From positions 1-42,269 of IMG/VR virus record IMGVR_UViG_3300008448_010914: 42,269 nucleotides of DNA; one strand, given 5' to 3'. The stretch comes from a virus. Positions 1 through 42,269 of this stretch are shown here, piece after piece (positions within the stretch are counted from its first letter, which is position 1; the number at the start of each line of letters is the position of its first letter). The notes under the pieces were generated by a model. That model worked only from the letters and a program-made list of their open reading frames with translations, had not been told where the DNA came from and ran no database searches. A program made the translations under genes and the position numbers.

Positions 1-1
1 G

Positions 2-30
2 TTGCCGGTTTTCCGGTTTGGCGGGATAAT
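2..30 (+). promoter_or_regulatory. sigma70-type promoter P1
   Basis: TTGCCG (2-7), a 17-bp spacer and GATAAT (25-30) read rightward. The block around the -10 (GGGATAATAG then GCAT) recurs in the second promoter at 136-164. This would be recognised by the unmodified host sigma70 enzyme, as expected of an early phage promoter. The predicted start near 37 falls on an ATG that opens only a 24-codon frame without a ribosome site, so I do not call a gene there. Confidence 0.6.
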
Positions 31-79
31 AGGGGCATGATTCGAAGCAATGAGCGGGGTGGACGTGGAGAGTGCCCCT
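31..79 (+). other. Inverted repeat at the 5' end of the P1 transcript
   Basis: AGGGGCA (31-37) is complementary to TGCCCCT (73-79), giving a possible 7-bp stem closing a 35-nt loop just after P1. Farther on, GGGTGTATTACCCC (89-102) is a short hyphenated palindrome, and GTATTACCC recurs at 141-149 inside P2. These could be an RNA leader structure and an operator, but this is inference from symmetry alone. Confidence 0.3.
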
Positions 80-135
80 GCGGGCTGCTATGGGTGTATT
101 ACCCCAGTTGACCTTTTTAATAGTATGGGTACTGG

Positions 136-164
136 TTGACGTATTACCCGAATGCCGGGATAAT
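136..164 (+). promoter_or_regulatory. sigma70-type promoter P2
   Basis: TTGACG (136-141), exactly 17 bp, then GATAAT (159-164): five of six consensus bases in each box. Predicted start near 171, 23 bp before the ATG at 194, with a ribosome site AAAGGAAC between. This is the probable main promoter of the two small genes at 194-588. Confidence 0.75.
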
Positions 165-193
165 AGACGCATAGCAAGTAACAAAGGAACAAA

Positions 194-460
194 ATGAACG
201 CAACCACATACATCGCCCGCTCCGCAGCTACCCGCAGGGAAGTCTCTCAAGCTTCTACTGACTTCGTAGATGCTGTGCGGGGCGTGCAGATCATCAACGG
301 CATGGACTCTATGGATGCCTCTGCATACACTCTAGGCTACCTGGAGTCTTTCATGGTTGGCATGATCACTGATCTCCCTGCAAAGTACCGCGACCAGATC
401 ATCAACGAGATGCGCAGAGTCACTCTGGACAAGCTGAACAACACAAAGGAACTAGCATGA
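194..460 (+). CDS. Small conserved phage protein, early type (88 aa)
   Basis: No family is recognised. The 88-residue product has an acidic, helical second half with no membrane segment or signal peptide, so it should be cytoplasmic. It follows promoter P2, has a good ribosome site (AAAGGA) 8 bases before the ATG, and ends in ATGA, shared with the next gene, so the two are probably translated together. Its GC content and use of GCC, CTG and CGC codons are clearly higher than in the AT-rich genes downstream. A host-takeover role would fit the strong promoter, but that is inference only. Confidence 0.7.
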   Translation: MNATTYIARSAATRREVSQASTDFVDAVRGVQIINGMDSMDASAYTLGYLESFMVGMITDLPAKYRDQIINEMRRVTLDKLNNTKELA

Positions 461-588
461 GCAAAGAACAATTGGATCTTTTCCAGGTCCCCTCTGAACC
501 TGTCTGCGACCTTGCTGAGCTGGACTCTGATCCTGCTTACCAGCGATGGTTGCTGGAGCAGGCTGAGTCATTCTGCGAGTTCGACTGA
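457..588 (+). CDS. Small acidic protein (43 aa), coupled to the upstream gene
   Basis: The frame starts at the ATG inside the ATGA that ends the upstream gene and closes at TGA 586-588. The 43-residue product is strongly acidic, starts MSKEQLDLF, and carries two Cys and a DPAYQRWLLEQAE helix. Many phages encode small acidic proteins of this type in early operons, some of which bind host enzymes, but I do not recognise this one. Coupling to the preceding gene and similar base composition support it; an opposite-strand frame at 452-655 does not. Confidence 0.55.
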   Translation: MSKEQLDLFQVPSEPVCDLAELDSDPAYQRWLLEQAESFCEFD

Positions 589-685
589 GCTGAGCTGAAC
601 ATTCTCTGCAGGGTGCAGAACCTTGCTGGGGAATCCTGAACCGTTGTAGATCCAAAGCTGGTCCTGGGCTATTCTGTACTACTCT

Positions 686-703
686 GCTCCTTTCTGGAGC
701 TTT
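686..703 (+). terminator. Possible weak terminator after the early gene pair
   Basis: GCTCC-TTTCT-GGAGC (686-700) forms a 5-bp stem followed by TTTCTGTGTTT. The stem is short and the T-run broken, so termination would be weak or Rho-assisted. It lies about 100 bp after the second early gene. Confidence 0.3.
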
Positions 704-717
704 CTGTGTTTATCTAC

Positions 718-760
718 CTGATAATGCAATAATATTTCATAATACGGCTGATAATGCAAT
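718..760. repeat. Direct repeat pair in the AT-rich intergenic region
   Basis: CTGATAATGCAAT occurs at 718-730 and again at 748-760, exactly 30 bp apart (about three helical turns), each followed by more A/T. A weak 5-bp inverted repeat (ATCCT/AGGAT, 769-785) follows. The gap 589-925 otherwise holds only the weak terminator and the late promoter; I see no gene in it. The spacing is compatible with protein-binding iterons, but nothing identifies a protein. Confidence 0.45.
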
Positions 761-892
761 TATTCGCTATCCTATCATACAGGATAAAATTATCTTACAT
801 ATTTTCGTTAATATTCTACTATTATTTCATCTGATTATCCCTACTAGAACCTGCTAGAAACGATCATCTCTCCTATCTAATAGTACCTATCC

Positions 893-900
893 TCTAAATA
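893..900 (+). promoter_or_regulatory. T4-type late promoter
   Basis: TCTAAATA matches seven of eight bases of the T4 late consensus TATAAATA and lies 25 bp before the ATG at 926, the usual spacing. There is no -35 box, as expected for a promoter read with a phage late sigma factor. Confidence 0.45.
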
Positions 901-925
901 ATGGAAGGTTTATACAAGGGATTAT

Positions 926-1120
926 ATGTTATCGTTTATTGATTTTATTTCTGAGAACTTTGCTGATGGACGTAATCCTCAGGACAAAGGTGATAGCAAG
1001 AGGTTAGGAGTTCCTACTAAGGCAAGTGTTGCTACTCTTAGGAAGGTTGCTAAACAAGGTGGACGCAAAGGTCAATTAGCTCATTGGATGGCTAACATGA
1101 AGGCTGGTAAGAAGAAATGA
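926..1120 (+). CDS. Small basic phage protein with capsid-targeting-like N-terminus (64 aa)
   Basis: The 64-residue product begins MLSFIDFISE, then has a very basic tail containing KGDSKRLGVPTK, KQGGRKGQLAHW and a final GKKK. From memory, proteins with this DKGDSKR...RKGQLA pattern are common in T4-like phages; their function is not established. The first ten residues resemble the capsid-targeting peptide of T4 internal proteins (MKTYQEFIAE), so packaging inside the head is a reasonable guess, and the basic tail would suit DNA contact. The ribosome site AAGGGA precedes the ATG, a late promoter lies upstream, and the stop overlaps the next ATG (ATGA). Confidence 0.75.
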   Translation: MLSFIDFISENFADGRNPQDKGDSKRLGVPTKASVATLRKVAKQGGRKGQLAHWMANMKAGKKK

Positions 1121-1662
1121 TTCGTATCTTCCTAGCTCATAACCCTAAGAAGCTTATTGTCACTAAGGAGACTGAGCGTGAGCTACGTTCTGAGTATAAG
1201 AGCTTTGAGTTGATTGCTACTTACAAAGCTAAGAAGGGTGTTCATGCTTTTGTTAGAGATAAGATGAAGACTTACGGTGTTCCGTTTGAGAATGTAGATG
1301 TTAGATTCTTTATGTTCTGGGGATGTACTCATAAGCTCGATCTAGTCAATAAGTCTGATGAGTATAGAGCTGAGTTCAATAGACGAGTATCAGAAGGACG
1401 TAAGGGCGTTAAGCATAGCGAAGAGACTAAAGCTAAGATGAGTGCTAGCATGAAAGGAAAGAAGAAGAACTTCTCTCCTGAGACTATCGAAGCTTTAAAA
1501 AGGAATGCGGCAGTGCAGAGAAGGAAGACTGCTGGCCATAGCACAATGAAATGGATCTACGATCCCTACACTCACGAGAATAAAAGGATCAAGCCTGGTG
1601 ATCCTCTTCCCGATGGTTGGATGTACGGACGTCCTAGTATCAAGGAATGGATTGCTGGCTGA
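1117..1662 (+). CDS. NUMOD3-containing homing-endonuclease-type protein (181 aa)
   Basis: Residues about 100-130 carry a NUMOD3 motif (KHSEETKAKMSASMKGKKK), the nuclease-associated modular DNA-binding domain found in GIY-YIG and HNH homing endonucleases. The C-terminus (WIYDPYTHENKRI ... PLPDGWMYGR) is a pattern seen after NUMOD3 in phage proteins. I see no clear GIY-YIG or HNH active site in the first 100 residues, so this may be a degenerate or unrecognised nuclease, or a DNA-binding remnant. It starts by ATGA overlap with the upstream gene. Confidence 0.7.
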   Translation: MIRIFLAHNPKKLIVTKETERELRSEYKSFELIATYKAKKGVHAFVRDKMKTYGVPFENVDVRFFMFWGCTHKLDLVNKSDEYRAEFNRRVSEGRKGVKHSEETKAKMSASMKGKKKNFSPETIEALKRNAAVQRRKTAGHSTMKWIYDPYTHENKRIKPGDPLPDGWMYGRPSIKEWIAG

Positions 1663-1729
1663 TATAAATGTATGCGTGAGTCACTATTGAGCAGATCAGG
1701 ATCAATGTGATAGTAAAGTAAGCAGGCTT

Positions 1730-1737
1730 CATAAATA
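1730..1737 (+). promoter_or_regulatory. T4-type late promoter
   Basis: CATAAATA matches seven of eight bases of TATAAATA, 23 bp before the preferred ATG at 1760, with AAGGAG between. It sits in the 97-bp gap after the NUMOD3 gene, which holds nothing else evident. Confidence 0.45.
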
Positions 1738-1759
1738 TTTGTTTAAGGAGATGATGAAT

Positions 1760-2047
1760 ATGTATAAACACACAACCACCTTTGTAAGGCCAACTGTTGA
1801 CATACCATGGCATTTTGAACATCCAGGATTTCCACTAGCAACCAAACCACTGAGTTTTTTTTCTACTGCTTTTGCATTATCAGATAATAAGTTGTCATAC
1901 AGAAATGTGAGAATTGCTGATAATCCAGAAGTGTTTAATGAACTCGAAGCAAATTTTAATGATGTCACCGATGAAAGACGAAACTGGATAAAAGGATATT
2001 GCGAAGGAATGGAAATAACCATTTCATTTACTTTAGAGCAGATATAA
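1760..2047 (+). CDS. Unknown phage protein (95 aa)
   Basis: No family is recognised. The product is soluble, begins MYKHTTTFVRPTVDIPWHF and is acidic toward the end. An upstream in-frame TTG (1739) would add seven residues, but AAGGAG is ideally spaced (nine bases) from the ATG at 1760, which I prefer. It is the last + strand gene and converges on the - strand gene ending at 2056 with only eight bases between; no clear terminator is visible there. The opposite-strand frame 1729-2022 has no ribosome site and is taken as a shadow. Confidence 0.6.
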   Translation: MYKHTTTFVRPTVDIPWHFEHPGFPLATKPLSFFSTAFALSDNKLSYRNVRIADNPEVFNELEANFNDVTDERRNWIKGYCEGMEITISFTLEQI

Positions 2048-2055
2048 CTTGATTT

Positions 2056-2688
2056 TTACATTCTTTTAAATCTAAGTGACCCAATTGGTGTAACACCTAC
2101 TTCTTCCAGCCACCAAGTATTAAATGATAAAGTTATTCTTGTATCTTCTTGATCAACTGGTTTAACATTATGAAAAGTGGAAGAATTGAATAATAAAATG
2201 CAATCTTCCAACTCTTCTCCATTCTTAACTATTTCCTTCAATGAATACTCATTTTTTATTGAAGGAATACCAAGATAAGGAATTTCCTGTTTAGAAAATT
2301 GGAAAGTAAGGTTGTTATTATCCTTACAGTTAGTCAAAAATATAACTCCTGATAATACGCTAAAAGCATGATAGTGTAAATGATGATGCTGACCTTTATC
2401 TGAAACATTTACCCAGGATTTTGTAACCTGTAGCCCATTATATTTAAAATTATTAAGTGTATTTGGAAAATACACTTTTCCCAAAAATTCACTGGCCTCC
2501 AATTCAATATAATCTTTTAACTTTTTAAAATCGGGGTCGTTTAATACAGAAAGATTGAATGAAATTTTATTTCCAATATTATTTCGATATTGTTGATTGA
2601 CGATATTTTTTTTAATTTCACTAAAGTCTTCTATATTAATTTTTTTAATTAGAAACTGATGTGTCGGCAATGAGTAAATTTCTTGCAT
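2056..2688 (-). CDS. Putative 2OG-Fe(II) oxygenase (210 aa)
   Basis: The double-stranded beta-helix core is visible in the second half: an iron-binding stretch HHHLHYHAFSVLSGVIFLT, a distal STFHNVKPV supplying the last histidine, and an RITLSF strand whose Arg would bind 2-oxoglutarate. This matches the phage oxygenases related to PF13759 and P4Hc. Such enzymes hydroxylate protein, nucleic acid or small substrates; the substrate here is unknown. I place the start at the ATG 2688 because ACAAGGA lies five bases before it; an upstream TTG (2706) is less likely. It is one of six such genes in the window. Confidence 0.7.
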   Translation of the reverse strand: MQEIYSLPTHQFLIKKINIEDFSEIKKNIVNQQYRNNIGNKISFNLSVLNDPDFKKLKDYIELEASEFLGKVYFPNTLNNFKYNGLQVTKSWVNVSDKGQHHHLHYHAFSVLSGVIFLTNCKDNNNLTFQFSKQEIPYLGIPSIKNEYSLKEIVKNGEELEDCILLFNSSTFHNVKPVDQEDTRITLSFNTWWLEEVGVTPIGSLRFKRM

Positions 2689-2714
2689 ATAATCCTTGTT
2701 TATCAATGTTTTAA

Positions 2715-2822
2715 TTATTTCTTCTGCATCTCTATCATTACTTTCTGATGAACCAGATCAAAGACATCTGGCTCTCCATGAAAGATGAAGTACAAGAACA
2801 CTAAAGATAGTATTATTCGCAT
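2715..2822 (-). CDS. Very small conserved-type phage peptide (35 aa)
   Basis: The ATG at 2822-2820 overlaps the end of the gene before it and the frame closes at TAA 2717-2715. The peptide has a hydrophobic start (MRIILSLVFLYFIF) followed by HGEPDVFDLVHQKV. It fills the otherwise empty gap between two genes and looks protein-like throughout. From memory, short phage peptides with a hydrophobic start followed by GEPD.FDLVH occur in other T4-like genomes. It could be a membrane-anchored micropeptide; no function is known to me. Confidence 0.55.
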   Translation of the reverse strand: MRIILSLVFLYFIFHGEPDVFDLVHQKVMIEMQKK

Positions 2823-3007
2823 GACTTGAACTGTTGAGTTAGTTTAAGTTGATCTATGGTCTCCTGAATGAGAAGCTTTGAGTACTTGTCAAACTCGTTA
2901 TCATAATTGCAACTCCAATCAATCATTGAATTGTTTGCATTCCATTGCTCATCCTCCCAAAAGACGAACCCAGCCTGCTTTGCAAGTTTTTCATAAACAT
3001 TGTTCAC
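2813..3007 (-). CDS. Small conserved-type phage protein (64 aa)
   Basis: The product contains FDKYSKLLIQETIDQL, resembling the many small phage proteins ending in FAELIVRECA-type helices, whose function is unknown. The start is a GTG at 3007, overlapping the last 17 bases of the upstream oxygenase gene; there is no usable in-frame ATG. Its stop in turn overlaps the 35-residue gene at 2822. No membrane segment. Confidence 0.6.
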   Translation of the reverse strand: MNNVYEKLAKQAGFVFWEDEQWNANNSMIDWSCNYDNEFDKYSKLLIQETIDQLKLTQQFKSCE

Positions 3008-3569
3008 TAAATTTACCTCTTTTGTTTACAGTGTAATAATTAGTATTGAAACCAATAACAGTTTTAGTGGAAGTAGAGATATTAGGTTTAGAGCAGTGTT
3101 GTACAAAAGAAGGGAAAGTGATGATACTACCTTCTTCTATTTCAATATCAACTTCTTTACCCATAATGTTTAAACAAGTTTTAGAATTTTTTTCACTCAT
3201 TTCAACATAGTAAACATTTGTAAACATACATTCTGGGTGTACATGCCAATCATGGTAGTCACCAGTTTCATATTGTTGAAACCAACCACTATTGATAATC
3301 ATAGGAGAGGAGCCAAAATAATTAGATATCAATTTGTTATGATTTTCAAATGCTTGCATTACTAATGAACCATAAGGCCTTGCAATATCTTTAGGCAGAT
3401 ACCAATCGGTGTTAGAAATACTTTGAAATTTTTCAAAGCATCCATGTTTTCCCATTTCAATGATTTTTTTCAATATTTGTGGCTTGATAATTAAATGGTC
3501 CTCCACCTTACTAACCATGATTGGAAAAGCTTGATCTACAACGAATAAATTGTTAGAGGCATTATTCAT
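2991..3569 (-). CDS. Putative 2OG-Fe(II) oxygenase (192 aa)
   Basis: The iron site reads YHDWHVHPECMFTNVYYVE (His-X-His type) with a later FVQHCSKPN giving the third ligand and a TVIGFNTNYY strand. This is the layout of the putative 2OG-Fe(II) oxygenases of PF13759, common in marine and freshwater T4-like phages. The enzyme would be cytoplasmic with an unknown substrate. The start overlaps the stop of the upstream gene as ATGA, so translation is coupled. Confidence 0.75.
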   Translation of the reverse strand: MNNASNNLFVVDQAFPIMVSKVEDHLIIKPQILKKIIEMGKHGCFEKFQSISNTDWYLPKDIARPYGSLVMQAFENHNKLISNYFGSSPMIINSGWFQQYETGDYHDWHVHPECMFTNVYYVEMSEKNSKTCLNIMGKEVDIEIEEGSIITFPSFVQHCSKPNISTSTKTVIGFNTNYYTVNKRGKFSEQCL

Positions 3570-3802
3570 CTGTAATTTCCATTTGCATAAGCATTAATGT
3601 AATCTGAGACTTCTTGTCTTCCATTGGGATCTTGATAGTATACATCCTTTGGGAACATATCGTCAAATGCTTTGTTTGGACTGACCCACCACTTGTGGAC
3701 CAACTCCTCTGATCCTATCATAGCAAACAACATAGCATCAAGTTGCTTCTTGCTCCATAGGATAGTCTGGACGTTTGTTACAGTACTCACATTTTGGGTC
3801 AT
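3566..3802 (-). CDS. Small protein with MbcA/ParS/Xre antitoxin-like C-terminal region (78 aa)
   Basis: The core GSEELVHKWWVSPNKAFDD followed by a YINAY helix resembles the C-terminal toxin-binding domain of MbcA/ParS/Xre antitoxins (W..PN.A) and similar short phage proteins. There is no partner toxin next to it. The first 21 codons overlap the zinc-ribbon gene at 3738-3902 in another frame; an internal ATG at 3733 would avoid this, but TILWSKKQLDAML before it looks like genuine protein, so I keep the longer form. ATGA couples it to the next gene. Confidence 0.6.
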   Translation of the reverse strand: MTQNVSTVTNVQTILWSKKQLDAMLFAMIGSEELVHKWWVSPNKAFDDMFPKDVYYQDPNGRQEVSDYINAYANGNYR

Positions 3803-3902
3803 TGCACTTCTCCTCTAACCATAGATTACACCTCTCACAATAGTAAGTATCATATTCTGCTGAGTACTTATTCGGACTACCACACTCAGGACATTCATTC
3901 AT
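3738..3902 (-). CDS. Zinc-ribbon microprotein (54 aa)
   Basis: The 54-residue product contains three Cys pairs: CPEC near residues 4-7, CERC near 22-25 and CEYC near 38-41, with a further Cys between. Such CxxC knuckles bind zinc and often contact nucleic acid or RNA polymerase. It starts at ATG 3902, preceded by AAGGATAG, and overlaps the upstream gene by eight bases and the downstream gene by 65. Function unknown. Confidence 0.65.
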   Translation of the reverse strand: MNECPECGSPNKYSAEYDTYYCERCNLWLEEKCNDPKCEYCNKRPDYPMEQEAT

Positions 3903-4305
3903 ATCTATCCTTTATCTCAAATATGTAATGACCACCACGACGAGACTGAGCCCAAGTAATGAACCACAACATACTGTTCTTCTCCATAGCTCTGATGATA
4001 GACTCATTGCCAGACCATCCAGCAGTAGAGACGTACAAGGCAGTAATCTTCTTTTCTTGGAAGATCTCATCAATCGCTTCTGCTTCCCTCCATCCCCAAT
4101 CTCTCATGTACCAGATTGATTTAATAAAGTCAAACCATCCTCTTGGATCAGAGAAGTGCCAAAACCAAATTAGATCAAGAGCATACTGAGTAGGATAACC
4201 ATCATCATCCAATAGTAGACCGTGATTAATTAATTTAACACGCTCCTTGTGATCTTCTGCATCTTGATTGTACTTCTGCAATACTGCTTCTTTATCGAAT
4301 TTCAT
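3895..4305 (-). CDS. Conserved phage protein of unknown function (136 aa)
   Basis: The product is Trp- and acid-rich (WFWHFSDPRGWFDFIKS, WYMRDWGW) and has a STAGWSGNESIIRAME motif that I associate with widespread phage hypothetical proteins. No catalytic motif is evident. It is cytoplasmic by composition and starts by overlap with the stop of the preceding gene, placing it in a coupled run of four genes (3566-5317). Confidence 0.65.
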   Translation of the reverse strand: MKFDKEAVLQKYNQDAEDHKERVKLINHGLLLDDDGYPTQYALDLIWFWHFSDPRGWFDFIKSIWYMRDWGWREAEAIDEIFQEKKITALYVSTAGWSGNESIIRAMEKNSMLWFITWAQSRRGGHYIFEIKDRYE

Positions 4306-4847
4306 CGAATAATACCTTGTTCATTTTGTTTGGGAGTACGAGGCTCAGCGTCTGAGTGCTTGTACACATACTCTTTCTTAGGTGTATAAGGAAAGGTTAT
4401 GTACACTCTTGACTCACGTCCAGTGTAGTATGATTTGAATGTATCCGTTCCAGGATACCCTTTCTCATCTTCATATAAAGGACGCTCAGCCCACTCCCAG
4501 AACACTTTGCCGTCAATGTCATATGCTACTCCATCAGAGCTATCCTTGAACACATGACTGCATCGTTTGTTCTGATAATGAATTGATCCATCACCATTAT
4601 GACGAACATCTGACCATTCCCAGTCTTCACCAGTCAACGGGACAATTGGTTCGTACATTGCTAACTGCTTGAATAAGTTGATAGCATATGGAGCTGATGA
4701 TCCACTATGACCTTCTTCTGAGAATAACATCAACAGTTTGAGAACTCCTTCACAAACGATTTGTTGCATCTCATCTTTCCAGTTGCCATCGTCATCAACC
4801 CATCCAGCAGCTCGGAACTCTAACAATGCATGGTCAAGTGTCTTCAT
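4302..4847 (-). CDS. Unknown phage protein (181 aa)
   Basis: No family is recognised. The product has an alpha-helical N-terminal half and a central Trp/Asp-rich part (GEDWEWSDVRHNGDGSIHY), then TGRESRVYITFPYTPKK. It has no signal peptide or membrane segment. The start overlaps the upstream stop (ATGA) and the stop overlaps the next ATG, so it belongs to the same coupled operon as its neighbours. Confidence 0.6.
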   Translation of the reverse strand: MKTLDHALLEFRAAGWVDDDGNWKDEMQQIVCEGVLKLLMLFSEEGHSGSSAPYAINLFKQLAMYEPIVPLTGEDWEWSDVRHNGDGSIHYQNKRCSHVFKDSSDGVAYDIDGKVFWEWAERPLYEDEKGYPGTDTFKSYYTGRESRVYITFPYTPKKEYVYKHSDAEPRTPKQNEQGIIR

Positions 4848-5317
4848 TTAAATACTCTCGAGACATAATAATACGCATTTGCATACGTAATCTTCAACTC
4901 ATTCTGGATAGCTTTAGCAATCTCACCAGATGTACTACCTTGCATACGATCAAAAATAGCACGAGCAGCGGCTTTCTTGTCTGATACAGGAGCAGAACTA
5001 GCAACTGGTTCGCTAGTTTGGAGAATGTATGGACTGTTGTGAAGGATCTTATCTACTTTAGCCTTAGCAACAGTAATAGCTAACTCACTATTGTAGTCCT
5101 CTTTGTTGATGTATACTTGCTCAATCAAGCTCTTAGCCATCAGTTTAGCAATGACAATGTTGTCAACTTCCTGACCACCTAGCTGTTTGATCAGGAAATT
5201 AGCTTTTTCTAATGGGTAACCAGCATTATCAATCACGTCACCAGTACGAGCAATTGCATGATGAACGGTTTGATTGTAGGGAATATCGTTTTTACGGAGA
5301 AGTTCAAGAGCTGTCAT
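4844..5317 (-). CDS. Unknown phage protein with possible C-terminal HTH (157 aa)
   Basis: No family is recognised. The N-terminal 90 residues look helical; an Ala/Ser/Pro linker (about 105-115) leads to a C-terminal piece, GSTSGEIAKAIQNELKITYA, that could be a small helix-turn-helix reading as a SPASM/replication-type winged helix. The ATG is preceded by AAGGATCT. It heads the ATGA-coupled group running down to 3566. A DNA-binding role is only a suggestion. Confidence 0.55.
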   Translation of the reverse strand: MTALELLRKNDIPYNQTVHHAIARTGDVIDNAGYPLEKANFLIKQLGGQEVDNIVIAKLMAKSLIEQVYINKEDYNSELAITVAKAKVDKILHNSPYILQTSEPVASSAPVSDKKAAARAIFDRMQGSTSGEIAKAIQNELKITYANAYYYVSRVFK

Positions 5318-5347
5318 AGTAGATCCTTTGTAAGAATCTCTATTATA

Positions 5348-6016
5348 TCACTCTCTACCGTAAATTGCAACCCTATTGTTGTCCAAATAAGAGACCAAAT
5401 CACTGTAGTAATCTGAAGTTTTCTTGTAAAAGACCTGCAAACCATCATGTTCTGTTGCAATTAGGACACAAATCCACTTAGCAAGGATCTGATGTCTCTC
5501 ATATGCCATCTGTGAGTAAGCGGCACATTGCATGAAATAGTTACTGATCCACTTCTCTTCCTTAGGCTTAGAAGCAGTCTTAAAGTCAACTATACAAGGT
5601 AATCCATGCAAACGACATATCAAGTCACACCTGCCAGCGAGACGTAGTGTATTGCTGTACATTCCAACCTCAGTACCGTAGATCAAGTCACAATGCTCGT
5701 CCAAGTAGTCTTTGATTGGCTTGAATATGTCTGCATGAATAGGATTAACATCTTTGAGATAGTCAGGATCATTGAGAACATACTTCTCAGCAATCAAGTG
5801 AACCTTAGTTCCTCTTGATGATGCGGCATTAGATATCTTATTAGCTTGCTCTTCACCAACACGTTTACGCCATTTAAGAATGGCGTCTTTGCTCATGTGG
5901 GAGAGTGCAGTAGTGATGGAAGGATACTTGTTGCCCTCTGGTGTGAGGTAGTATCTCTTTCCATCCACTTGTTCCGTCGTTAACGGAATGTCTTTCACAA
6001 ATTCATGTTGAAACAT
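5348..6016 (-). CDS. PD-(D/E)XK nuclease, Cas4/RecB type (222 aa)
   Basis: The nuclease signature is present in order: SSRGTKVHLIAE (the GxxxH motif, near residue 68-78), EVGMYSNTLRLAGRCDLI (acidic ligand), and CIVDFKTAS (the D-x-K catalytic pair near 143-148), followed by a QCAAYSQMAYE helix (QxxxY). This is the RecB/Cas4 exonuclease-like fold, which many T4-like phages carry in their replication/recombination region. It lacks the four-Cys iron-sulphur cluster of true Cas4. A role in DNA end processing or host DNA breakdown is likely; the exact substrate is unknown. Confidence 0.75.
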   Translation of the reverse strand: MFQHEFVKDIPLTTEQVDGKRYYLTPEGNKYPSITTALSHMSKDAILKWRKRVGEEQANKISNAASSRGTKVHLIAEKYVLNDPDYLKDVNPIHADIFKPIKDYLDEHCDLIYGTEVGMYSNTLRLAGRCDLICRLHGLPCIVDFKTASKPKEEKWISNYFMQCAAYSQMAYERHQILAKWICVLIATEHDGLQVFYKKTSDYYSDLVSYLDNNRVAIYGRE

Positions 6017-6033
6017 TATATACTAAATTTTAA

Positions 6034-6420
6034 TTAAGTATTTTTTAATTTTTCTTTTGCTTCCCAGTATCCTGGAGGAACAGTAGCAGCAGACAATTCA
6101 TTGATAGGATCATGTTCCCCATCATAAACTTCCATCACTTCTCCATCGAAGTTTCTCATAGCAAAAACACAATAATATACAGTATGATCTTCCAAAGCTG
6201 TTATTTGATGTTGGAGTTCTTTACGGATGACAATGAAGGTAGGGGCAGTAAATTCTTTAGGTTCCTTACCTTTAACTTCAACCCTCACTCTACCAGAAAC
6301 TAGCATCGACACATGATCGAATGTATGCTCGTGCCCATTGTTTTTGTCACCTGCAAACTCCAGGACATTTTGCTTTACCCAGATGTTGCCGAAATACCCC
6401 ATTGCATAAGAATTTTTCAT
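6034..6420 (-). CDS. Cupin-fold protein (128 aa)
   Basis: GHEHTFDHVSMLVSGRVRVE and the later HQITALEDHTVYYCVF give the two metal-binding cupin motifs, including His-X-His and a distal His. Single-domain cupins bind Fe, Mn or Zn and act as dioxygenases, epimerases or sensors; the substrate cannot be told. I choose the ATG at 6420, which forms ATGA with the upstream stop; the ten extra upstream residues of the longer frame lie inside the neighbour. A dTDP-sugar epimerase role is possible but the protein is short for that. Confidence 0.7.
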   Translation of the reverse strand: MKNSYAMGYFGNIWVKQNVLEFAGDKNNGHEHTFDHVSMLVSGRVRVEVKGKEPKEFTAPTFIVIRKELQHQITALEDHTVYYCVFAMRNFDGEVMEVYDGEHDPINELSAATVPPGYWEAKEKLKNT

Positions 6421-6860
6421 ATGTACTCCACTCTTGTAATTGCTCTCCACGAAACGGAACTTTCATCCCAGTAATAATTATTATCAACAAGAGTTGTGTG
6501 TGAAGATCCTAGAGGGTGATCCACAGGAGGCCTCCAACTCATATCATCCAAATTACCAACCCATGATTCATATGGTTTGCGAGCCTGGTGTTCTATAGAT
6601 TTCAATTCTAAAAATTCCTCTTCTGTCAAAACACAAATAACTCCAGGTAAATAAATATTTGAATCCTCATCACAAGTACCGTAATAACGGGGAGCAGAAG
6701 AGTACGTACCATCAGGCAAACAATCTATTGGCCACTCAGATGAATTAGACCATAAAAAATTAAAATTATTAACTTTGGGAAAAGATGGCCCAGTCCTCAT
6801 TCGTTGTTGAGTACAAATGACCCCAGTTTCAGCATCTACGTGAGTTAAACAAACATACAT
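6417..6860 (-). CDS. Unknown protein next to the fibre gene, possible fibre chaperone (147 aa)
   Basis: No family is certain. Features are a long loop-rich N-terminal half with many Cys, Tyr and Pro, an LTEEEFLELKSIEHQARKP helix, and a Trp-rich tail. It lies 23 bases after the receptor-binding fibre gene, where phages often encode a fibre chaperone or assembly protein, so that role is inferred from position alone. It couples by ATGA to the cupin. Confidence 0.5.
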   Translation of the reverse strand: MYVCLTHVDAETGVICTQQRMRTGPSFPKVNNFNFLWSNSSEWPIDCLPDGTYSSAPRYYGTCDEDSNIYLPGVICVLTEEEFLELKSIEHQARKPYESWVGNLDDMSWRPPVDHPLGSSHTTLVDNNYYWDESSVSWRAITRVEYI

Positions 6861-6883
6861 TTTTTTTACTTTTAAAAAGATTA

Positions 6884-7714
6884 TTAGGCGGCAACTCTAC
6901 GGACGGCACGTGTGACACGCCCTCCATATGGGCTATTTGCACTATTTTTATATGCAATACCCATGCGTGAGTCGTAAAAATCCTGAGTGTGTGCCAAATA
7001 GGGAGCAACTTCCGTGCTAGTCCACCACACGCCATCAGTGGCTTGAGCAGCACCTCCTTGAAAAATTGCGGCGGAGGTTACAGATGGGTTGGTAGCAGGG
7101 CCTGAGTTATTCGGAGCAAATGTATAATTAGTGTTTATGGGTTGCGGCGATACAGCATAAGGTGTAGCTCCAAAATATGAGTCAGAAGGTTGATAAGGAT
7201 TATTTTGTTGGTTGGTAGGTTTACAATAATAATATATTATACCTGCTTCATGTCTTGCTGGCAAATACCAATCATCATAACCCCCTGTATTGAGGTTATA
7301 AGGTTTAGGAGCAGCTGCATATGCGGGTAAATAAGTGTAGTAACTAACTAATAAATACGTGTTGTATGGCCCATCGATTAATGATGTCGCTCCAGAATTA
7401 CCTCCGTAATTAGCATTGAAACCATAACCCAACCATCTACCAACAGCATTATCAGCAAGAATTAAATAATGAGATACAGTTCCATTTCCGTTAACACTAA
7501 TTTTACCAGCGTAATAACCACCCCCAAATGCTTGACCAATAGTTGTTGGAGGTCCTGTTTTACCGTAAAAACTACTAAGGGATATTGCACCTGAAGCAAT
7601 TCCAGCGAGTGCTCTTACGGCTGTTGTATTCAACGCTATCGTGGCTGTTCCGGAATTTCCCAACTCAACATTAATGTTGTTCATCGAGATTTGACCTGAA
7701 GCTTGAAGAGTCAT
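6884..7714 (-). CDS. Receptor-binding tail fibre with C-type-lectin-like (DUF1566/Lcl) C-terminus (276 aa)
   Basis: The first 50 residues (ISMNNINVELG ... GAISLSSFYGK) match the short attachment module found at the start of many phage tail proteins. The last 120 residues carry DDWYLPARHEA, WWTSTEV, FYDSRMG and GRVTRAVRRV, the pattern of the Lcl C-terminal/DUF1566 lectin-like domain. Together these indicate an adhesin that attaches to the virion by its N-terminus and binds the host surface by its C-terminus. The middle is Tyr/Asn/Gly-rich. A late promoter drives it through the gene at 7727. Such C-termini are hypervariable in some phages. Confidence 0.75.
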   Translation of the reverse strand: MTLQASGQISMNNINVELGNSGTATIALNTTAVRALAGIASGAISLSSFYGKTGPPTTIGQAFGGGYYAGKISVNGNGTVSHYLILADNAVGRWLGYGFNANYGGNSGATSLIDGPYNTYLLVSYYTYLPAYAAAPKPYNLNTGGYDDWYLPARHEAGIIYYYCKPTNQQNNPYQPSDSYFGATPYAVSPQPINTNYTFAPNNSGPATNPSVTSAAIFQGGAAQATDGVWWTSTEVAPYLAHTQDFYDSRMGIAYKNSANSPYGGRVTRAVRRVAA

Positions 7715-7726
7715 TTAAGTGATCCT

Positions 7727-8083
7727 TTATTTTGTTTCTTCTACTCTTGTAAGTAGGTGATTCACTGATCTCTGTACAAGATCTGCAAATACCGGACCTT
7801 GAAGTTTATGATTGCTAATGTTATTTGGGTTGGATTTAATGGTGAATTCAAATTTAAATTTGTCACCTACCAAATTAATTGTTTGCATATTTAACATAAT
7901 TGTAACCCCATCAAACTCTTCTTCTAAAAATTCAAAACCTAGTAAGTTGTTATCTGATGGTGAAAGAATAGCCTTATAAAACTCAACGGGATCCTTCCAC
8001 GCATATAGTGGGTTAAGTGTCACATCATATTCAGGGGTAAAATCAAAAGAATTATCATTTAGTGTATAATTATCGTCAACCAT
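7727..8083 (-). CDS. Late protein preceding the fibre gene (118 aa)
   Basis: No family is recognised. The 118-residue product is acidic with alternating hydrophobic strands, no signal peptide and no membrane segment. It starts 22 bp after a perfect T4-type late promoter and is followed 12 bp later by the receptor-binding fibre gene, so it is probably virion-related or an assembly factor; this rests on position alone. Confidence 0.55.
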   Translation of the reverse strand: MVDDNYTLNDNSFDFTPEYDVTLNPLYAWKDPVEFYKAILSPSDNNLLGFEFLEEEFDGVTIMLNMQTINLVGDKFKFEFTIKSNPNNISNHKLQGPVFADLVQRSVNHLLTRVEETK

Positions 8084-8104
8084 TTTTTTTTCCTTTACAT
8101 AATA

Positions 8105-8112
8105 TATTTATA
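8105..8112 (-). promoter_or_regulatory. T4-type late promoter for the fibre module
   Basis: On the - strand the sequence is a perfect TATAAATA, 22 bp before the ATG at 8083 and overlapping the stop codon of phoH. It separates the early/middle phoH group from the late fibre group. Confidence 0.65.
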
Positions 8113-8863
8113 CAGTATCCTCATACCATAATTTAGCTAAAATATAATCTTTAACTAATGAACTGCGAACAATATCATCAGGAGTAAACTCAATTCTAGT
8201 AAAAGCAGACATATGATATGCAATATCAAAGAATTTTAAGATACCACTCATATCGTTTTTCTTCTTATTTAAATCTGTTTGGCGGTAGTCACCACACCAT
8301 AAGATCTTTGATCTGTAACCTACTCGAGTCATCACAGTATCAATCTCTTCAAATGTTAAGTTCTGCATCTCATCTACTATAATAATGGCATCATCGAATG
8401 ACATTCCTCTAATGAAAGATGTAGAAATAAACTCAATGAACCCTTGCTCTTCAAGTCTATCCCAAGCATCCTTACGATCAAATAGAGTCTCACATATCTG
8501 TCTATAAGGTTGTTGATAGATTTCCATCTTCTCATGAACATCACCTGGAAGATGTCCAACCTCTCTAGATTGAACAGCAGAACGAACAACAATAATCTTT
8601 CTAAAAGGATTACTCTTATCCATCACTTCTTCTAATGCTTTGTACAAAGCACAGAATGTTTTACCTGTTCCAGCTACTCCGTGTAATGCTACGAAGTAGT
8701 CTCCTCTTTTATATGCATCGAAGAATAACTTTTGATTGTCTGTTAAAGGATCAAAAGTCTTAAGATCATCGATTCTGAGTTTAAGCGAATTGTTCACAAC
8801 TCTGAGTCGTTCTGTATTCGCTGATTCTGCCTCTGTTGATTTCAATGCTGCTTTTCTTGCCAC
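8108..8863 (-). CDS. phoH: PhoH-like P-loop ATPase (251 aa)
   Basis: Walker A (GVAGTGKTF), Walker B (AIIIVDEMQN) and a DPLTDNQKLFFDAYKRG lead-in identify a PhoH-family ATPase, related to the helicase/RNase fold and very common in aquatic T4-like phages. Its role in phages is unsettled; nucleic-acid remodelling or RNA turnover is suggested. There is no ATG near the start of the frame. I choose GTG at 8863, five bases after AAGGA; a TTG at 8878 is the alternative. The late promoter of the fibre module overlaps its stop codon. Confidence 0.85.
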   Translation of the reverse strand: MARKAALKSTEAESANTERLRVVNNSLKLRIDDLKTFDPLTDNQKLFFDAYKRGDYFVALHGVAGTGKTFCALYKALEEVMDKSNPFRKIIVVRSAVQSREVGHLPGDVHEKMEIYQQPYRQICETLFDRKDAWDRLEEQGFIEFISTSFIRGMSFDDAIIIVDEMQNLTFEEIDTVMTRVGYRSKILWCGDYRQTDLNKKKNDMSGILKFFDIAYHMSAFTRIEFTPDDIVRSSLVKDYILAKLWYEDTV

Positions 8864-8881
8864 AGGCTTCCTTAACAAGTT

Positions 8882-9112
8882 TCAAAATGTGTTGATAGAG
8901 TTTCTCCTACCACTACCTGCTTTGACTTTACGAAGCAAATCTCTAAAGCCATCATCCGGCTTTTTACCAGTAGGACTATAGACCAGGGAGGGAGCACCCA
9001 TTATTGACTCAAGATCTGGATTGTCTGATAAGTAACCGTCTTTTGCTCCCATAGACATAAACTTATCAAACACTTCACCAGTTTTGATATTGCGAAAACT
9101 GTAAGTAGGCAA
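8882..9112 (-). CDS. Conserved-type small phage protein, FmdB-like N-terminus (76 aa)
   Basis: The start MPTYSFRNIKTGEVFDKFMS resembles the beta-hairpin of FmdB-type regulators (MPTYEF...), but the zinc-binding Cys pairs are absent. The C-terminus is basic (GFRDLLRKVKAGSGRRN). From memory, similar short proteins occur beside phoH in T4-like phages. The gene sits between the Lys/Pro-rich protein and phoH, with tight spacing on both sides. Function unknown. Confidence 0.6.
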   Translation of the reverse strand: MPTYSFRNIKTGEVFDKFMSMGAKDGYLSDNPDLESIMGAPSLVYSPTGKKPDDGFRDLLRKVKAGSGRRNSINTF

Positions 9113-9469
9113 TTACTTTGCCTTTACTGTTCTTACTGCTGGCTTTGCGGATGGCTTAGAGGTACCTTCAGCAGGTACATTACCAGGGAAAGGCCATCCA
9201 GTTTCTTTCTTTACTGGTTCTTTCTTAGCACGAGGCTTGCGAGGAGCTTTAGGTTTAGCTTCTACAATCGCTTCTTCAACCTTTACTGCAACTGCTTGAA
9301 CTTCAGGAGCTGGTTCTGCTACAACTGTAACAGTCTCGACCTTTAGTTCAGGAGCAGGTGGAGTGCTCAATGTTTTAGCCATATTGTCAAATGCTTTCGC
9401 ACCAGCATCAGCAGGTGCTGAGGATGTTGCTACTGGCTCCATACCTAATAGTTTTTTCAACCATTTCAT
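9113..9469 (-). CDS. Ala/Pro/Lys-rich low-complexity protein (118 aa)
   Basis: After a short amphipathic start (MKWLKKLLGME) the protein is a low-complexity run of Ala, Pro, Val, Glu and Lys, with a basic AT-hook-like PRKPRAKKEP near residue 78 and a PAVRTVKAK tail. It is probably disordered; the basic part could touch nucleic acid. A strong ribosome site (AGGAGA) precedes the ATG. No family is recognised. Confidence 0.6.
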   Translation of the reverse strand: MKWLKKLLGMEPVATSSAPADAGAKAFDNMAKTLSTPPAPELKVETVTVVAEPAPEVQAVAVKVEEAIVEAKPKAPRKPRAKKEPVKKETGWPFPGNVPAEGTSKPSAKPAVRTVKAK

Positions 9470-9480
9470 ATCATTCTCCT

Positions 9481-9654
9481 TTATCGATAATCATCGTATT
9501 CTAAATTTTTAAGATCTTGAAGACTTTTTTTCTTCAATGCATTATCTATATCGCGATACATCTTGCGATCTTGAAAGCTCTGCTTGAGCTTATAAACGTG
9601 ATGACTATCAAGTTCGTCATCTTTCTTTTTACGTTTATCCTGTTGCTTATTCAT
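9481..9654 (-). CDS. Small highly charged protein (57 aa)
   Basis: ATG 9654 to TAA 9481 encodes a 57-residue, very Lys/Asp/Arg-rich helical protein starting MNKQQDKRKKKDDELDSHHV and ending in EYDDYR. It exactly fills the gap between its neighbours (6 and 11 bases). No family is recognised; charge pattern and fit to the operon are the only support. Confidence 0.55.
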   Translation of the reverse strand: MNKQQDKRKKKDDELDSHHVYKLKQSFQDRKMYRDIDNALKKKSLQDLKNLEYDDYR

Positions 9655-9660
9655 TTGGGG

Positions 9661-10086
9661 TTATTTCTCCTGTGAAATAAGTCCTGGAAATGCAGTATTG
9701 ACTAGCTTGGCAGTAATACCTTTGTAAGGAATCTTTTTATCTTTAGCAGCAAGCATCAGCTTAGCATCTTCTTTGTCAATGCTTTCAATAAAACTAATAA
9801 ACAATTGCTCTCTACGAAGTGATGTAAGGTTATCGTTACCACCTTCTAAGAACAAATACAATCTTCTAGCCTCTTGATATAACATAGCTTGAGTATCATC
9901 ATAAGGACTAGGATTGTAAGGAGGATGACCTTCGGGTAACTTCCACTTAACAGTAGGATCCAAAGCACACTTTAAGATTTGTTGAAGGACAGGAGTGTTA
10001 AGCTCTTGAAGCTTTCTTACCTTCTCATCTGTAGTCTTTTGTTCAGATACAATCTTTAAGATCTCTGATATGCCAAGTTTTCTCAT
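9661..10086 (-). CDS. DUF6433-like conserved T4-like phage protein (141 aa)
   Basis: The signature KWKLPEGHPPYNPSPYDD, then LYLFLEGGN, RREQLFI and LMLAAKDKKIPYKGITA, matches from memory the DUF6433 family found across aquatic T4-like phages. The protein is mostly helical and cytoplasmic. Its function is unknown; in related genomes it sits near replication genes, as here beside the Rnh-like nuclease. Confidence 0.7.
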   Translation of the reverse strand: MRKLGISEILKIVSEQKTTDEKVRKLQELNTPVLQQILKCALDPTVKWKLPEGHPPYNPSPYDDTQAMLYQEARRLYLFLEGGNDNLTSLRREQLFISFIESIDKEDAKLMLAAKDKKIPYKGITAKLVNTAFPGLISQEK

Positions 10087-10087
10087 A

Positions 10088-10225
10088 TTATTTTTTATTA
10101 ATTAAAGGACATTTAACAACGTGGTACACACATCCATTTTCATCAGCACACAAGCTAGGATCTTTTTTGCTATCAACCAACACAGCTTTGAATTTACACC
10201 AAACACATTTCATTTTTTGCTTCAT
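10088..10225 (-). CDS. Cys-rich microprotein, putative zinc binder (45 aa)
   Basis: ATG 10225 to TAA 10088 encodes 45 residues with CVWC near position 7-10, then Cys at about 26, 32 and 39 and a His at 35. The spacing suggests one zinc site. It fills the gap between the DUF6433-like gene (1 base) and the Rnh-like gene (2 bases), which strongly supports it as a real gene. Function unknown. Confidence 0.6.
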   Translation of the reverse strand: MKQKMKCVWCKFKAVLVDSKKDPSLCADENGCVYHVVKCPLINKK

Positions 10226-10227
10226 AA

Positions 10228-11088
10228 TTAAAAATCGTTGATACTCTCTATTAATGTTTTGAGCTTGTGCTTAACAAAATAATTAAATAACTTATCTCTA
10301 GGCTTATCCTGTTGAGAGTTATACTGTTCTATTACTGCTTCGGAAATTGTCTTGGGAGTAAATGTAAGATCAATGAGAGAATTGTTTCTCATAAAATTAG
10401 CTCGGATCTCTGGATCATATGTGGAAGGATCAACTGCAAGGAGCTCAGCCATCTTCTTTGCGGTAAGTGGCTTTTGTCTAATGCCTTCGATGAGGCAGTT
10501 GTCAGGCGACAAAACGTTTGGAATACCATCCCCACGATCGCCTTTAAGGACTAACTCTTTCAAGAACTGTGCAGGATCTTTGCAAGTGATGTTCTTTTTG
10601 TGAATAGGATCATACTGGCTAACATTTACATACGACTGCAACTGAACAAAGTCCTTATCGCCAGACAAAATAAGAATCTTTTCAGCTGATGAACTATTTA
10701 GCGGTACACCAAATTCTGCAACAAGGCTACCAATCACATCATCTGCCTCAGCTCCATCAACCTGAATGATAGGATAAGGAAAGTAATCTTTCAGATCTTG
10801 TTTGATTGTATTAAGGGTGTTGAATAGATTTGTCCAATCGATCTCAGACTTCTCTCTATCCTTCTTACGGTTACCTTTGTAAGCTGGAAACTGTTCACGT
10901 CTCCAATACTTCTTATCATCACAAGCAATGACAAGCTGACCATAACTTTTATATTTGGTCTTTAGGTTACGGATAGAGTTAAGAACCATGTGGCGAACAA
11001 GGTTCTCTTCAATCTCTACATTGGTATGATTACCAAGTTGCTGAAGAACATTGGAAATCATTATTTGGTTTAGGTCTAGTATAATCAT
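10228..11088 (-). CDS. rnh: T4 Rnh-like 5'-3' exonuclease / RNase H, FEN family (286 aa)
   Basis: The PIN/FEN signature is complete: IILDLNQ at the start (first Asp), GAEADDVIGSLVAEF and LSGDKDFVQLQ in the middle (metal-binding Asp clusters), then GDRGDGIPNVLSPDN (helix-hairpin-helix and last Asp pair). In T4 this enzyme removes RNA primers from lagging-strand fragments. I start at the ATG 11088, which begins the conserved core; a TTG 24 bases upstream would only add residues overlapping nothing useful. Length fits the T4 protein (about 305). Confidence 0.88.
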   Translation of the reverse strand: MIILDLNQIMISNVLQQLGNHTNVEIEENLVRHMVLNSIRNLKTKYKSYGQLVIACDDKKYWRREQFPAYKGNRKKDREKSEIDWTNLFNTLNTIKQDLKDYFPYPIIQVDGAEADDVIGSLVAEFGVPLNSSSAEKILILSGDKDFVQLQSYVNVSQYDPIHKKNITCKDPAQFLKELVLKGDRGDGIPNVLSPDNCLIEGIRQKPLTAKKMAELLAVDPSTYDPEIRANFMRNNSLIDLTFTPKTISEAVIEQYNSQQDKPRDKLFNYFVKHKLKTLIESINDF

Positions 11089-11104
11089 AACATATTGTAG
11101 CACA

Positions 11105-11392
11105 CTACACAATTTTAATCAACTGATCAGTAACGTCCTGTAGTTCATGTTTAATGTTCATTGTACGGAATACACCACTCTTAATAGCTTCTAACACCAT
11201 CCCAATGTCTTTCTCATCCTGGATGTAAAAGTTAAACGATCCTAGATGGTTTAGAAGGTCTGGTACAACTTCATCAAGAGCTGTCTCCACTGCTTCTCTT
11301 TGGTTCTCATCTATTTTAGATATAACTTCTTCTAGAGACTGAGGAGCAGTCTCTAGTTTATCTTTAGGAAAGAAAAGGACTTTATTGCTCAT
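11105..11392 (-). CDS. Unknown acidic phage protein (95 aa)
   Basis: No family is recognised. It is an acidic helical protein (SLEEVISKIDENQREAVETA) with no membrane segment. Its ATG overlaps the stop of the phosphoheptose isomerase gene, so it is co-translated with the end of the sugar operon, while the Rnh-like gene follows 16 bases later. It may belong functionally to either neighbour. Confidence 0.6.
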   Translation of the reverse strand: MSNKVLFFPKDKLETAPQSLEEVISKIDENQREAVETALDEVVPDLLNHLGSFNFYIQDEKDIGMVLEAIKSGVFRTMNIKHELQDVTDQLIKIV

Positions 11393-11991
11393 AACTTCAA
11401 TTCATGTTTATCGTCTCTAGCAAGGAAATGCTTAGTACGAATAGATTGAGCAATAGAATGCATGAGGATCTGATGACAATCCTCAACAATACCGTAGTTA
11501 TGTGAGGGAACGTATACAACATAATCAGCCATCTCATAGTCCATTACATAACCACCATCAAACCCAACAAACGCCATTGTCTCCAAACCCTTTTGACTAG
11601 CAGTACGGAGACCTTTAACAATGTTCTTGGAGTTACCACTAGCAGAGATAGCAATTGCTAATCCACGATTGTTGGGGAATGCTTCAATCTGTTTAGAGAA
11701 GATTTCATCATAACTGTAATCGTTTGCAATGGCTGTAATCAAAGCCATGTTAGAAGCTAAGCTGATAATGTTTGAATGCAAAGGAGTATCGTGCCTTACT
11801 CCTTTAGTATGGTCACACGAGAAGTGTTCGGACAAGGCAGCTGAACCTCCATTACCGAACACATAGATTGGTGCCTGCTCTTTGGCATACATTTCAATTA
11901 CTCGATGAGCTTGACTGATACTAGCTCTATCAATCTTACTCAATGCTTCTGTTACACCTGATGCATACACATCAAAGAAAGCCGAACTCAT
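11389..11991 (-). CDS. gmhA: SIS-domain phosphoheptose isomerase (200 aa)
   Basis: FGNGGSAALSEHFSCDHTKG is the sugar-phosphate-binding signature of GmhA, and SASGNSKNIVKGL and NYGIVEDCHQ supply the second loop and the active-site His/Glu region. GmhA converts sedoheptulose 7-phosphate to D-glycero-D-manno-heptose 7-phosphate, the first step to activated heptoses. Length is that of GmhA (about 190-200). It overlaps the kinase gene by four bases. Because the kinase is next to it, a heptose rather than another ketose is the likely product, though substrate specificity is inferred. Confidence 0.82.
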   Translation of the reverse strand: MSSAFFDVYASGVTEALSKIDRASISQAHRVIEMYAKEQAPIYVFGNGGSAALSEHFSCDHTKGVRHDTPLHSNIISLASNMALITAIANDYSYDEIFSKQIEAFPNNRGLAIAISASGNSKNIVKGLRTASQKGLETMAFVGFDGGYVMDYEMADYVVYVPSHNYGIVEDCHQILMHSIAQSIRTKHFLARDDKHELKL

Positions 11992-12962
11992 TTATTCATC
12001 TCCACAACACTACCTTGATTGGTAAAATTAAAATCAAATATATCATAGTTACTTAGGGCTTTGATAACCCTAGCATGGCTCTTAGGAGGAACATACATTA
12101 ACAAGTAACCTCCACCACCAGCACCCAAAATCTTACCACCCAAAGCACCTGCTTTCATTGCACTACTATACATTTCATCTATTGTAGGGTTAGAAATGTT
12201 ATCAGACAACCTCTTTTTGATATCCCATGATTCACCCAACAGCGAACCAAAGTCGTCTAGTTGTCCTTTGAGGAGGAACTTAAACGCGTCCTCCGCCATA
12301 GCAACCATATTAGCAGTATTATCCACGTTAACCACATTTTTAAGTCCCTTCACTTGCTTTTCTAAAACAGATGAGGCTTGTCTCGTGATCCCTGTATTAA
12401 AACAAATAAGATTATCATTCAAACGAGAGGCTGCGTCTGTTGTTATATTGACTGGAATAACAGCCACATCGTCACCTTCAAACGTAATAGCATTGAATCC
12501 ACCGAATGCTGCTGCGTATTGATCTTGTTTACCAATTGGTTGCTTGCACTTATCTATCTCGATGTGGCAAGCTAGCTCAGCTAGTTCATAATTGTTGTAT
12601 TGAGTTCTGGACATCTCAAGGATTGCCTTTAACAAACCAACAGTGAAGGTAGAAGACGATCCTAGTCCTGTTCCTTTTGTAGGGATGTCAGAGAATGAAG
12701 CAATCTCTATGTGATTGTTAATACCGTAGTATTGCAATACTTCTCTTACACGATCATGCTTAAGCTGAGATGAATAATCAACAATTTCAATCTCCGAGTA
12801 CATAACTTTTGTATGTGGTGTACGTGTTCCATTAGCAGCAATGTAGATTGGTCTATCAATAGTTGTTGATATAACCAATCCTCGATTGTTCTTATAAAAC
12901 TGAGGAATGTCACTTCCTCCTCCAAAGAAGCTAACCCTCAGAGGTGTCTTTGTAATAATCAT
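11988..12962 (-). CDS. hddA: GHMP kinase, D-glycero-D-manno-heptose 7-phosphate kinase type (324 aa)
   Basis: GHMP kinase motifs are present: TPLRVSFFGGGSDIP near the start, the ATP-binding GTGLGSSSTFTVG near residue 95-107, and GGKILGAGGGGYLLMYV near 273-289. The overall pattern matches the HddA family (dehydrogenase/kinase group of sugar kinases), which puts a phosphate on C1 of heptose 7-phosphate. Length 324 is close to HddA (about 340). Coupled by overlap to the isomerase and the glycosyltransferase. Confidence 0.8.
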   Translation of the reverse strand: MIITKTPLRVSFFGGGSDIPQFYKNNRGLVISTTIDRPIYIAANGTRTPHTKVMYSEIEIVDYSSQLKHDRVREVLQYYGINNHIEIASFSDIPTKGTGLGSSSTFTVGLLKAILEMSRTQYNNYELAELACHIEIDKCKQPIGKQDQYAAAFGGFNAITFEGDDVAVIPVNITTDAASRLNDNLICFNTGITRQASSVLEKQVKGLKNVVNVDNTANMVAMAEDAFKFLLKGQLDDFGSLLGESWDIKKRLSDNISNPTIDEMYSSAMKAGALGGKILGAGGGGYLLMYVPPKSHARVIKALSNYDIFDFNFTNQGSVVEMNK

Positions 12963-13954
12963 TTTACTTTATAGTGAAACATCGGACCATCATCTTTAGG
13001 AGGCTTGCGATTCTCTTCAGGATAACGAGCTTTCAACGAGTTTAACACATCTTCCCATTGACCAGAGATCTTACTCCAGTTGTATCTGCTATCAGCATAC
13101 ATCTTAACAAACTTTAAGTAGTTCTGCATATCATCGTTGTTAACAACTTCAATGGCATGATCCAAAGCATGGTAGAACTTATTGACGTGCACTTGAGGAT
13201 CTTGATCCCATTGGTATTGGAATGTCAATCCACCAGCAGTATCAGACAAACCAGCTAGGTTAGGATGAACACACATCAGTCCAGCACTCATTGCCTCAAT
13301 AACGCTGCGACTGTTGCACTCAGACCAAATAGAAGGATAAGCAAGGATGTGGCTTTTCTGTAAATGACTACGTACAGTGTCATTATCAGCGAATCCATGA
13401 TAAGTGACTTTCGGATGGTTTTTAAGTTTTTCAAACAAGCTAGCATATCGCTTATCAGCTTCATCCCAACCGTAAATTGCAAAACTAGAAAAAACATCAA
13501 GGTGGATGTTGTCATACTTTTCACATAGCTTCTCAAAAACAGGATATAACAGTTCCAACCCACGTTGCGGGGTTGATGTATAGATCAACCGAATTTCTTC
13601 CTTAGACTTAGGAATAAGCGGGATAGGATCGATTGGAGTCTCGATCACAACACACTTATCATCTTGAGGAATACCTAACTTGGTGATGTACTGATTGTAT
13701 TGCCAATGGCCACAGAATACTAATTTGTGGAAACGGTCACGACTAGACTCATCCTTCAAGTGACTAGTTTCTGGATCTTCTGGTAAGTCGTGTAACCAGT
13801 AAACACGAATCTTATCTTCTTCGATCTTACGAACACGTGAGCAGATCACCTGAAAGTCATCAGCTAGTCCTTCCGGTAGACGTTCTGCCAGTCCACGCTT
13901 AACCATTTCAGTCCCACCTTTGGACTTAATCGAAATTTCATTCTCTTCAAACAT
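12959..13954 (-). CDS. Glycosyltransferase, GT4-like (331 aa)
   Basis: The C-terminal half has the GT-B fold signature: LIYTSTPQRGLELLYPVFEKL (donor domain start), HGFADNDTVRSHLQKSHILAYPS, and ECNSRSVIEAMSAGLMCV, the E-x7-E motif of GT4 retaining enzymes. The N-terminal part is short, with SKGGTEMVKRGLAERLP as acceptor-side loop. It probably transfers the sugar made by the neighbouring enzymes onto a phage or host target in the cytoplasm. It overlaps both neighbours in the operon. Confidence 0.8.
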   Translation of the reverse strand: MFEENEISIKSKGGTEMVKRGLAERLPEGLADDFQVICSRVRKIEEDKIRVYWLHDLPEDPETSHLKDESSRDRFHKLVFCGHWQYNQYITKLGIPQDDKCVVIETPIDPIPLIPKSKEEIRLIYTSTPQRGLELLYPVFEKLCEKYDNIHLDVFSSFAIYGWDEADKRYASLFEKLKNHPKVTYHGFADNDTVRSHLQKSHILAYPSIWSECNSRSVIEAMSAGLMCVHPNLAGLSDTAGGLTFQYQWDQDPQVHVNKFYHALDHAIEVVNNDDMQNYLKFVKMYADSRYNWSKISGQWEDVLNSLKARYPEENRKPPKDDGPMFHYKVK

Positions 13955-14882
13955 TTAACTTCCTTGCTTCAATAGCATCATTAATCATATCTTCAATCAG
14001 ATGGTGTTGGTATACGAATCCTGTATCTTCCCTGAACTTATCAGGATTAGCAACAAGATAAGCTGGATCGCCTTGACGCTTATCAACAAAGTCATACTGA
14101 CGATGTCCAGTTACATGATAGTACTTCTCAACCATCTCCAATACTGATGTACCAACTCCCAATCCTAGATTGTAAGGACGGTATCCTGGTTGTTTAATTG
14201 ATTCGTAAGCATGAATCATTGCACGGCAAATGTCAACAACGTGGACATAATCTCTAACACAGGTACCATCCGGTGTATCGTACAGTTCACCATAGATCTT
14301 GAAGTTGACTTTATCTTTATGAGCCTGGATCAGTCTGCTGATTATATGAGGAGTGTTATCTTGAATTCCAACATCCCCATAGCTTCCTGCTACATTGAAG
14401 AACCGAAAACACGTTATAGGCGTGTTAAACACGTTACAATACGCTTCAATCACCTGCTCACTCATCCACTTACTGAGTCCGTAGTTGTTAGGTGAGTCTT
14501 TGTGGAAGTCTTCTTTAATCGGAGTCTTATTGTAGTTAGGAGCATAGACAGCAGCGCTGCTTGCATAGACAACCCTAGGCATCTTATGACCTTGTCCTAA
14601 TTTTACTAACATCTTGGAAGTATTACCAACATTGTTGACAAAGTAACTCATTGGATCATAAGCACTAGGACCCAGAAGACTATTAGCTGCTAAGTGAAAG
14701 ATGCCATCTACTTCATGAGGAGTATATTGTGAGAAACATATGCTAAGGTCTTCATCAGCATATTCAGACTTTTTGCTGTAATCAGTGTCCATACCAATGA
14801 CATAGTATCCTTGTTCTCTTAACATCTTACAGAGAGCTGATCCAATGTAACCTCGATGACCAGTAACTAAAATCTTTTTCAT
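13947..14882 (-). CDS. NAD-dependent nucleotide-sugar epimerase, GalE-like (311 aa)
   Basis: An SDR enzyme with the Rossmann motif GHRGYIGS (residues 8-15), the ASSAAVY catalytic Ser strand, the YGLSK Tyr-x3-Lys pair, FRFFNVAG, and GTCVRDYVHVVDIC typical of UDP-glucose 4-epimerases. It interconverts C4 epimers of a UDP- or other nucleotide sugar. GalE proper is about 338 residues; 311 suggests a shortened C-terminus and possibly a different sugar. It is central in the sugar operon, overlapping both neighbours. Confidence 0.8.
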   Translation of the reverse strand: MKKILVTGHRGYIGSALCKMLREQGYYVIGMDTDYSKKSEYADEDLSICFSQYTPHEVDGIFHLAANSLLGPSAYDPMSYFVNNVGNTSKMLVKLGQGHKMPRVVYASSAAVYAPNYNKTPIKEDFHKDSPNNYGLSKWMSEQVIEAYCNVFNTPITCFRFFNVAGSYGDVGIQDNTPHIISRLIQAHKDKVNFKIYGELYDTPDGTCVRDYVHVVDICRAMIHAYESIKQPGYRPYNLGLGVGTSVLEMVEKYYHVTGHRQYDFVDKRQGDPAYLVANPDKFREDTGFVYQHHLIEDMINDAIEARKLNV

Positions 14883-15406
14883 TTTTTAGTGTATCCTAAG
14901 TCAATAGCTGATGTACCATTGAGACCATTATAAAATGCTGAAGGATGCAATGGAAGATCAGAAATGTTAATTGATCCTGTTTTAGGTTTACTGTTTTCAA
15001 TAGTGGATGCGATCACTCTACTTCTCAAATCTGAAGTGCTGAAGCTGTGCATCCGAGAGTTAAAAACAATGGGGTGGACATCAAGATGTCTACCAGTAAA
15101 GTCTTTATCTTTGTGATCCTCACCAACAAACCTAACACTGATTGGAAGTGTCTTTAGAAGGTCCAATAGATCTGCTTCAGTGTTGTATACAATTACATCA
15201 TCAATGTACCTAATTGCATGCAATTGGATTTGACGTTCAACAATAGATTGAACAGGCTTATTCTTTTCGGGACGATCAATTGAAGGATCATTCTGCAGTC
15301 CTACAATTAGATGATCACATTGGTTTTTTACTTCTTCAAACATTAACATATGACCAGCATGACATAGGTCAAATGTACCGCAAGTAAATCCAATCTTATA
15401 TTTCAT
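14879..15406 (-). CDS. Cytidylyltransferase-family nucleotidyltransferase, TagD/RfaE2-like (175 aa)
   Basis: GFTCGTFDLCHAGHMLMFEE carries the HxGH catalytic motif, ERQIQLHAIRYIDDVI the middle region, RFVGEDHKDKDFTG a TagD-like loop, and FSTSDLRSR the ISSTxxR-type motif. The family activates a sugar phosphate or glycerol phosphate with CTP or ATP. Beside GmhA and HddA homologues it would plausibly make an NDP-heptose. No dedicated GmhB-type phosphatase is present in the operon. The ATG at 15406 (after AGGTGAG) is preferred to the GTG at 15415. The last 40 residues are an unmatched extension. Confidence 0.78.
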   Translation of the reverse strand: MKYKIGFTCGTFDLCHAGHMLMFEEVKNQCDHLIVGLQNDPSIDRPEKNKPVQSIVERQIQLHAIRYIDDVIVYNTEADLLDLLKTLPISVRFVGEDHKDKDFTGRHLDVHPIVFNSRMHSFSTSDLRSRVIASTIENSKPKTGSINISDLPLHPSAFYNGLNGTSAIDLGYTKK

Positions 15407-15407
15407 A

Positions 15408-15680
15408 TCACTCACCTAGACTAAAATTAACATAAATTAACGAGGAAATTTTGAATGATCTCCACTCCCCTTTATCTATATCCCAACAAGGAACGATGTC
15501 TAGGTTTTGTACTTTAACCTTTTCTGTCTTCCTCTCATAGGGAACTGCAATGTCTTCTCTCAACGTGCAATTCATAGTACGTTCAGTACCATCACTTTTA
15601 GTAAAAATGACTTGAACCTTATTGGTTTTCAATACACCAATAAGCCAGTCGTGAGTAGTTTTATCTGCTGTCAAAGACAT
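15408..15680 (-). CDS. WYL_2 / DUF2693-like small SH3-barrel protein (90 aa)
   Basis: KVQVIFTKSDGTERTMNCTL is the hallmark of the small Sm/SH3-like proteins grouped as DUF2693 (WYL_2), common in T4-like phages; they are thought to be nucleic-acid or ligand binders, with no firm function. The frame is open for 14 more codons upstream, but those codons lie in the terminator hairpin at 15695-15718, and GGAGA precedes the ATG at 15680, so I start there. Confidence 0.72.
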   Translation of the reverse strand: MSLTADKTTHDWLIGVLKTNKVQVIFTKSDGTERTMNCTLREDIAVPYERKTEKVKVQNLDIVPCWDIDKGEWRSFKISSLIYVNFSLGE

Positions 15681-15694
15681 TACGTTTCTCCAAT

Positions 15695-15718
15695 AAAAAA
15701 GGGACCGAAGTCCCTTTA
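15695..15718 (-). terminator. Rho-independent terminator with UUCG loop
   Basis: Read on the - strand: AAAGGGAC-TTCG-GTCCCTTT followed by TTTTA. A 7-8 bp stem, an extra-stable UUCG tetraloop and a U-run make a textbook intrinsic terminator. It lies 21 bp after the HTH-type gene (15739-15993) and 15 bp before the WYL_2 gene, so the two are separate transcription units. Confidence 0.88.
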
Positions 15719-15738
15719 TCATAAGCCGTCCAAATTAA

Positions 15739-15993
15739 TTAGACAAGACCCAAAGAAGCTGCGCGGTAGCCAGCTGCAATGATTGCACGACTTGGTGTGC
15801 CCAATCGGTACTTCTGAGTCACACGACCTTTAGAGTCTGTGCGAGTGTTCAAGTAGATGGACATGCCATCTTCCAAACGAAGTTGAGAAACAACTTTAGT
15901 TGGTGATGCAATCTTGAACTGTGAACGAATTTGCTTGCTTGTCAACTCAGCACCGTTAGAGAAAGCAGAAGCGAGGCGTTGTTTTTGTGTCAT
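15739..15993 (-). CDS. Small DNA-binding-type (HTH-like) protein (84 aa)
   Basis: The start MTQKQRLASAFSNG, then ELTSKQIRSQFKIASPTKVV (helix-turn-helix-like) and a two-stranded wing (YLNTRTDSKGRVTQKYRLG) give a small winged-helix outline. Similar short proteins occur in T4-like phages. I begin at the ATG 15993, six bases after GGAG; an ATG four codons upstream lacks a good site. It has its own promoter with a palindrome at the start point, and a strong terminator behind it, so it is a single-gene unit, probably a regulator. Confidence 0.65.
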   Translation of the reverse strand: MTQKQRLASAFSNGAELTSKQIRSQFKIASPTKVVSQLRLEDGMSIYLNTRTDSKGRVTQKYRLGTPSRAIIAAGYRAASLGLV

Positions 15994-16022
15994 AATAGAC
16001 TCCATAATAAATTAATAAAAAA

Positions 16023-16034
16023 CTGCATGTGCAG
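16023..16034. promoter_or_regulatory. Palindrome near the transcription start, possible operator
   Basis: CTGCA-TG-TGCAG is a 5+5 bp inverted repeat lying just downstream of the -10 box of the promoter at 16042-16069. Its place is that of an operator; autoregulation by the HTH-type product is inferred. Confidence 0.35.
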
Positions 16035-16041
16035 AACGTCT

Positions 16042-16069
16042 ATTCTACTCATACTTCAATATAAGTCAA
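16042..16069 (-). promoter_or_regulatory. sigma70-type promoter of the HTH-type gene
   Basis: On the - strand: TTGACT (16069-16064), 16 bp, TAGAAT (16047-16042). Five of six consensus bases in each box. It lies about 50 bp before the ATG at 15993 and directly after the 65-aa gene ending at 16078. Confidence 0.6.
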
Positions 16070-16077
16070 CAGACCTA

Positions 16078-16275
16078 TTAAAAAGAAGTTTTCAAAAGAG
16101 TGTAACCTTCCTTTGAGAACTTCAGAAAACGAGGACCAACTTTGACAACAAAGAACTGCTTGCCGTCAATGAATTCCTCATTCACAATGTCACCACGAGT
16201 TACTTCGTTAGTGATGTTGTTCTTAAACCTAACATTAGGTTTTACTTTATATGTTGGACGTTGGTTTGTGTACAT
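16078..16275 (-). CDS. Small basic protein of unknown function (65 aa)
   Basis: No family is recognised. The product is Lys/Arg-rich and beta-strand-like (VRFKNNITNEVTRGDIVNEE, KQFFVVKVGPRFLKFSK), which resembles a small SH3- or KOW-type barrel. It begins 12 bp after the CCA end of the tRNA gene, with no evident ribosome site, so it may be translated from an RNA made by tRNA processing. Confidence 0.55.
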   Translation of the reverse strand: MYTNQRPTYKVKPNVRFKNNITNEVTRGDIVNEEFIDGKQFFVVKVGPRFLKFSKEGYTLLKTSF

Positions 16276-16287
16276 AATATTAATAGT

Positions 16288-16362
16288 TGGTACCTCTACC
16301 TAGAATCGAACTAGGATCACGGGTTTAGAAGACCCGGGCTTTCTCCATTAAGCTACAGAGGT
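16288..16362 (-). tRNA. tRNA-Arg (anticodon UCU)
   Basis: The cloverleaf can be drawn fully on the - strand: acceptor ACCTCTG/TAGAGGT (one G-T pair), D-stem GCTT/AAGC, anticodon stem CGGGT/ACCCG with loop CTTCTAA, four-base variable loop, T-stem CCTAG/CTAGG with loop TTCGATT, discriminator A and an encoded CCA. The anticodon UCU reads AGA and AGG, codons used often in this AT-rich genome, so it may offset a host shortage. The HNH gene overlaps its first 15 bases. Confidence 0.93.
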
Positions 16363-16764
16363 GATTCTTCCACTATGTACTTTCCTATGGCAATTTGCAC
16401 AAAGAACAGTACACTTATTGATTTCTTTTAGTATTTTATCCCAAGAACCAAAAACAGTCAACGAACTTAACTCACCCTCTTTTGTTGATGGATCAATATG
16501 ATGGAGATCAAGACATTCAACGGCATTTTCACCACACAATGAACATCGTTGAGTACTCTTCCATGCTTGATACCTAACCCTCAAATCTTTTTTATATGCT
16601 CTTACACGATCTTTTTGTTTCTGATTTTCACCAGAATTATAATAGGTCTTATTGTAAGAATTATAACACTCTCTACACTTGGATTGATACTGACCTTTTT
16701 GTTTATTTCGAAACGAAAAAAGATCTAACGATTTTACTTCTTTGCAAACAGTACATTGTTTCAT
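16348..16764 (-). CDS. HNH homing endonuclease running into the tRNA gene (138 aa)
   Basis: Two zinc knuckles (CTVCKEVK and CRECYN at residues 4-35; CSLCGE near 75) frame an HNH core: LDLHHIDPSTKEG followed by CTVLCANCHRKVH. This is a free-standing HNH nuclease like those that spread as homing elements between phages. The last codons (ITSVA, stop) lie in the tRNA acceptor and D-arm, so the gene ends inside the tRNA. AAGGGA precedes the ATG. It is monocistronic and probably moves at the tRNA locus. Confidence 0.85.
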   Translation of the reverse strand: MKQCTVCKEVKSLDLFSFRNKQKGQYQSKCRECYNSYNKTYYNSGENQKQKDRVRAYKKDLRVRYQAWKSTQRCSLCGENAVECLDLHHIDPSTKEGELSSLTVFGSWDKILKEINKCTVLCANCHRKVHSGRITSVA

Positions 16765-16791
16765 AAACTTCCCTTCTAATATATTTAGAAT

Positions 16792-17349
16792 TTAGAAGTT
16801 TTCAAGGATATTGTTTCCGTATTTGCAAATGTAATAGCTGTCAATAATATCTGAACTAGGATTCCATTGCTTATCTGTTAAGTTAAGCTCCAACTTAGGA
16901 TTATATCCAGTTTCATTAATGAAGGCAACTTGCATATCTTCTTTGTTCGCGTTTCCTCTTCCGGTTGCGAACTTCTTTATTTGTGTTGGTGCAATAGGAG
17001 TTACTTCATAATTGGACATCCACATCTTATATTTCAGTACACCACAGTTCTCTGCAATATGGAACACACGTCCAGTAGCTGCAAAGGCATAGTCCTCGAT
17101 GTAAACCTTATCAACGTGATGAATGGAGAGACATTTTAACACCCAGTTAGAAATGTTATGATATCTTTGTTCCTGACAGAAGTAAGGCTCCATAGGTGCA
17201 CCAACCAAATTGTGGTTGTAGTACTTACCATTTTTCTTTCTATCCGTTAAAAAATAAAAAGTACAATCTTTGTAGTTGAAATTATTACCAGTGTAGATAC
17301 AAACAGATGGTGATGATAAGGAAAAATCAATCCCAGCTATCTTCTTCAT
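16792..17349 (-). CDS. RuvC-like Holliday junction resolvase (185 aa)
   Basis: An RNase H-fold nuclease with the four acidic positions expected of RuvC-type enzymes: Asp8 in AGIDFSLSSPS, Glu in VYIEDYAFA (near 85), and the C-terminal pair around DIIDSYYICKYG. APTQIKKFATGRGNANKEDM is the typical basic loop. T4-like aquatic phages use such enzymes in place of T4 gp49 to cut branched replication DNA before packaging. Its ATG lies inside the end of the zinc-ribbon gene at 17327-17500. Confidence 0.82.
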   Translation of the reverse strand: MKKIAGIDFSLSSPSVCIYTGNNFNYKDCTFYFLTDRKKNGKYYNHNLVGAPMEPYFCQEQRYHNISNWVLKCLSIHHVDKVYIEDYAFAATGRVFHIAENCGVLKYKMWMSNYEVTPIAPTQIKKFATGRGNANKEDMQVAFINETGYNPKLELNLTDKQWNPSSDIIDSYYICKYGNNILENF

Positions 17350-17500
17350 CTTCTTCTTCGTCTAGATCTTCTAGATCTAGTTCTGAACCACAATAAGGAC
17401 AGAAGCTGATACTATCATCAGTCTCTCCAACTGGTTCAACAACAAATTCAGCATCACATTCGTAACATACGTGTTCAATACTGTCTTTATGGTCTAGCAT
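17327..17500 (-). CDS. Zinc-ribbon protein with acidic tail (57 aa)
   Basis: ATG 17500 to TGA 17327 gives 57 residues with CYEC (12-15) and CPYCGSE (34-37), a classical two-knuckle zinc ribbon, then an unbroken Asp/Glu tail of about 15 residues ending in SWD. It overlaps the resolvase start by 23 bases. Such small ribbons with acidic tails can mimic DNA or contact RNA polymerase; this is speculation. Confidence 0.75.
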   Translation of the reverse strand: MLDHKDSIEHVCYECDAEFVVEPVGETDDSISFCPYCGSELDLEDLDEEEDEEDSWD

Positions 17501-17509
17501 ACAACCTCC

Positions 17510-17746
17510 TTATGCTACTGATAGTAAAGCAGATGCTACTGATACAATCCATCTACTTGCGTTTTCATCGTCAGCTAAATGCTGAGCTGCTTTAACACTT
17601 GCAATCTCTTTGACAAGATATTCAAACTCCTCACGTGACATTAGTTGGTTATTGTATTGATCAACGATCAACATCATTTCATATGATAAAGTACCCAACT
17701 TAGTGGGTTCTTGAGCTGCTTCTCTCAAAGCTTCTAAAGCTGTCAT
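17510..17746 (-). CDS. Small helical phage protein of unknown function (78 aa)
   Basis: No family is recognised. It starts MTALEALREAAQEPTK, similar in its first residues to the gene at 4844-5317, and has an SREEFEYLVKEIASVKAAQ helix, then a hydrophobic end. No signal peptide is evident. It couples by ATGA-type overlap to the lipoprotein gene upstream and is followed nine bases later by the zinc-ribbon gene. Confidence 0.6.
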   Translation of the reverse strand: MTALEALREAAQEPTKLGTLSYEMMLIVDQYNNQLMSREEFEYLVKEIASVKAAQHLADDENASRWIVSVASALLSVA

Positions 17747-18096
17747 TTTCTATCCTTCCATGCATCGACAATAGCGTCGATACGTTTTTGTTGTACATTT
17801 AGCAATGATTTGCAAAATACAGGATTAGTAGAAGAGTATGCCTTGGTCATAGCTTCGTGTAAACCTTTAATGTTTTCTGCTTGAGGATCATTCCGGTATG
17901 TAGTATAAACTTTAAGGTGAAGAATAGTGTCTTGAATCTCTTTCCATCCGTATGCTTTTTCATCACAAGAGATCTGGCCACTAAGAATTTTTAGATCTAC
18001 AAGGTTACCAAATAGTACTGAGTCGTGAGGACGAGGCATTACAAATGTCATGCAACCCGAAAGAAGTATAACAGGTAGTAATAGTAGTTTTTTCAT
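17743..18096 (-). CDS. Predicted phage lipoprotein (117 aa)
   Basis: MKKLLLLPVILLSGC is a lipoprotein signal with lipobox LLSGC, so the mature protein would be a diacylated periplasmic-facing lipoprotein of about 100 residues with two further Cys. The ATG at 18096 begins just after the upstream stop and right at the signal; the frame's earlier TTG-type extension is rejected. Its role is unknown; a second outer spanin or a superinfection-exclusion lipoprotein are both possible, but it has no adjacent inner-membrane partner. Confidence 0.7.
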   Translation of the reverse strand: MKKLLLLPVILLSGCMTFVMPRPHDSVLFGNLVDLKILSGQISCDEKAYGWKEIQDTILHLKVYTTYRNDPQAENIKGLHEAMTKAYSSTNPVFCKSLLNVQQKRIDAIVDAWKDRK

Positions 18097-18100
18097 AATA

Positions 18101-18640
18101 TTAAACACTTTCTTTAAAAATACTAAAGCCAAAACACCATAAAATTCTAGGAACAGAGCCTTTGATTACATCAACTCTATGCTCTAATTCAGAAACAGGA
18201 TACATTAAGAGATCAGAAGGATTAGTTTCATATGGTACATCATCAATATATGTAACGCCCCCTTTGAGTGATTTTTGAGTTATTATATTACAGTGTAAAG
18301 TATAAGAACCGGGAAACCAAATAGGATCTTTATGTGAAAATATATCGCCACCATTGAAACCTATGCCGTTAACGATACCATCCTTATACCCTGGCTGATC
18401 AATTTTAATAATAGAGTGATGTGTTTTCAAATATTCCAATATCCTTTTTTTTATTTGGTAGGATACTTCAGGATAATCAAAAGCATCATCTTTTGAAAAT
18501 CTGGTGCTTAGTCTTGTATTAATAATTCCCATACTTACATTAGAAAAAAAGCTTTTTTTATAATTGTTGTTTGTCCAATCATTAAGCTCTTGAATTTCTT
18601 GATCACTAATAAAATTTTTTACAATTTGAGGTTTTATCAT
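18101..18640 (-). CDS. Putative 2OG-Fe(II) oxygenase (179 aa)
   Basis: The iron site reads FSHKDPIWFPGSYTLHCN (His-X-Asp), with the distal His in ELEHRVDVIKGSVPRILWCFGF, whose Arg would hold 2-oxoglutarate. The order and spacing are those of P4Hc-type oxygenases. It sits between the lipoprotein gene and nrdB, transcribed with them. The substrate is unknown. Confidence 0.75.
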   Translation of the reverse strand: MIKPQIVKNFISDQEIQELNDWTNNNYKKSFFSNVSMGIINTRLSTRFSKDDAFDYPEVSYQIKKRILEYLKTHHSIIKIDQPGYKDGIVNGIGFNGGDIFSHKDPIWFPGSYTLHCNIITQKSLKGGVTYIDDVPYETNPSDLLMYPVSELEHRVDVIKGSVPRILWCFGFSIFKESV

Positions 18641-18649
18641 AAAAATATG

Positions 18650-19642
18650 TTAAGCTGCTTTTGCCCAAACATCATCCCATGTACCAGAGTGCGCACCCTT
18701 AGCATAGTCTGTTGCTCGGTTTTCAAAAAAGTTAGTATGTGTAGGAGCATTTATCATTTCCTCAACCCATGGAAGAGGATTCTTCTTGACCTTCATAATT
18801 CCCTTAAGACCAAGACTAATAAGGCGACGATCAGTAATATAGCGGATGTAACGTTTAACGTCATCAGCGTTAAGACCATCCATACCACCCATAGAGAATG
18901 CCAAATCGATAAACCTATCCTCGAGTAGAACCATCTTTTCAGCAATTGTATACAATTGTCCTTTGAGCTCATCGTTCCAAATCTCCGGATTCTCTTGAAT
19001 GTATGTTCTGAATAGTTTGATCATTCCTTCACAATGTTGAGTTTCATCAACAATAGACCAAGTAACAATCTGACCCATCCCCTTCATCTTTCCATGACGA
19101 GGGAAGTTCAGTAACATAATAAAGGAACTGAATAGTTGCATTCCTTCTGTAAACGCAGAGAACACAGCAATGTGCTTAGCTGTATTCTCTTTTGTAGAGT
19201 TTTGCTGAGAGATATCAAGCACATAGTCATGCTTCTCTTTCATCTCTGCATACTCAAGAAACTGGTTATACATCGTCTCAGGCAAGCCTAGAGTCTCAAT
19301 CAAATGAGAGTAAGCAGCAATGTGCAAAGCTTCGCGAGCAGCAAAGCCAAGTAGCATCATGCGAACTTCAGGCTGAGGAAAATAAGGCAAGTAATTGTTA
19401 ACGTAACCACCAGCAACGTCAATATCTCCTTGCGTAAAAAAGCGAAAAATATGTGTGAGGAATTGTTTTTCTTCAATGGATAACTTGCCTTTCCAATCTT
19501 TAACATCTTCAAGCATTGGCACCTCTGTGTGGAGCCAATGACTCTGCTCATGCTTCAACCAAGCATCGTATGCCCAAGGATAGTTGAACGGTTTAAACGA
19601 GCTACGTTCGTCAGTTAGTCTTGATTTTCTTTTTGCGTTCAT
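18650..19642 (-). CDS. nrdB: Class I ribonucleotide reductase, small (radical) subunit (330 aa)
   Basis: The ferritin-like di-metal site is intact: Asp73 in TQGDIDVAGG, Glu104 and His107 in AAREALHIAAYSHL, a Glu in FTEGMQLFSSF and Glu/His in DETQHCEGM. Tyr111 lies seven residues after Glu104, the spacing of the radical Tyr122 in E. coli NrdB. It makes the radical used by NrdA to reduce ribonucleotides, supporting phage DNA synthesis. Cofactor (Fe or Mn) cannot be told. Followed upstream in the operon by trx and nrdA. Confidence 0.92.
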   Translation of the reverse strand: MNAKRKSRLTDERSSFKPFNYPWAYDAWLKHEQSHWLHTEVPMLEDVKDWKGKLSIEEKQFLTHIFRFFTQGDIDVAGGYVNNYLPYFPQPEVRMMLLGFAAREALHIAAYSHLIETLGLPETMYNQFLEYAEMKEKHDYVLDISQQNSTKENTAKHIAVFSAFTEGMQLFSSFIMLLNFPRHGKMKGMGQIVTWSIVDETQHCEGMIKLFRTYIQENPEIWNDELKGQLYTIAEKMVLLEDRFIDLAFSMGGMDGLNADDVKRYIRYITDRRLISLGLKGIMKVKKNPLPWVEEMINAPTHTNFFENRATDYAKGAHSGTWDDVWAKAA

Positions 19643-19643
19643 T

Positions 19644-19925
19644 TTAGTTATTTGACTTGACTATATTATTGTTATCTACGGATTTAGGAAACCAGTCAAG
19701 AAGAAGGTCTTTAGCTTTAACTCCAACCATTCTCTTTACTTCTTTGTTGTTATCTAATGCAATTAGAGTAGGAACACTTCTTACACCATATTGAATAGCA
19801 AGATCTTGTTGTTCATCAATATCAACAACTGTCACATCTTTATCTAAACCAAGCTCTTCTAATTGTTGAGCCAATGCTTTACATGGTTGACACCACGTTG
19901 CTGTAAATCTTAATATCTTCATCAA
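19644..19925 (-). CDS. Thioredoxin (93 aa)
   Basis: The WCQPC active site (residues 11-15, in FTATWCQPCKAL) and the cis-Pro strand RSVPTLIALD identify a thioredoxin of slightly short length. Lying between nrdB and nrdA, it is the probable electron donor to the phage ribonucleotide reductase, whose NrdA C-terminus carries a CxxC pair. It overlaps the upstream oxygenase by four bases. Confidence 0.9.
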   Translation of the reverse strand: MMKILRFTATWCQPCKALAQQLEELGLDKDVTVVDIDEQQDLAIQYGVRSVPTLIALDNNKEVKRMVGVKAKDLLLDWFPKSVDNNNIVKSNN

Positions 19926-20527
19926 AAATCCTTTAAACTAATTTTTCCATAACTTGTGTCACCCTTATAATGCCAGTCAATTACCATATGGATGCGATCT
20001 ATATCAGAGTTGTTTTCAACAGAATGCGTCACATTATTATTAACTTCTATTAATTTACCTGCTTCCATAGGCACTTCAATCCCATTACATAAGAAAATAA
20101 CGTTGTTATTTGTAACTATAGGTAGGTGAATTCTTCTCAAAAAATGCAAGTAATATCCTAAATCACAGTGAGGAAGGACCTTTTTTTTAGCTGGTAACTT
20201 TAAAAGCATTACTCGTTTTGCTTCTCCATCAGGATACACCTGCTCAATTTTTTGATAGATGTTAATTAAATTTTCTTCAAAAACATCCATTAGAAATTGA
20301 TTGTTGATATCTTTATTAAAAAAAGTATGGGCTGGATCAGCTTTATTGAAAATAACAGCATTATAAGAATCTTGTTGATCAAAAAGCTGGGTACGTTTAT
20401 GCCAATCGGTTTCTGAACTTAAATTAATTTTATTAATTTTTTGCTGTAACAATTCCAAGCAGTCTACGCTACCCATATCTAAAAAACTATTAGGTTTTTT
20501 TCCATAATGACCCATCATAGCTTTCAT
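19922..20527 (-). CDS. Aspartyl/asparaginyl beta-hydroxylase-like 2OG oxygenase (201 aa)
   Basis: LPHCDLGYYLHFLRRIHLPI (His-X-Asp), then GIEVPMEAGKLIEVNNNVTH and IDRIHMVIDWH give the ligands and Arg of the Asp/Asn beta-hydroxylase family (PF05118-like). Such enzymes hydroxylate protein side chains; the target is unknown. A near-perfect ribosome site, AAGGAGG, precedes the ATG, suggesting high expression. It is inserted between nrdA and trx. Confidence 0.78.
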   Translation of the reverse strand: MKAMMGHYGKKPNSFLDMGSVDCLELLQQKINKINLSSETDWHKRTQLFDQQDSYNAVIFNKADPAHTFFNKDINNQFLMDVFEENLINIYQKIEQVYPDGEAKRVMLLKLPAKKKVLPHCDLGYYLHFLRRIHLPIVTNNNVIFLCNGIEVPMEAGKLIEVNNNVTHSVENNSDIDRIHMVIDWHYKGDTSYGKISLKDF

Positions 20528-20605
20528 CTTTTACCTCCTTAGTTTTATATAACTGCTTCGCACACAACTATTAAGATTACACACAAATAATGCAATAGTT
20601 TGCAT

Positions 20606-22411
20606 CTAACCCTCACAAGCTAAGCATACATCATCACTAGCAAGAGCTTTCATGTCAATCTCTTCAATAACTTTTCGTTCGATCTTTTTAGATACTTTGT
20701 CTGCCTTACCAATCTTTTCAGATCTGCAATAATACAACGTCTTGAGTCCTTGTTTCCAGGCTTGAAAGTGAACTGCATGGAGGTACTTGAGGTGTGAGTC
20801 AGGTCTAAAGAATAGGTTAACTGACTGGGCTTGATCAATGTATACTTGTCTGTCGGCAGCGTGCTGGACAAGCCATCGCTGGTCAATTTCCATTGAGGTT
20901 TTGAAGACGCTCTTTGTCCACTCATCGAGTAGTTCGAGATGCTGTACGGAGCCGTCATTGGCAATGATACTGGACCAAATCTCATTATATTTTTCATCGT
21001 CATTTGCTGAATCCGATTCGCTCAATTTCAACTTAATAATTCTATCCAACCATTTGTTTTTAGTCAGATGAGAGCCTGAAAGAGTGTCTTGACGATAGGC
21101 ATTAGCACGGTAAGGCTCGATACTAGGACTAGTGTTACCCATGATAATTGAACTAGAAGCATTAGGAGCAATAGCCATAAGGTGGCTAAAGCGCTGCCCT
21201 GTCCCCACTGCATCAAGTGCTTCTCCGCGAAGTCTTCCAAGTTCGAGATTAGCATTGTTTAATACTCCTCTAATATGTCCAAAGATTTTATGATTGGTGC
21301 TTACTGCGAGCGCCGATTCCCACGGGATACTATTGCGCTGTAGATAGGCATGCCAACCGAGAGCACCAATACCAATAGACCGTTCACGAATAGCACTAAA
21401 TCTTGCTCGTGATATGCTGTCAGGAGCATTATCAATGAAATGCTGAAGGACGTTATCGAGCATCTCAGCAACGTCCCGAAGAAAAAGTCCGTCATTTTTC
21501 CAATCATCATAATGCTCCAAATTCAAAGAAGATAAGCAACATACAGCTGTACGGTCCTTATCAGTTGGTAAAATAATCTCACTGCACAAATTAGATTGTT
21601 TGATACTCAATCCTAGTTTCTTTTGAAACTCAGGCATAGCACGGTTACTGGTATCAATGAAATGCAAATAAGGTTCACCTGTATGCATTCTCATCTCCAT
21701 GATCGATTGCCACAAATGCTTTGCAGACACTACCTCACGTACCTCACCGTTATGAGGATCTTTCAATTCCCAATCGTCATTAGCTTCAGGGTCAAGCATA
21801 CACTGTTCGACCAGTTGCATAAACGAGTCTGGTATGTTGATACCATGATGCAAGTTCTGGGTCCTCATATTGGGATCACCAGTTGGTTTTCTCATCTCTA
21901 AAAATATAAGAATATCCGGATGACTAATATCAAGGTAAGCAGCGTAGGAACCACGACGAGTCCGACCTTGTCTATAAGCGAGAGATGATGCGTCATATGT
22001 GCGAAGGTGGGGCATGACTCCAACCGACTTATCATCCGCTGAGCGAATTCCAATACCAATTCCAACTCCTCCGCCCAGCATGCTGAGCCAATTTACTTCC
22101 GATAAAGTATCCACAAGACCGGACGAACTATCGTGTAGGTAAGGTAGAAAGCATGATATAGGAAGGCCACGAGCACTACGCCCAAAAGAGAGAATAGGTG
22201 TACTATAGGAAAGCCAATGTTTACTAGAATACTCATACAAACGTTGAGAATGTTCTTGGTCAGTGCCGAACGCTTTTGATACAAACGCAAACCTTTCCTG
22301 AGGAGACGTCTCGTCATCCTTCATGTAACTTTCTTTTAGTCTTAGTTTTCCCAACTCATCAAACAATTCATCACGCGAATAGTCTACCGTTATACCATGT
22401 ACTGTACTCAT
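20606..22411 (-). CDS. nrdA: Class I ribonucleotide reductase, large (catalytic) subunit (601 aa)
   Basis: Catalytic residues are in place: Cys87 in LPISCFLP, Asn274/Cys276/Glu278 in SNLCSEI, Cys292 in CCLSSLNL, and the radical-transfer pair Tyr560-Tyr561 in KTLYYCRSE. The C-terminal CLACEG gives the mobile CxxC pair re-reduced by thioredoxin. The N-terminal ATP-cone of E. coli NrdA (761 aa) is missing, so dATP feedback inhibition at that site is lost, as in other phage enzymes. A 77-bp gap behind it holds the next ribosome site only. Confidence 0.93.
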   Translation of the reverse strand: MSTVHGITVDYSRDELFDELGKLRLKESYMKDDETSPQERFAFVSKAFGTDQEHSQRLYEYSSKHWLSYSTPILSFGRSARGLPISCFLPYLHDSSSGLVDTLSEVNWLSMLGGGVGIGIGIRSADDKSVGVMPHLRTYDASSLAYRQGRTRRGSYAAYLDISHPDILIFLEMRKPTGDPNMRTQNLHHGINIPDSFMQLVEQCMLDPEANDDWELKDPHNGEVREVVSAKHLWQSIMEMRMHTGEPYLHFIDTSNRAMPEFQKKLGLSIKQSNLCSEIILPTDKDRTAVCCLSSLNLEHYDDWKNDGLFLRDVAEMLDNVLQHFIDNAPDSISRARFSAIRERSIGIGALGWHAYLQRNSIPWESALAVSTNHKIFGHIRGVLNNANLELGRLRGEALDAVGTGQRFSHLMAIAPNASSSIIMGNTSPSIEPYRANAYRQDTLSGSHLTKNKWLDRIIKLKLSESDSANDDEKYNEIWSSIIANDGSVQHLELLDEWTKSVFKTSMEIDQRWLVQHAADRQVYIDQAQSVNLFFRPDSHLKYLHAVHFQAWKQGLKTLYYCRSEKIGKADKVSKKIERKVIEEIDMKALASDDVCLACEG

Positions 22412-22448
22412 ATTTCCAATCTTCTTATTTTATTAAATTAGTGAGCAG

Positions 22449-22706
22449 TTACTTAACTGACTCAAATATTACTTTTTGTGCCTGGTACCATCCGATCCAG
22501 GACTCAACTTTCAATGCACACTCATAGTAAGTAGTATAGTTGATTGCTACAGTTTTAGCAACATCACTTAACTTAGGGTCTTGCTCCACAAACTTCAACT
22601 GAGGACACTTTTCCATTAGCACGGTAGGAGCTTCTGGAAACTTCATCACAACAGGAATGTTGGTAGCACATCCTGTCAATAGCAATGGTATAACAAGATA
22701 CTTCAT
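22449..22706 (-). CDS. Outer-membrane spanin lipoprotein, Rz1-like (85 aa)
   Basis: MKYLVIPLLLTGCATNIPVV has a lipoprotein signal with lipobox LLTGC; the mature part is short, Pro-containing and helical at the end. It overlaps the inner-membrane spanin gene by ATGA, the usual two-gene arrangement. The pair would join inner and outer membranes for the last step of lysis. Some o-spanins are smaller, so the role is likely but not certain. Confidence 0.75.
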   Translation of the reverse strand: MKYLVIPLLLTGCATNIPVVMKFPEAPTVLMEKCPQLKFVEQDPKLSDVAKTVAINYTTYYECALKVESWIGWYQAQKVIFESVK

Positions 22707-23149
22707 TTGCCATCCTTTGCTGCTTTGTTAATAGATTCAACAAACTCTTTAGGAATTTCACACTGTCCACCAGGAGCGAATTTCACATCATACTTTACAA
22801 TTTCTCTATCAATGTACTTAATGACTTCATCTCCCTTTTCTCTAATAGTGTTTTGTTTAACTATAAACTTTTCAACAATCTGCACATTAACTTCTTTGCT
22901 CTTCGCTTCAGCAATAGCAATCTTCTCTTCCATCTCTTTGACTTTAGCAGTCCACACCTGGTTCATATACAAACCACCTTCAAAGAAAACTCCAAATAAA
23001 AGTAATACAAAACCTATTATTCTAATAGGAATATAGTAAGTACTAACGAAGGGAATTACTTTGAGAACCATGCTGGCGAAGATGATCGCCAACGCTAAGA
23101 GAGGAATAATATGAACATACCAAGAAGGTAAAAAAGAGAGGAACCACAT
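22703..23149 (-). CDS. Inner-membrane spanin, Rz-like (148 aa)
   Basis: Residues about 10-30 and 40-62 are hydrophobic membrane segments; 66-120 form a charged coiled coil (KVKEMEEKIAIAEAKSKEVN) reaching into the periplasm, followed by CEIPKEFVESINKAA, the terminal motif seen in Rz-like proteins. Two membrane segments is unusual for an i-spanin, which normally has one. Directly upstream of and overlapping the lipoprotein gene. Confidence 0.75.
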   Translation of the reverse strand: MWFLSFLPSWYVHIIPLLALAIIFASMVLKVIPFVSTYYIPIRIIGFVLLLFGVFFEGGLYMNQVWTAKVKEMEEKIAIAEAKSKEVNVQIVEKFIVKQNTIREKGDEVIKYIDREIVKYDVKFAPGGQCEIPKEFVESINKAAKDGK

Positions 23150-23162
23150 CGTGGATTATTTA

Positions 23163-23837
23163 TTAGTTTTTCTGTACAAAATTGTCAACCATCGGGAATA
23201 TTTTTGCAATCGCCTTAGCACATTCTATAGCAATTTCAATATGTTCCAACTGAGTCCCGTTTCCGGATCTGAGCTCTATATAGTGGATCCATGAGCGCAA
23301 AGTTCCGTTGACTAAAAGGCGTGAAACAGTCAATCCCTCCGGCAGTACAGAGCGGGCTTGCTCCTTAGCAATTCCATTGTCAACTGCCCATTTATAAGCT
23401 TCTTTCGATGCTAATAAAACGCGTTGTTGAGCCTTGTTCCACTGCAGTTTTAGCCATTCATCATTAGTTTCTATACTATTTTGGCGATTTTTTGGATCTT
23501 GAAGGCGTGCATCCCGTAATACAAAATCTAAGTCTTGTGTTGGGTCAGCATAACGTTGACTGTACTCTTGGAAACTGAACGAACGATGACGAAGCAACTG
23601 ACGAGCAATATCGCGAGTAGTCTCTATCTCCATACAAACACTAACCATTTCAAAAGGTGACCAGTGTTTGTGCTTAATCAAGTATTGCAATAGCTTATCA
23701 CTTACTTGGTTGTTTTGTTGATTACTTGGATTGGATACACGAGCACAATAAGCAATCAACTCTTGTTGATTAAGAGCAGCATTAAGGATTGGATCTGAGG
23801 GGTCTGTCTGACTATACGATACTAGTTTTGCTTTCAT
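23163..23837 (-). CDS. thyX: Flavin-dependent thymidylate synthase ThyX (224 aa)
   Basis: The ThyX signature RHRSFSFQEYSQRY is present, along with SPFEMVSVCMEIET, ARSVLPEGLTVSRL and GNGTQLEHIEIA. ThyX makes dTMP from dUMP using FAD and methylene-tetrahydrofolate, with the tetrahydrofolate regenerated. Length (224) is normal. The ATG at 23837 forms ATGA with the upstream stop. With nrdA/nrdB/trx it forms the phage dNTP supply. Confidence 0.92.
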   Translation of the reverse strand: MKAKLVSYSQTDPSDPILNAALNQQELIAYCARVSNPSNQQNNQVSDKLLQYLIKHKHWSPFEMVSVCMEIETTRDIARQLLRHRSFSFQEYSQRYADPTQDLDFVLRDARLQDPKNRQNSIETNDEWLKLQWNKAQQRVLLASKEAYKWAVDNGIAKEQARSVLPEGLTVSRLLVNGTLRSWIHYIELRSGNGTQLEHIEIAIECAKAIAKIFPMVDNFVQKN

Positions 23838-24379
23838 TTTTTTTTCCAAAAAATTCCCATTGTAAATCTAAATTGTGGAGCGCTTGCTGATTGTGATCTT
23901 ATTGTATGTGGGATTTTACCATCAAATATAATTAATCGGCCTGGAGTATACGCAAAGGCTTTTTCCACCTCCTTGCATTGTTCATCATAAAAAAGCGTCT
24001 CACCGGCCCATTCAGAGCTCCAGTTGAGGTTACCATAATATAATAATACCATATCCTCATCATGTGTGTGGTTATAGTATGTGTTGTTTGCAAACGAGAG
24101 GTTAACCACTACTTTACTGATACAATATTTTTCAAAAAGATGGCTAGTGTAAGGATTGGCCTGAATGGTGGGAATAAAATTCAATCTTTCTAAATCTACT
24201 TGATTGTATTGTGCGAATAAATTTTTCAAGTGTAAAGTTTCTATTCCTCCGGTGTCTTCCCAACCAATTTGATATTTTGAATTCCTAAAGGCATCATAGA
24301 AAAATAAACGCTGATGTAAAGAGAATACATCATCAATTACTTTGATTGTTTTGTTATTAACATTATATTCTTTAATCAT
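23834..24379 (-). CDS. Putative 2OG-Fe(II) oxygenase (181 aa)
   Basis: The iron site reads YYNHTHDEDMVLLYYGN (His-X-Asp) and GKIPHTIRSQSASAPQFRFT supplies the third His and the 2OG-binding Arg. It resembles the P4Hc-type phage oxygenases. The frame is open from 24433, but those codons overlap the end of the upstream oxygenase, so I use the ATG at 24379. It lies beside another oxygenase (24399-24983), a tandem pair. Confidence 0.75.
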   Translation of the reverse strand: MIKEYNVNNKTIKVIDDVFSLHQRLFFYDAFRNSKYQIGWEDTGGIETLHLKNLFAQYNQVDLERLNFIPTIQANPYTSHLFEKYCISKVVVNLSFANNTYYNHTHDEDMVLLYYGNLNWSSEWAGETLFYDEQCKEVEKAFAYTPGRLIIFDGKIPHTIRSQSASAPQFRFTMGIFWKKK

Positions 24380-24398
24380 TATTAATATATTTTTTTTG

Positions 24399-24983
24399 TT
24401 ATTTAAAAGGGGGTCCAGAAAACCAACCAACAAGAGCTTCTCTCATCCCATTAATAACAGGCTTCACTTCATGTATTGTAAAGGAAGGAAAAATAGTTAT
24501 AGATCCTTTATTTTTGTTTGCTGTAATAGAATGTTCAAGAGAGTGGCAATATATTAAAACGTCTCCCCCTTGATACTCCGTTGGATCACTTAACTGAATA
24601 GAAAATGAAAGTTTACGGTGGAGGCCTTTATCAGGCGCCATATCTATATGCTGACCAAAAGTACCACCTGGACTATGATAAACGGTATACTGCAACGGCT
24701 CTGCACTATTCAAATCATAGTGAAAAAAACTTTCATTTACTGATGTAACACATTTATGAATTTTTGTGAAAAGCCAACTTATTTCAGGATTAATATGCAA
24801 CCATTTAACTTCACACTCTCTCAATGTAATAGATATATCTTGTTCAGATACTAATCTACCAACTTGGCCAAGTGTTTTACCAGGTTCAATTGGAAGAGAG
24901 ATAGCATGATGTTTTATTTTTTTTATTTCCTCATCAGAAAAAAAGTCATTAAAGGTATAAAATTGTATGTAATCCTTGACCAT
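24399..24983 (-). CDS. 2OG-Fe(II) oxygenase, PiuC/P4Hc type (194 aa)
   Basis: GGTFGQHIDMAPDKG (His-X-Asp), LSFSIQLSDPTEYQGGDVLI, TIFPSFTIHEVKPVINGMRE (third His and Arg) and ALVGWFSGP match the PiuC-like group of Fe(II)/2OG hydroxylases that occurs in many aquatic T4-like phages. The substrate in phages is unknown. ATG 24983 has AAAAGGG seven bases before it; the ATG at 25004, which overlaps the upstream stop, is the alternative. Confidence 0.85.
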   Translation of the reverse strand: MVKDYIQFYTFNDFFSDEEIKKIKHHAISLPIEPGKTLGQVGRLVSEQDISITLRECEVKWLHINPEISWLFTKIHKCVTSVNESFFHYDLNSAEPLQYTVYHSPGGTFGQHIDMAPDKGLHRKLSFSIQLSDPTEYQGGDVLIYCHSLEHSITANKNKGSITIFPSFTIHEVKPVINGMREALVGWFSGPPFK

Positions 24984-24996
24984 TATTGAACCCTTT

Positions 24997-25191
24997 TCAA
25001 TCATTAGTTCCCATCACCCAATCTTCACATGCATCCCCAGCATCACTCTCGCTTGTAAAGATTGTTTGACCTCTTTCAGCCTTACCACCATCTTGTTCAA
25101 GTTGGATTTCGTATCCTTTAGGAGTTAGCAGCACCTTTGCTTCTCTACCATTATTGTCTCCGAAGTATTCTTTTATTAACATCGTCTTCAT
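24997..25191 (-). CDS. Small acidic phage protein (64 aa)
   Basis: No family is recognised. The product (MKTMLIKEYFGDNNGREAKV ... AGDACEDWVMGTND) looks like a small beta-rich protein with an acidic C-terminal helix, of a type common in T4-like phages. The ATG at 25191 forms ATGA with the primase stop, so it is translated with primase. Confidence 0.65.
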   Translation of the reverse strand: MKTMLIKEYFGDNNGREAKVLLTPKGYEIQLEQDGGKAERGQTIFTSESDAGDACEDWVMGTND

Positions 25192-26204
25192 ATCTTCTTC
25201 CAATCGTTGAATTTTACGTGGGCAGTCAGCCCCTTGAAAGTATTATTGTCTATAATTAATTTTAGATCAACTGGTTTAATCCCAGCTAAGATCATATCAT
25301 TAATGTCTTTTTGCTGGATATGATCGGGCCATATTGTAACATTGTATCCATTCTGGATATATTTCTCAATTGTATTAACAATCTCTTTGTTCCTCGGCTC
25401 ATTATCAAACACCATAACAGCTTTAGATTTATGCGGCTCCAAAAGCCTATCCAAACTAGAGCCAGCCATTGCAATCGAGTTCTTAATGAACATCGAATCA
25501 ATAGGACCTTCAAACACATAGAACGTTTCGTTAAGGTTAACACTCTCAAGTCCGTAGACCTTTGGCTTTGTCTCATCCAACATGATAGTTATGTAACGGA
25601 TACCGTCTTTACTGAAGTTCCTACCCTGAAATCCAATCAGTTGTTGATTCTGATCAACAAACGGGATAATTAATCTTGGTTCATCAATATCGGTATTAAA
25701 CTTATCAGGAATTAGTGAATTAACAAACTGTTTGAACTTTGGTGCATAGAACAGCTTGAAATGCATCGTAGAAGGGATTTGACGGCTCATCACGTATCTC
25801 TTAACAGGATGAGCAGGATCGAGCTGAGAAACCTTTTTTAACGTGTTTAAAGCGGTGTATTTGATGAACTTGGGTTGGATGAACTTCCCAATATCCTTTT
25901 CAACAGGCTTTGCGGTTGCTACCAGGCCTGTTTTCTCCATAAACTTCTCTTTGGAGAACTCATCAGCCATGATAGGATCGAGGCTATTGAGGAATTGCTT
26001 GAAGTTAAGCGAGGCGGAACAATTATGGCACCGATAGAAGTACTCACCATTCTGTGCGAACAGGTACCCTCGTGCTTTTAGTTTGTTCTTTTGAGAATCA
26101 CCACAGATGTGGCATCTGAAGTTCCATAGATCATTCCCCTTCTTTGTAAATCGGGGAAGTCTATTGGATAGTAAGTTAACGTATTTTTGTTCTAACCAGC
26201 TCAT
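25188..26204 (-). CDS. DNA primase, T4 gp61 / DnaG type (338 aa)
   Basis: An N-terminal zinc ribbon (C31xxC34 and C59xxC62, in FRCHICGDS and FYRCHNCSA) precedes a TOPRIM domain with Glu232 in YVFEGPIDSMFI and Asp267 in AVMVFDNEP. PRLIIPFVDQNQQLIGFQGR is the typical basic strand region between. This is the primase of the replisome, making RNA primers for the lagging strand; length 338 matches T4 gp61 (342). A clear sigma70 promoter lies 29 bp upstream. No helicase is seen here. Confidence 0.9.
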   Translation of the reverse strand: MSWLEQKYVNLLSNRLPRFTKKGNDLWNFRCHICGDSQKNKLKARGYLFAQNGEYFYRCHNCSASLNFKQFLNSLDPIMADEFSKEKFMEKTGLVATAKPVEKDIGKFIQPKFIKYTALNTLKKVSQLDPAHPVKRYVMSRQIPSTMHFKLFYAPKFKQFVNSLIPDKFNTDIDEPRLIIPFVDQNQQLIGFQGRNFSKDGIRYITIMLDETKPKVYGLESVNLNETFYVFEGPIDSMFIKNSIAMAGSSLDRLLEPHKSKAVMVFDNEPRNKEIVNTIEKYIQNGYNVTIWPDHIQQKDINDMILAGIKPVDLKLIIDNNTFKGLTAHVKFNDWKKI

Positions 26205-26232
26205 TATAAAGTTCTTTCAGGGCGCAGAGCTG

Positions 26233-26260
26233 ATTATACAGTTTTACATTTTTGGTTCAA
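26233..26260 (-). promoter_or_regulatory. sigma70-type promoter of the primase gene
   Basis: On the - strand: TTGAAC (26260-26255), 16 bp, TATAAT (26238-26233), a perfect -10. It starts at the stop codon of the gene before and drives primase and probably the genes after it. Confidence 0.7.
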
Positions 26261-26488
26261 CTACTTTATAAAATGAGCAGCCATGAAGCCTAGTACAGCA
26301 GCGCCACCAATGATCATCCAACGCCATTTTTCAAGGACTGTGAGGCGATCGTCAATATCATTGATCTTCTCCATCATCTGTCTATGCTGTTCTTTAGAAT
26401 CATGTCTGAATTCTTTCAGCTCGGATCCCAGATTTGTAAGTTGATTTTCCAAAACAGCAATCCTCGATGTTGTGTCAAACAGTTCCAT
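26261..26488 (-). CDS. Coiled-coil protein with C-terminal membrane anchor, XhlA-like (75 aa)
   Basis: Heptad-rich residues 5-50 (RIAVLENQLTNLGSELKEF, EKINDIDDRLTVLEKWRW) are followed by one membrane segment (about 53-73). This is the shape of XhlA/haemolysin-type small phage membrane proteins, often next to holin and endolysin genes. It lies at the end of the lysis block and just before the primase promoter. A holin-accessory role is inferred. Confidence 0.65.
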   Translation of the reverse strand: MELFDTTSRIAVLENQLTNLGSELKEFRHDSKEQHRQMMEKINDIDDRLTVLEKWRWMIIGGAAVLGFMAAHFIK

Positions 26489-26490
26489 GA

Positions 26491-26715
26491 TTATTTCTTA
26501 TCAGGGACTTTTGTCCCCTCAAGCTTCTTGTGAACTTTAATCATTTTGCATTCTTGAGCTGGTTTACCAGTCTTCTTATCCATTACTGGCTTACCAGCTT
26601 TGTCTACCTTATCATGGCAAACCTCTTTCATCTCACCACCAGCCTGTGCTGTTGGCATAAAAGTAAAAAAAAGTGCTAAAGCTATAGCGGCAGTTGTGTT
26701 AATGATTTTGTTCAT
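26491..26715 (-). CDS. Small exported protein (74 aa)
   Basis: A clear signal peptide (MNKIINTTAAIALALFFTF, then AQAGG, cleavage near 26) leads to a 48-residue Lys/Asp-rich mature protein with two Cys (CHDK and ECKMIK), which could form one disulphide in the periplasm. No family is recognised. Context in the lysis/export block suggests a role at the cell envelope. Confidence 0.65.
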   Translation of the reverse strand: MNKIINTTAAIALALFFTFMPTAQAGGEMKEVCHDKVDKAGKPVMDKKTGKPAQECKMIKVHKKLEGTKVPDKK

Positions 26716-26723
26716 GAGTTACC

Positions 26724-27248
26724 TTACAGTAATGGTTCTGGAGCTGCTGGGGGTGCTTTCCTACCACCAAAACCAGCTGATACATTATTTAGAGGTTGTT
26801 CAAACGCTGGTGTTGGAGCTGCGGCTGCAAATTGCTGGGCTGGAGGGGGAGTCCAGCTTGGTGCGGGAGCAGGGGCGGCTGATGGTACTGGCGAAGAAAA
26901 GCTAGGTGTTGGAGACCCGCTTGGTATGCTGGTTGAGACACTTGAAGCACCTGCTACTTTCTCTTGTGTACGTCCATAAGCTGAAACACCTAATACAGCA
27001 CCCATGGCAACGTGGAACAATCCACCACCTTGAAGTGTAATTGGAACCCATTGACGGAATGCATCGTTGGCAGCCTGGACTTCCCAGAACTGAACAATAG
27101 TAAACATAATTGGGAATAGAGCAAAGTCAAACAAACAGCACGTCATGTACATCATTGCCATCATCGGACGCCACTTCTTGGTCATCCAATCTTCATCTGG
27201 CTTTTTAACTTCTTCTACTTTAACTTCTTCTTCTTTTTTTCCGAACAT
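26724..27248 (-). CDS. Putative holin, GTA/3TM type, with Pro/Ala-rich tail (174 aa)
   Basis: Residues 25-100 contain a WRPMMAMMYMTCCLFDFALF segment and two more hydrophobic stretches (IMFTIVQFW ..., GGGLFHVAMGAVLGVSAYGR), matching the W(R)P...FDF..P pattern of three-segment phage holins (PF11351-like). The last 70 residues are a Ser/Pro/Ala-rich cytoplasmic tail, longer than usual. It lies three genes from the endolysin. Holin assignment is likely by pattern and place. Confidence 0.68.
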   Translation of the reverse strand: MFGKKEEEVKVEEVKKPDEDWMTKKWRPMMAMMYMTCCLFDFALFPIMFTIVQFWEVQAANDAFRQWVPITLQGGGLFHVAMGAVLGVSAYGRTQEKVAGASSVSTSIPSGSPTPSFSSPVPSAAPAPAPSWTPPPAQQFAAAAPTPAFEQPLNNVSAGFGGRKAPPAAPEPLL

Positions 27249-27249
27249 T

Positions 27250-27975
27250 TTATTTTTCTCCCAATTTTTCTAACTTAGCGACATAGTTTGTCATCATGTG
27301 ATCAAACACACCAATAAACTTTTGTCCTTTTGCTCTGGCCTTCAGTCTGCTTCGAGCCATGTCTTTTACTCGCTGCCATGGAGTTAGATCTCTAAACTCA
27401 CCGTAGAAGTTCATGTACTTGTGTGTCCCGTGATGTCTGAATCCCATTAGTCTAAAAGGAACTTTAGTTACATCATCGCAGTTGTTCTGTACTCTATAAT
27501 GTTCTACGGTCAGGCTCTTAACAAACTCTGCATCACCAACTCTAGGTGAGCCAAAAGTTATCAAGGCTCTGACTTTGGATTGTACTCTACTAGCAGCAAC
27601 AGTTGCCATAGCTGCTCCTAAGCTGTGACCTGTTATGTAAAGAATGTCAATATTAGCAATTGCTTTTTCTATTGCAGGCCATACTTTGTTGATCTCGCCT
27701 TTGAATCCTACGTGCACCTTACCACCACAGGCTTCAATGTTCTTGCCAGCTTTTAAGTCAGCTAGAACATCAGACTTCTGCGATACTTCAGTACCTCTGA
27801 AACTTAAAACGTGGATACCATTCATGTCTTTTAACAAGTATGCTTGCGCACCTTCTATATCAAAAAACTCAACAACATTGAATCCAAAAGATTTAAACTT
27901 GGTTTTAGATTCTTTTGGATTATCGTATGTGATTGTAGCTAAGTTAGCAAACAACAATAATTGACTTGTTTCCAT
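27250..27975 (-). CDS. Class 3 lipase, alpha/beta hydrolase (241 aa)
   Basis: Nucleophile Ser118 in ITGHSLGAAMA, then FGSPRVGD (about 141-148), NNCDDVTKVP (Asp near 167) and HHGTHKYMNF (His near 185) give the catalytic triad of the class 3 lipase family. VLSFRGTEVSQKSD supplies the oxyanion region. There is no signal peptide, so it could act on membrane lipids after holin opening or be inside the virion. It lies between holin and nuclease in the lysis block. Confidence 0.82.
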   Translation of the reverse strand: METSQLLLFANLATITYDNPKESKTKFKSFGFNVVEFFDIEGAQAYLLKDMNGIHVLSFRGTEVSQKSDVLADLKAGKNIEACGGKVHVGFKGEINKVWPAIEKAIANIDILYITGHSLGAAMATVAASRVQSKVRALITFGSPRVGDAEFVKSLTVEHYRVQNNCDDVTKVPFRLMGFRHHGTHKYMNFYGEFRDLTPWQRVKDMARSRLKARAKGQKFIGVFDHMMTNYVAKLEKLGEK

Positions 27976-27984
27976 TTTTATCCT

Positions 27985-28416
27985 TTAACACCAAGATGTT
28001 TTAGCTTCGCCGTAATATTCACGAGCAAAACCCTGAGCAATTAGTTGTTGACGAAGGCTTTTGCCATCTAAAATGACATCACCTAGTACACGACCACCGT
28101 ACTTGTCCCAATCCATCAAAATAATTTGACGTTTAGTAGAAGCATTGATTAATTGTTTAGTGAAAGCAGTGGCTGCTTCACCACGCGCAGCTTCACTTGG
28201 ACATTTAGCTCTAAAGCTCTTCTCAGGTGTATCCACACCAAAGACACGAATAGATAACTCTTTCTTTAGAGGGTCAGGTAACCAATTAGCTTGGAAAGCA
28301 ACTGTGTCTCCATCGACCACTCTGGTGAGGACAACTTCATATGTCACACCAGCTTTTTCTTTTTGAGCCAAAGCAAAGCAAGGAAGCAATGCTAGAATCA
28401 ATAAAAACTTCTTCAT
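27985..28416 (-). CDS. Exported thermonuclease-type nuclease (143 aa)
   Basis: MKKFLLILALLPCFALAQ is a signal peptide cut near residue 17. The mature part shows RVVDGDTV, RVFGVDTPEK (Asp, Arg, Glu of the SNase active site) and DWDKYGGRVLGDVIL, so the SNase/thermonuclease core is intact. It would work in the periplasm or outside. Length 143 is typical. It overlaps the endolysin by one base. Confidence 0.85.
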   Translation of the reverse strand: MKKFLLILALLPCFALAQKEKAGVTYEVVLTRVVDGDTVAFQANWLPDPLKKELSIRVFGVDTPEKSFRAKCPSEAARGEAATAFTKQLINASTKRQIILMDWDKYGGRVLGDVILDGKSLRQQLIAQGFAREYYGEAKTSWC

Positions 28417-29030
28417 TAGTGAGCTCCCAAAACATGCAGTGCATGCTCATAGTGCTTGATACGGTCTTCTAAACCGATTGTACCGCCGTTAATCCGCTTG
28501 GTTAGCGTAACAATGTCACCCTTATCAGCCCATTGGTTTAAATTGTTTGTTTCCCAGAACCAGCAAGCTGATTGAGCGGCACCTTCAAACGTTGCAAGAT
28601 ATTCAGGAACGTCTTCAACCTGCATCTCTAAGCTGTCTGCAAATGCTCTGTAGTTGTTTTTACCAGTCAACTGGATTAGTCCACGGCCACAGTATCTGAA
28701 ACCATCACCCGATGCTTCATCACCATTACCCATACGGTTACCATAAACCTTATTAGCAATTGCTTCTTGCTTACCAGCATAGGCTGCAGCAATAGCATCA
28801 TCAGGGAAGTAACGTGGGAAAATCTTACGAAGAGTAACAGCTCTGTAGTTGAGGTTCTCTTTTAACACTCTGAAGTTACCAGACTCATGAGCACACTGTG
28901 CAATGAACGCAGCAATCCGTTGAGGAGTGTTGATATCGTAATCGGGAAGGAGGATCTCCAGGGCTTCGTGCCAATGATCGGCGTGAGGATTACCTGGGAT
29001 TAATTGTTTTAGTTGGTTGAGTGTTAGCAT
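28416..29030 (-). CDS. Endolysin, glycoside hydrolase family 19 (204 aa)
   Basis: CAHESGNFRVLKENLNY gives the catalytic Glu49 and Glu58 pair of GH19; YCGRGLIQLTGKNNYRAF and CWFWETNNLN are further GH19 marks, and TKRINGG is the distal substrate loop. GH19 in phages cuts peptidoglycan. No signal sequence, so it needs the holin. The start overlaps the end of the previous gene by 41 bases; ATG 29030 is the only start preserving the N-terminus LTLNQLKQLIPG. Confidence 0.9.
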   Translation of the reverse strand: MLTLNQLKQLIPGNPHADHWHEALEILLPDYDINTPQRIAAFIAQCAHESGNFRVLKENLNYRAVTLRKIFPRYFPDDAIAAAYAGKQEAIANKVYGNRMGNGDEASGDGFRYCGRGLIQLTGKNNYRAFADSLEMQVEDVPEYLATFEGAAQSACWFWETNNLNQWADKGDIVTLTKRINGGTIGLEDRIKHYEHALHVLGAH

Positions 29031-29553
29031 TTTTCACCATGTCAGATTTGTTTTTCTTAATATATCTTCTAATCATGGCTAATTTCATACCTGGTTCACC
29101 CTGAGGACCAACCCCAATACCAGCTACGTTTCCACCACCAGCACTGTTGATGGCTTCTTCATTCACATTCACTTGTTCCAAAAGATCAGCAAGCTCGTGC
29201 TGTTCTTTCATTCTAGCATAACCAATTACTTGGCCTTGAGTTTTCTTTAGTCCTGGCTCAGATACAATAGCTTTCTTGCCTTTGTATTCTTTAGTCAGGT
29301 AAAGAGCCATCACCATGTTAGCCATCTTTTGATTGCCAGCAGGGATAGCAGAAATTAGTTTCTTTATGTTTGTCACCAACAAATCAAAGTATGTCCAGTC
29401 TTTCAACTCTTTGTCTGTTAGCTGATCTCTAGATTTCAGTACATTGCCTTTGTCATCAATAATCCCCAAATCAAAAGCTTTCCAGTCCTTGAATGGAGTG
29501 GAAAGCTTCTTAAGGAATTGATAAACAATGTATAAATCTAAATTCTTGTTCAT
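28990..29553 (-). CDS. Conserved T4-like phage protein (187 aa)
   Basis: No named family. The product is helical at first, then carries GGGNVAGIGVGPQGEPGMKL and a basic RRYIKKNKSDM end, a combination recalled from T4-like aquatic phages, where it sits near late genes. It overlaps the endolysin by 41 bases and the upstream gene by one. No membrane segment. Probably virion- or packaging-related. Confidence 0.65.
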   Translation of the reverse strand: MNKNLDLYIVYQFLKKLSTPFKDWKAFDLGIIDDKGNVLKSRDQLTDKELKDWTYFDLLVTNIKKLISAIPAGNQKMANMVMALYLTKEYKGKKAIVSEPGLKKTQGQVIGYARMKEQHELADLLEQVNVNEEAINSAGGGNVAGIGVGPQGEPGMKLAMIRRYIKKNKSDMVKNANTQPTKTINPR

Positions 29554-29945
29554 TAAATTTGTCTCAGCTTGTCTACTATCTTTTCATCCATTGCGATGTC
29601 CGAACTAATAATATCCTTGCCTTCTATCCCAATTCGTGTTACGACTTCGGGCATGAAATTAAGAAAAACTAAGAATGGCTTCAACGCGTGATAGCTTCCT
29701 CTAAGTTTTAAAAATAACATTCTTGTTGTAGGTTCTACTCCAAAGATGTTATACAAGACGATGATGTGATTGAGAATTAATCTCTCTTTCAACTCACCAG
29801 TCTCTTCATATCTACTGAACAACCTCTTAAGATATTTAAACCTATTGAGGTCGTCATAAAATTCTAAAGTATCATAACAATATGGGTTTTCATAATGTTT
29901 GGCCGCATACAAAAAGAAGTTGGCCTCATCAAGTTTATCAATCAT
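29553..29945 (-). CDS. Conserved T4-like phage protein (130 aa)
   Basis: A helical protein rich in Tyr and Leu (FFLYAAKHYENPYCYDTLEF, RFKYLKRLFSRYEETGEL, LNHIIVLYNIFGVEPTTRML). From memory, such proteins are conserved in the late region of T4-like cyanophages and pelagiphages, of unknown function. It runs directly into the next gene at 29553 and starts two bases after the stop of the gene upstream. Confidence 0.65.
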   Translation of the reverse strand: MIDKLDEANFFLYAAKHYENPYCYDTLEFYDDLNRFKYLKRLFSRYEETGELKERLILNHIIVLYNIFGVEPTTRMLFLKLRGSYHALKPFLVFLNFMPEVVTRIGIEGKDIISSDIAMDEKIVDKLRQI

Positions 29946-29947
29946 TA

Positions 29948-30232
29948 TTAGAATGCGCTTAGTGCCACCTTTTTGATAACATTATTAGCAGTGGCAATAT
30001 AAATGAAACTACTATCAAACATGATTGTTCCCTTTGTAACAGTAATTGTACCGTTTGCAGGTGTAACATTCTGAATAACGACATTGGCAGATGAATTACC
30101 CAACAGGTTTGCTACAGTTACTTTTTTAGTAACGGGAGTTCCTGTTGGATCATCAACAATCACCAACAGATCACCACCACTTATGGAGGTGAGAGCTGTT
30201 AGTTCAGATATCTTCTTAGCTTTATCAGCCAT
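29948..30232 (-). CDS. Small virion-type protein with fibre-like N-terminus (94 aa)
   Basis: KKISELTALTSISGGDLLVI with VDDPTGTPVTKKVTVANLL is the short module found at the start of many phage tail fibre and capsid-decorating proteins. Here it is nearly the whole protein, followed by a beta-rich end (TITVTKGTIMFDSSFIYIAT). It follows the GSGY-repeat structural gene by five bases. A minor structural role is likely. Confidence 0.7.
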   Translation of the reverse strand: MADKAKKISELTALTSISGGDLLVIVDDPTGTPVTKKVTVANLLGNSSANVVIQNVTPANGTITVTKGTIMFDSSFIYIATANNVIKKVALSAF

Positions 30233-30237
30233 TTAGA

Positions 30238-31092
30238 TTATACGTCCTTGAATACTGTGTCTTCAGCATCGGTTGTGTTGTTCATTGAACCCATTGCAAC
30301 CAATGTCTCATGTGTAACACGACCAGCACGGCCACCAGTACCAACTGTACGGATAACCCAACCAGAGTGGTGAGCACCGTGACGTGAACCGCTTACAACA
30401 GCAACACCGGTAGCAGTCTCACCTCTGAAAGTATGAACTTCACCAGTAGCAGTTGTACGAGCTTCTGTCAAATCGAGGTTTGCACCACCCAATGTATCTG
30501 TTACCGCAATACCTGTAGTATTGGAGAAAGAGATATAATAGAATGTGTTACCTGTTAAACCACCAATAGCTGTATTGGAAGTAGGAACAGAGTAATAAGC
30601 TCTATCACCAACTAAAAACTTGCTGTTGGCTGTTGCCATAAGAATGAAGTCGGAAGCAGCAGTTACACCGTTTGTGTTAGCAACAACGTTAACGGCAGCT
30701 GGAGGAGCAACAACATATGTTGGAGGAAGACCAGTGTAACCAGAACCAGCAGCAGAGATCTTAATCTCACCTACACGTCCAGTTGCAGCAGTAACAAAAG
30801 CGTTAGCTGTGAAACCAGTACCGTTAGCTGGTTCAGTAACAGTTACAGCAGCGTTAGCGCCGTAACCAGAACCAGCAAAGGTAATGGTTGTTTGGATAAC
30901 TGATCCGTTTGATACACTCATCTCAGTAACGTCAACACCGAACATACCTACTGTTTCACCAGTAACGAATGCATTTACGGTTGTGTTACCAAACAGTGCA
31001 TCTCTGTTTGTTGTGTTTGCAGGCAAGTTAAAACCAGTTGGTGCCCATAGCACACTGTTTGAACTTGCGTCTTGATTTGACCATTGAGCCAT
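30238..31092 (-). CDS. Virion structural protein with GSGY beta repeats (284 aa)
   Basis: The protein is Thr/Ala/Gly/Val-rich with repeated strands ending in GSGY (TITFAGSGYGANAAVTV, ISAAGSGYTGLPPTYVV), a fold seen in phage tail-sheath-neighbour and fibre-like structural proteins. The C-terminal HHSGWVIRTVGTGGRAGRV is a motif common at the end of marine T4-like structural proteins. A late-promoter variant lies 29 bp before its ATG. It is probably abundant in the particle, but its site is unknown. Confidence 0.72.
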   Translation of the reverse strand: MAQWSNQDASSNSVLWAPTGFNLPANTTNRDALFGNTTVNAFVTGETVGMFGVDVTEMSVSNGSVIQTTITFAGSGYGANAAVTVTEPANGTGFTANAFVTAATGRVGEIKISAAGSGYTGLPPTYVVAPPAAVNVVANTNGVTAASDFILMATANSKFLVGDRAYYSVPTSNTAIGGLTGNTFYYISFSNTTGIAVTDTLGGANLDLTEARTTATGEVHTFRGETATGVAVVSGSRHGAHHSGWVIRTVGTGGRAGRVTHETLVAMGSMNNTTDAEDTVFKDV

Positions 31093-31120
31093 TTTTCGAT
31101 TCTCCTAAGGATTATTCTTT

Positions 31121-31128
31121 TATTTATT
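31121..31128 (-). promoter_or_regulatory. T4-type late promoter
   Basis: AATAAATA on the - strand, seven of eight bases of the late consensus, 29 bp before the ATG at 31092. It overlaps the spacer after the 31133 gene. AAGGAG lies between it and the start codon. Confidence 0.5.
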
Positions 31129-31132
31129 CTAA

Positions 31133-31900
31133 TTATTTGCTCAACATTTGGTGAGCTGCCATCAAATGAGCAAACGATTGATAAACAGCATTCTGAGCTT
31201 GTGCTCTAGTTTCTGGCTTCATCTGTTCCATTGCTACCAACACTTTATGAGCAACAACACCTTCTACGAAGTGCTTTTGACCATCTGCAAATTCAATATC
31301 TGAACCTGGTTTTTCACCATGCTCCATCATGTCCATTGCCTTTTTGAGCTGGACAGTAATGTTCTTATCAGCTTCAGGACCGAAGTCTGTTTCTTCTTTT
31401 ACATTACCAGCTTTAAGCATGGCAATGCGATCTCTAAAACCAGCAATACCAGGCTTGATATCTTTAGCAGCCTTCTTTAATGCTGGAGAAGCATTGGGAA
31501 TGTGCTTCATTGTTGTCTTAGCTTGATGACTCATAGCCTCTTCAACCTTAGAAGATTTGTCTTCTGGCTTATCTTTTTTGGGTGGTCTATAAGCAGACTT
31601 TGGCTCTCCATAATGAGTCTCAAAGTCTTTATCCTTCATGTTCTCAAGGTCGTGATCTAATTCAGCCATCTTGCCTTCATTGACACTCTCTTTAACATGC
31701 TTAACTTTGGCTCCCATCTCATGAGCATCATCCAACTCTGAGTCAGACAAGTGCTCACCGTGCTTGATACCATCAGCTAAGTCTTTACCAACAGCGTGTA
31801 CTTTATACTTCTGTTGACCGTTAACCATAACAGGCTTCACGTGGAGAGCCATTGGGTGTAGGCTTTTCGTAGCCTCAACGATTTCTCTTAGCTTTTTCAT
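31133..31900 (-). CDS. Lys-rich late protein, possibly capsid-internal (255 aa)
   Basis: No family is recognised. A first helix MKKLREIVEATKSLHP is followed by a charged, Lys/Glu/His-rich region that looks disordered and a helical end (KHFVEGVVAHKVLVAMEQ, QSFAHLMAAHQML). The composition (Lys, Met, His) resembles T4 internal and scaffold-type proteins. It follows the 31903 gene by two bases and is presumably in the late transcript. Confidence 0.6.
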   Translation of the reverse strand: MKKLREIVEATKSLHPMALHVKPVMVNGQQKYKVHAVGKDLADGIKHGEHLSDSELDDAHEMGAKVKHVKESVNEGKMAELDHDLENMKDKDFETHYGEPKSAYRPPKKDKPEDKSSKVEEAMSHQAKTTMKHIPNASPALKKAAKDIKPGIAGFRDRIAMLKAGNVKEETDFGPEADKNITVQLKKAMDMMEHGEKPGSDIEFADGQKHFVEGVVAHKVLVAMEQMKPETRAQAQNAVYQSFAHLMAAHQMLSK

Positions 31901-31902
31901 AA

Positions 31903-32643
31903 TTACATCTTTTTCTTTTTAGAGTGGCTCATGTGGCTCTCAGAAACCATAATTTCCAAGTCACGTGTGGGAACCTTCTTCTCAATTCCGTGATCAAACA
32001 TAACATCATACCACTCGATTAAACCGATTTCGTTTGGCTCAGCATGTTGACTGAAAAGAGTTCTACCTTCTTTCCACTCTTTGTGCATTACTTTAGAAGC
32101 GCACATATGCTTGTCGCCTTCCATTGAACCCGGTGCAACACCGTCCACTGGAGCTTCTGCAATTGTTTCTGCTTCTACTTCGTTCTCTTCAAAGCGCTTA
32201 GTGTAAACAGTACCAGTAGAGATCTTCTTAACATCGTGTCCTGTAGATGTTACATCACCTGACTTACGGTTAGGTGCATCTTGTGGTCTACGGGGTGATT
32301 TGTAATCAAAGGCATCTGTCTTCTTCTTCTCAGGCATCTTCTCTTCTTTTTTCACACCACGGCCTGTCATAACATCAGCGTGAGTGATTTTATCTTTTGG
32401 TTCTGCAAGTGCGGCAAGATCCTTCTCTTTATCAGTCTTTGGAACTGTATGAGCTTTCTTTTCGCTAAGCAATGAGATCTCTTGAGCTGTACGAGGAGCA
32501 CTGCCCTCATAAGCTGGTCTCATTGTTTTTGAGAGTTTAGAAGACTGCTCCTTTTGAGCAGCTTCGTTAGCAGCTTTAGCACTAGAAGCTTCAACTACTT
32601 TTCTTGTTGCTGCTACTAAACTAGCAGAGATATCTTTATACAT
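31903..32643 (-). CDS. Disordered late protein with conserved C-terminal domain (246 aa)
   Basis: The first 150 residues are low-complexity, Lys/Glu/Ala-rich. The C-terminal 70 have SKVMHKEWKEGRTLFSQHAE and IEWYDVMFDHGIEKKVPTRD, then SHMSHSKKKKM; from memory this end recurs on several phage late proteins. Such a layout (disordered arm plus conserved anchor) fits a scaffold or head-internal protein. No membrane segment. Confidence 0.6.
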   Translation of the reverse strand: MYKDISASLVAATRKVVEASSAKAANEAAQKEQSSKLSKTMRPAYEGSAPRTAQEISLLSEKKAHTVPKTDKEKDLAALAEPKDKITHADVMTGRGVKKEEKMPEKKKTDAFDYKSPRRPQDAPNRKSGDVTSTGHDVKKISTGTVYTKRFEENEVEAETIAEAPVDGVAPGSMEGDKHMCASKVMHKEWKEGRTLFSQHAEPNEIGLIEWYDVMFDHGIEKKVPTRDLEIMVSESHMSHSKKKKM

Positions 32644-32654
32644 TTGGTGGCTCC

Positions 32655-33236
32655 TTAATCGTCATCGAAAATTTTAATTTTACGGTCCATTTTCGATTTT
32701 CTCGAAATTGGAAATTTTTGGTTATCTATATCTAGGTCTTTTCCTATTTCCCCGGTCTCTGCTGCAGGTTTAACACCAAAAGGAGAGCCTTCTTTACCGA
32801 CCATGCTTCTGATTTCATCCACTTCTTTACCCAGATGAACTGGATCAGGAGCTTCAGGTATATGAGGTTTCATGTCCTCGATATTCTTTTTGTAAAGTTC
32901 AGCAGTACGAACATCACCTTCGTCAGCTGTTCCTGTTGTTCTAACTTTCTTTAATATAGAGTACAACTTATCATGGAACATTGCAGACTTTTCGATGTAA
33001 TTGGCATCAACAGTCTTTGGTACTGAAGTAAAATACAATTGTGCATCCGGACTAGCATCAAAGTTCTTTGTTAGGTAAGTTCCAGCAGCAATCTGATCGT
33101 CTTTGTGTCTTTCGATCTTCTTTACTGGACCTTTCATAACAGCTTTGATAGCAGTATCAAGGTTAGAGTAAGCATTTGGCTGGCTTTCACCACCGACGAC
33201 TTCTTTAATGATTCGACCTAGAGTTCTATATGCCAT
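32655..33236 (-). CDS. Late phage protein of unknown function (193 aa)
   Basis: No family is recognised. The N-terminus MAYRTLGRIIKEVVGGE is an amphipathic helix; the body is charged and helical (KSAMFHDKLYSILKKVRTTG), and the C-terminus is Lys-rich (PISRKSKMDRKIKIFDDD). It lies between the Dps-like gene and the disordered late gene, probably in the same late transcript. Confidence 0.6.
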   Translation of the reverse strand: MAYRTLGRIIKEVVGGESQPNAYSNLDTAIKAVMKGPVKKIERHKDDQIAAGTYLTKNFDASPDAQLYFTSVPKTVDANYIEKSAMFHDKLYSILKKVRTTGTADEGDVRTAELYKKNIEDMKPHIPEAPDPVHLGKEVDEIRSMVGKEGSPFGVKPAAETGEIGKDLDIDNQKFPISRKSKMDRKIKIFDDD

Positions 33237-33238
33237 TT

Positions 33239-33673
33239 TTATCTCTTACTGAATGCTGTTAGCATCCACTTATGTTTATCATGAGCAGTTAATCTATCTT
33301 GAACAAAGTTAGAAACACCAAAACGTTTTTCTTCTTCAGCAATATTATAGGCATTAGTTAATGTATTAATAACTTTATAATTGTCTGATAGCAACTCAAC
33401 AATCATATCTTCTGCAGAAGGAATGCCTGTTTGTTCGGAAATGGTAGTCAACTCAGAGTAGCGAGAGAATGAACCAGGAGCATAGTCTCCAGTTGTTCTA
33501 ATCAATTCTGCAATTGGATCTACTGCACCGTAAACTTCCTCATAGAAGTCACCAAGGAAATCGTGATATTGAGCAAAGTCAGCACCAGTTACATTCCAGT
33601 GGAAGTAATGAGCTTTAAGATACAATGCAAACGTATCTGCTAAAGCTACTTTTAATGAATCAGCAGTTGTCAT
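33239..33673 (-). CDS. Dps-like miniferritin (144 aa)
   Basis: KAHYFHWNVTGADFAQYHDFLGD carries the Dps signature (HWNV.G, then His and acidic residues of the di-iron site shared between subunits), and FYEEVYGAVDPIAELIRTTG follows as expected. Length 144 is slightly short of bacterial Dps (about 165), lacking the Lys-rich DNA-binding tail. It would oxidise and store iron and limit Fenton damage. ATGA joins it to the upstream gene. Confidence 0.85.
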   Translation of the reverse strand: MTTADSLKVALADTFALYLKAHYFHWNVTGADFAQYHDFLGDFYEEVYGAVDPIAELIRTTGDYAPGSFSRYSELTTISEQTGIPSAEDMIVELLSDNYKVINTLTNAYNIAEEEKRFGVSNFVQDRLTAHDKHKWMLTAFSKR

Positions 33674-34095
33674 TTTAAATCCTTATTATCAAGAGGGCCA
33701 CCGACCAACCATGCATCGCACGTTCTGTCACCAGCGCACTTGAAGTGTAGTATTTCACAATATCCCAAGTCGGCAAGGTTTATTACCCCTCTGCTGTCCT
33801 TCTCATGTTCGTCCATTCCTTTGGCGATACAATCTCGGGCTTGATCGGAAATATTGAATGCGGCACAGTTACCACACTTCATTGTTTTAACATTCTCAAC
33901 AGAACATTTCCACATCTTAGCTTTTGCTTGCCAAAACATATCGTTGTCTGCAACGTTGTCATCTGGATTGGCAGGACCGTATCCAAACTTCTCAATTGCT
34001 GTCTGTCTGTTTTCCAAATTCTTTACGAGATCGTGTGTCTCGATTGGGCAACCTGTTTCTTTCTCAAACAGGAAGTGTGAAAATTTAAGTACCAC
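33670..34095 (-). CDS. Cys-rich late phage protein (141 aa)
   Basis: Six or more Cys in the last 65 residues (KCGNCAAFNISDQARDC, LGYCEILHFKCAGDRTCDAW) suggest a metal or Fe-S site. Similar proteins occur in T4-like aquatic phages; no function is known. The frame is open to 34185, but the first 30 codons are only a shifted reading of the neighbour. GTG at 34095, five bases after GGGAGG, is the better start. Overlaps the gene upstream by 11 bases. Confidence 0.7.
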   Translation of the reverse strand: MVLKFSHFLFEKETGCPIETHDLVKNLENRQTAIEKFGYGPANPDDNVADNDMFWQAKAKMWKCSVENVKTMKCGNCAAFNISDQARDCIAKGMDEHEKDSRGVINLADLGYCEILHFKCAGDRTCDAWLVGGPLDNKDLK

Positions 34096-34498
34096 CAGCG
34101 CCTCCCAAACCTGCAGAGACAGACTTCTTCGACCAGGCTTTGCAGCTCCAGTAATTAGCTTTATGTCTTGGACCAGGGTTGTCACAGTTGTGACGACTTC
34201 TGTATGCTTTTCTTCTTTCAGGATTATCAGTCTTAATTGTTAATCCTGTAGTGTCACCAAAGTTAACTTTGACAACATTGCCTTTGTCATTCTTGACATA
34301 GACAGAACGTTTCTTTGGACCGCCAGGTGTAAGGAAAGGTTTACCTAACTGGACTTTTCTTCCACCAACTTCTTCTTCAGAGATGATTGACTCACCCCAA
34401 TCCTCATACTGCTCATAGCCAGTGGGAGTAAATTCTTCGTCAACTGATCCACACTCATCACAGCATGGATCTTTTAGGAATTGTGCAAACGATTTCAT
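34085..34498 (-). CDS. Late protein with capsid-targeting-like start, DUF5872-like end (137 aa)
   Basis: Begins MKSFAQFLKDPCCDECG, close to the T4 internal-protein targeting peptide MKTYQEFIAE. The C-terminus has RRKAYRSRHNCDNPGPRHKA then NYWSCKAW, a zinc-ribbon-like pattern recalled from phage structural proteins (DUF5872). Head-internal location is plausible. The middle is basic, beta-rich (RSVYVKNDKGNVVKVNFGD). Confidence 0.7.
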   Translation of the reverse strand: MKSFAQFLKDPCCDECGSVDEEFTPTGYEQYEDWGESIISEEEVGGRKVQLGKPFLTPGGPKKRSVYVKNDKGNVVKVNFGDTTGLTIKTDNPERRKAYRSRHNCDNPGPRHKANYWSCKAWSKKSVSAGLGGAGGT

Positions 34499-36070
34499 TT
34501 AGTCTCCTGTATACTCGCCAGGCTTCTTGCTGGCATAATAACCACCAGGAGAGCTCATATCCACTTTTTGTTCAGGAGATGGCTTCGGTGTTGGATTGCG
34601 TCTCTGTGAGGCTTTCTTAATACCTTTGATTAACTTAGCTTTCTTAGCTTCAGAAGATGCGTCTGATTTATCTCTTATAGTATCAAACTTTTTGTGAGCA
34701 GCAACCATGTAGTTGTGAGCCATGCCTTTGCTAACCTCATTCACTGTATCTTCTTTCATATTATTTTCAGCTCTCTTACGAATAGCTTTCGTCACTCCAC
34801 CAATTGCTTTAATACTTTTCAACAAACCGGTTTGTGTCTTGCCTCTGGAAGGACCACTAGCAACTTTGTCAATGTAAGATGTTAATGTAGATGATTTCAA
34901 TTCTTCGATTGGTTTTACTTCTTCATTTGTTTCCGACATCATATAATCTCGAACTGTGCTAATATAATCCGCACTCAAAGTAATCTTACTTTGAACCCAT
35001 TCAGCCATATTAGTATCATCTTTTAACATATCGTGAACGGCTTGCGCATTAGCAATAATAGACCTCAGTTGAGATTTAGCCATGTCACCCTCATAATCAT
35101 ACTCTCTAGGATCTTTAGCTTCTTTCATTGCTGCCATGTTATCTACCAAGTTTGGATAAGGACGACCAGCAGCCTTAGCTCTGGCTTTTGCTGATGCTTT
35201 TTGTGCTGGAGTCATTGTAGAATGCTTCTTCTTAGGGTTTGGTTCATCCCAAACCTCTTCTTTAACTGTTTGACCAGGAGTTTCTTTCTTGTATACTTTA
35301 GCTAAGCTGTCAGAACCTTCTAAACGATCAGATGGTTCGGAATCTTGTTCTAAGTCAGCATCAATCTTCTTAGCTTCGCCAAGAGCAATGAAAGAATTTA
35401 CACGGTTAAATGCTTTGTCTTTGTCACCTTCATACAAACCACGAATGAAGACCATCTCTAAAACTTCTTCAGGAATATTGTGCTGAGAAGCTTTTGCTTC
35501 TAGCGCTATTATATCCTTTTCAGTGATTTGTTCAAACATACCAACAAGGTGGTCTAAGTTAAAATCATCACCCATGTTTAGCTGTCTGTTGCTAAGGTAT
35601 GATTGGATTCCATGAACAGAACCACCTGATCTTACAGCTTGAAGTCTCTTGACATCAGCAGAGCGGAGACGAGGAATCATCCTCTTGGCCATTGATCTAA
35701 TGAGGATTGCTTTCTTATCAACAATCTTATCAACTTGAATTTTATTAGATGGGGATAGGTGAGCGTACGCTGCACCTTGAGAGCCAGCAAGTCTTTTTCT
35801 CAACATAGTCTTAGCAATGCTGCTAGATCTTTGAGATAGTTGTTGCTGTGAATGTAATTTGGTAGCAGATAACTGCTTGCGTCTGTGGAGTTTAGCCTGG
35901 ACTCTACGCATCAACGAAGCGCGTTTGCGTCTCTGAGCAAGTTCAACTACACGCTCGTTGAGCTTATTGTTATCATCAACCGTCGTTGGGTTGAGAATAA
36001 TTTGATCTGGTTTTGTGGCAATGGTCTTCAGCTTCTTAGCTGGTTTGCCGTCTATTTCATTTTTTTCCAT
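34499..36070 (-). CDS. Large basic late phage protein, probably head-associated (523 aa)
   Basis: A very basic N-terminal 150 residues (RRKRASLMRRVQAKLHRRKQ; SPSNKIQVDKIVDKKAILIR; SMAKRMIPRLRSAD) is followed by an acidic centre and a second basic half with KASAKARAKAAGRPYPNLVD and NMAAMKEA. From memory, these motifs recur in conserved virion-associated proteins of T4-like aquatic phages. The length, charge and strong late promoter suggest an abundant DNA-contacting head protein. No enzymatic motif is seen. Confidence 0.65.
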   Translation of the reverse strand: MEKNEIDGKPAKKLKTIATKPDQIILNPTTVDDNNKLNERVVELAQRRKRASLMRRVQAKLHRRKQLSATKLHSQQQLSQRSSSIAKTMLRKRLAGSQGAAYAHLSPSNKIQVDKIVDKKAILIRSMAKRMIPRLRSADVKRLQAVRSGGSVHGIQSYLSNRQLNMGDDFNLDHLVGMFEQITEKDIIALEAKASQHNIPEEVLEMVFIRGLYEGDKDKAFNRVNSFIALGEAKKIDADLEQDSEPSDRLEGSDSLAKVYKKETPGQTVKEEVWDEPNPKKKHSTMTPAQKASAKARAKAAGRPYPNLVDNMAAMKEAKDPREYDYEGDMAKSQLRSIIANAQAVHDMLKDDTNMAEWVQSKITLSADYISTVRDYMMSETNEEVKPIEELKSSTLTSYIDKVASGPSRGKTQTGLLKSIKAIGGVTKAIRKRAENNMKEDTVNEVSKGMAHNYMVAAHKKFDTIRDKSDASSEAKKAKLIKGIKKASQRRNPTPKPSPEQKVDMSSPGGYYASKKPGEYTGD

Positions 36071-36108
36071 TTGTTCCTCGCAGGTCTACCGTGGCCTTAC
36101 TGCATGGG

Positions 36109-36116
36109 TATTTATA
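36109..36116 (-). promoter_or_regulatory. T4-type late promoter
   Basis: Perfect TATAAATA on the - strand, 39 bp before the ATG at 36070, with GCGAGGAAC as ribosome site. It overlaps the end of the superoxide dismutase gene and should drive the late genes from 36070 downward. Confidence 0.7.
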
Positions 36117-36648
36117 GTTTTTTATTTACAACATCCCAATTAATTATTTGCCAGATATTTTCTAAGTACTTTTTCTTGTTTGATTGATAGTCCAAGGCCC
36201 AAGCATGCTCCCACCAATCAACCAACAAAGCTATTCCATCTTTTATTTCATGATTGACAATCGTCTTAATGTTTCCATCGACATCCATATAAACCCAACC
36301 AGATCCTTGGATCTTCATTGCAACAGTAGCAAACTCTTTTTTAAAATTTTCAAAAGAATTATATTTTTTGTTTATTAATTCTAAACTTTTACCTGAAGGC
36401 TTATTGTTTGGTTTAGGAGGCTGGAGTTGGGGAAAGAAGATGTTATGGAGAAAGGCACCAGCTTTATTGAATACAGGATCCCCTTCATTCTTATTGAATC
36501 TTTTAACATACCCACTAGCTAGCTCAGCATAATGATAATCTATGGTGGCCTTACTCATGACGGGTTCAAGATCAGTTCTCTTATAAGGTAACTTCAGTAA
36601 CTCTAAAGGCTGCTTGCCTTCTACCATTAGTTTAAACGAATACAACAT
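36112..36648 (-). CDS. Fe/Mn superoxide dismutase (178 aa)
   Basis: The four metal ligands are recognisable: His in SKATIDYHYAELASGYV, His in AGAFLHNIFF, and Asp/His in LLVDWWEHAWALDY; QGSGWVYMD is the GSGWVW-type motif. The second His of the usual HYGKHHxxYV motif is missing, an oddity near the substrate gate. Length 178 is a little under the usual 190-200. It converts superoxide to peroxide and oxygen; lies among late genes near the Dps-like gene. No signal peptide. Confidence 0.85.
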   Translation of the reverse strand: MLYSFKLMVEGKQPLELLKLPYKRTDLEPVMSKATIDYHYAELASGYVKRFNKNEGDPVFNKAGAFLHNIFFPQLQPPKPNNKPSGKSLELINKKYNSFENFKKEFATVAMKIQGSGWVYMDVDGNIKTIVNHEIKDGIALLVDWWEHAWALDYQSNKKKYLENIWQIINWDVVNKKL

Positions 36649-36649
36649 A

Positions 36650-37291
36650 TTAGCTCCAGATTACCATTTTGAATCTCTCTTTAGGGATTCCAAAAAAATT
36701 ACACTTCCAATCACTTTGTTCAAAGAATCCCAAGTGATGCCATTTATCTTTATGTAGGAGCATCTGCTCGCCAGCATGATCCCAGTCTATGTTAGCCAAC
36801 TTAACTTCGATGTGCTGTTTAACATGCTCAATCTCTTCAAACTCAAACCCATCATACTCCCAGTGAAGTACTTCAAATGAATTGCCTTGTCTATCTACAT
36901 AATCCATACTGAAATCCAATCCCCACTTAGGACGGATTGCAATTATTTTATGCAATAAAGGAAGTTTATCAGCCCAAAGTTTTAGTTGCTCAAGTGCTTC
37001 ACCTGAATATCCTTTACGCTCAAACAACACACTATGATTGAGAACTGCACCTTCTATTCTAACAAACTGAGTGAACCAGTCTTGCTTTAAAGTCTGGTGG
37101 TGTTCTCTATGCTTCTTAGACTTTTTAAAATTACCATAAGCAAAGTGTTGCTCAATAACAGTTAAGTCATATCCATTTTGATCAAATAAGTCAACGTCTT
37201 CGTATGTTGGTTCATACAACAACTTGGATATTGGCTTGCTCCAATAACCTTCCGGATCGAATTGATTGTCAGAAAGAATGACTGAGTTCAT
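36650..37291 (-). CDS. Unknown late phage protein (213 aa)
   Basis: No family is recognised. The product is rich in aromatic residues, His and Asp (SKKHREHHQTLKQDW, WGLDFSMDYVDRQGNSFEV, WEYDGFEFEEIEHVKQH), cytoplasmic, and about 213 residues, which recalls conserved hypothetical proteins of T4-like phages. It lies one base from the superoxide dismutase gene and just after the frameshift candidate. Confidence 0.6.
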   Translation of the reverse strand: MNSVILSDNQFDPEGYWSKPISKLLYEPTYEDVDLFDQNGYDLTVIEQHFAYGNFKKSKKHREHHQTLKQDWFTQFVRIEGAVLNHSVLFERKGYSGEALEQLKLWADKLPLLHKIIAIRPKWGLDFSMDYVDRQGNSFEVLHWEYDGFEFEEIEHVKQHIEVKLANIDWDHAGEQMLLHKDKWHHLGFFEQSDWKCNFFGIPKERFKMVIWS

Positions 37292-37413
37292 TTTTGTTAG
37301 TGTCCCACTTATGTTCTAGCAGTTGGCGTGCTGCTATGTAGTAGGCAGGGACTCTCCTTTTACCACTTATAACGCAAAGGTCCTAAGGTAGTGGTAAGTT
37401 TATAAACTTTCAT
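37269..37413 (-). CDS. Probable +1-frameshifted small gene (17 codons, then 30 codons in the next frame)
   Basis: The ATG (37413-37411) shares a base with the fibre stop (TAATG). Frame 0 reads [17 protein letters not shown] and stops at TAA (37362-37360). Skipping one base, the +1 frame reads KRRVPAYYIAARQLLEHKW and eleven more residues to TGA 37271-37269, with no ATG, GTG or TTG of its own, so it could only be reached by frameshifting, read-through in error, or a recent one-base change. Both halves look protein-like and fill an otherwise empty 121-bp gap. AAAAGGAGAG follows the stop. Confidence 0.5.
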
Positions 37414-39347
37414 TATGCTGGCCTCAACATGCAACCGTTGAACCAGGTGATTGACGGATTGTTTACAGCTGTGAGGTCTCTATTGGCACCAGCACCGTGC
37501 TGGACCGCAATTTCAAAATAATCACCAGTCCCGTTAGCATAAACAACAGAACTGACCTGCATTGCCCACCAATCATCTATAGTCAAAGCAACGCCTCTCG
37601 AATTCCACCCACGCTTGTATTCAGAACCATTCTTCCAAATTACAATCATCATCTCACCAGTACCACTTCCATTACTGAAACGCACCTCAGCATTGAGCTG
37701 ATAGTAACCTGCAACAGTTGGAGTGAAGCGAGAGTTAGCGTAATTGCTATTTGTGTCGAATTCTTCAGCCTGGAACAAAACTTTGGTTTGTGTATCGGTA
37801 GGAATCGTTTGCTGGACTCCCTGAGCATAAGCACTGAAGGCTGGACCTAGTGAGACGGTTCCTGTGGCTCCTTGAGCTCCCTGTACGCCTTGATAACCTT
37901 GAGCTCCCTGCACACCTTGAGCACCTTGGCTACCTACCGAACCCTGTACACCTTGATATCCTTGTGGACCTACTTGTGTATATGTTACCTGTGTCAAAGT
38001 TGCAATGACGGAAGGGATTGCTGGATGACCACCGTTCGCAGCGATGTGTTCAATAAAAATGTTGGCATTATCTGACATCCAATAGATTTCCAAATAATCA
38101 TTTGGACTTAGTGAATAAACCCAATTCCAAGCTGCAACAATATAAGGACTATTTGTATTAACAATTACCTTTGTTGCTGAATCAGCAAGATCCGCACCAT
38201 TCTTTCTTAACCAAATATCTACAGTAATTCCATTCCCGCCCCCACCAGAGTTATACAGCTGAGCAGAAAATTGAAGATTGTACACGCCACCGTAAGCTAC
38301 TGTGATTTGGGAATTAGAAACAATTGAAACATTGGTAGCTTCATCTGTCACACGCAACAGCATTGGTGTTGGTGTATCTTCAAGACTAACTGCCTGATCA
38401 ATACTATCGTGGAAGGCACCGTAATTTGCAATAGTTCCACCAGCACCAGTTTGACCGGTTGAACCCTGCACTCCTTGTGCACCCTGAACACCCTGTGCTC
38501 CCTGAACGCCTTGACTACCTACTGAACCCTGGGCACCTGTAGAGCCTTGAACACCTTGTGCTCCTTGAGCACCTGTAGAACCTTGAACACCCTGGGCTCC
38601 TTGTACACCTTGTGATCCAGAACCGGTAGCACCTTGAACACCCTGGGCTCCTGTAGATCCTTGGACGCCTTGAAAACCCTGAGCTCCGACAGCTCCTTGA
38701 ACTCCTTGAGCACCTTGAACTCCTTGATAACCTTGATAACCTTGAGCACCAGTTCCACCACCGCCTGTTGCATCAGCATTGATCCACTTACCAGTAGCTT
38801 CATCATAAGTCAACACTTGAGTGTCTGTAGGATTAGTTATCCTCACATCGTCCTGGTCACGCAACCTAACAGCACCACCGCCACCCATTTGTGAGTGACG
38901 TTGTGCAAATCTATGGAAGTCTGTGATTGACTTCTTAATGTAATCGAGCTCTTTACGCAATGAAGGAGGAACAATGTCTTCTTTCTTTGGCTTTTCTTTT
39001 GCAATCTTTTCTACAGCTGGTGTTGCAAACACTGATGCTGGGATTTCTGGCTCTTCCTGTTTAGCATCTTCAACCAATTGTTCTTTTGCTTCTTCAAGTT
39101 CTTTGCTAACTTGTTCAATAATTGCTTGCTGCTCAGCTACTTGATACTTGGATAGAGTAACACTCATGTTCTCTATCAGCTGGTCTTCTTTCTTCTTGAT
39201 ATCTTCTAAGATATCCTCAGCGCCCAAAGACTTAGAGAGGCTGGCAAGCATCCTCTCTTCTTTCAATCTCTTTTGTTCCAACTCCTCAAAGGTGCTCTCT
39301 GCACCCAAGATCTTTGCGAAGTTAGCTAAAAACTTTTTCTCATCCAT
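37413..39347 (-). CDS. Collagen-like tail fibre with C1q/TNF-like heads (644 aa)
   Basis: Residues 1-110 are a charged coiled coil with an internal duplication ([17 protein letters not shown] and [17 protein letters not shown]). Residues about 197-299 and 458-497 are Gly-X-Gln collagen-like repeats ([16 protein letters not shown]) with almost no Pro. Between and after them are two beta-rich globular domains (about 300-455 and 500-644) of C1q type, with [15 protein letters not shown] and [13 protein letters not shown] strands. This is a trimeric fibre or appendage likely to bind a surface. It overlaps its upstream neighbour by eight bases. Confidence 0.82.
37857..37972 (-). repeat. Second collagen-like Gly-X-Gln repeat tract
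   Basis: A shorter run of nine-base units encoding Gly-X-Gln triplets inside the fibre gene, near residues 458-497. Units are not identical at DNA level but strongly alike, so slippage or recombination with the first tract is possible. Confidence 0.75.
38450..38752 (-). repeat. First collagen-like Gly-X-Gln repeat tract
   Basis: About 34 triplets encoding Gly-X-Gln with Ala, Val, Tyr, Phe, Ser or Thr in X, in the fibre gene (residues about 199-299). Third-base variation keeps repeat units distinguishable. Pro is almost absent, unlike animal collagen. Confidence 0.8.
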
Positions 39348-41163
39348 GCTTAAAGAATTTCATAAACGATAACGATTCAGTCAGACCCATTCCCTTGCGC
39401 ACATCATTGTACATCTCTTTGGAGTGCTTCTCTGGTACGTGATGTGGAACACCTTTTTTAAATTCAGCAAAGTTGCCCTTCTTAGCATGCTCACGCATCT
39501 TAGAAGCAGACATTCCTTCTGTACCTTCAGCATCAGGATCTCTCTCACCAGAAGATTGTACATCAACCTTATCGAAATTAAAATGACCGTGGGCTGCTTT
39601 GACACCGTTATACTTATGGATCAGCTTTTTATATTCATCTACGCGATCCGAGCCAGCAACCATTGTAACGTGTTTGTAACCTTGCTCATGCAATTTAGCT
39701 AGGTGGTGCAAGAATGTAGGAGCTTCTTTTGTTGCAGCTTCAGTAGGAGTGTTTGGAAAAAAGTTCTTAACATGCTTCAACTTTTGTGCTGCCGTCAATG
39801 GGTTCTTAGCAGAGTCCTGTGAGTGAGAAACAACCAGCTTAACATCGCCACCTTTATCTTTTGCAACATCATGCATCTTCTGAACCACTTTCTCGTGGCC
39901 AGTTGTAGGTGGGTTCATTCTACCAAAAGCAAACGTAACGTGCTTGTTTGCAGTCTCTGGTTTTTTCTCAGCAGCTTGCTTAGCATTCTTAGACTTTAAA
40001 GCATTCAGTCTGTTAAACTCTTCACGGTCATTCAACTTAGAAGGACGGTTGTTAACAGATATCACAGTGCCTTCTGTCTTAACAGGAGTATCACCAACAT
40101 GAGTCTCAAACTTAGCTGACTGGTTGAAGTTCTTAACAAGCATGTTCTTAGCTTTGACTAAGTGCTTGTGTGTTTCAATCAATGCATCAAAGTGAGCTTT
40201 GTGCGTATCGACGTGCTTCATAGCAACATTGTGTTGAGCAAGCTTAGCAGCCTTAACAGCTGGTGTCTTTACTTTGTCAATTTCTTTCTTAGCCTTGTCA
40301 GTAGACCACTTCTTGTATCCTTCTGTTGTTGGGCTTCCTTGAGCATTGATTGTCTGGTTGAGGTAGGACTTAAAAGTGGCATGGTGCTTTTCAACTTCCG
40401 CAGGTGGTTCGTGATTAACACTCTTATAAGCATTGTCGGCTTTCTTCAATTCGTTTTGGAACTTGGTTTGCTCAGCTGGTGTATACTTCTTAGGATCAAT
40501 GTGCTGACCAGGAAGGATAGCATGAACGTCGTGATGCTCTGATAAGTCACTCAGATCAGGATTGTACTCTGCTTTAAGATCCTCAAAGTTCTTGCCTTTG
40601 TATCTTGTGTGAATAGCAACACCAAACTTGGCTTTGGTAATCTTCTTACCTTCTTCACTGTTCTTGTCAGTGGAGTATGTGATTGTGTTAGGAGTGAAGT
40701 GGTGCTTGTTACCTTTAGTAGTCACATCGCTGTTCTTACCTTCTTTGGTGTACATCACATCACCCTGATAGATCTCACCCTTGGATGATTTCTTCTTAGG
40801 CATAATCTTAGGAAGGTGCTTAAGAGATGACTTTAACTTAGCAACTAAACCAGGAGCATGTCCGTGGTTCTTTTCAATATCAGCTTCTGTGTAATTGATC
40901 TTTGGATTTGCATTAAAAGCAGACTTGGATGCAACAAAGAATCTACCTGTTTCAGGATGATGTCCAAATACAATAGAAGGAGAGCCGTCATACTTCTCAG
41001 ACGTCTTAGCTTCCGTTTCCTTACCAGACAGGACATGATGAGCCTGCATTAAGGAATTAACAGCGTGATGGTAGCCAGCATAGCCAGCATTCAGCATGTG
41101 ATCTTCTGGGTGCTCTAAATGGGTTAGTTTTGATTCGTCTGCGGCTTCTGTAATGCTTCTCAT
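39340..41163 (-). CDS. Fusion of KxDG ligase-like and NMN adenylyltransferase-like domains (607 aa)
   Basis: N-terminal domain: [16 protein letters not shown] (residue about 57 as the candidate nucleotide-accepting Lys) with [10 protein letters not shown] and [15 protein letters not shown], which look like motifs I, III and IV of covalent nucleotidyltransferases (DNA/RNA ligases). C-terminal domain (from about 409): [17 protein letters not shown] with the HxGH-type TTGH and later [16 protein letters not shown], typical of NMN adenylyltransferase-type enzymes. Related fusions in T4-like phages are grouped as DUF6267, as I recall. I use ATG 41163 as start (homologue-like MRSITEA, new promoter); 41226 would add 21 residues. 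Confidence 0.72.
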
Positions 41164-41170
41164 ATAGCCT

Positions 41171-41199
41171 ATTATACCCGAAATCCCCGAGTTGGTCAA
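41171..41199 (-). promoter_or_regulatory. sigma70-type promoter, leaderless type
   Basis: TTGACC (41199-41194), 17 bp, TATAAT (41176-41171), near-perfect on the - strand. The start point would fall near 41164, on or one base before the preferred ATG at 41163, giving a leaderless message. It lies inside the extra 21 codons of the longer frame. Confidence 0.55.
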
Positions 41200-41228
41200 T
41201 ATAGCACTTTCTAGTTGGTTTATCATAA

Positions 41229-41963
41229 TTAGAATCTTATAATTTCTGCATTGCTGGGGGTTTTATCAATAACAACTATCCTACCAGCACTGTCACCTCT
41301 TGATGGTGACTTTCCGTAAATCTTAGGAATACCCTTTGCATCCTTAGCTGTAGGGTCAAATCTTTGATCCTCTCTACGAGCTCTCAATCTAAAATAAAGA
41401 TCGTGATCTTTAGCATACTTAACAGAAGGAATCAACTGACCGTTGCTAAATGTAAGAACATTTTCGTTGGCATCATACTTTGCGGTTACATCCATTTTAC
41501 CGATGTACATATAATCGATGGGACCACCCATAGCTTTATTTCCAACGACTATCTTGACCTTTTCGGAATCCCCAATTTTACCGTAAACATCTGGAACCTT
41601 GTCGCCGGGCCTGAGTTTCTTTTTAGAAACAAGGTGCTTGTGAGCAGACTTCATATATTTGTTTGTAATTCCGGGTACGGCAAGCTCTAAGCCTTTCAAT
41701 CCACCACCGGCCAAGGAAGGAGCTGATTCACCTTTTAAAGAGAGATTTATGGGTTCTTTTTTATTGTGAACAAAAATCTGCACATCCGTATAAGGCTCAG
41801 AACCGCTGGTTTGTCTACCTGTAAACTTTTCAGCGTTGATAACACCCTCAATGGTTACTTTACCAGCAACAATTGTAACAGGGTTGTTTTTATTTTTCTT
41901 TACAGAATCTTTAATTGCTTTGACAACAGCAGTTTCTTGTCGTTCAGCGGATGCGCCAGCCAT
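41229..41963 (-). CDS. Unknown late protein, possibly PD-(D/E)XK-like (244 aa)
   Basis: No family is certain. Residues about 55-85 read YTDVQIFVHNKKEPINLSLKG, an Asp strand followed by an S-x-K strand, a spacing seen in some PD-(D/E)XK nucleases; the following SAPSLAGGGLKGLEL is Gly-rich. The C-terminal half is beta/basic (YFRLRARREDQRFDP, GKSPSRGDSAGRIVV). A late-promoter variant lies 21 bp upstream. It is directly followed by the ligase/NMNAT fusion. Nuclease activity is speculation. Confidence 0.6.
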   Translation of the reverse strand: MAGASAERQETAVVKAIKDSVKKNKNNPVTIVAGKVTIEGVINAEKFTGRQTSGSEPYTDVQIFVHNKKEPINLSLKGESAPSLAGGGLKGLELAVPGITNKYMKSAHKHLVSKKKLRPGDKVPDVYGKIGDSEKVKIVVGNKAMGGPIDYMYIGKMDVTAKYDANENVLTFSNGQLIPSVKYAKDHDLYFRLRARREDQRFDPTAKDAKGIPKIYGKSPSRGDSAGRIVVIDKTPSNAEIIRF

Positions 41964-41983
41964 ATCTTTCCTCCATTAGGAGA

Positions 41984-41991
41984 TATTTATG
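41984..41991 (-). promoter_or_regulatory. T4-type late promoter
   Basis: CATAAATA on the - strand, seven of eight consensus bases, 21 bp before the ATG at 41963. AGGAG is placed between for translation. Confidence 0.5.
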
Positions 41992-42190
41992 TGCTGTGGT
42001 TTTCGATCCAGTACTCAATATGGAGGGCTGCGTCCATCTCATTGCTAAAGTAATTGATTATCGTAGCACCATTATTAATGTTTGTCATAACAACGCAAAT
42101 ACTTTCATTCAAAGAACTGGCCTTGACAACCCAATTCCTGCAAAGGATTGGTCGGAACGAAACTAATTTTTCTGTGGATTGTGATGACAA
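41987..42190 (-). CDS. Small unknown phage protein, TTG start (67 aa)
   Basis: TTG 42190 lies five bases after GGGAG on the - strand. The product (SLNESICVVMTNINNGATII, then SNEMDAALHIEYWIENHST) has an alternating strand and an acidic helix and looks protein-like; no family is recognised. The overlapping + strand frames lack ribosome sites. Its end overlaps the late promoter at 41984-41991. Confidence 0.5.
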   Translation of the reverse strand: MSSQSTEKLVSFRPILCRNWVVKASSLNESICVVMTNINNGATIINYFSNEMDAALHIEYWIENHST

Positions 42191-42197
42191 CTCAGCT

Positions 42198-42226
42198 CCC
42201 GTAGTTCTTATTATTTAGAATACGGG
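42198..42226. other. Imperfect inverted repeat between two genes
   Basis: CCCGTA-g-TTCT pairs with AGAA-TACGGG (ten base pairs, one bulge, loop of eight). It spans the stop codon of the gene leaving the window. There is no U-run on either side, so it is not an intrinsic terminator; it may protect or punctuate the message. Confidence 0.4.
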
Positions 42227-42269
42227 TGGGAGGTCTCTAGCATTTATTGCTTTATCATCAATCCAAACA
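42215..42269 (-). CDS. C-terminus of a gene that continues beyond the window
   Basis: The last 17 codons read VWIDDKAINARDLPPVF and stop at TAA 42217-42215. The rest lies outside the window, so neither length nor product can be told. It is on the - strand like all late genes here. Confidence 0.5.
   Translation of the reverse strand, partial: VWIDDKAINARDLPPVF

Follow-up and report, generated by a model that had tools for sequence, protein, structure and literature searches.

The viral DNA analysed here (the window, 42,269 nucleotides) carries an operon that, judged from its sequence, would make a nucleotide-activated heptose and transfer the heptose with its own GT4 glycosyltransferase, a reading to which we give a probability of roughly 70%. 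Viral heptose enzymes have already been published and this locus is a variant of them; with the present analysis, a list of look-alike sugar genes becomes a well-delimited locus that many phages share and whose product can be tested. The use of nucleotide-activated heptose in viruses is called unsolved in the available portions of the published accounts (PMC11461863, PMC11573728). If confirmed, our reading would give it a use, would suggest that transaldolase in phages can serve sugar synthesis besides the pentose phosphate route, and would point to a further glycosylation target in T4-like phages.

Layout and distribution of the locus

The operon lies on the minus strand and comprises a TagD/RfaE2-type nucleotidyltransferase (NTase; 14879..15406, 175 residues), a GalE-type UDP-sugar 4-epimerase (13947..14882, 311 residues), a GT4 glycosyltransferase of the GT-B, EX7E type, predicted to be a heptosyltransferase (12959..13954, 331 residues), an HddA/WcbL-type GHMP kinase, the predicted heptose-7-phosphate 1-kinase (11988..12962, 324 residues), and a predicted GmhA-type phosphoheptose isomerase (11389..11991, 200 residues). 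Successive genes overlap by 4, 8, 4 and 4 bases. These five overlapping genes had been described in the first-pass annotation and are confirmed at the same positions. The annotation had also ended the operon with GmhA (11389–15406), and this part did not stand: the operon is longer than five genes, because a small conserved gene on the same strand (11105..11392, 95 residues), of which 50 of the 56 locus clusters have a relative, shares 4 bases with GmhA and reaches the gene for a T4-like RNase H directly after it (10228..11112, minus strand; PF09293, 2.3e-16; phrog_107, 1.6e-54). This RNase H is the conserved right border of the locus, and a WYL_2 (DUF2693) protein (15408..15722, minus strand; PF10902, 4.5e-14) is the left. 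A terminator-like hairpin upstream of the operon (15698..15717, minus strand), with an 8-pair stem, a UUCG-type loop and a T-run, is only suggestive, with 8 such sites observed in the region and 3.9 expected. A promoter scan gave no signal, with 26 sites for an expected 21.8.

The stretch contains a stop-free run of 331 codons, whereas the longest runs in 200 mononucleotide shuffles averaged 102 codons and never exceeded 221. In profile searches, all five proteins match Pfam families above the curated cut-offs (SIS_2, GHMP kinase N and C, Glycos_transf_1, Epimerase and CTP_transf_like), and all five score below the NCBIfam equivalog cut-offs. The phage is T4-like, the surroundings of the locus hold replication genes (RNase H, PhoH, RNR and primase), and a 25 kb megablast query matched no phage record.

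We compared 56 de-duplicated phage loci running from WYL_2 to RNase H, a set fetched by similarity and biased towards the type of the window. HddA and GmhA are both present in 52 of the 56 and absent HddA marks the other four clusters, while 43 of the 52 also contain the NTase; among loci fetched by the glycosyltransferase alone, the corresponding count is 31 of 35. In whole records, a strong NTase match occurs in 11 of 12 that are HddA-positive and in none of four that are HddA-negative (Fisher 0.003), although the gene lies far from HddA in G002, G005 and Cr30, and the HddA-positive record G004 gave no NTase match. The WYL_2-to-RNase H stretch of one relative (L002) is identical to that of the window, and four others (L003–L006) have GalE, GT4, HddA and GmhA in the window order at 85–94% identity, with the NTases of L004 and L005 at only 47%. 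Dozens of distinct phages related to this one have the core of the locus; gene content and order, the conservation of catalytic residues and the linkage across phages are features of the sequences themselves.

A predicted route to activated heptose

The pathway that we infer, with its substrates, nucleotide and product, would begin with GmhA converting sedoheptulose 7-phosphate to heptose 7-phosphate, which HddA would phosphorylate at C1. The 7-phosphate would be removed by host GmhB here and, in one relative out of three, by a GmhB-like enzyme of the phage itself; the NTase would add CMP (or AMP/UMP) to heptose 1-phosphate, and GT4 would transfer the activated heptose to its acceptor. GalE may supply or edit a 4-epimer, either UDP-galactose or a C4 epimer of the heptose, and methyltransferases in relatives probably decorate the sugar.

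An NDP-heptose route built from isomerase, C1 kinase and nucleotidyltransferase, with GmhB missing, had been proposed in the first-pass annotation. GmhB indeed has no match in the window, nor in nine of the 12 HddA-positive records, and the route is supported by relatives that add a GmhB-like HAD phosphatase (20 of 52 loci) and a transaldolase (11 of 56, all among these GmhB-like loci). Transaldolase handles sedoheptulose 7-phosphate, the substrate of the pathway, and the presence of both enzymes in operons of relatives therefore lends independent support to a start from this compound. Of 80 bacterial hddA loci, 48 likewise have transaldolase next to this gene. Ten of the 11 transaldolase loci compared encode a GmhA with 53–58% identity to the bacterial hdd-cluster enzyme and 25–32% to other phage GmhA, which argues that the isomerase was exchanged and the step kept.

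The window GmhA contains a SIS_2 domain (1.1e-15), has TIGR00441 as its best family (107.2 bits; cut-off 209.45) and matches PDB 5by2 at 8e-28. Its metal site, aligned to the ligand positions of E. coli GmhA, is H56-D60-E170-H178, in contrast with H-E-Q-H in the E. coli enzyme. The H-D-E-H site is common to all 54 viral and 67 of 69 hddA-linked bacterial GmhA sequences compared, and in the bacterial loci it is combined with HddA, GmhB and transaldolase. The HddA protein matches GHMP kinase N (4.1e-14) and C (3.9e-10), and scores 185 bits with the HddA model NF049969 (equivalog cut-off 600), with the next-best model at 85 bits. Its best solved relatives are heptose kinases (PDB 3k85, 5.5e-47; WcbL 4usm, 5.3e-46). 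In alignment R9, D18, S102-S104, Q146 and D147 correspond to WcbL R13, D22, S118-S120, Q162 and D163; every WcbL residue with an activity-abolishing mutation is kept in the window, and the catalytic residues are invariant across five phage sequences.

The same data bear on whether the substrate of the SIS isomerase and GHMP kinase is instead the phosphate of a hexose or deoxy-sugar, the two enzymes owing their heptose names to annotation alone. Scores far below the heptose equivalog cut-offs, the scoring of fucose and galactose GHMP kinase models on the HddA protein, and metal ligands unlike those of E. coli GmhA would be consistent with another sugar, but HddA is by far the best model, the solved kinase relatives act on heptose, the residues that WcbL needs are kept, operons of relatives include GmhB-like and transaldolase genes, and bacterial loci pair the same type of GmhA with HddA, GmhB and transaldolase. 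A different sugar is, in our view, distinctly unlikely.

The NTase belongs to the CTP_transf_like family (PF01467, 1.2e-13), with HxGH starting at residue 16 and RMHSFSTS at 118, and scores 114 bits with phrog_7878. By sequence, it scores higher with the RfaE2 model (TIGR02199 rfaE_dom_II, 63.8 bits; cut-off 181.5) than with the TagD model (TIGR01518, glycerol-3-phosphate cytidylyltransferase, 52.1 bits, below the cut-off of 165.4), unlike the fold ranking, in which TagD (1coz, Z 16.8) is tied with Fom1 and a Thermoplasma protein named LPS core biosynthesis, and HldC (5xf2, Z 15.3) is 1.5 Z lower. The motif (F/L)XXGRSTT, given as defining STTR5 heptose nucleotidyltransferases in the available part of PMC11573728, was not found in the window NTase, which has RMHSFSTS at that place; the arginine position is F, W or Y in all 44 phage enzymes. 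HddC, which usually accompanies HddA, had no match in 152 viral loci (one phmmer query, E 1e-5), and the only matches were in two gut-phage records (L015 and L016). On sequence and modelled fold, the NTase is not HddC and not closely akin to RfaE2, and cytidylyltransferases are its nearest fold matches, which sharpens the earlier TagD/RfaE2-like assignment. We predict that the NTase is probably a heptose-1-phosphate nucleotidyltransferase, probably cytidylyl.

An HddA-type (alpha) kinase with a cytidylyltransferase-like NTase could yield CDP-heptose, the donor from which a single dedicated retaining GT4 would place (methylated) heptose on one target of the phage or the host, a specific version of the pathway that we hold to be doubtful. 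The hybrid combination was found in none of 80 bacterial loci examined, where no TagD/RfaE2-type enzyme lies beside hddA. If true, it would be the first physiological use of CDP-heptose, a compound whose role is called elusive (PMC11573728, available part), and a new phage glycosylation mark.

Epimerase, glycosyltransferase and candidate acceptors

GalE (Epimerase, 4.7e-41; TIGR01179, 226.7 bits, somewhat below the cut-off of 262.3) has S109, Y134, K138, N163, R210, R269 and D272 at the positions of E. coli S124, Y149, K153, N179, R231, R292 and D295, of which S/T-Y-K are presumably catalytic, with R210, R269 and D272 presumably among the UDP-binding residues. With these predicted UDP-binding residues kept, GalE is an optional gene that alternates with GmhB, the two co-occurring in none of 52 loci (Fisher 2.6e-7). 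On the glycosyltransferase tree, the three GalE/GmhB states need 6 changes compared with 25.9 in shuffles; clades explain much of the pattern, so strict exclusion would be overstated.

GT4 exceeds the cut-offs of PF00534 and PF13692 (Glycos_transf_1, 5.3e-12), and across 27 sequences E212 of the EX7E motif is invariant and E220 is present in at least 90%. The model (pLDDT 90.8) has a GT-B fold, whose match to HepE (Z 27.3) ties with those to PimA and BshA; these three and sucrose-phosphate synthase fall within one Z unit, and the protein O-GlcNAc transferases SdgB and GtfA are also fold neighbours. Because lipid, small-molecule and polysaccharide transferases tie, the fold comparison selects no acceptor. 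The 50 fold matches listed include no T4 DNA glucosyltransferase, which counts against no reading. phiM12 and RHph_I1_18 have a GT4 relative beside RNase H with no accompanying HddA, which, together with the four clusters that lack HddA, suggests that the glycosyltransferase may use another donor.

A search of 16 records for the GT4 and GT2 families gave one GT4 match in 14 of them and no GT2 match over the cut-off in any. A single sugar transfer is thereby suggested, not a polysaccharide cluster. Such counts, along with a position beside RNase H (by definition of the 56 clusters) and not in a tail-fibre hypervariable region, argue against an ordinary LPS-type auxiliary patch that alters the host O-chain by several sugars, heptose together with galactose made through GalE, although a second sugar transferase is annotated in DLP6. 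Published work reads the rfaE and glycosyltransferase genes of pelagimyophages and cyanophages in this way (PMC7029224, available part), and HddA-like genes in larger sugar clusters of Synechococcus phages SynMITS9220M01 and Bellamy accord with it, but we rate this reading unlikely for the present locus.

For transfer of a single heptose by GT4, the likeliest acceptor, though at well below even odds, is a glycan of the host envelope or a lipid-linked precursor; a small molecule is improbable. That the modification would block superinfecting phages, as the first-pass annotation suggested, is no more than a guess.

Glycosylation of a virion or other phage protein is rather unlikely, although protein heptosylation by NDP-heptose is known in bacteria (PMC11573728, available part). 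SdgB and GtfA among the fold neighbours would agree with it, but these tie with lipid, small-molecule and polysaccharide transferases. Collagen-like G-X-Y sequence is O-glycosylated in some bacteria, and the window tail fibre has such runs, with some Thr; most Y positions are Gln, however, and neither Lys nor Pro is among the commonest residues listed. A protein acceptor also sits poorly with the absence of any acceptor gene consistently next to the glycosyltransferase in the 56 loci; a phrog_11903 protein (355–390 residues) occurs in 10 of them and not in the window operon. The 2OG oxygenases in the window had prompted the idea of hydroxylysine-linked glycosylation of the fibre, which we rejected on the mostly Gln Y positions.

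Placement of heptose or its epimer on the phage's own DNA bases, like glucose in T4, against restriction or DNA-targeting defence, would fit the one GT4 per record and the replication genes around the locus. PF00303 and Tet_JBP searches covered 10 operon-carrying IMG/VR records, the window not among them. Two encode a PF00303 protein (216–218 residues) beside a dCMP-deaminase-like ORF; both proteins have, by eye, an N-to-D change that we take to mark dCMP hydroxymethylase, and may be such enzymes. The other eight have no PF00303 match, including records of 163, 151, 149 and 141 kb, and nine of the 10 have no Tet_JBP match, so that these records show no known source of a hydroxyl group on the base to carry a sugar, although they may be incomplete; a Tet_JBP domain is present in Cr30, DLP6 and G006. 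In the window, ThyX is the only recognised thymidylate synthase. With a PF00303 hydroxymethylating enzyme in only two of 10 records, the case for DNA as acceptor is weakened, and we consider it unlikely.

Comparison with known systems

The predicted pathway shares its isomerase and GHMP-type C1 kinase with the bacterial GDP-heptose pathway (GmhA-HddA-GmhB-HddC), as in the WcbL cluster of Burkholderia pseudomallei, Aneurinibacillus and Campylobacter, and phage relatives also have the GmhB-like phosphatase, whereas HddC is replaced by the TagD/RfaE2-type enzyme. An alpha anomer product is reported for this kinase class (PMC4691232, available part). With the ADP-heptose pathway of the LPS core (GmhA-HldE-GmhB-HldD), it shares the GmhA step and an RfaE2-superfamily NTase; there the kinase is the PfkB-type HldE, the phage has a GHMP kinase and no HldD, and E. 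coli HldE reads FEDGCSTT where the phage NTase reads RMHSFSTS. TagD, a CTP:glycerol-3-phosphate cytidylyltransferase, has the fold and the arginine of RTEGIST in common with the phage NTase at 30% identity.

Viruses with heptose isomerase, kinase and NTase and without the phosphatase have been reported (Tang et al. 2024; PMC11461863, PMC11573728, available parts), the same combination as in the window. Those enzymes have the STTR5 motif, which all 44 phage enzymes here lack, and the GmhB-like phosphatase in 20 of 52 loci departs from the reported absence in viruses. Neither account mentions, in its available part, that such enzymes are linked to GalE, transaldolase or a GT4 of their own.

Caulobacter phage Cr30 has relatives of all five genes (gp006-gp010, gp178), with the epimerase (33% identity), glycosyltransferase (49%), HddA (39%) and GmhA (42%) in the same order. 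Unlike the window, it has extra small genes between the operon genes, and its NTase (53%) is not adjacent but separated by ~6 kb, counted across the ends of the record. As Cr30 is cultured on Caulobacter crescentus, the question of a viral use of heptose is directly testable in a phage with the full gene set.

Gene layout and phage setting

The five sugar genes are open reading frames lying where the first-pass annotation had placed them, all on the minus strand: a TagD/RfaE2-type nucleotidyltransferase (14879–15406), GalE (13947–14882), a GT4-type glycosyltransferase (12959–13954), HddA (11988–12962) and GmhA (11389–11991), with successive overlaps of 4, 8, 4 and 4 bases. The transcription unit is wider than these five, with a WYL_2 gene (15408–15722) in front and a 95-residue gene (11105–11392) and RNase H (10228–11112) behind; a terminator-like hairpin (15717–15698) lies upstream of WYL_2. 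One fetched viral record (L002) has a letter-for-letter identical copy of this locus stretch.

IMG/VR classes the 42,269-base window record as linear, so the window is possibly a fragment. Its gene content is that of a T4-like phage: RNase H, PhoH, ThyX, a RuvC-like resolvase, the two subunits of ribonucleotide reductase and a T4-like primase, the last being closest to those of Sinorhizobium phages phiN3 and phiM12 (48–49% identity). The window also encodes a 644-residue tail fibre (37413–39347, minus strand) with three collagen-like G-X-Y runs of 16, 20 and 13 repeats, in which Y is chiefly Gln with some Thr, and three 2OG-Fe(II) oxygenase-like proteins (2056–2706, 2991–3569 and 24399–25004 (−)).

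Enzymes of the operon and a proposed pathway

Judged by sequence, HddA is the best-assigned protein of the operon, scoring 185 bits against the HddA model and 85 bits against the runner-up, and the solved structures nearest to it are heptose kinases. Mutation of R13, D22, S118–S120, Q162 or D163 abolished activity in the heptokinase WcbL, according to the available text of PMC4691232, and HddA retains all seven counterparts. GmhA falls in the isomerase group (107 bits, below the model cut-off), and its metal site reads H-D-E-H, whereas that of E. coli GmhA is H-E-Q-H; among the sequences compared, every one of the 54 viral enzymes has this variant, as do 67 of the 69 bacterial enzymes linked to hddA. 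The residues that serve catalysis and UDP binding in E. coli GalE are retained in the phage GalE, apart from N199 and Y299, which are replaced by H and L.

The glycosyltransferase has a GT-B fold in its predicted model (pLDDT 90.8), and the EX7E glutamates are invariant (E212) or conserved in at least 90% (E220) of 27 sequences. The nucleotidyltransferase is a short enzyme of the cytidylyltransferase superfamily, whose predicted model is of low confidence in the C-terminal tail (residues 156–175). All 44 phage nucleotidyltransferases compared have arginine at the first position of the RTEGIST motif of TagD (CTP:glycerol-3-phosphate cytidylyltransferase). STTR5, presented in the accessible part of PMC11573728 as a promiscuity motif, has an arginine, a place occupied by F, W or Y in the same 44. 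A 628-residue protein (39340–41226, minus strand), in which a DUF6267 part is joined to a cytidyltransferase-like part, is a possible second nucleotidyltransferase.

From family membership and residues we infer the following steps. GmhA would convert sedoheptulose 7-phosphate to heptose 7-phosphate, and HddA would form the 1,7-bisphosphate, the alpha anomer being reported for this kinase class in the available text of PMC4691232. In the window's case a host phosphatase would yield heptose 1-phosphate, from which the nucleotidyltransferase would make NDP-heptose; CTP is the favoured nucleotide because the nearest folds are TagD and Fom1 and because of the conserved arginine. The glycosyltransferase would then transfer the heptose, a retaining enzyme suiting an alpha donor.

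Conservation and variation of the locus

Alignment searches of viral contigs gave 597 confirmed relatives of the glycosyltransferase and 273 of HddA, and the best 80 of each were used; the sample comprised 152 loci (L002–L010 and L027–L169, some contigs twice) and the window. Eighty-one loci covered WYL_2 through the glycosyltransferase to RNase H, genes thus present by definition in all 56 clusters formed at 95% glycosyltransferase identity. Among these best relatives by either gene, HddA and GmhA occur together in 52 of 56 clusters, the nucleotidyltransferase in 44 (43 of them among the 52), a GalE-type protein in 23 (22 among the 52), a GmhB-like protein in 20 and a transaldolase in 11. Because some loci had been fetched by HddA itself, we recounted glycosyltransferase-fetched loci alone: HddA and GmhA were both present in 31 of 35 clusters and the nucleotidyltransferase in 25. 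HddA directly follows the glycosyltransferase in 48 of the 52 loci.

Methyltransferases are present in 19 of 52 loci; NanM-type and FkbM-type members were assigned by NCBIfam matches, and the TylF-like and MT23 labels are tentative readings of sequence with one weak UbiG match. A small protein (e.g. L128:4653–5036), which we tentatively take to be the AdoMet decarboxylase SpeD, lies in the locus of 32 of 56 clusters and is absent from the window. Proteins of phrog_11903 (355–390 residues) adjoin the glycosyltransferase or GmhA in several T4-like phages (L007:6419–7591; Caulobacter phage Cr30 gp005; phiM12 gp314).

The missing GmhB of the first-pass annotation was borne out, none being found in the window. 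The relatives' HAD protein conserves the DxDG, TN, KP and GD motifs and scores best against heptose-bisphosphate and histidinol phosphatase models, but below their cut-offs. Its gene precedes the glycosyltransferase in all 20 loci having it, as does GalE in 20 of 22; the two never occur together in the 52 loci, and 10 have neither. Eleven loci have the order nucleotidyltransferase-GmhA-GmhB-transaldolase-glycosyltransferase-HddA, the transaldolase scoring 258 bits against TIGR02134 (cut-off 282). Transaldolase makes and uses sedoheptulose 7-phosphate, also the GmhA substrate. GmhA from 10 of these 11 loci is 53–58% identical to bacterial hdd-cluster GmhA and 25–32% to other phage GmhA; here the GmhA gene was replaced and the isomerase step retained.

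Among 16 whole virus records selected for holding the glycosyltransferase, 12 hold HddA, and 11 of these have strong nucleotidyltransferase matches (164–226 bits), the exception being G004. In G002, G005 and Cr30 the nucleotidyltransferase does not adjoin HddA, yet the match is strong. None of the four records without HddA has a strong match, three giving weak partial ones (16–26 bits) in longer frames. GmhB is present in 3 of the 12. Our glycosyltransferase survey covered PF13692 (GT4-type), with a single match in 14 records and two in G004 (one below cut-off) and G008, and PF00535 (GT2-type), with no match above cut-off in the 16 and three below; the annotation of phage DLP6 names a second sugar transferase. 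Two records with the heptose locus, G003 (L257:2016–2666) and G002 (L258:2194–2850), encode PF00303 proteins of 216–218 residues, possibly dCMP hydroxymethylases, adjoining dCMP-deaminase-like frames. Tet_JBP domain proteins occur in Cr30 (59353–60681, annotated as an SNF2 DNA repair protein), DLP6 (27833–28279) and G006 (113512–113961).

Comparison with bacterial loci and published systems

The best bacterial HddA match was from Roseomonas (42% identity, tblastn). Of the 80 bacterial loci fetched by HddA as best by similarity, counting same-strand neighbours within 5 kb and noting that short contigs may conceal some, 64 have GmhA, 49 a GmhB-like protein, 48 a transaldolase, 44 an HddC-like protein by pattern and none the phage-type nucleotidyltransferase. 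On these counts, the phages have retained the front end of the bacterial route but swapped its nucleotidyltransferase for another. Two unannotated human gut phage scaffolds, L015 (MT835644) and L016 (MT835828), carry genes resembling those for HddA, GmhA and HddC, some of this coding sequence lying within long fused frames.

Among the open-licence PMC papers listed by our searches, we found neither a description of the WYL_2–RNase H heptose locus nor a report joining CDP-heptose with bacteriophage. The available text of PMC11461863 and PMC11573728 calls the role of heptose enzymes in viruses unsolved, and credits Tang et al. 2024 with finding that viruses carry these enzymes except the phosphatase and that enzyme combinations from each kingdom produced ADP-heptose. 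In pelagimyophages, rfaE and glycosyltransferases were interpreted as O-chain modification, according to the accessible part of PMC7029224.
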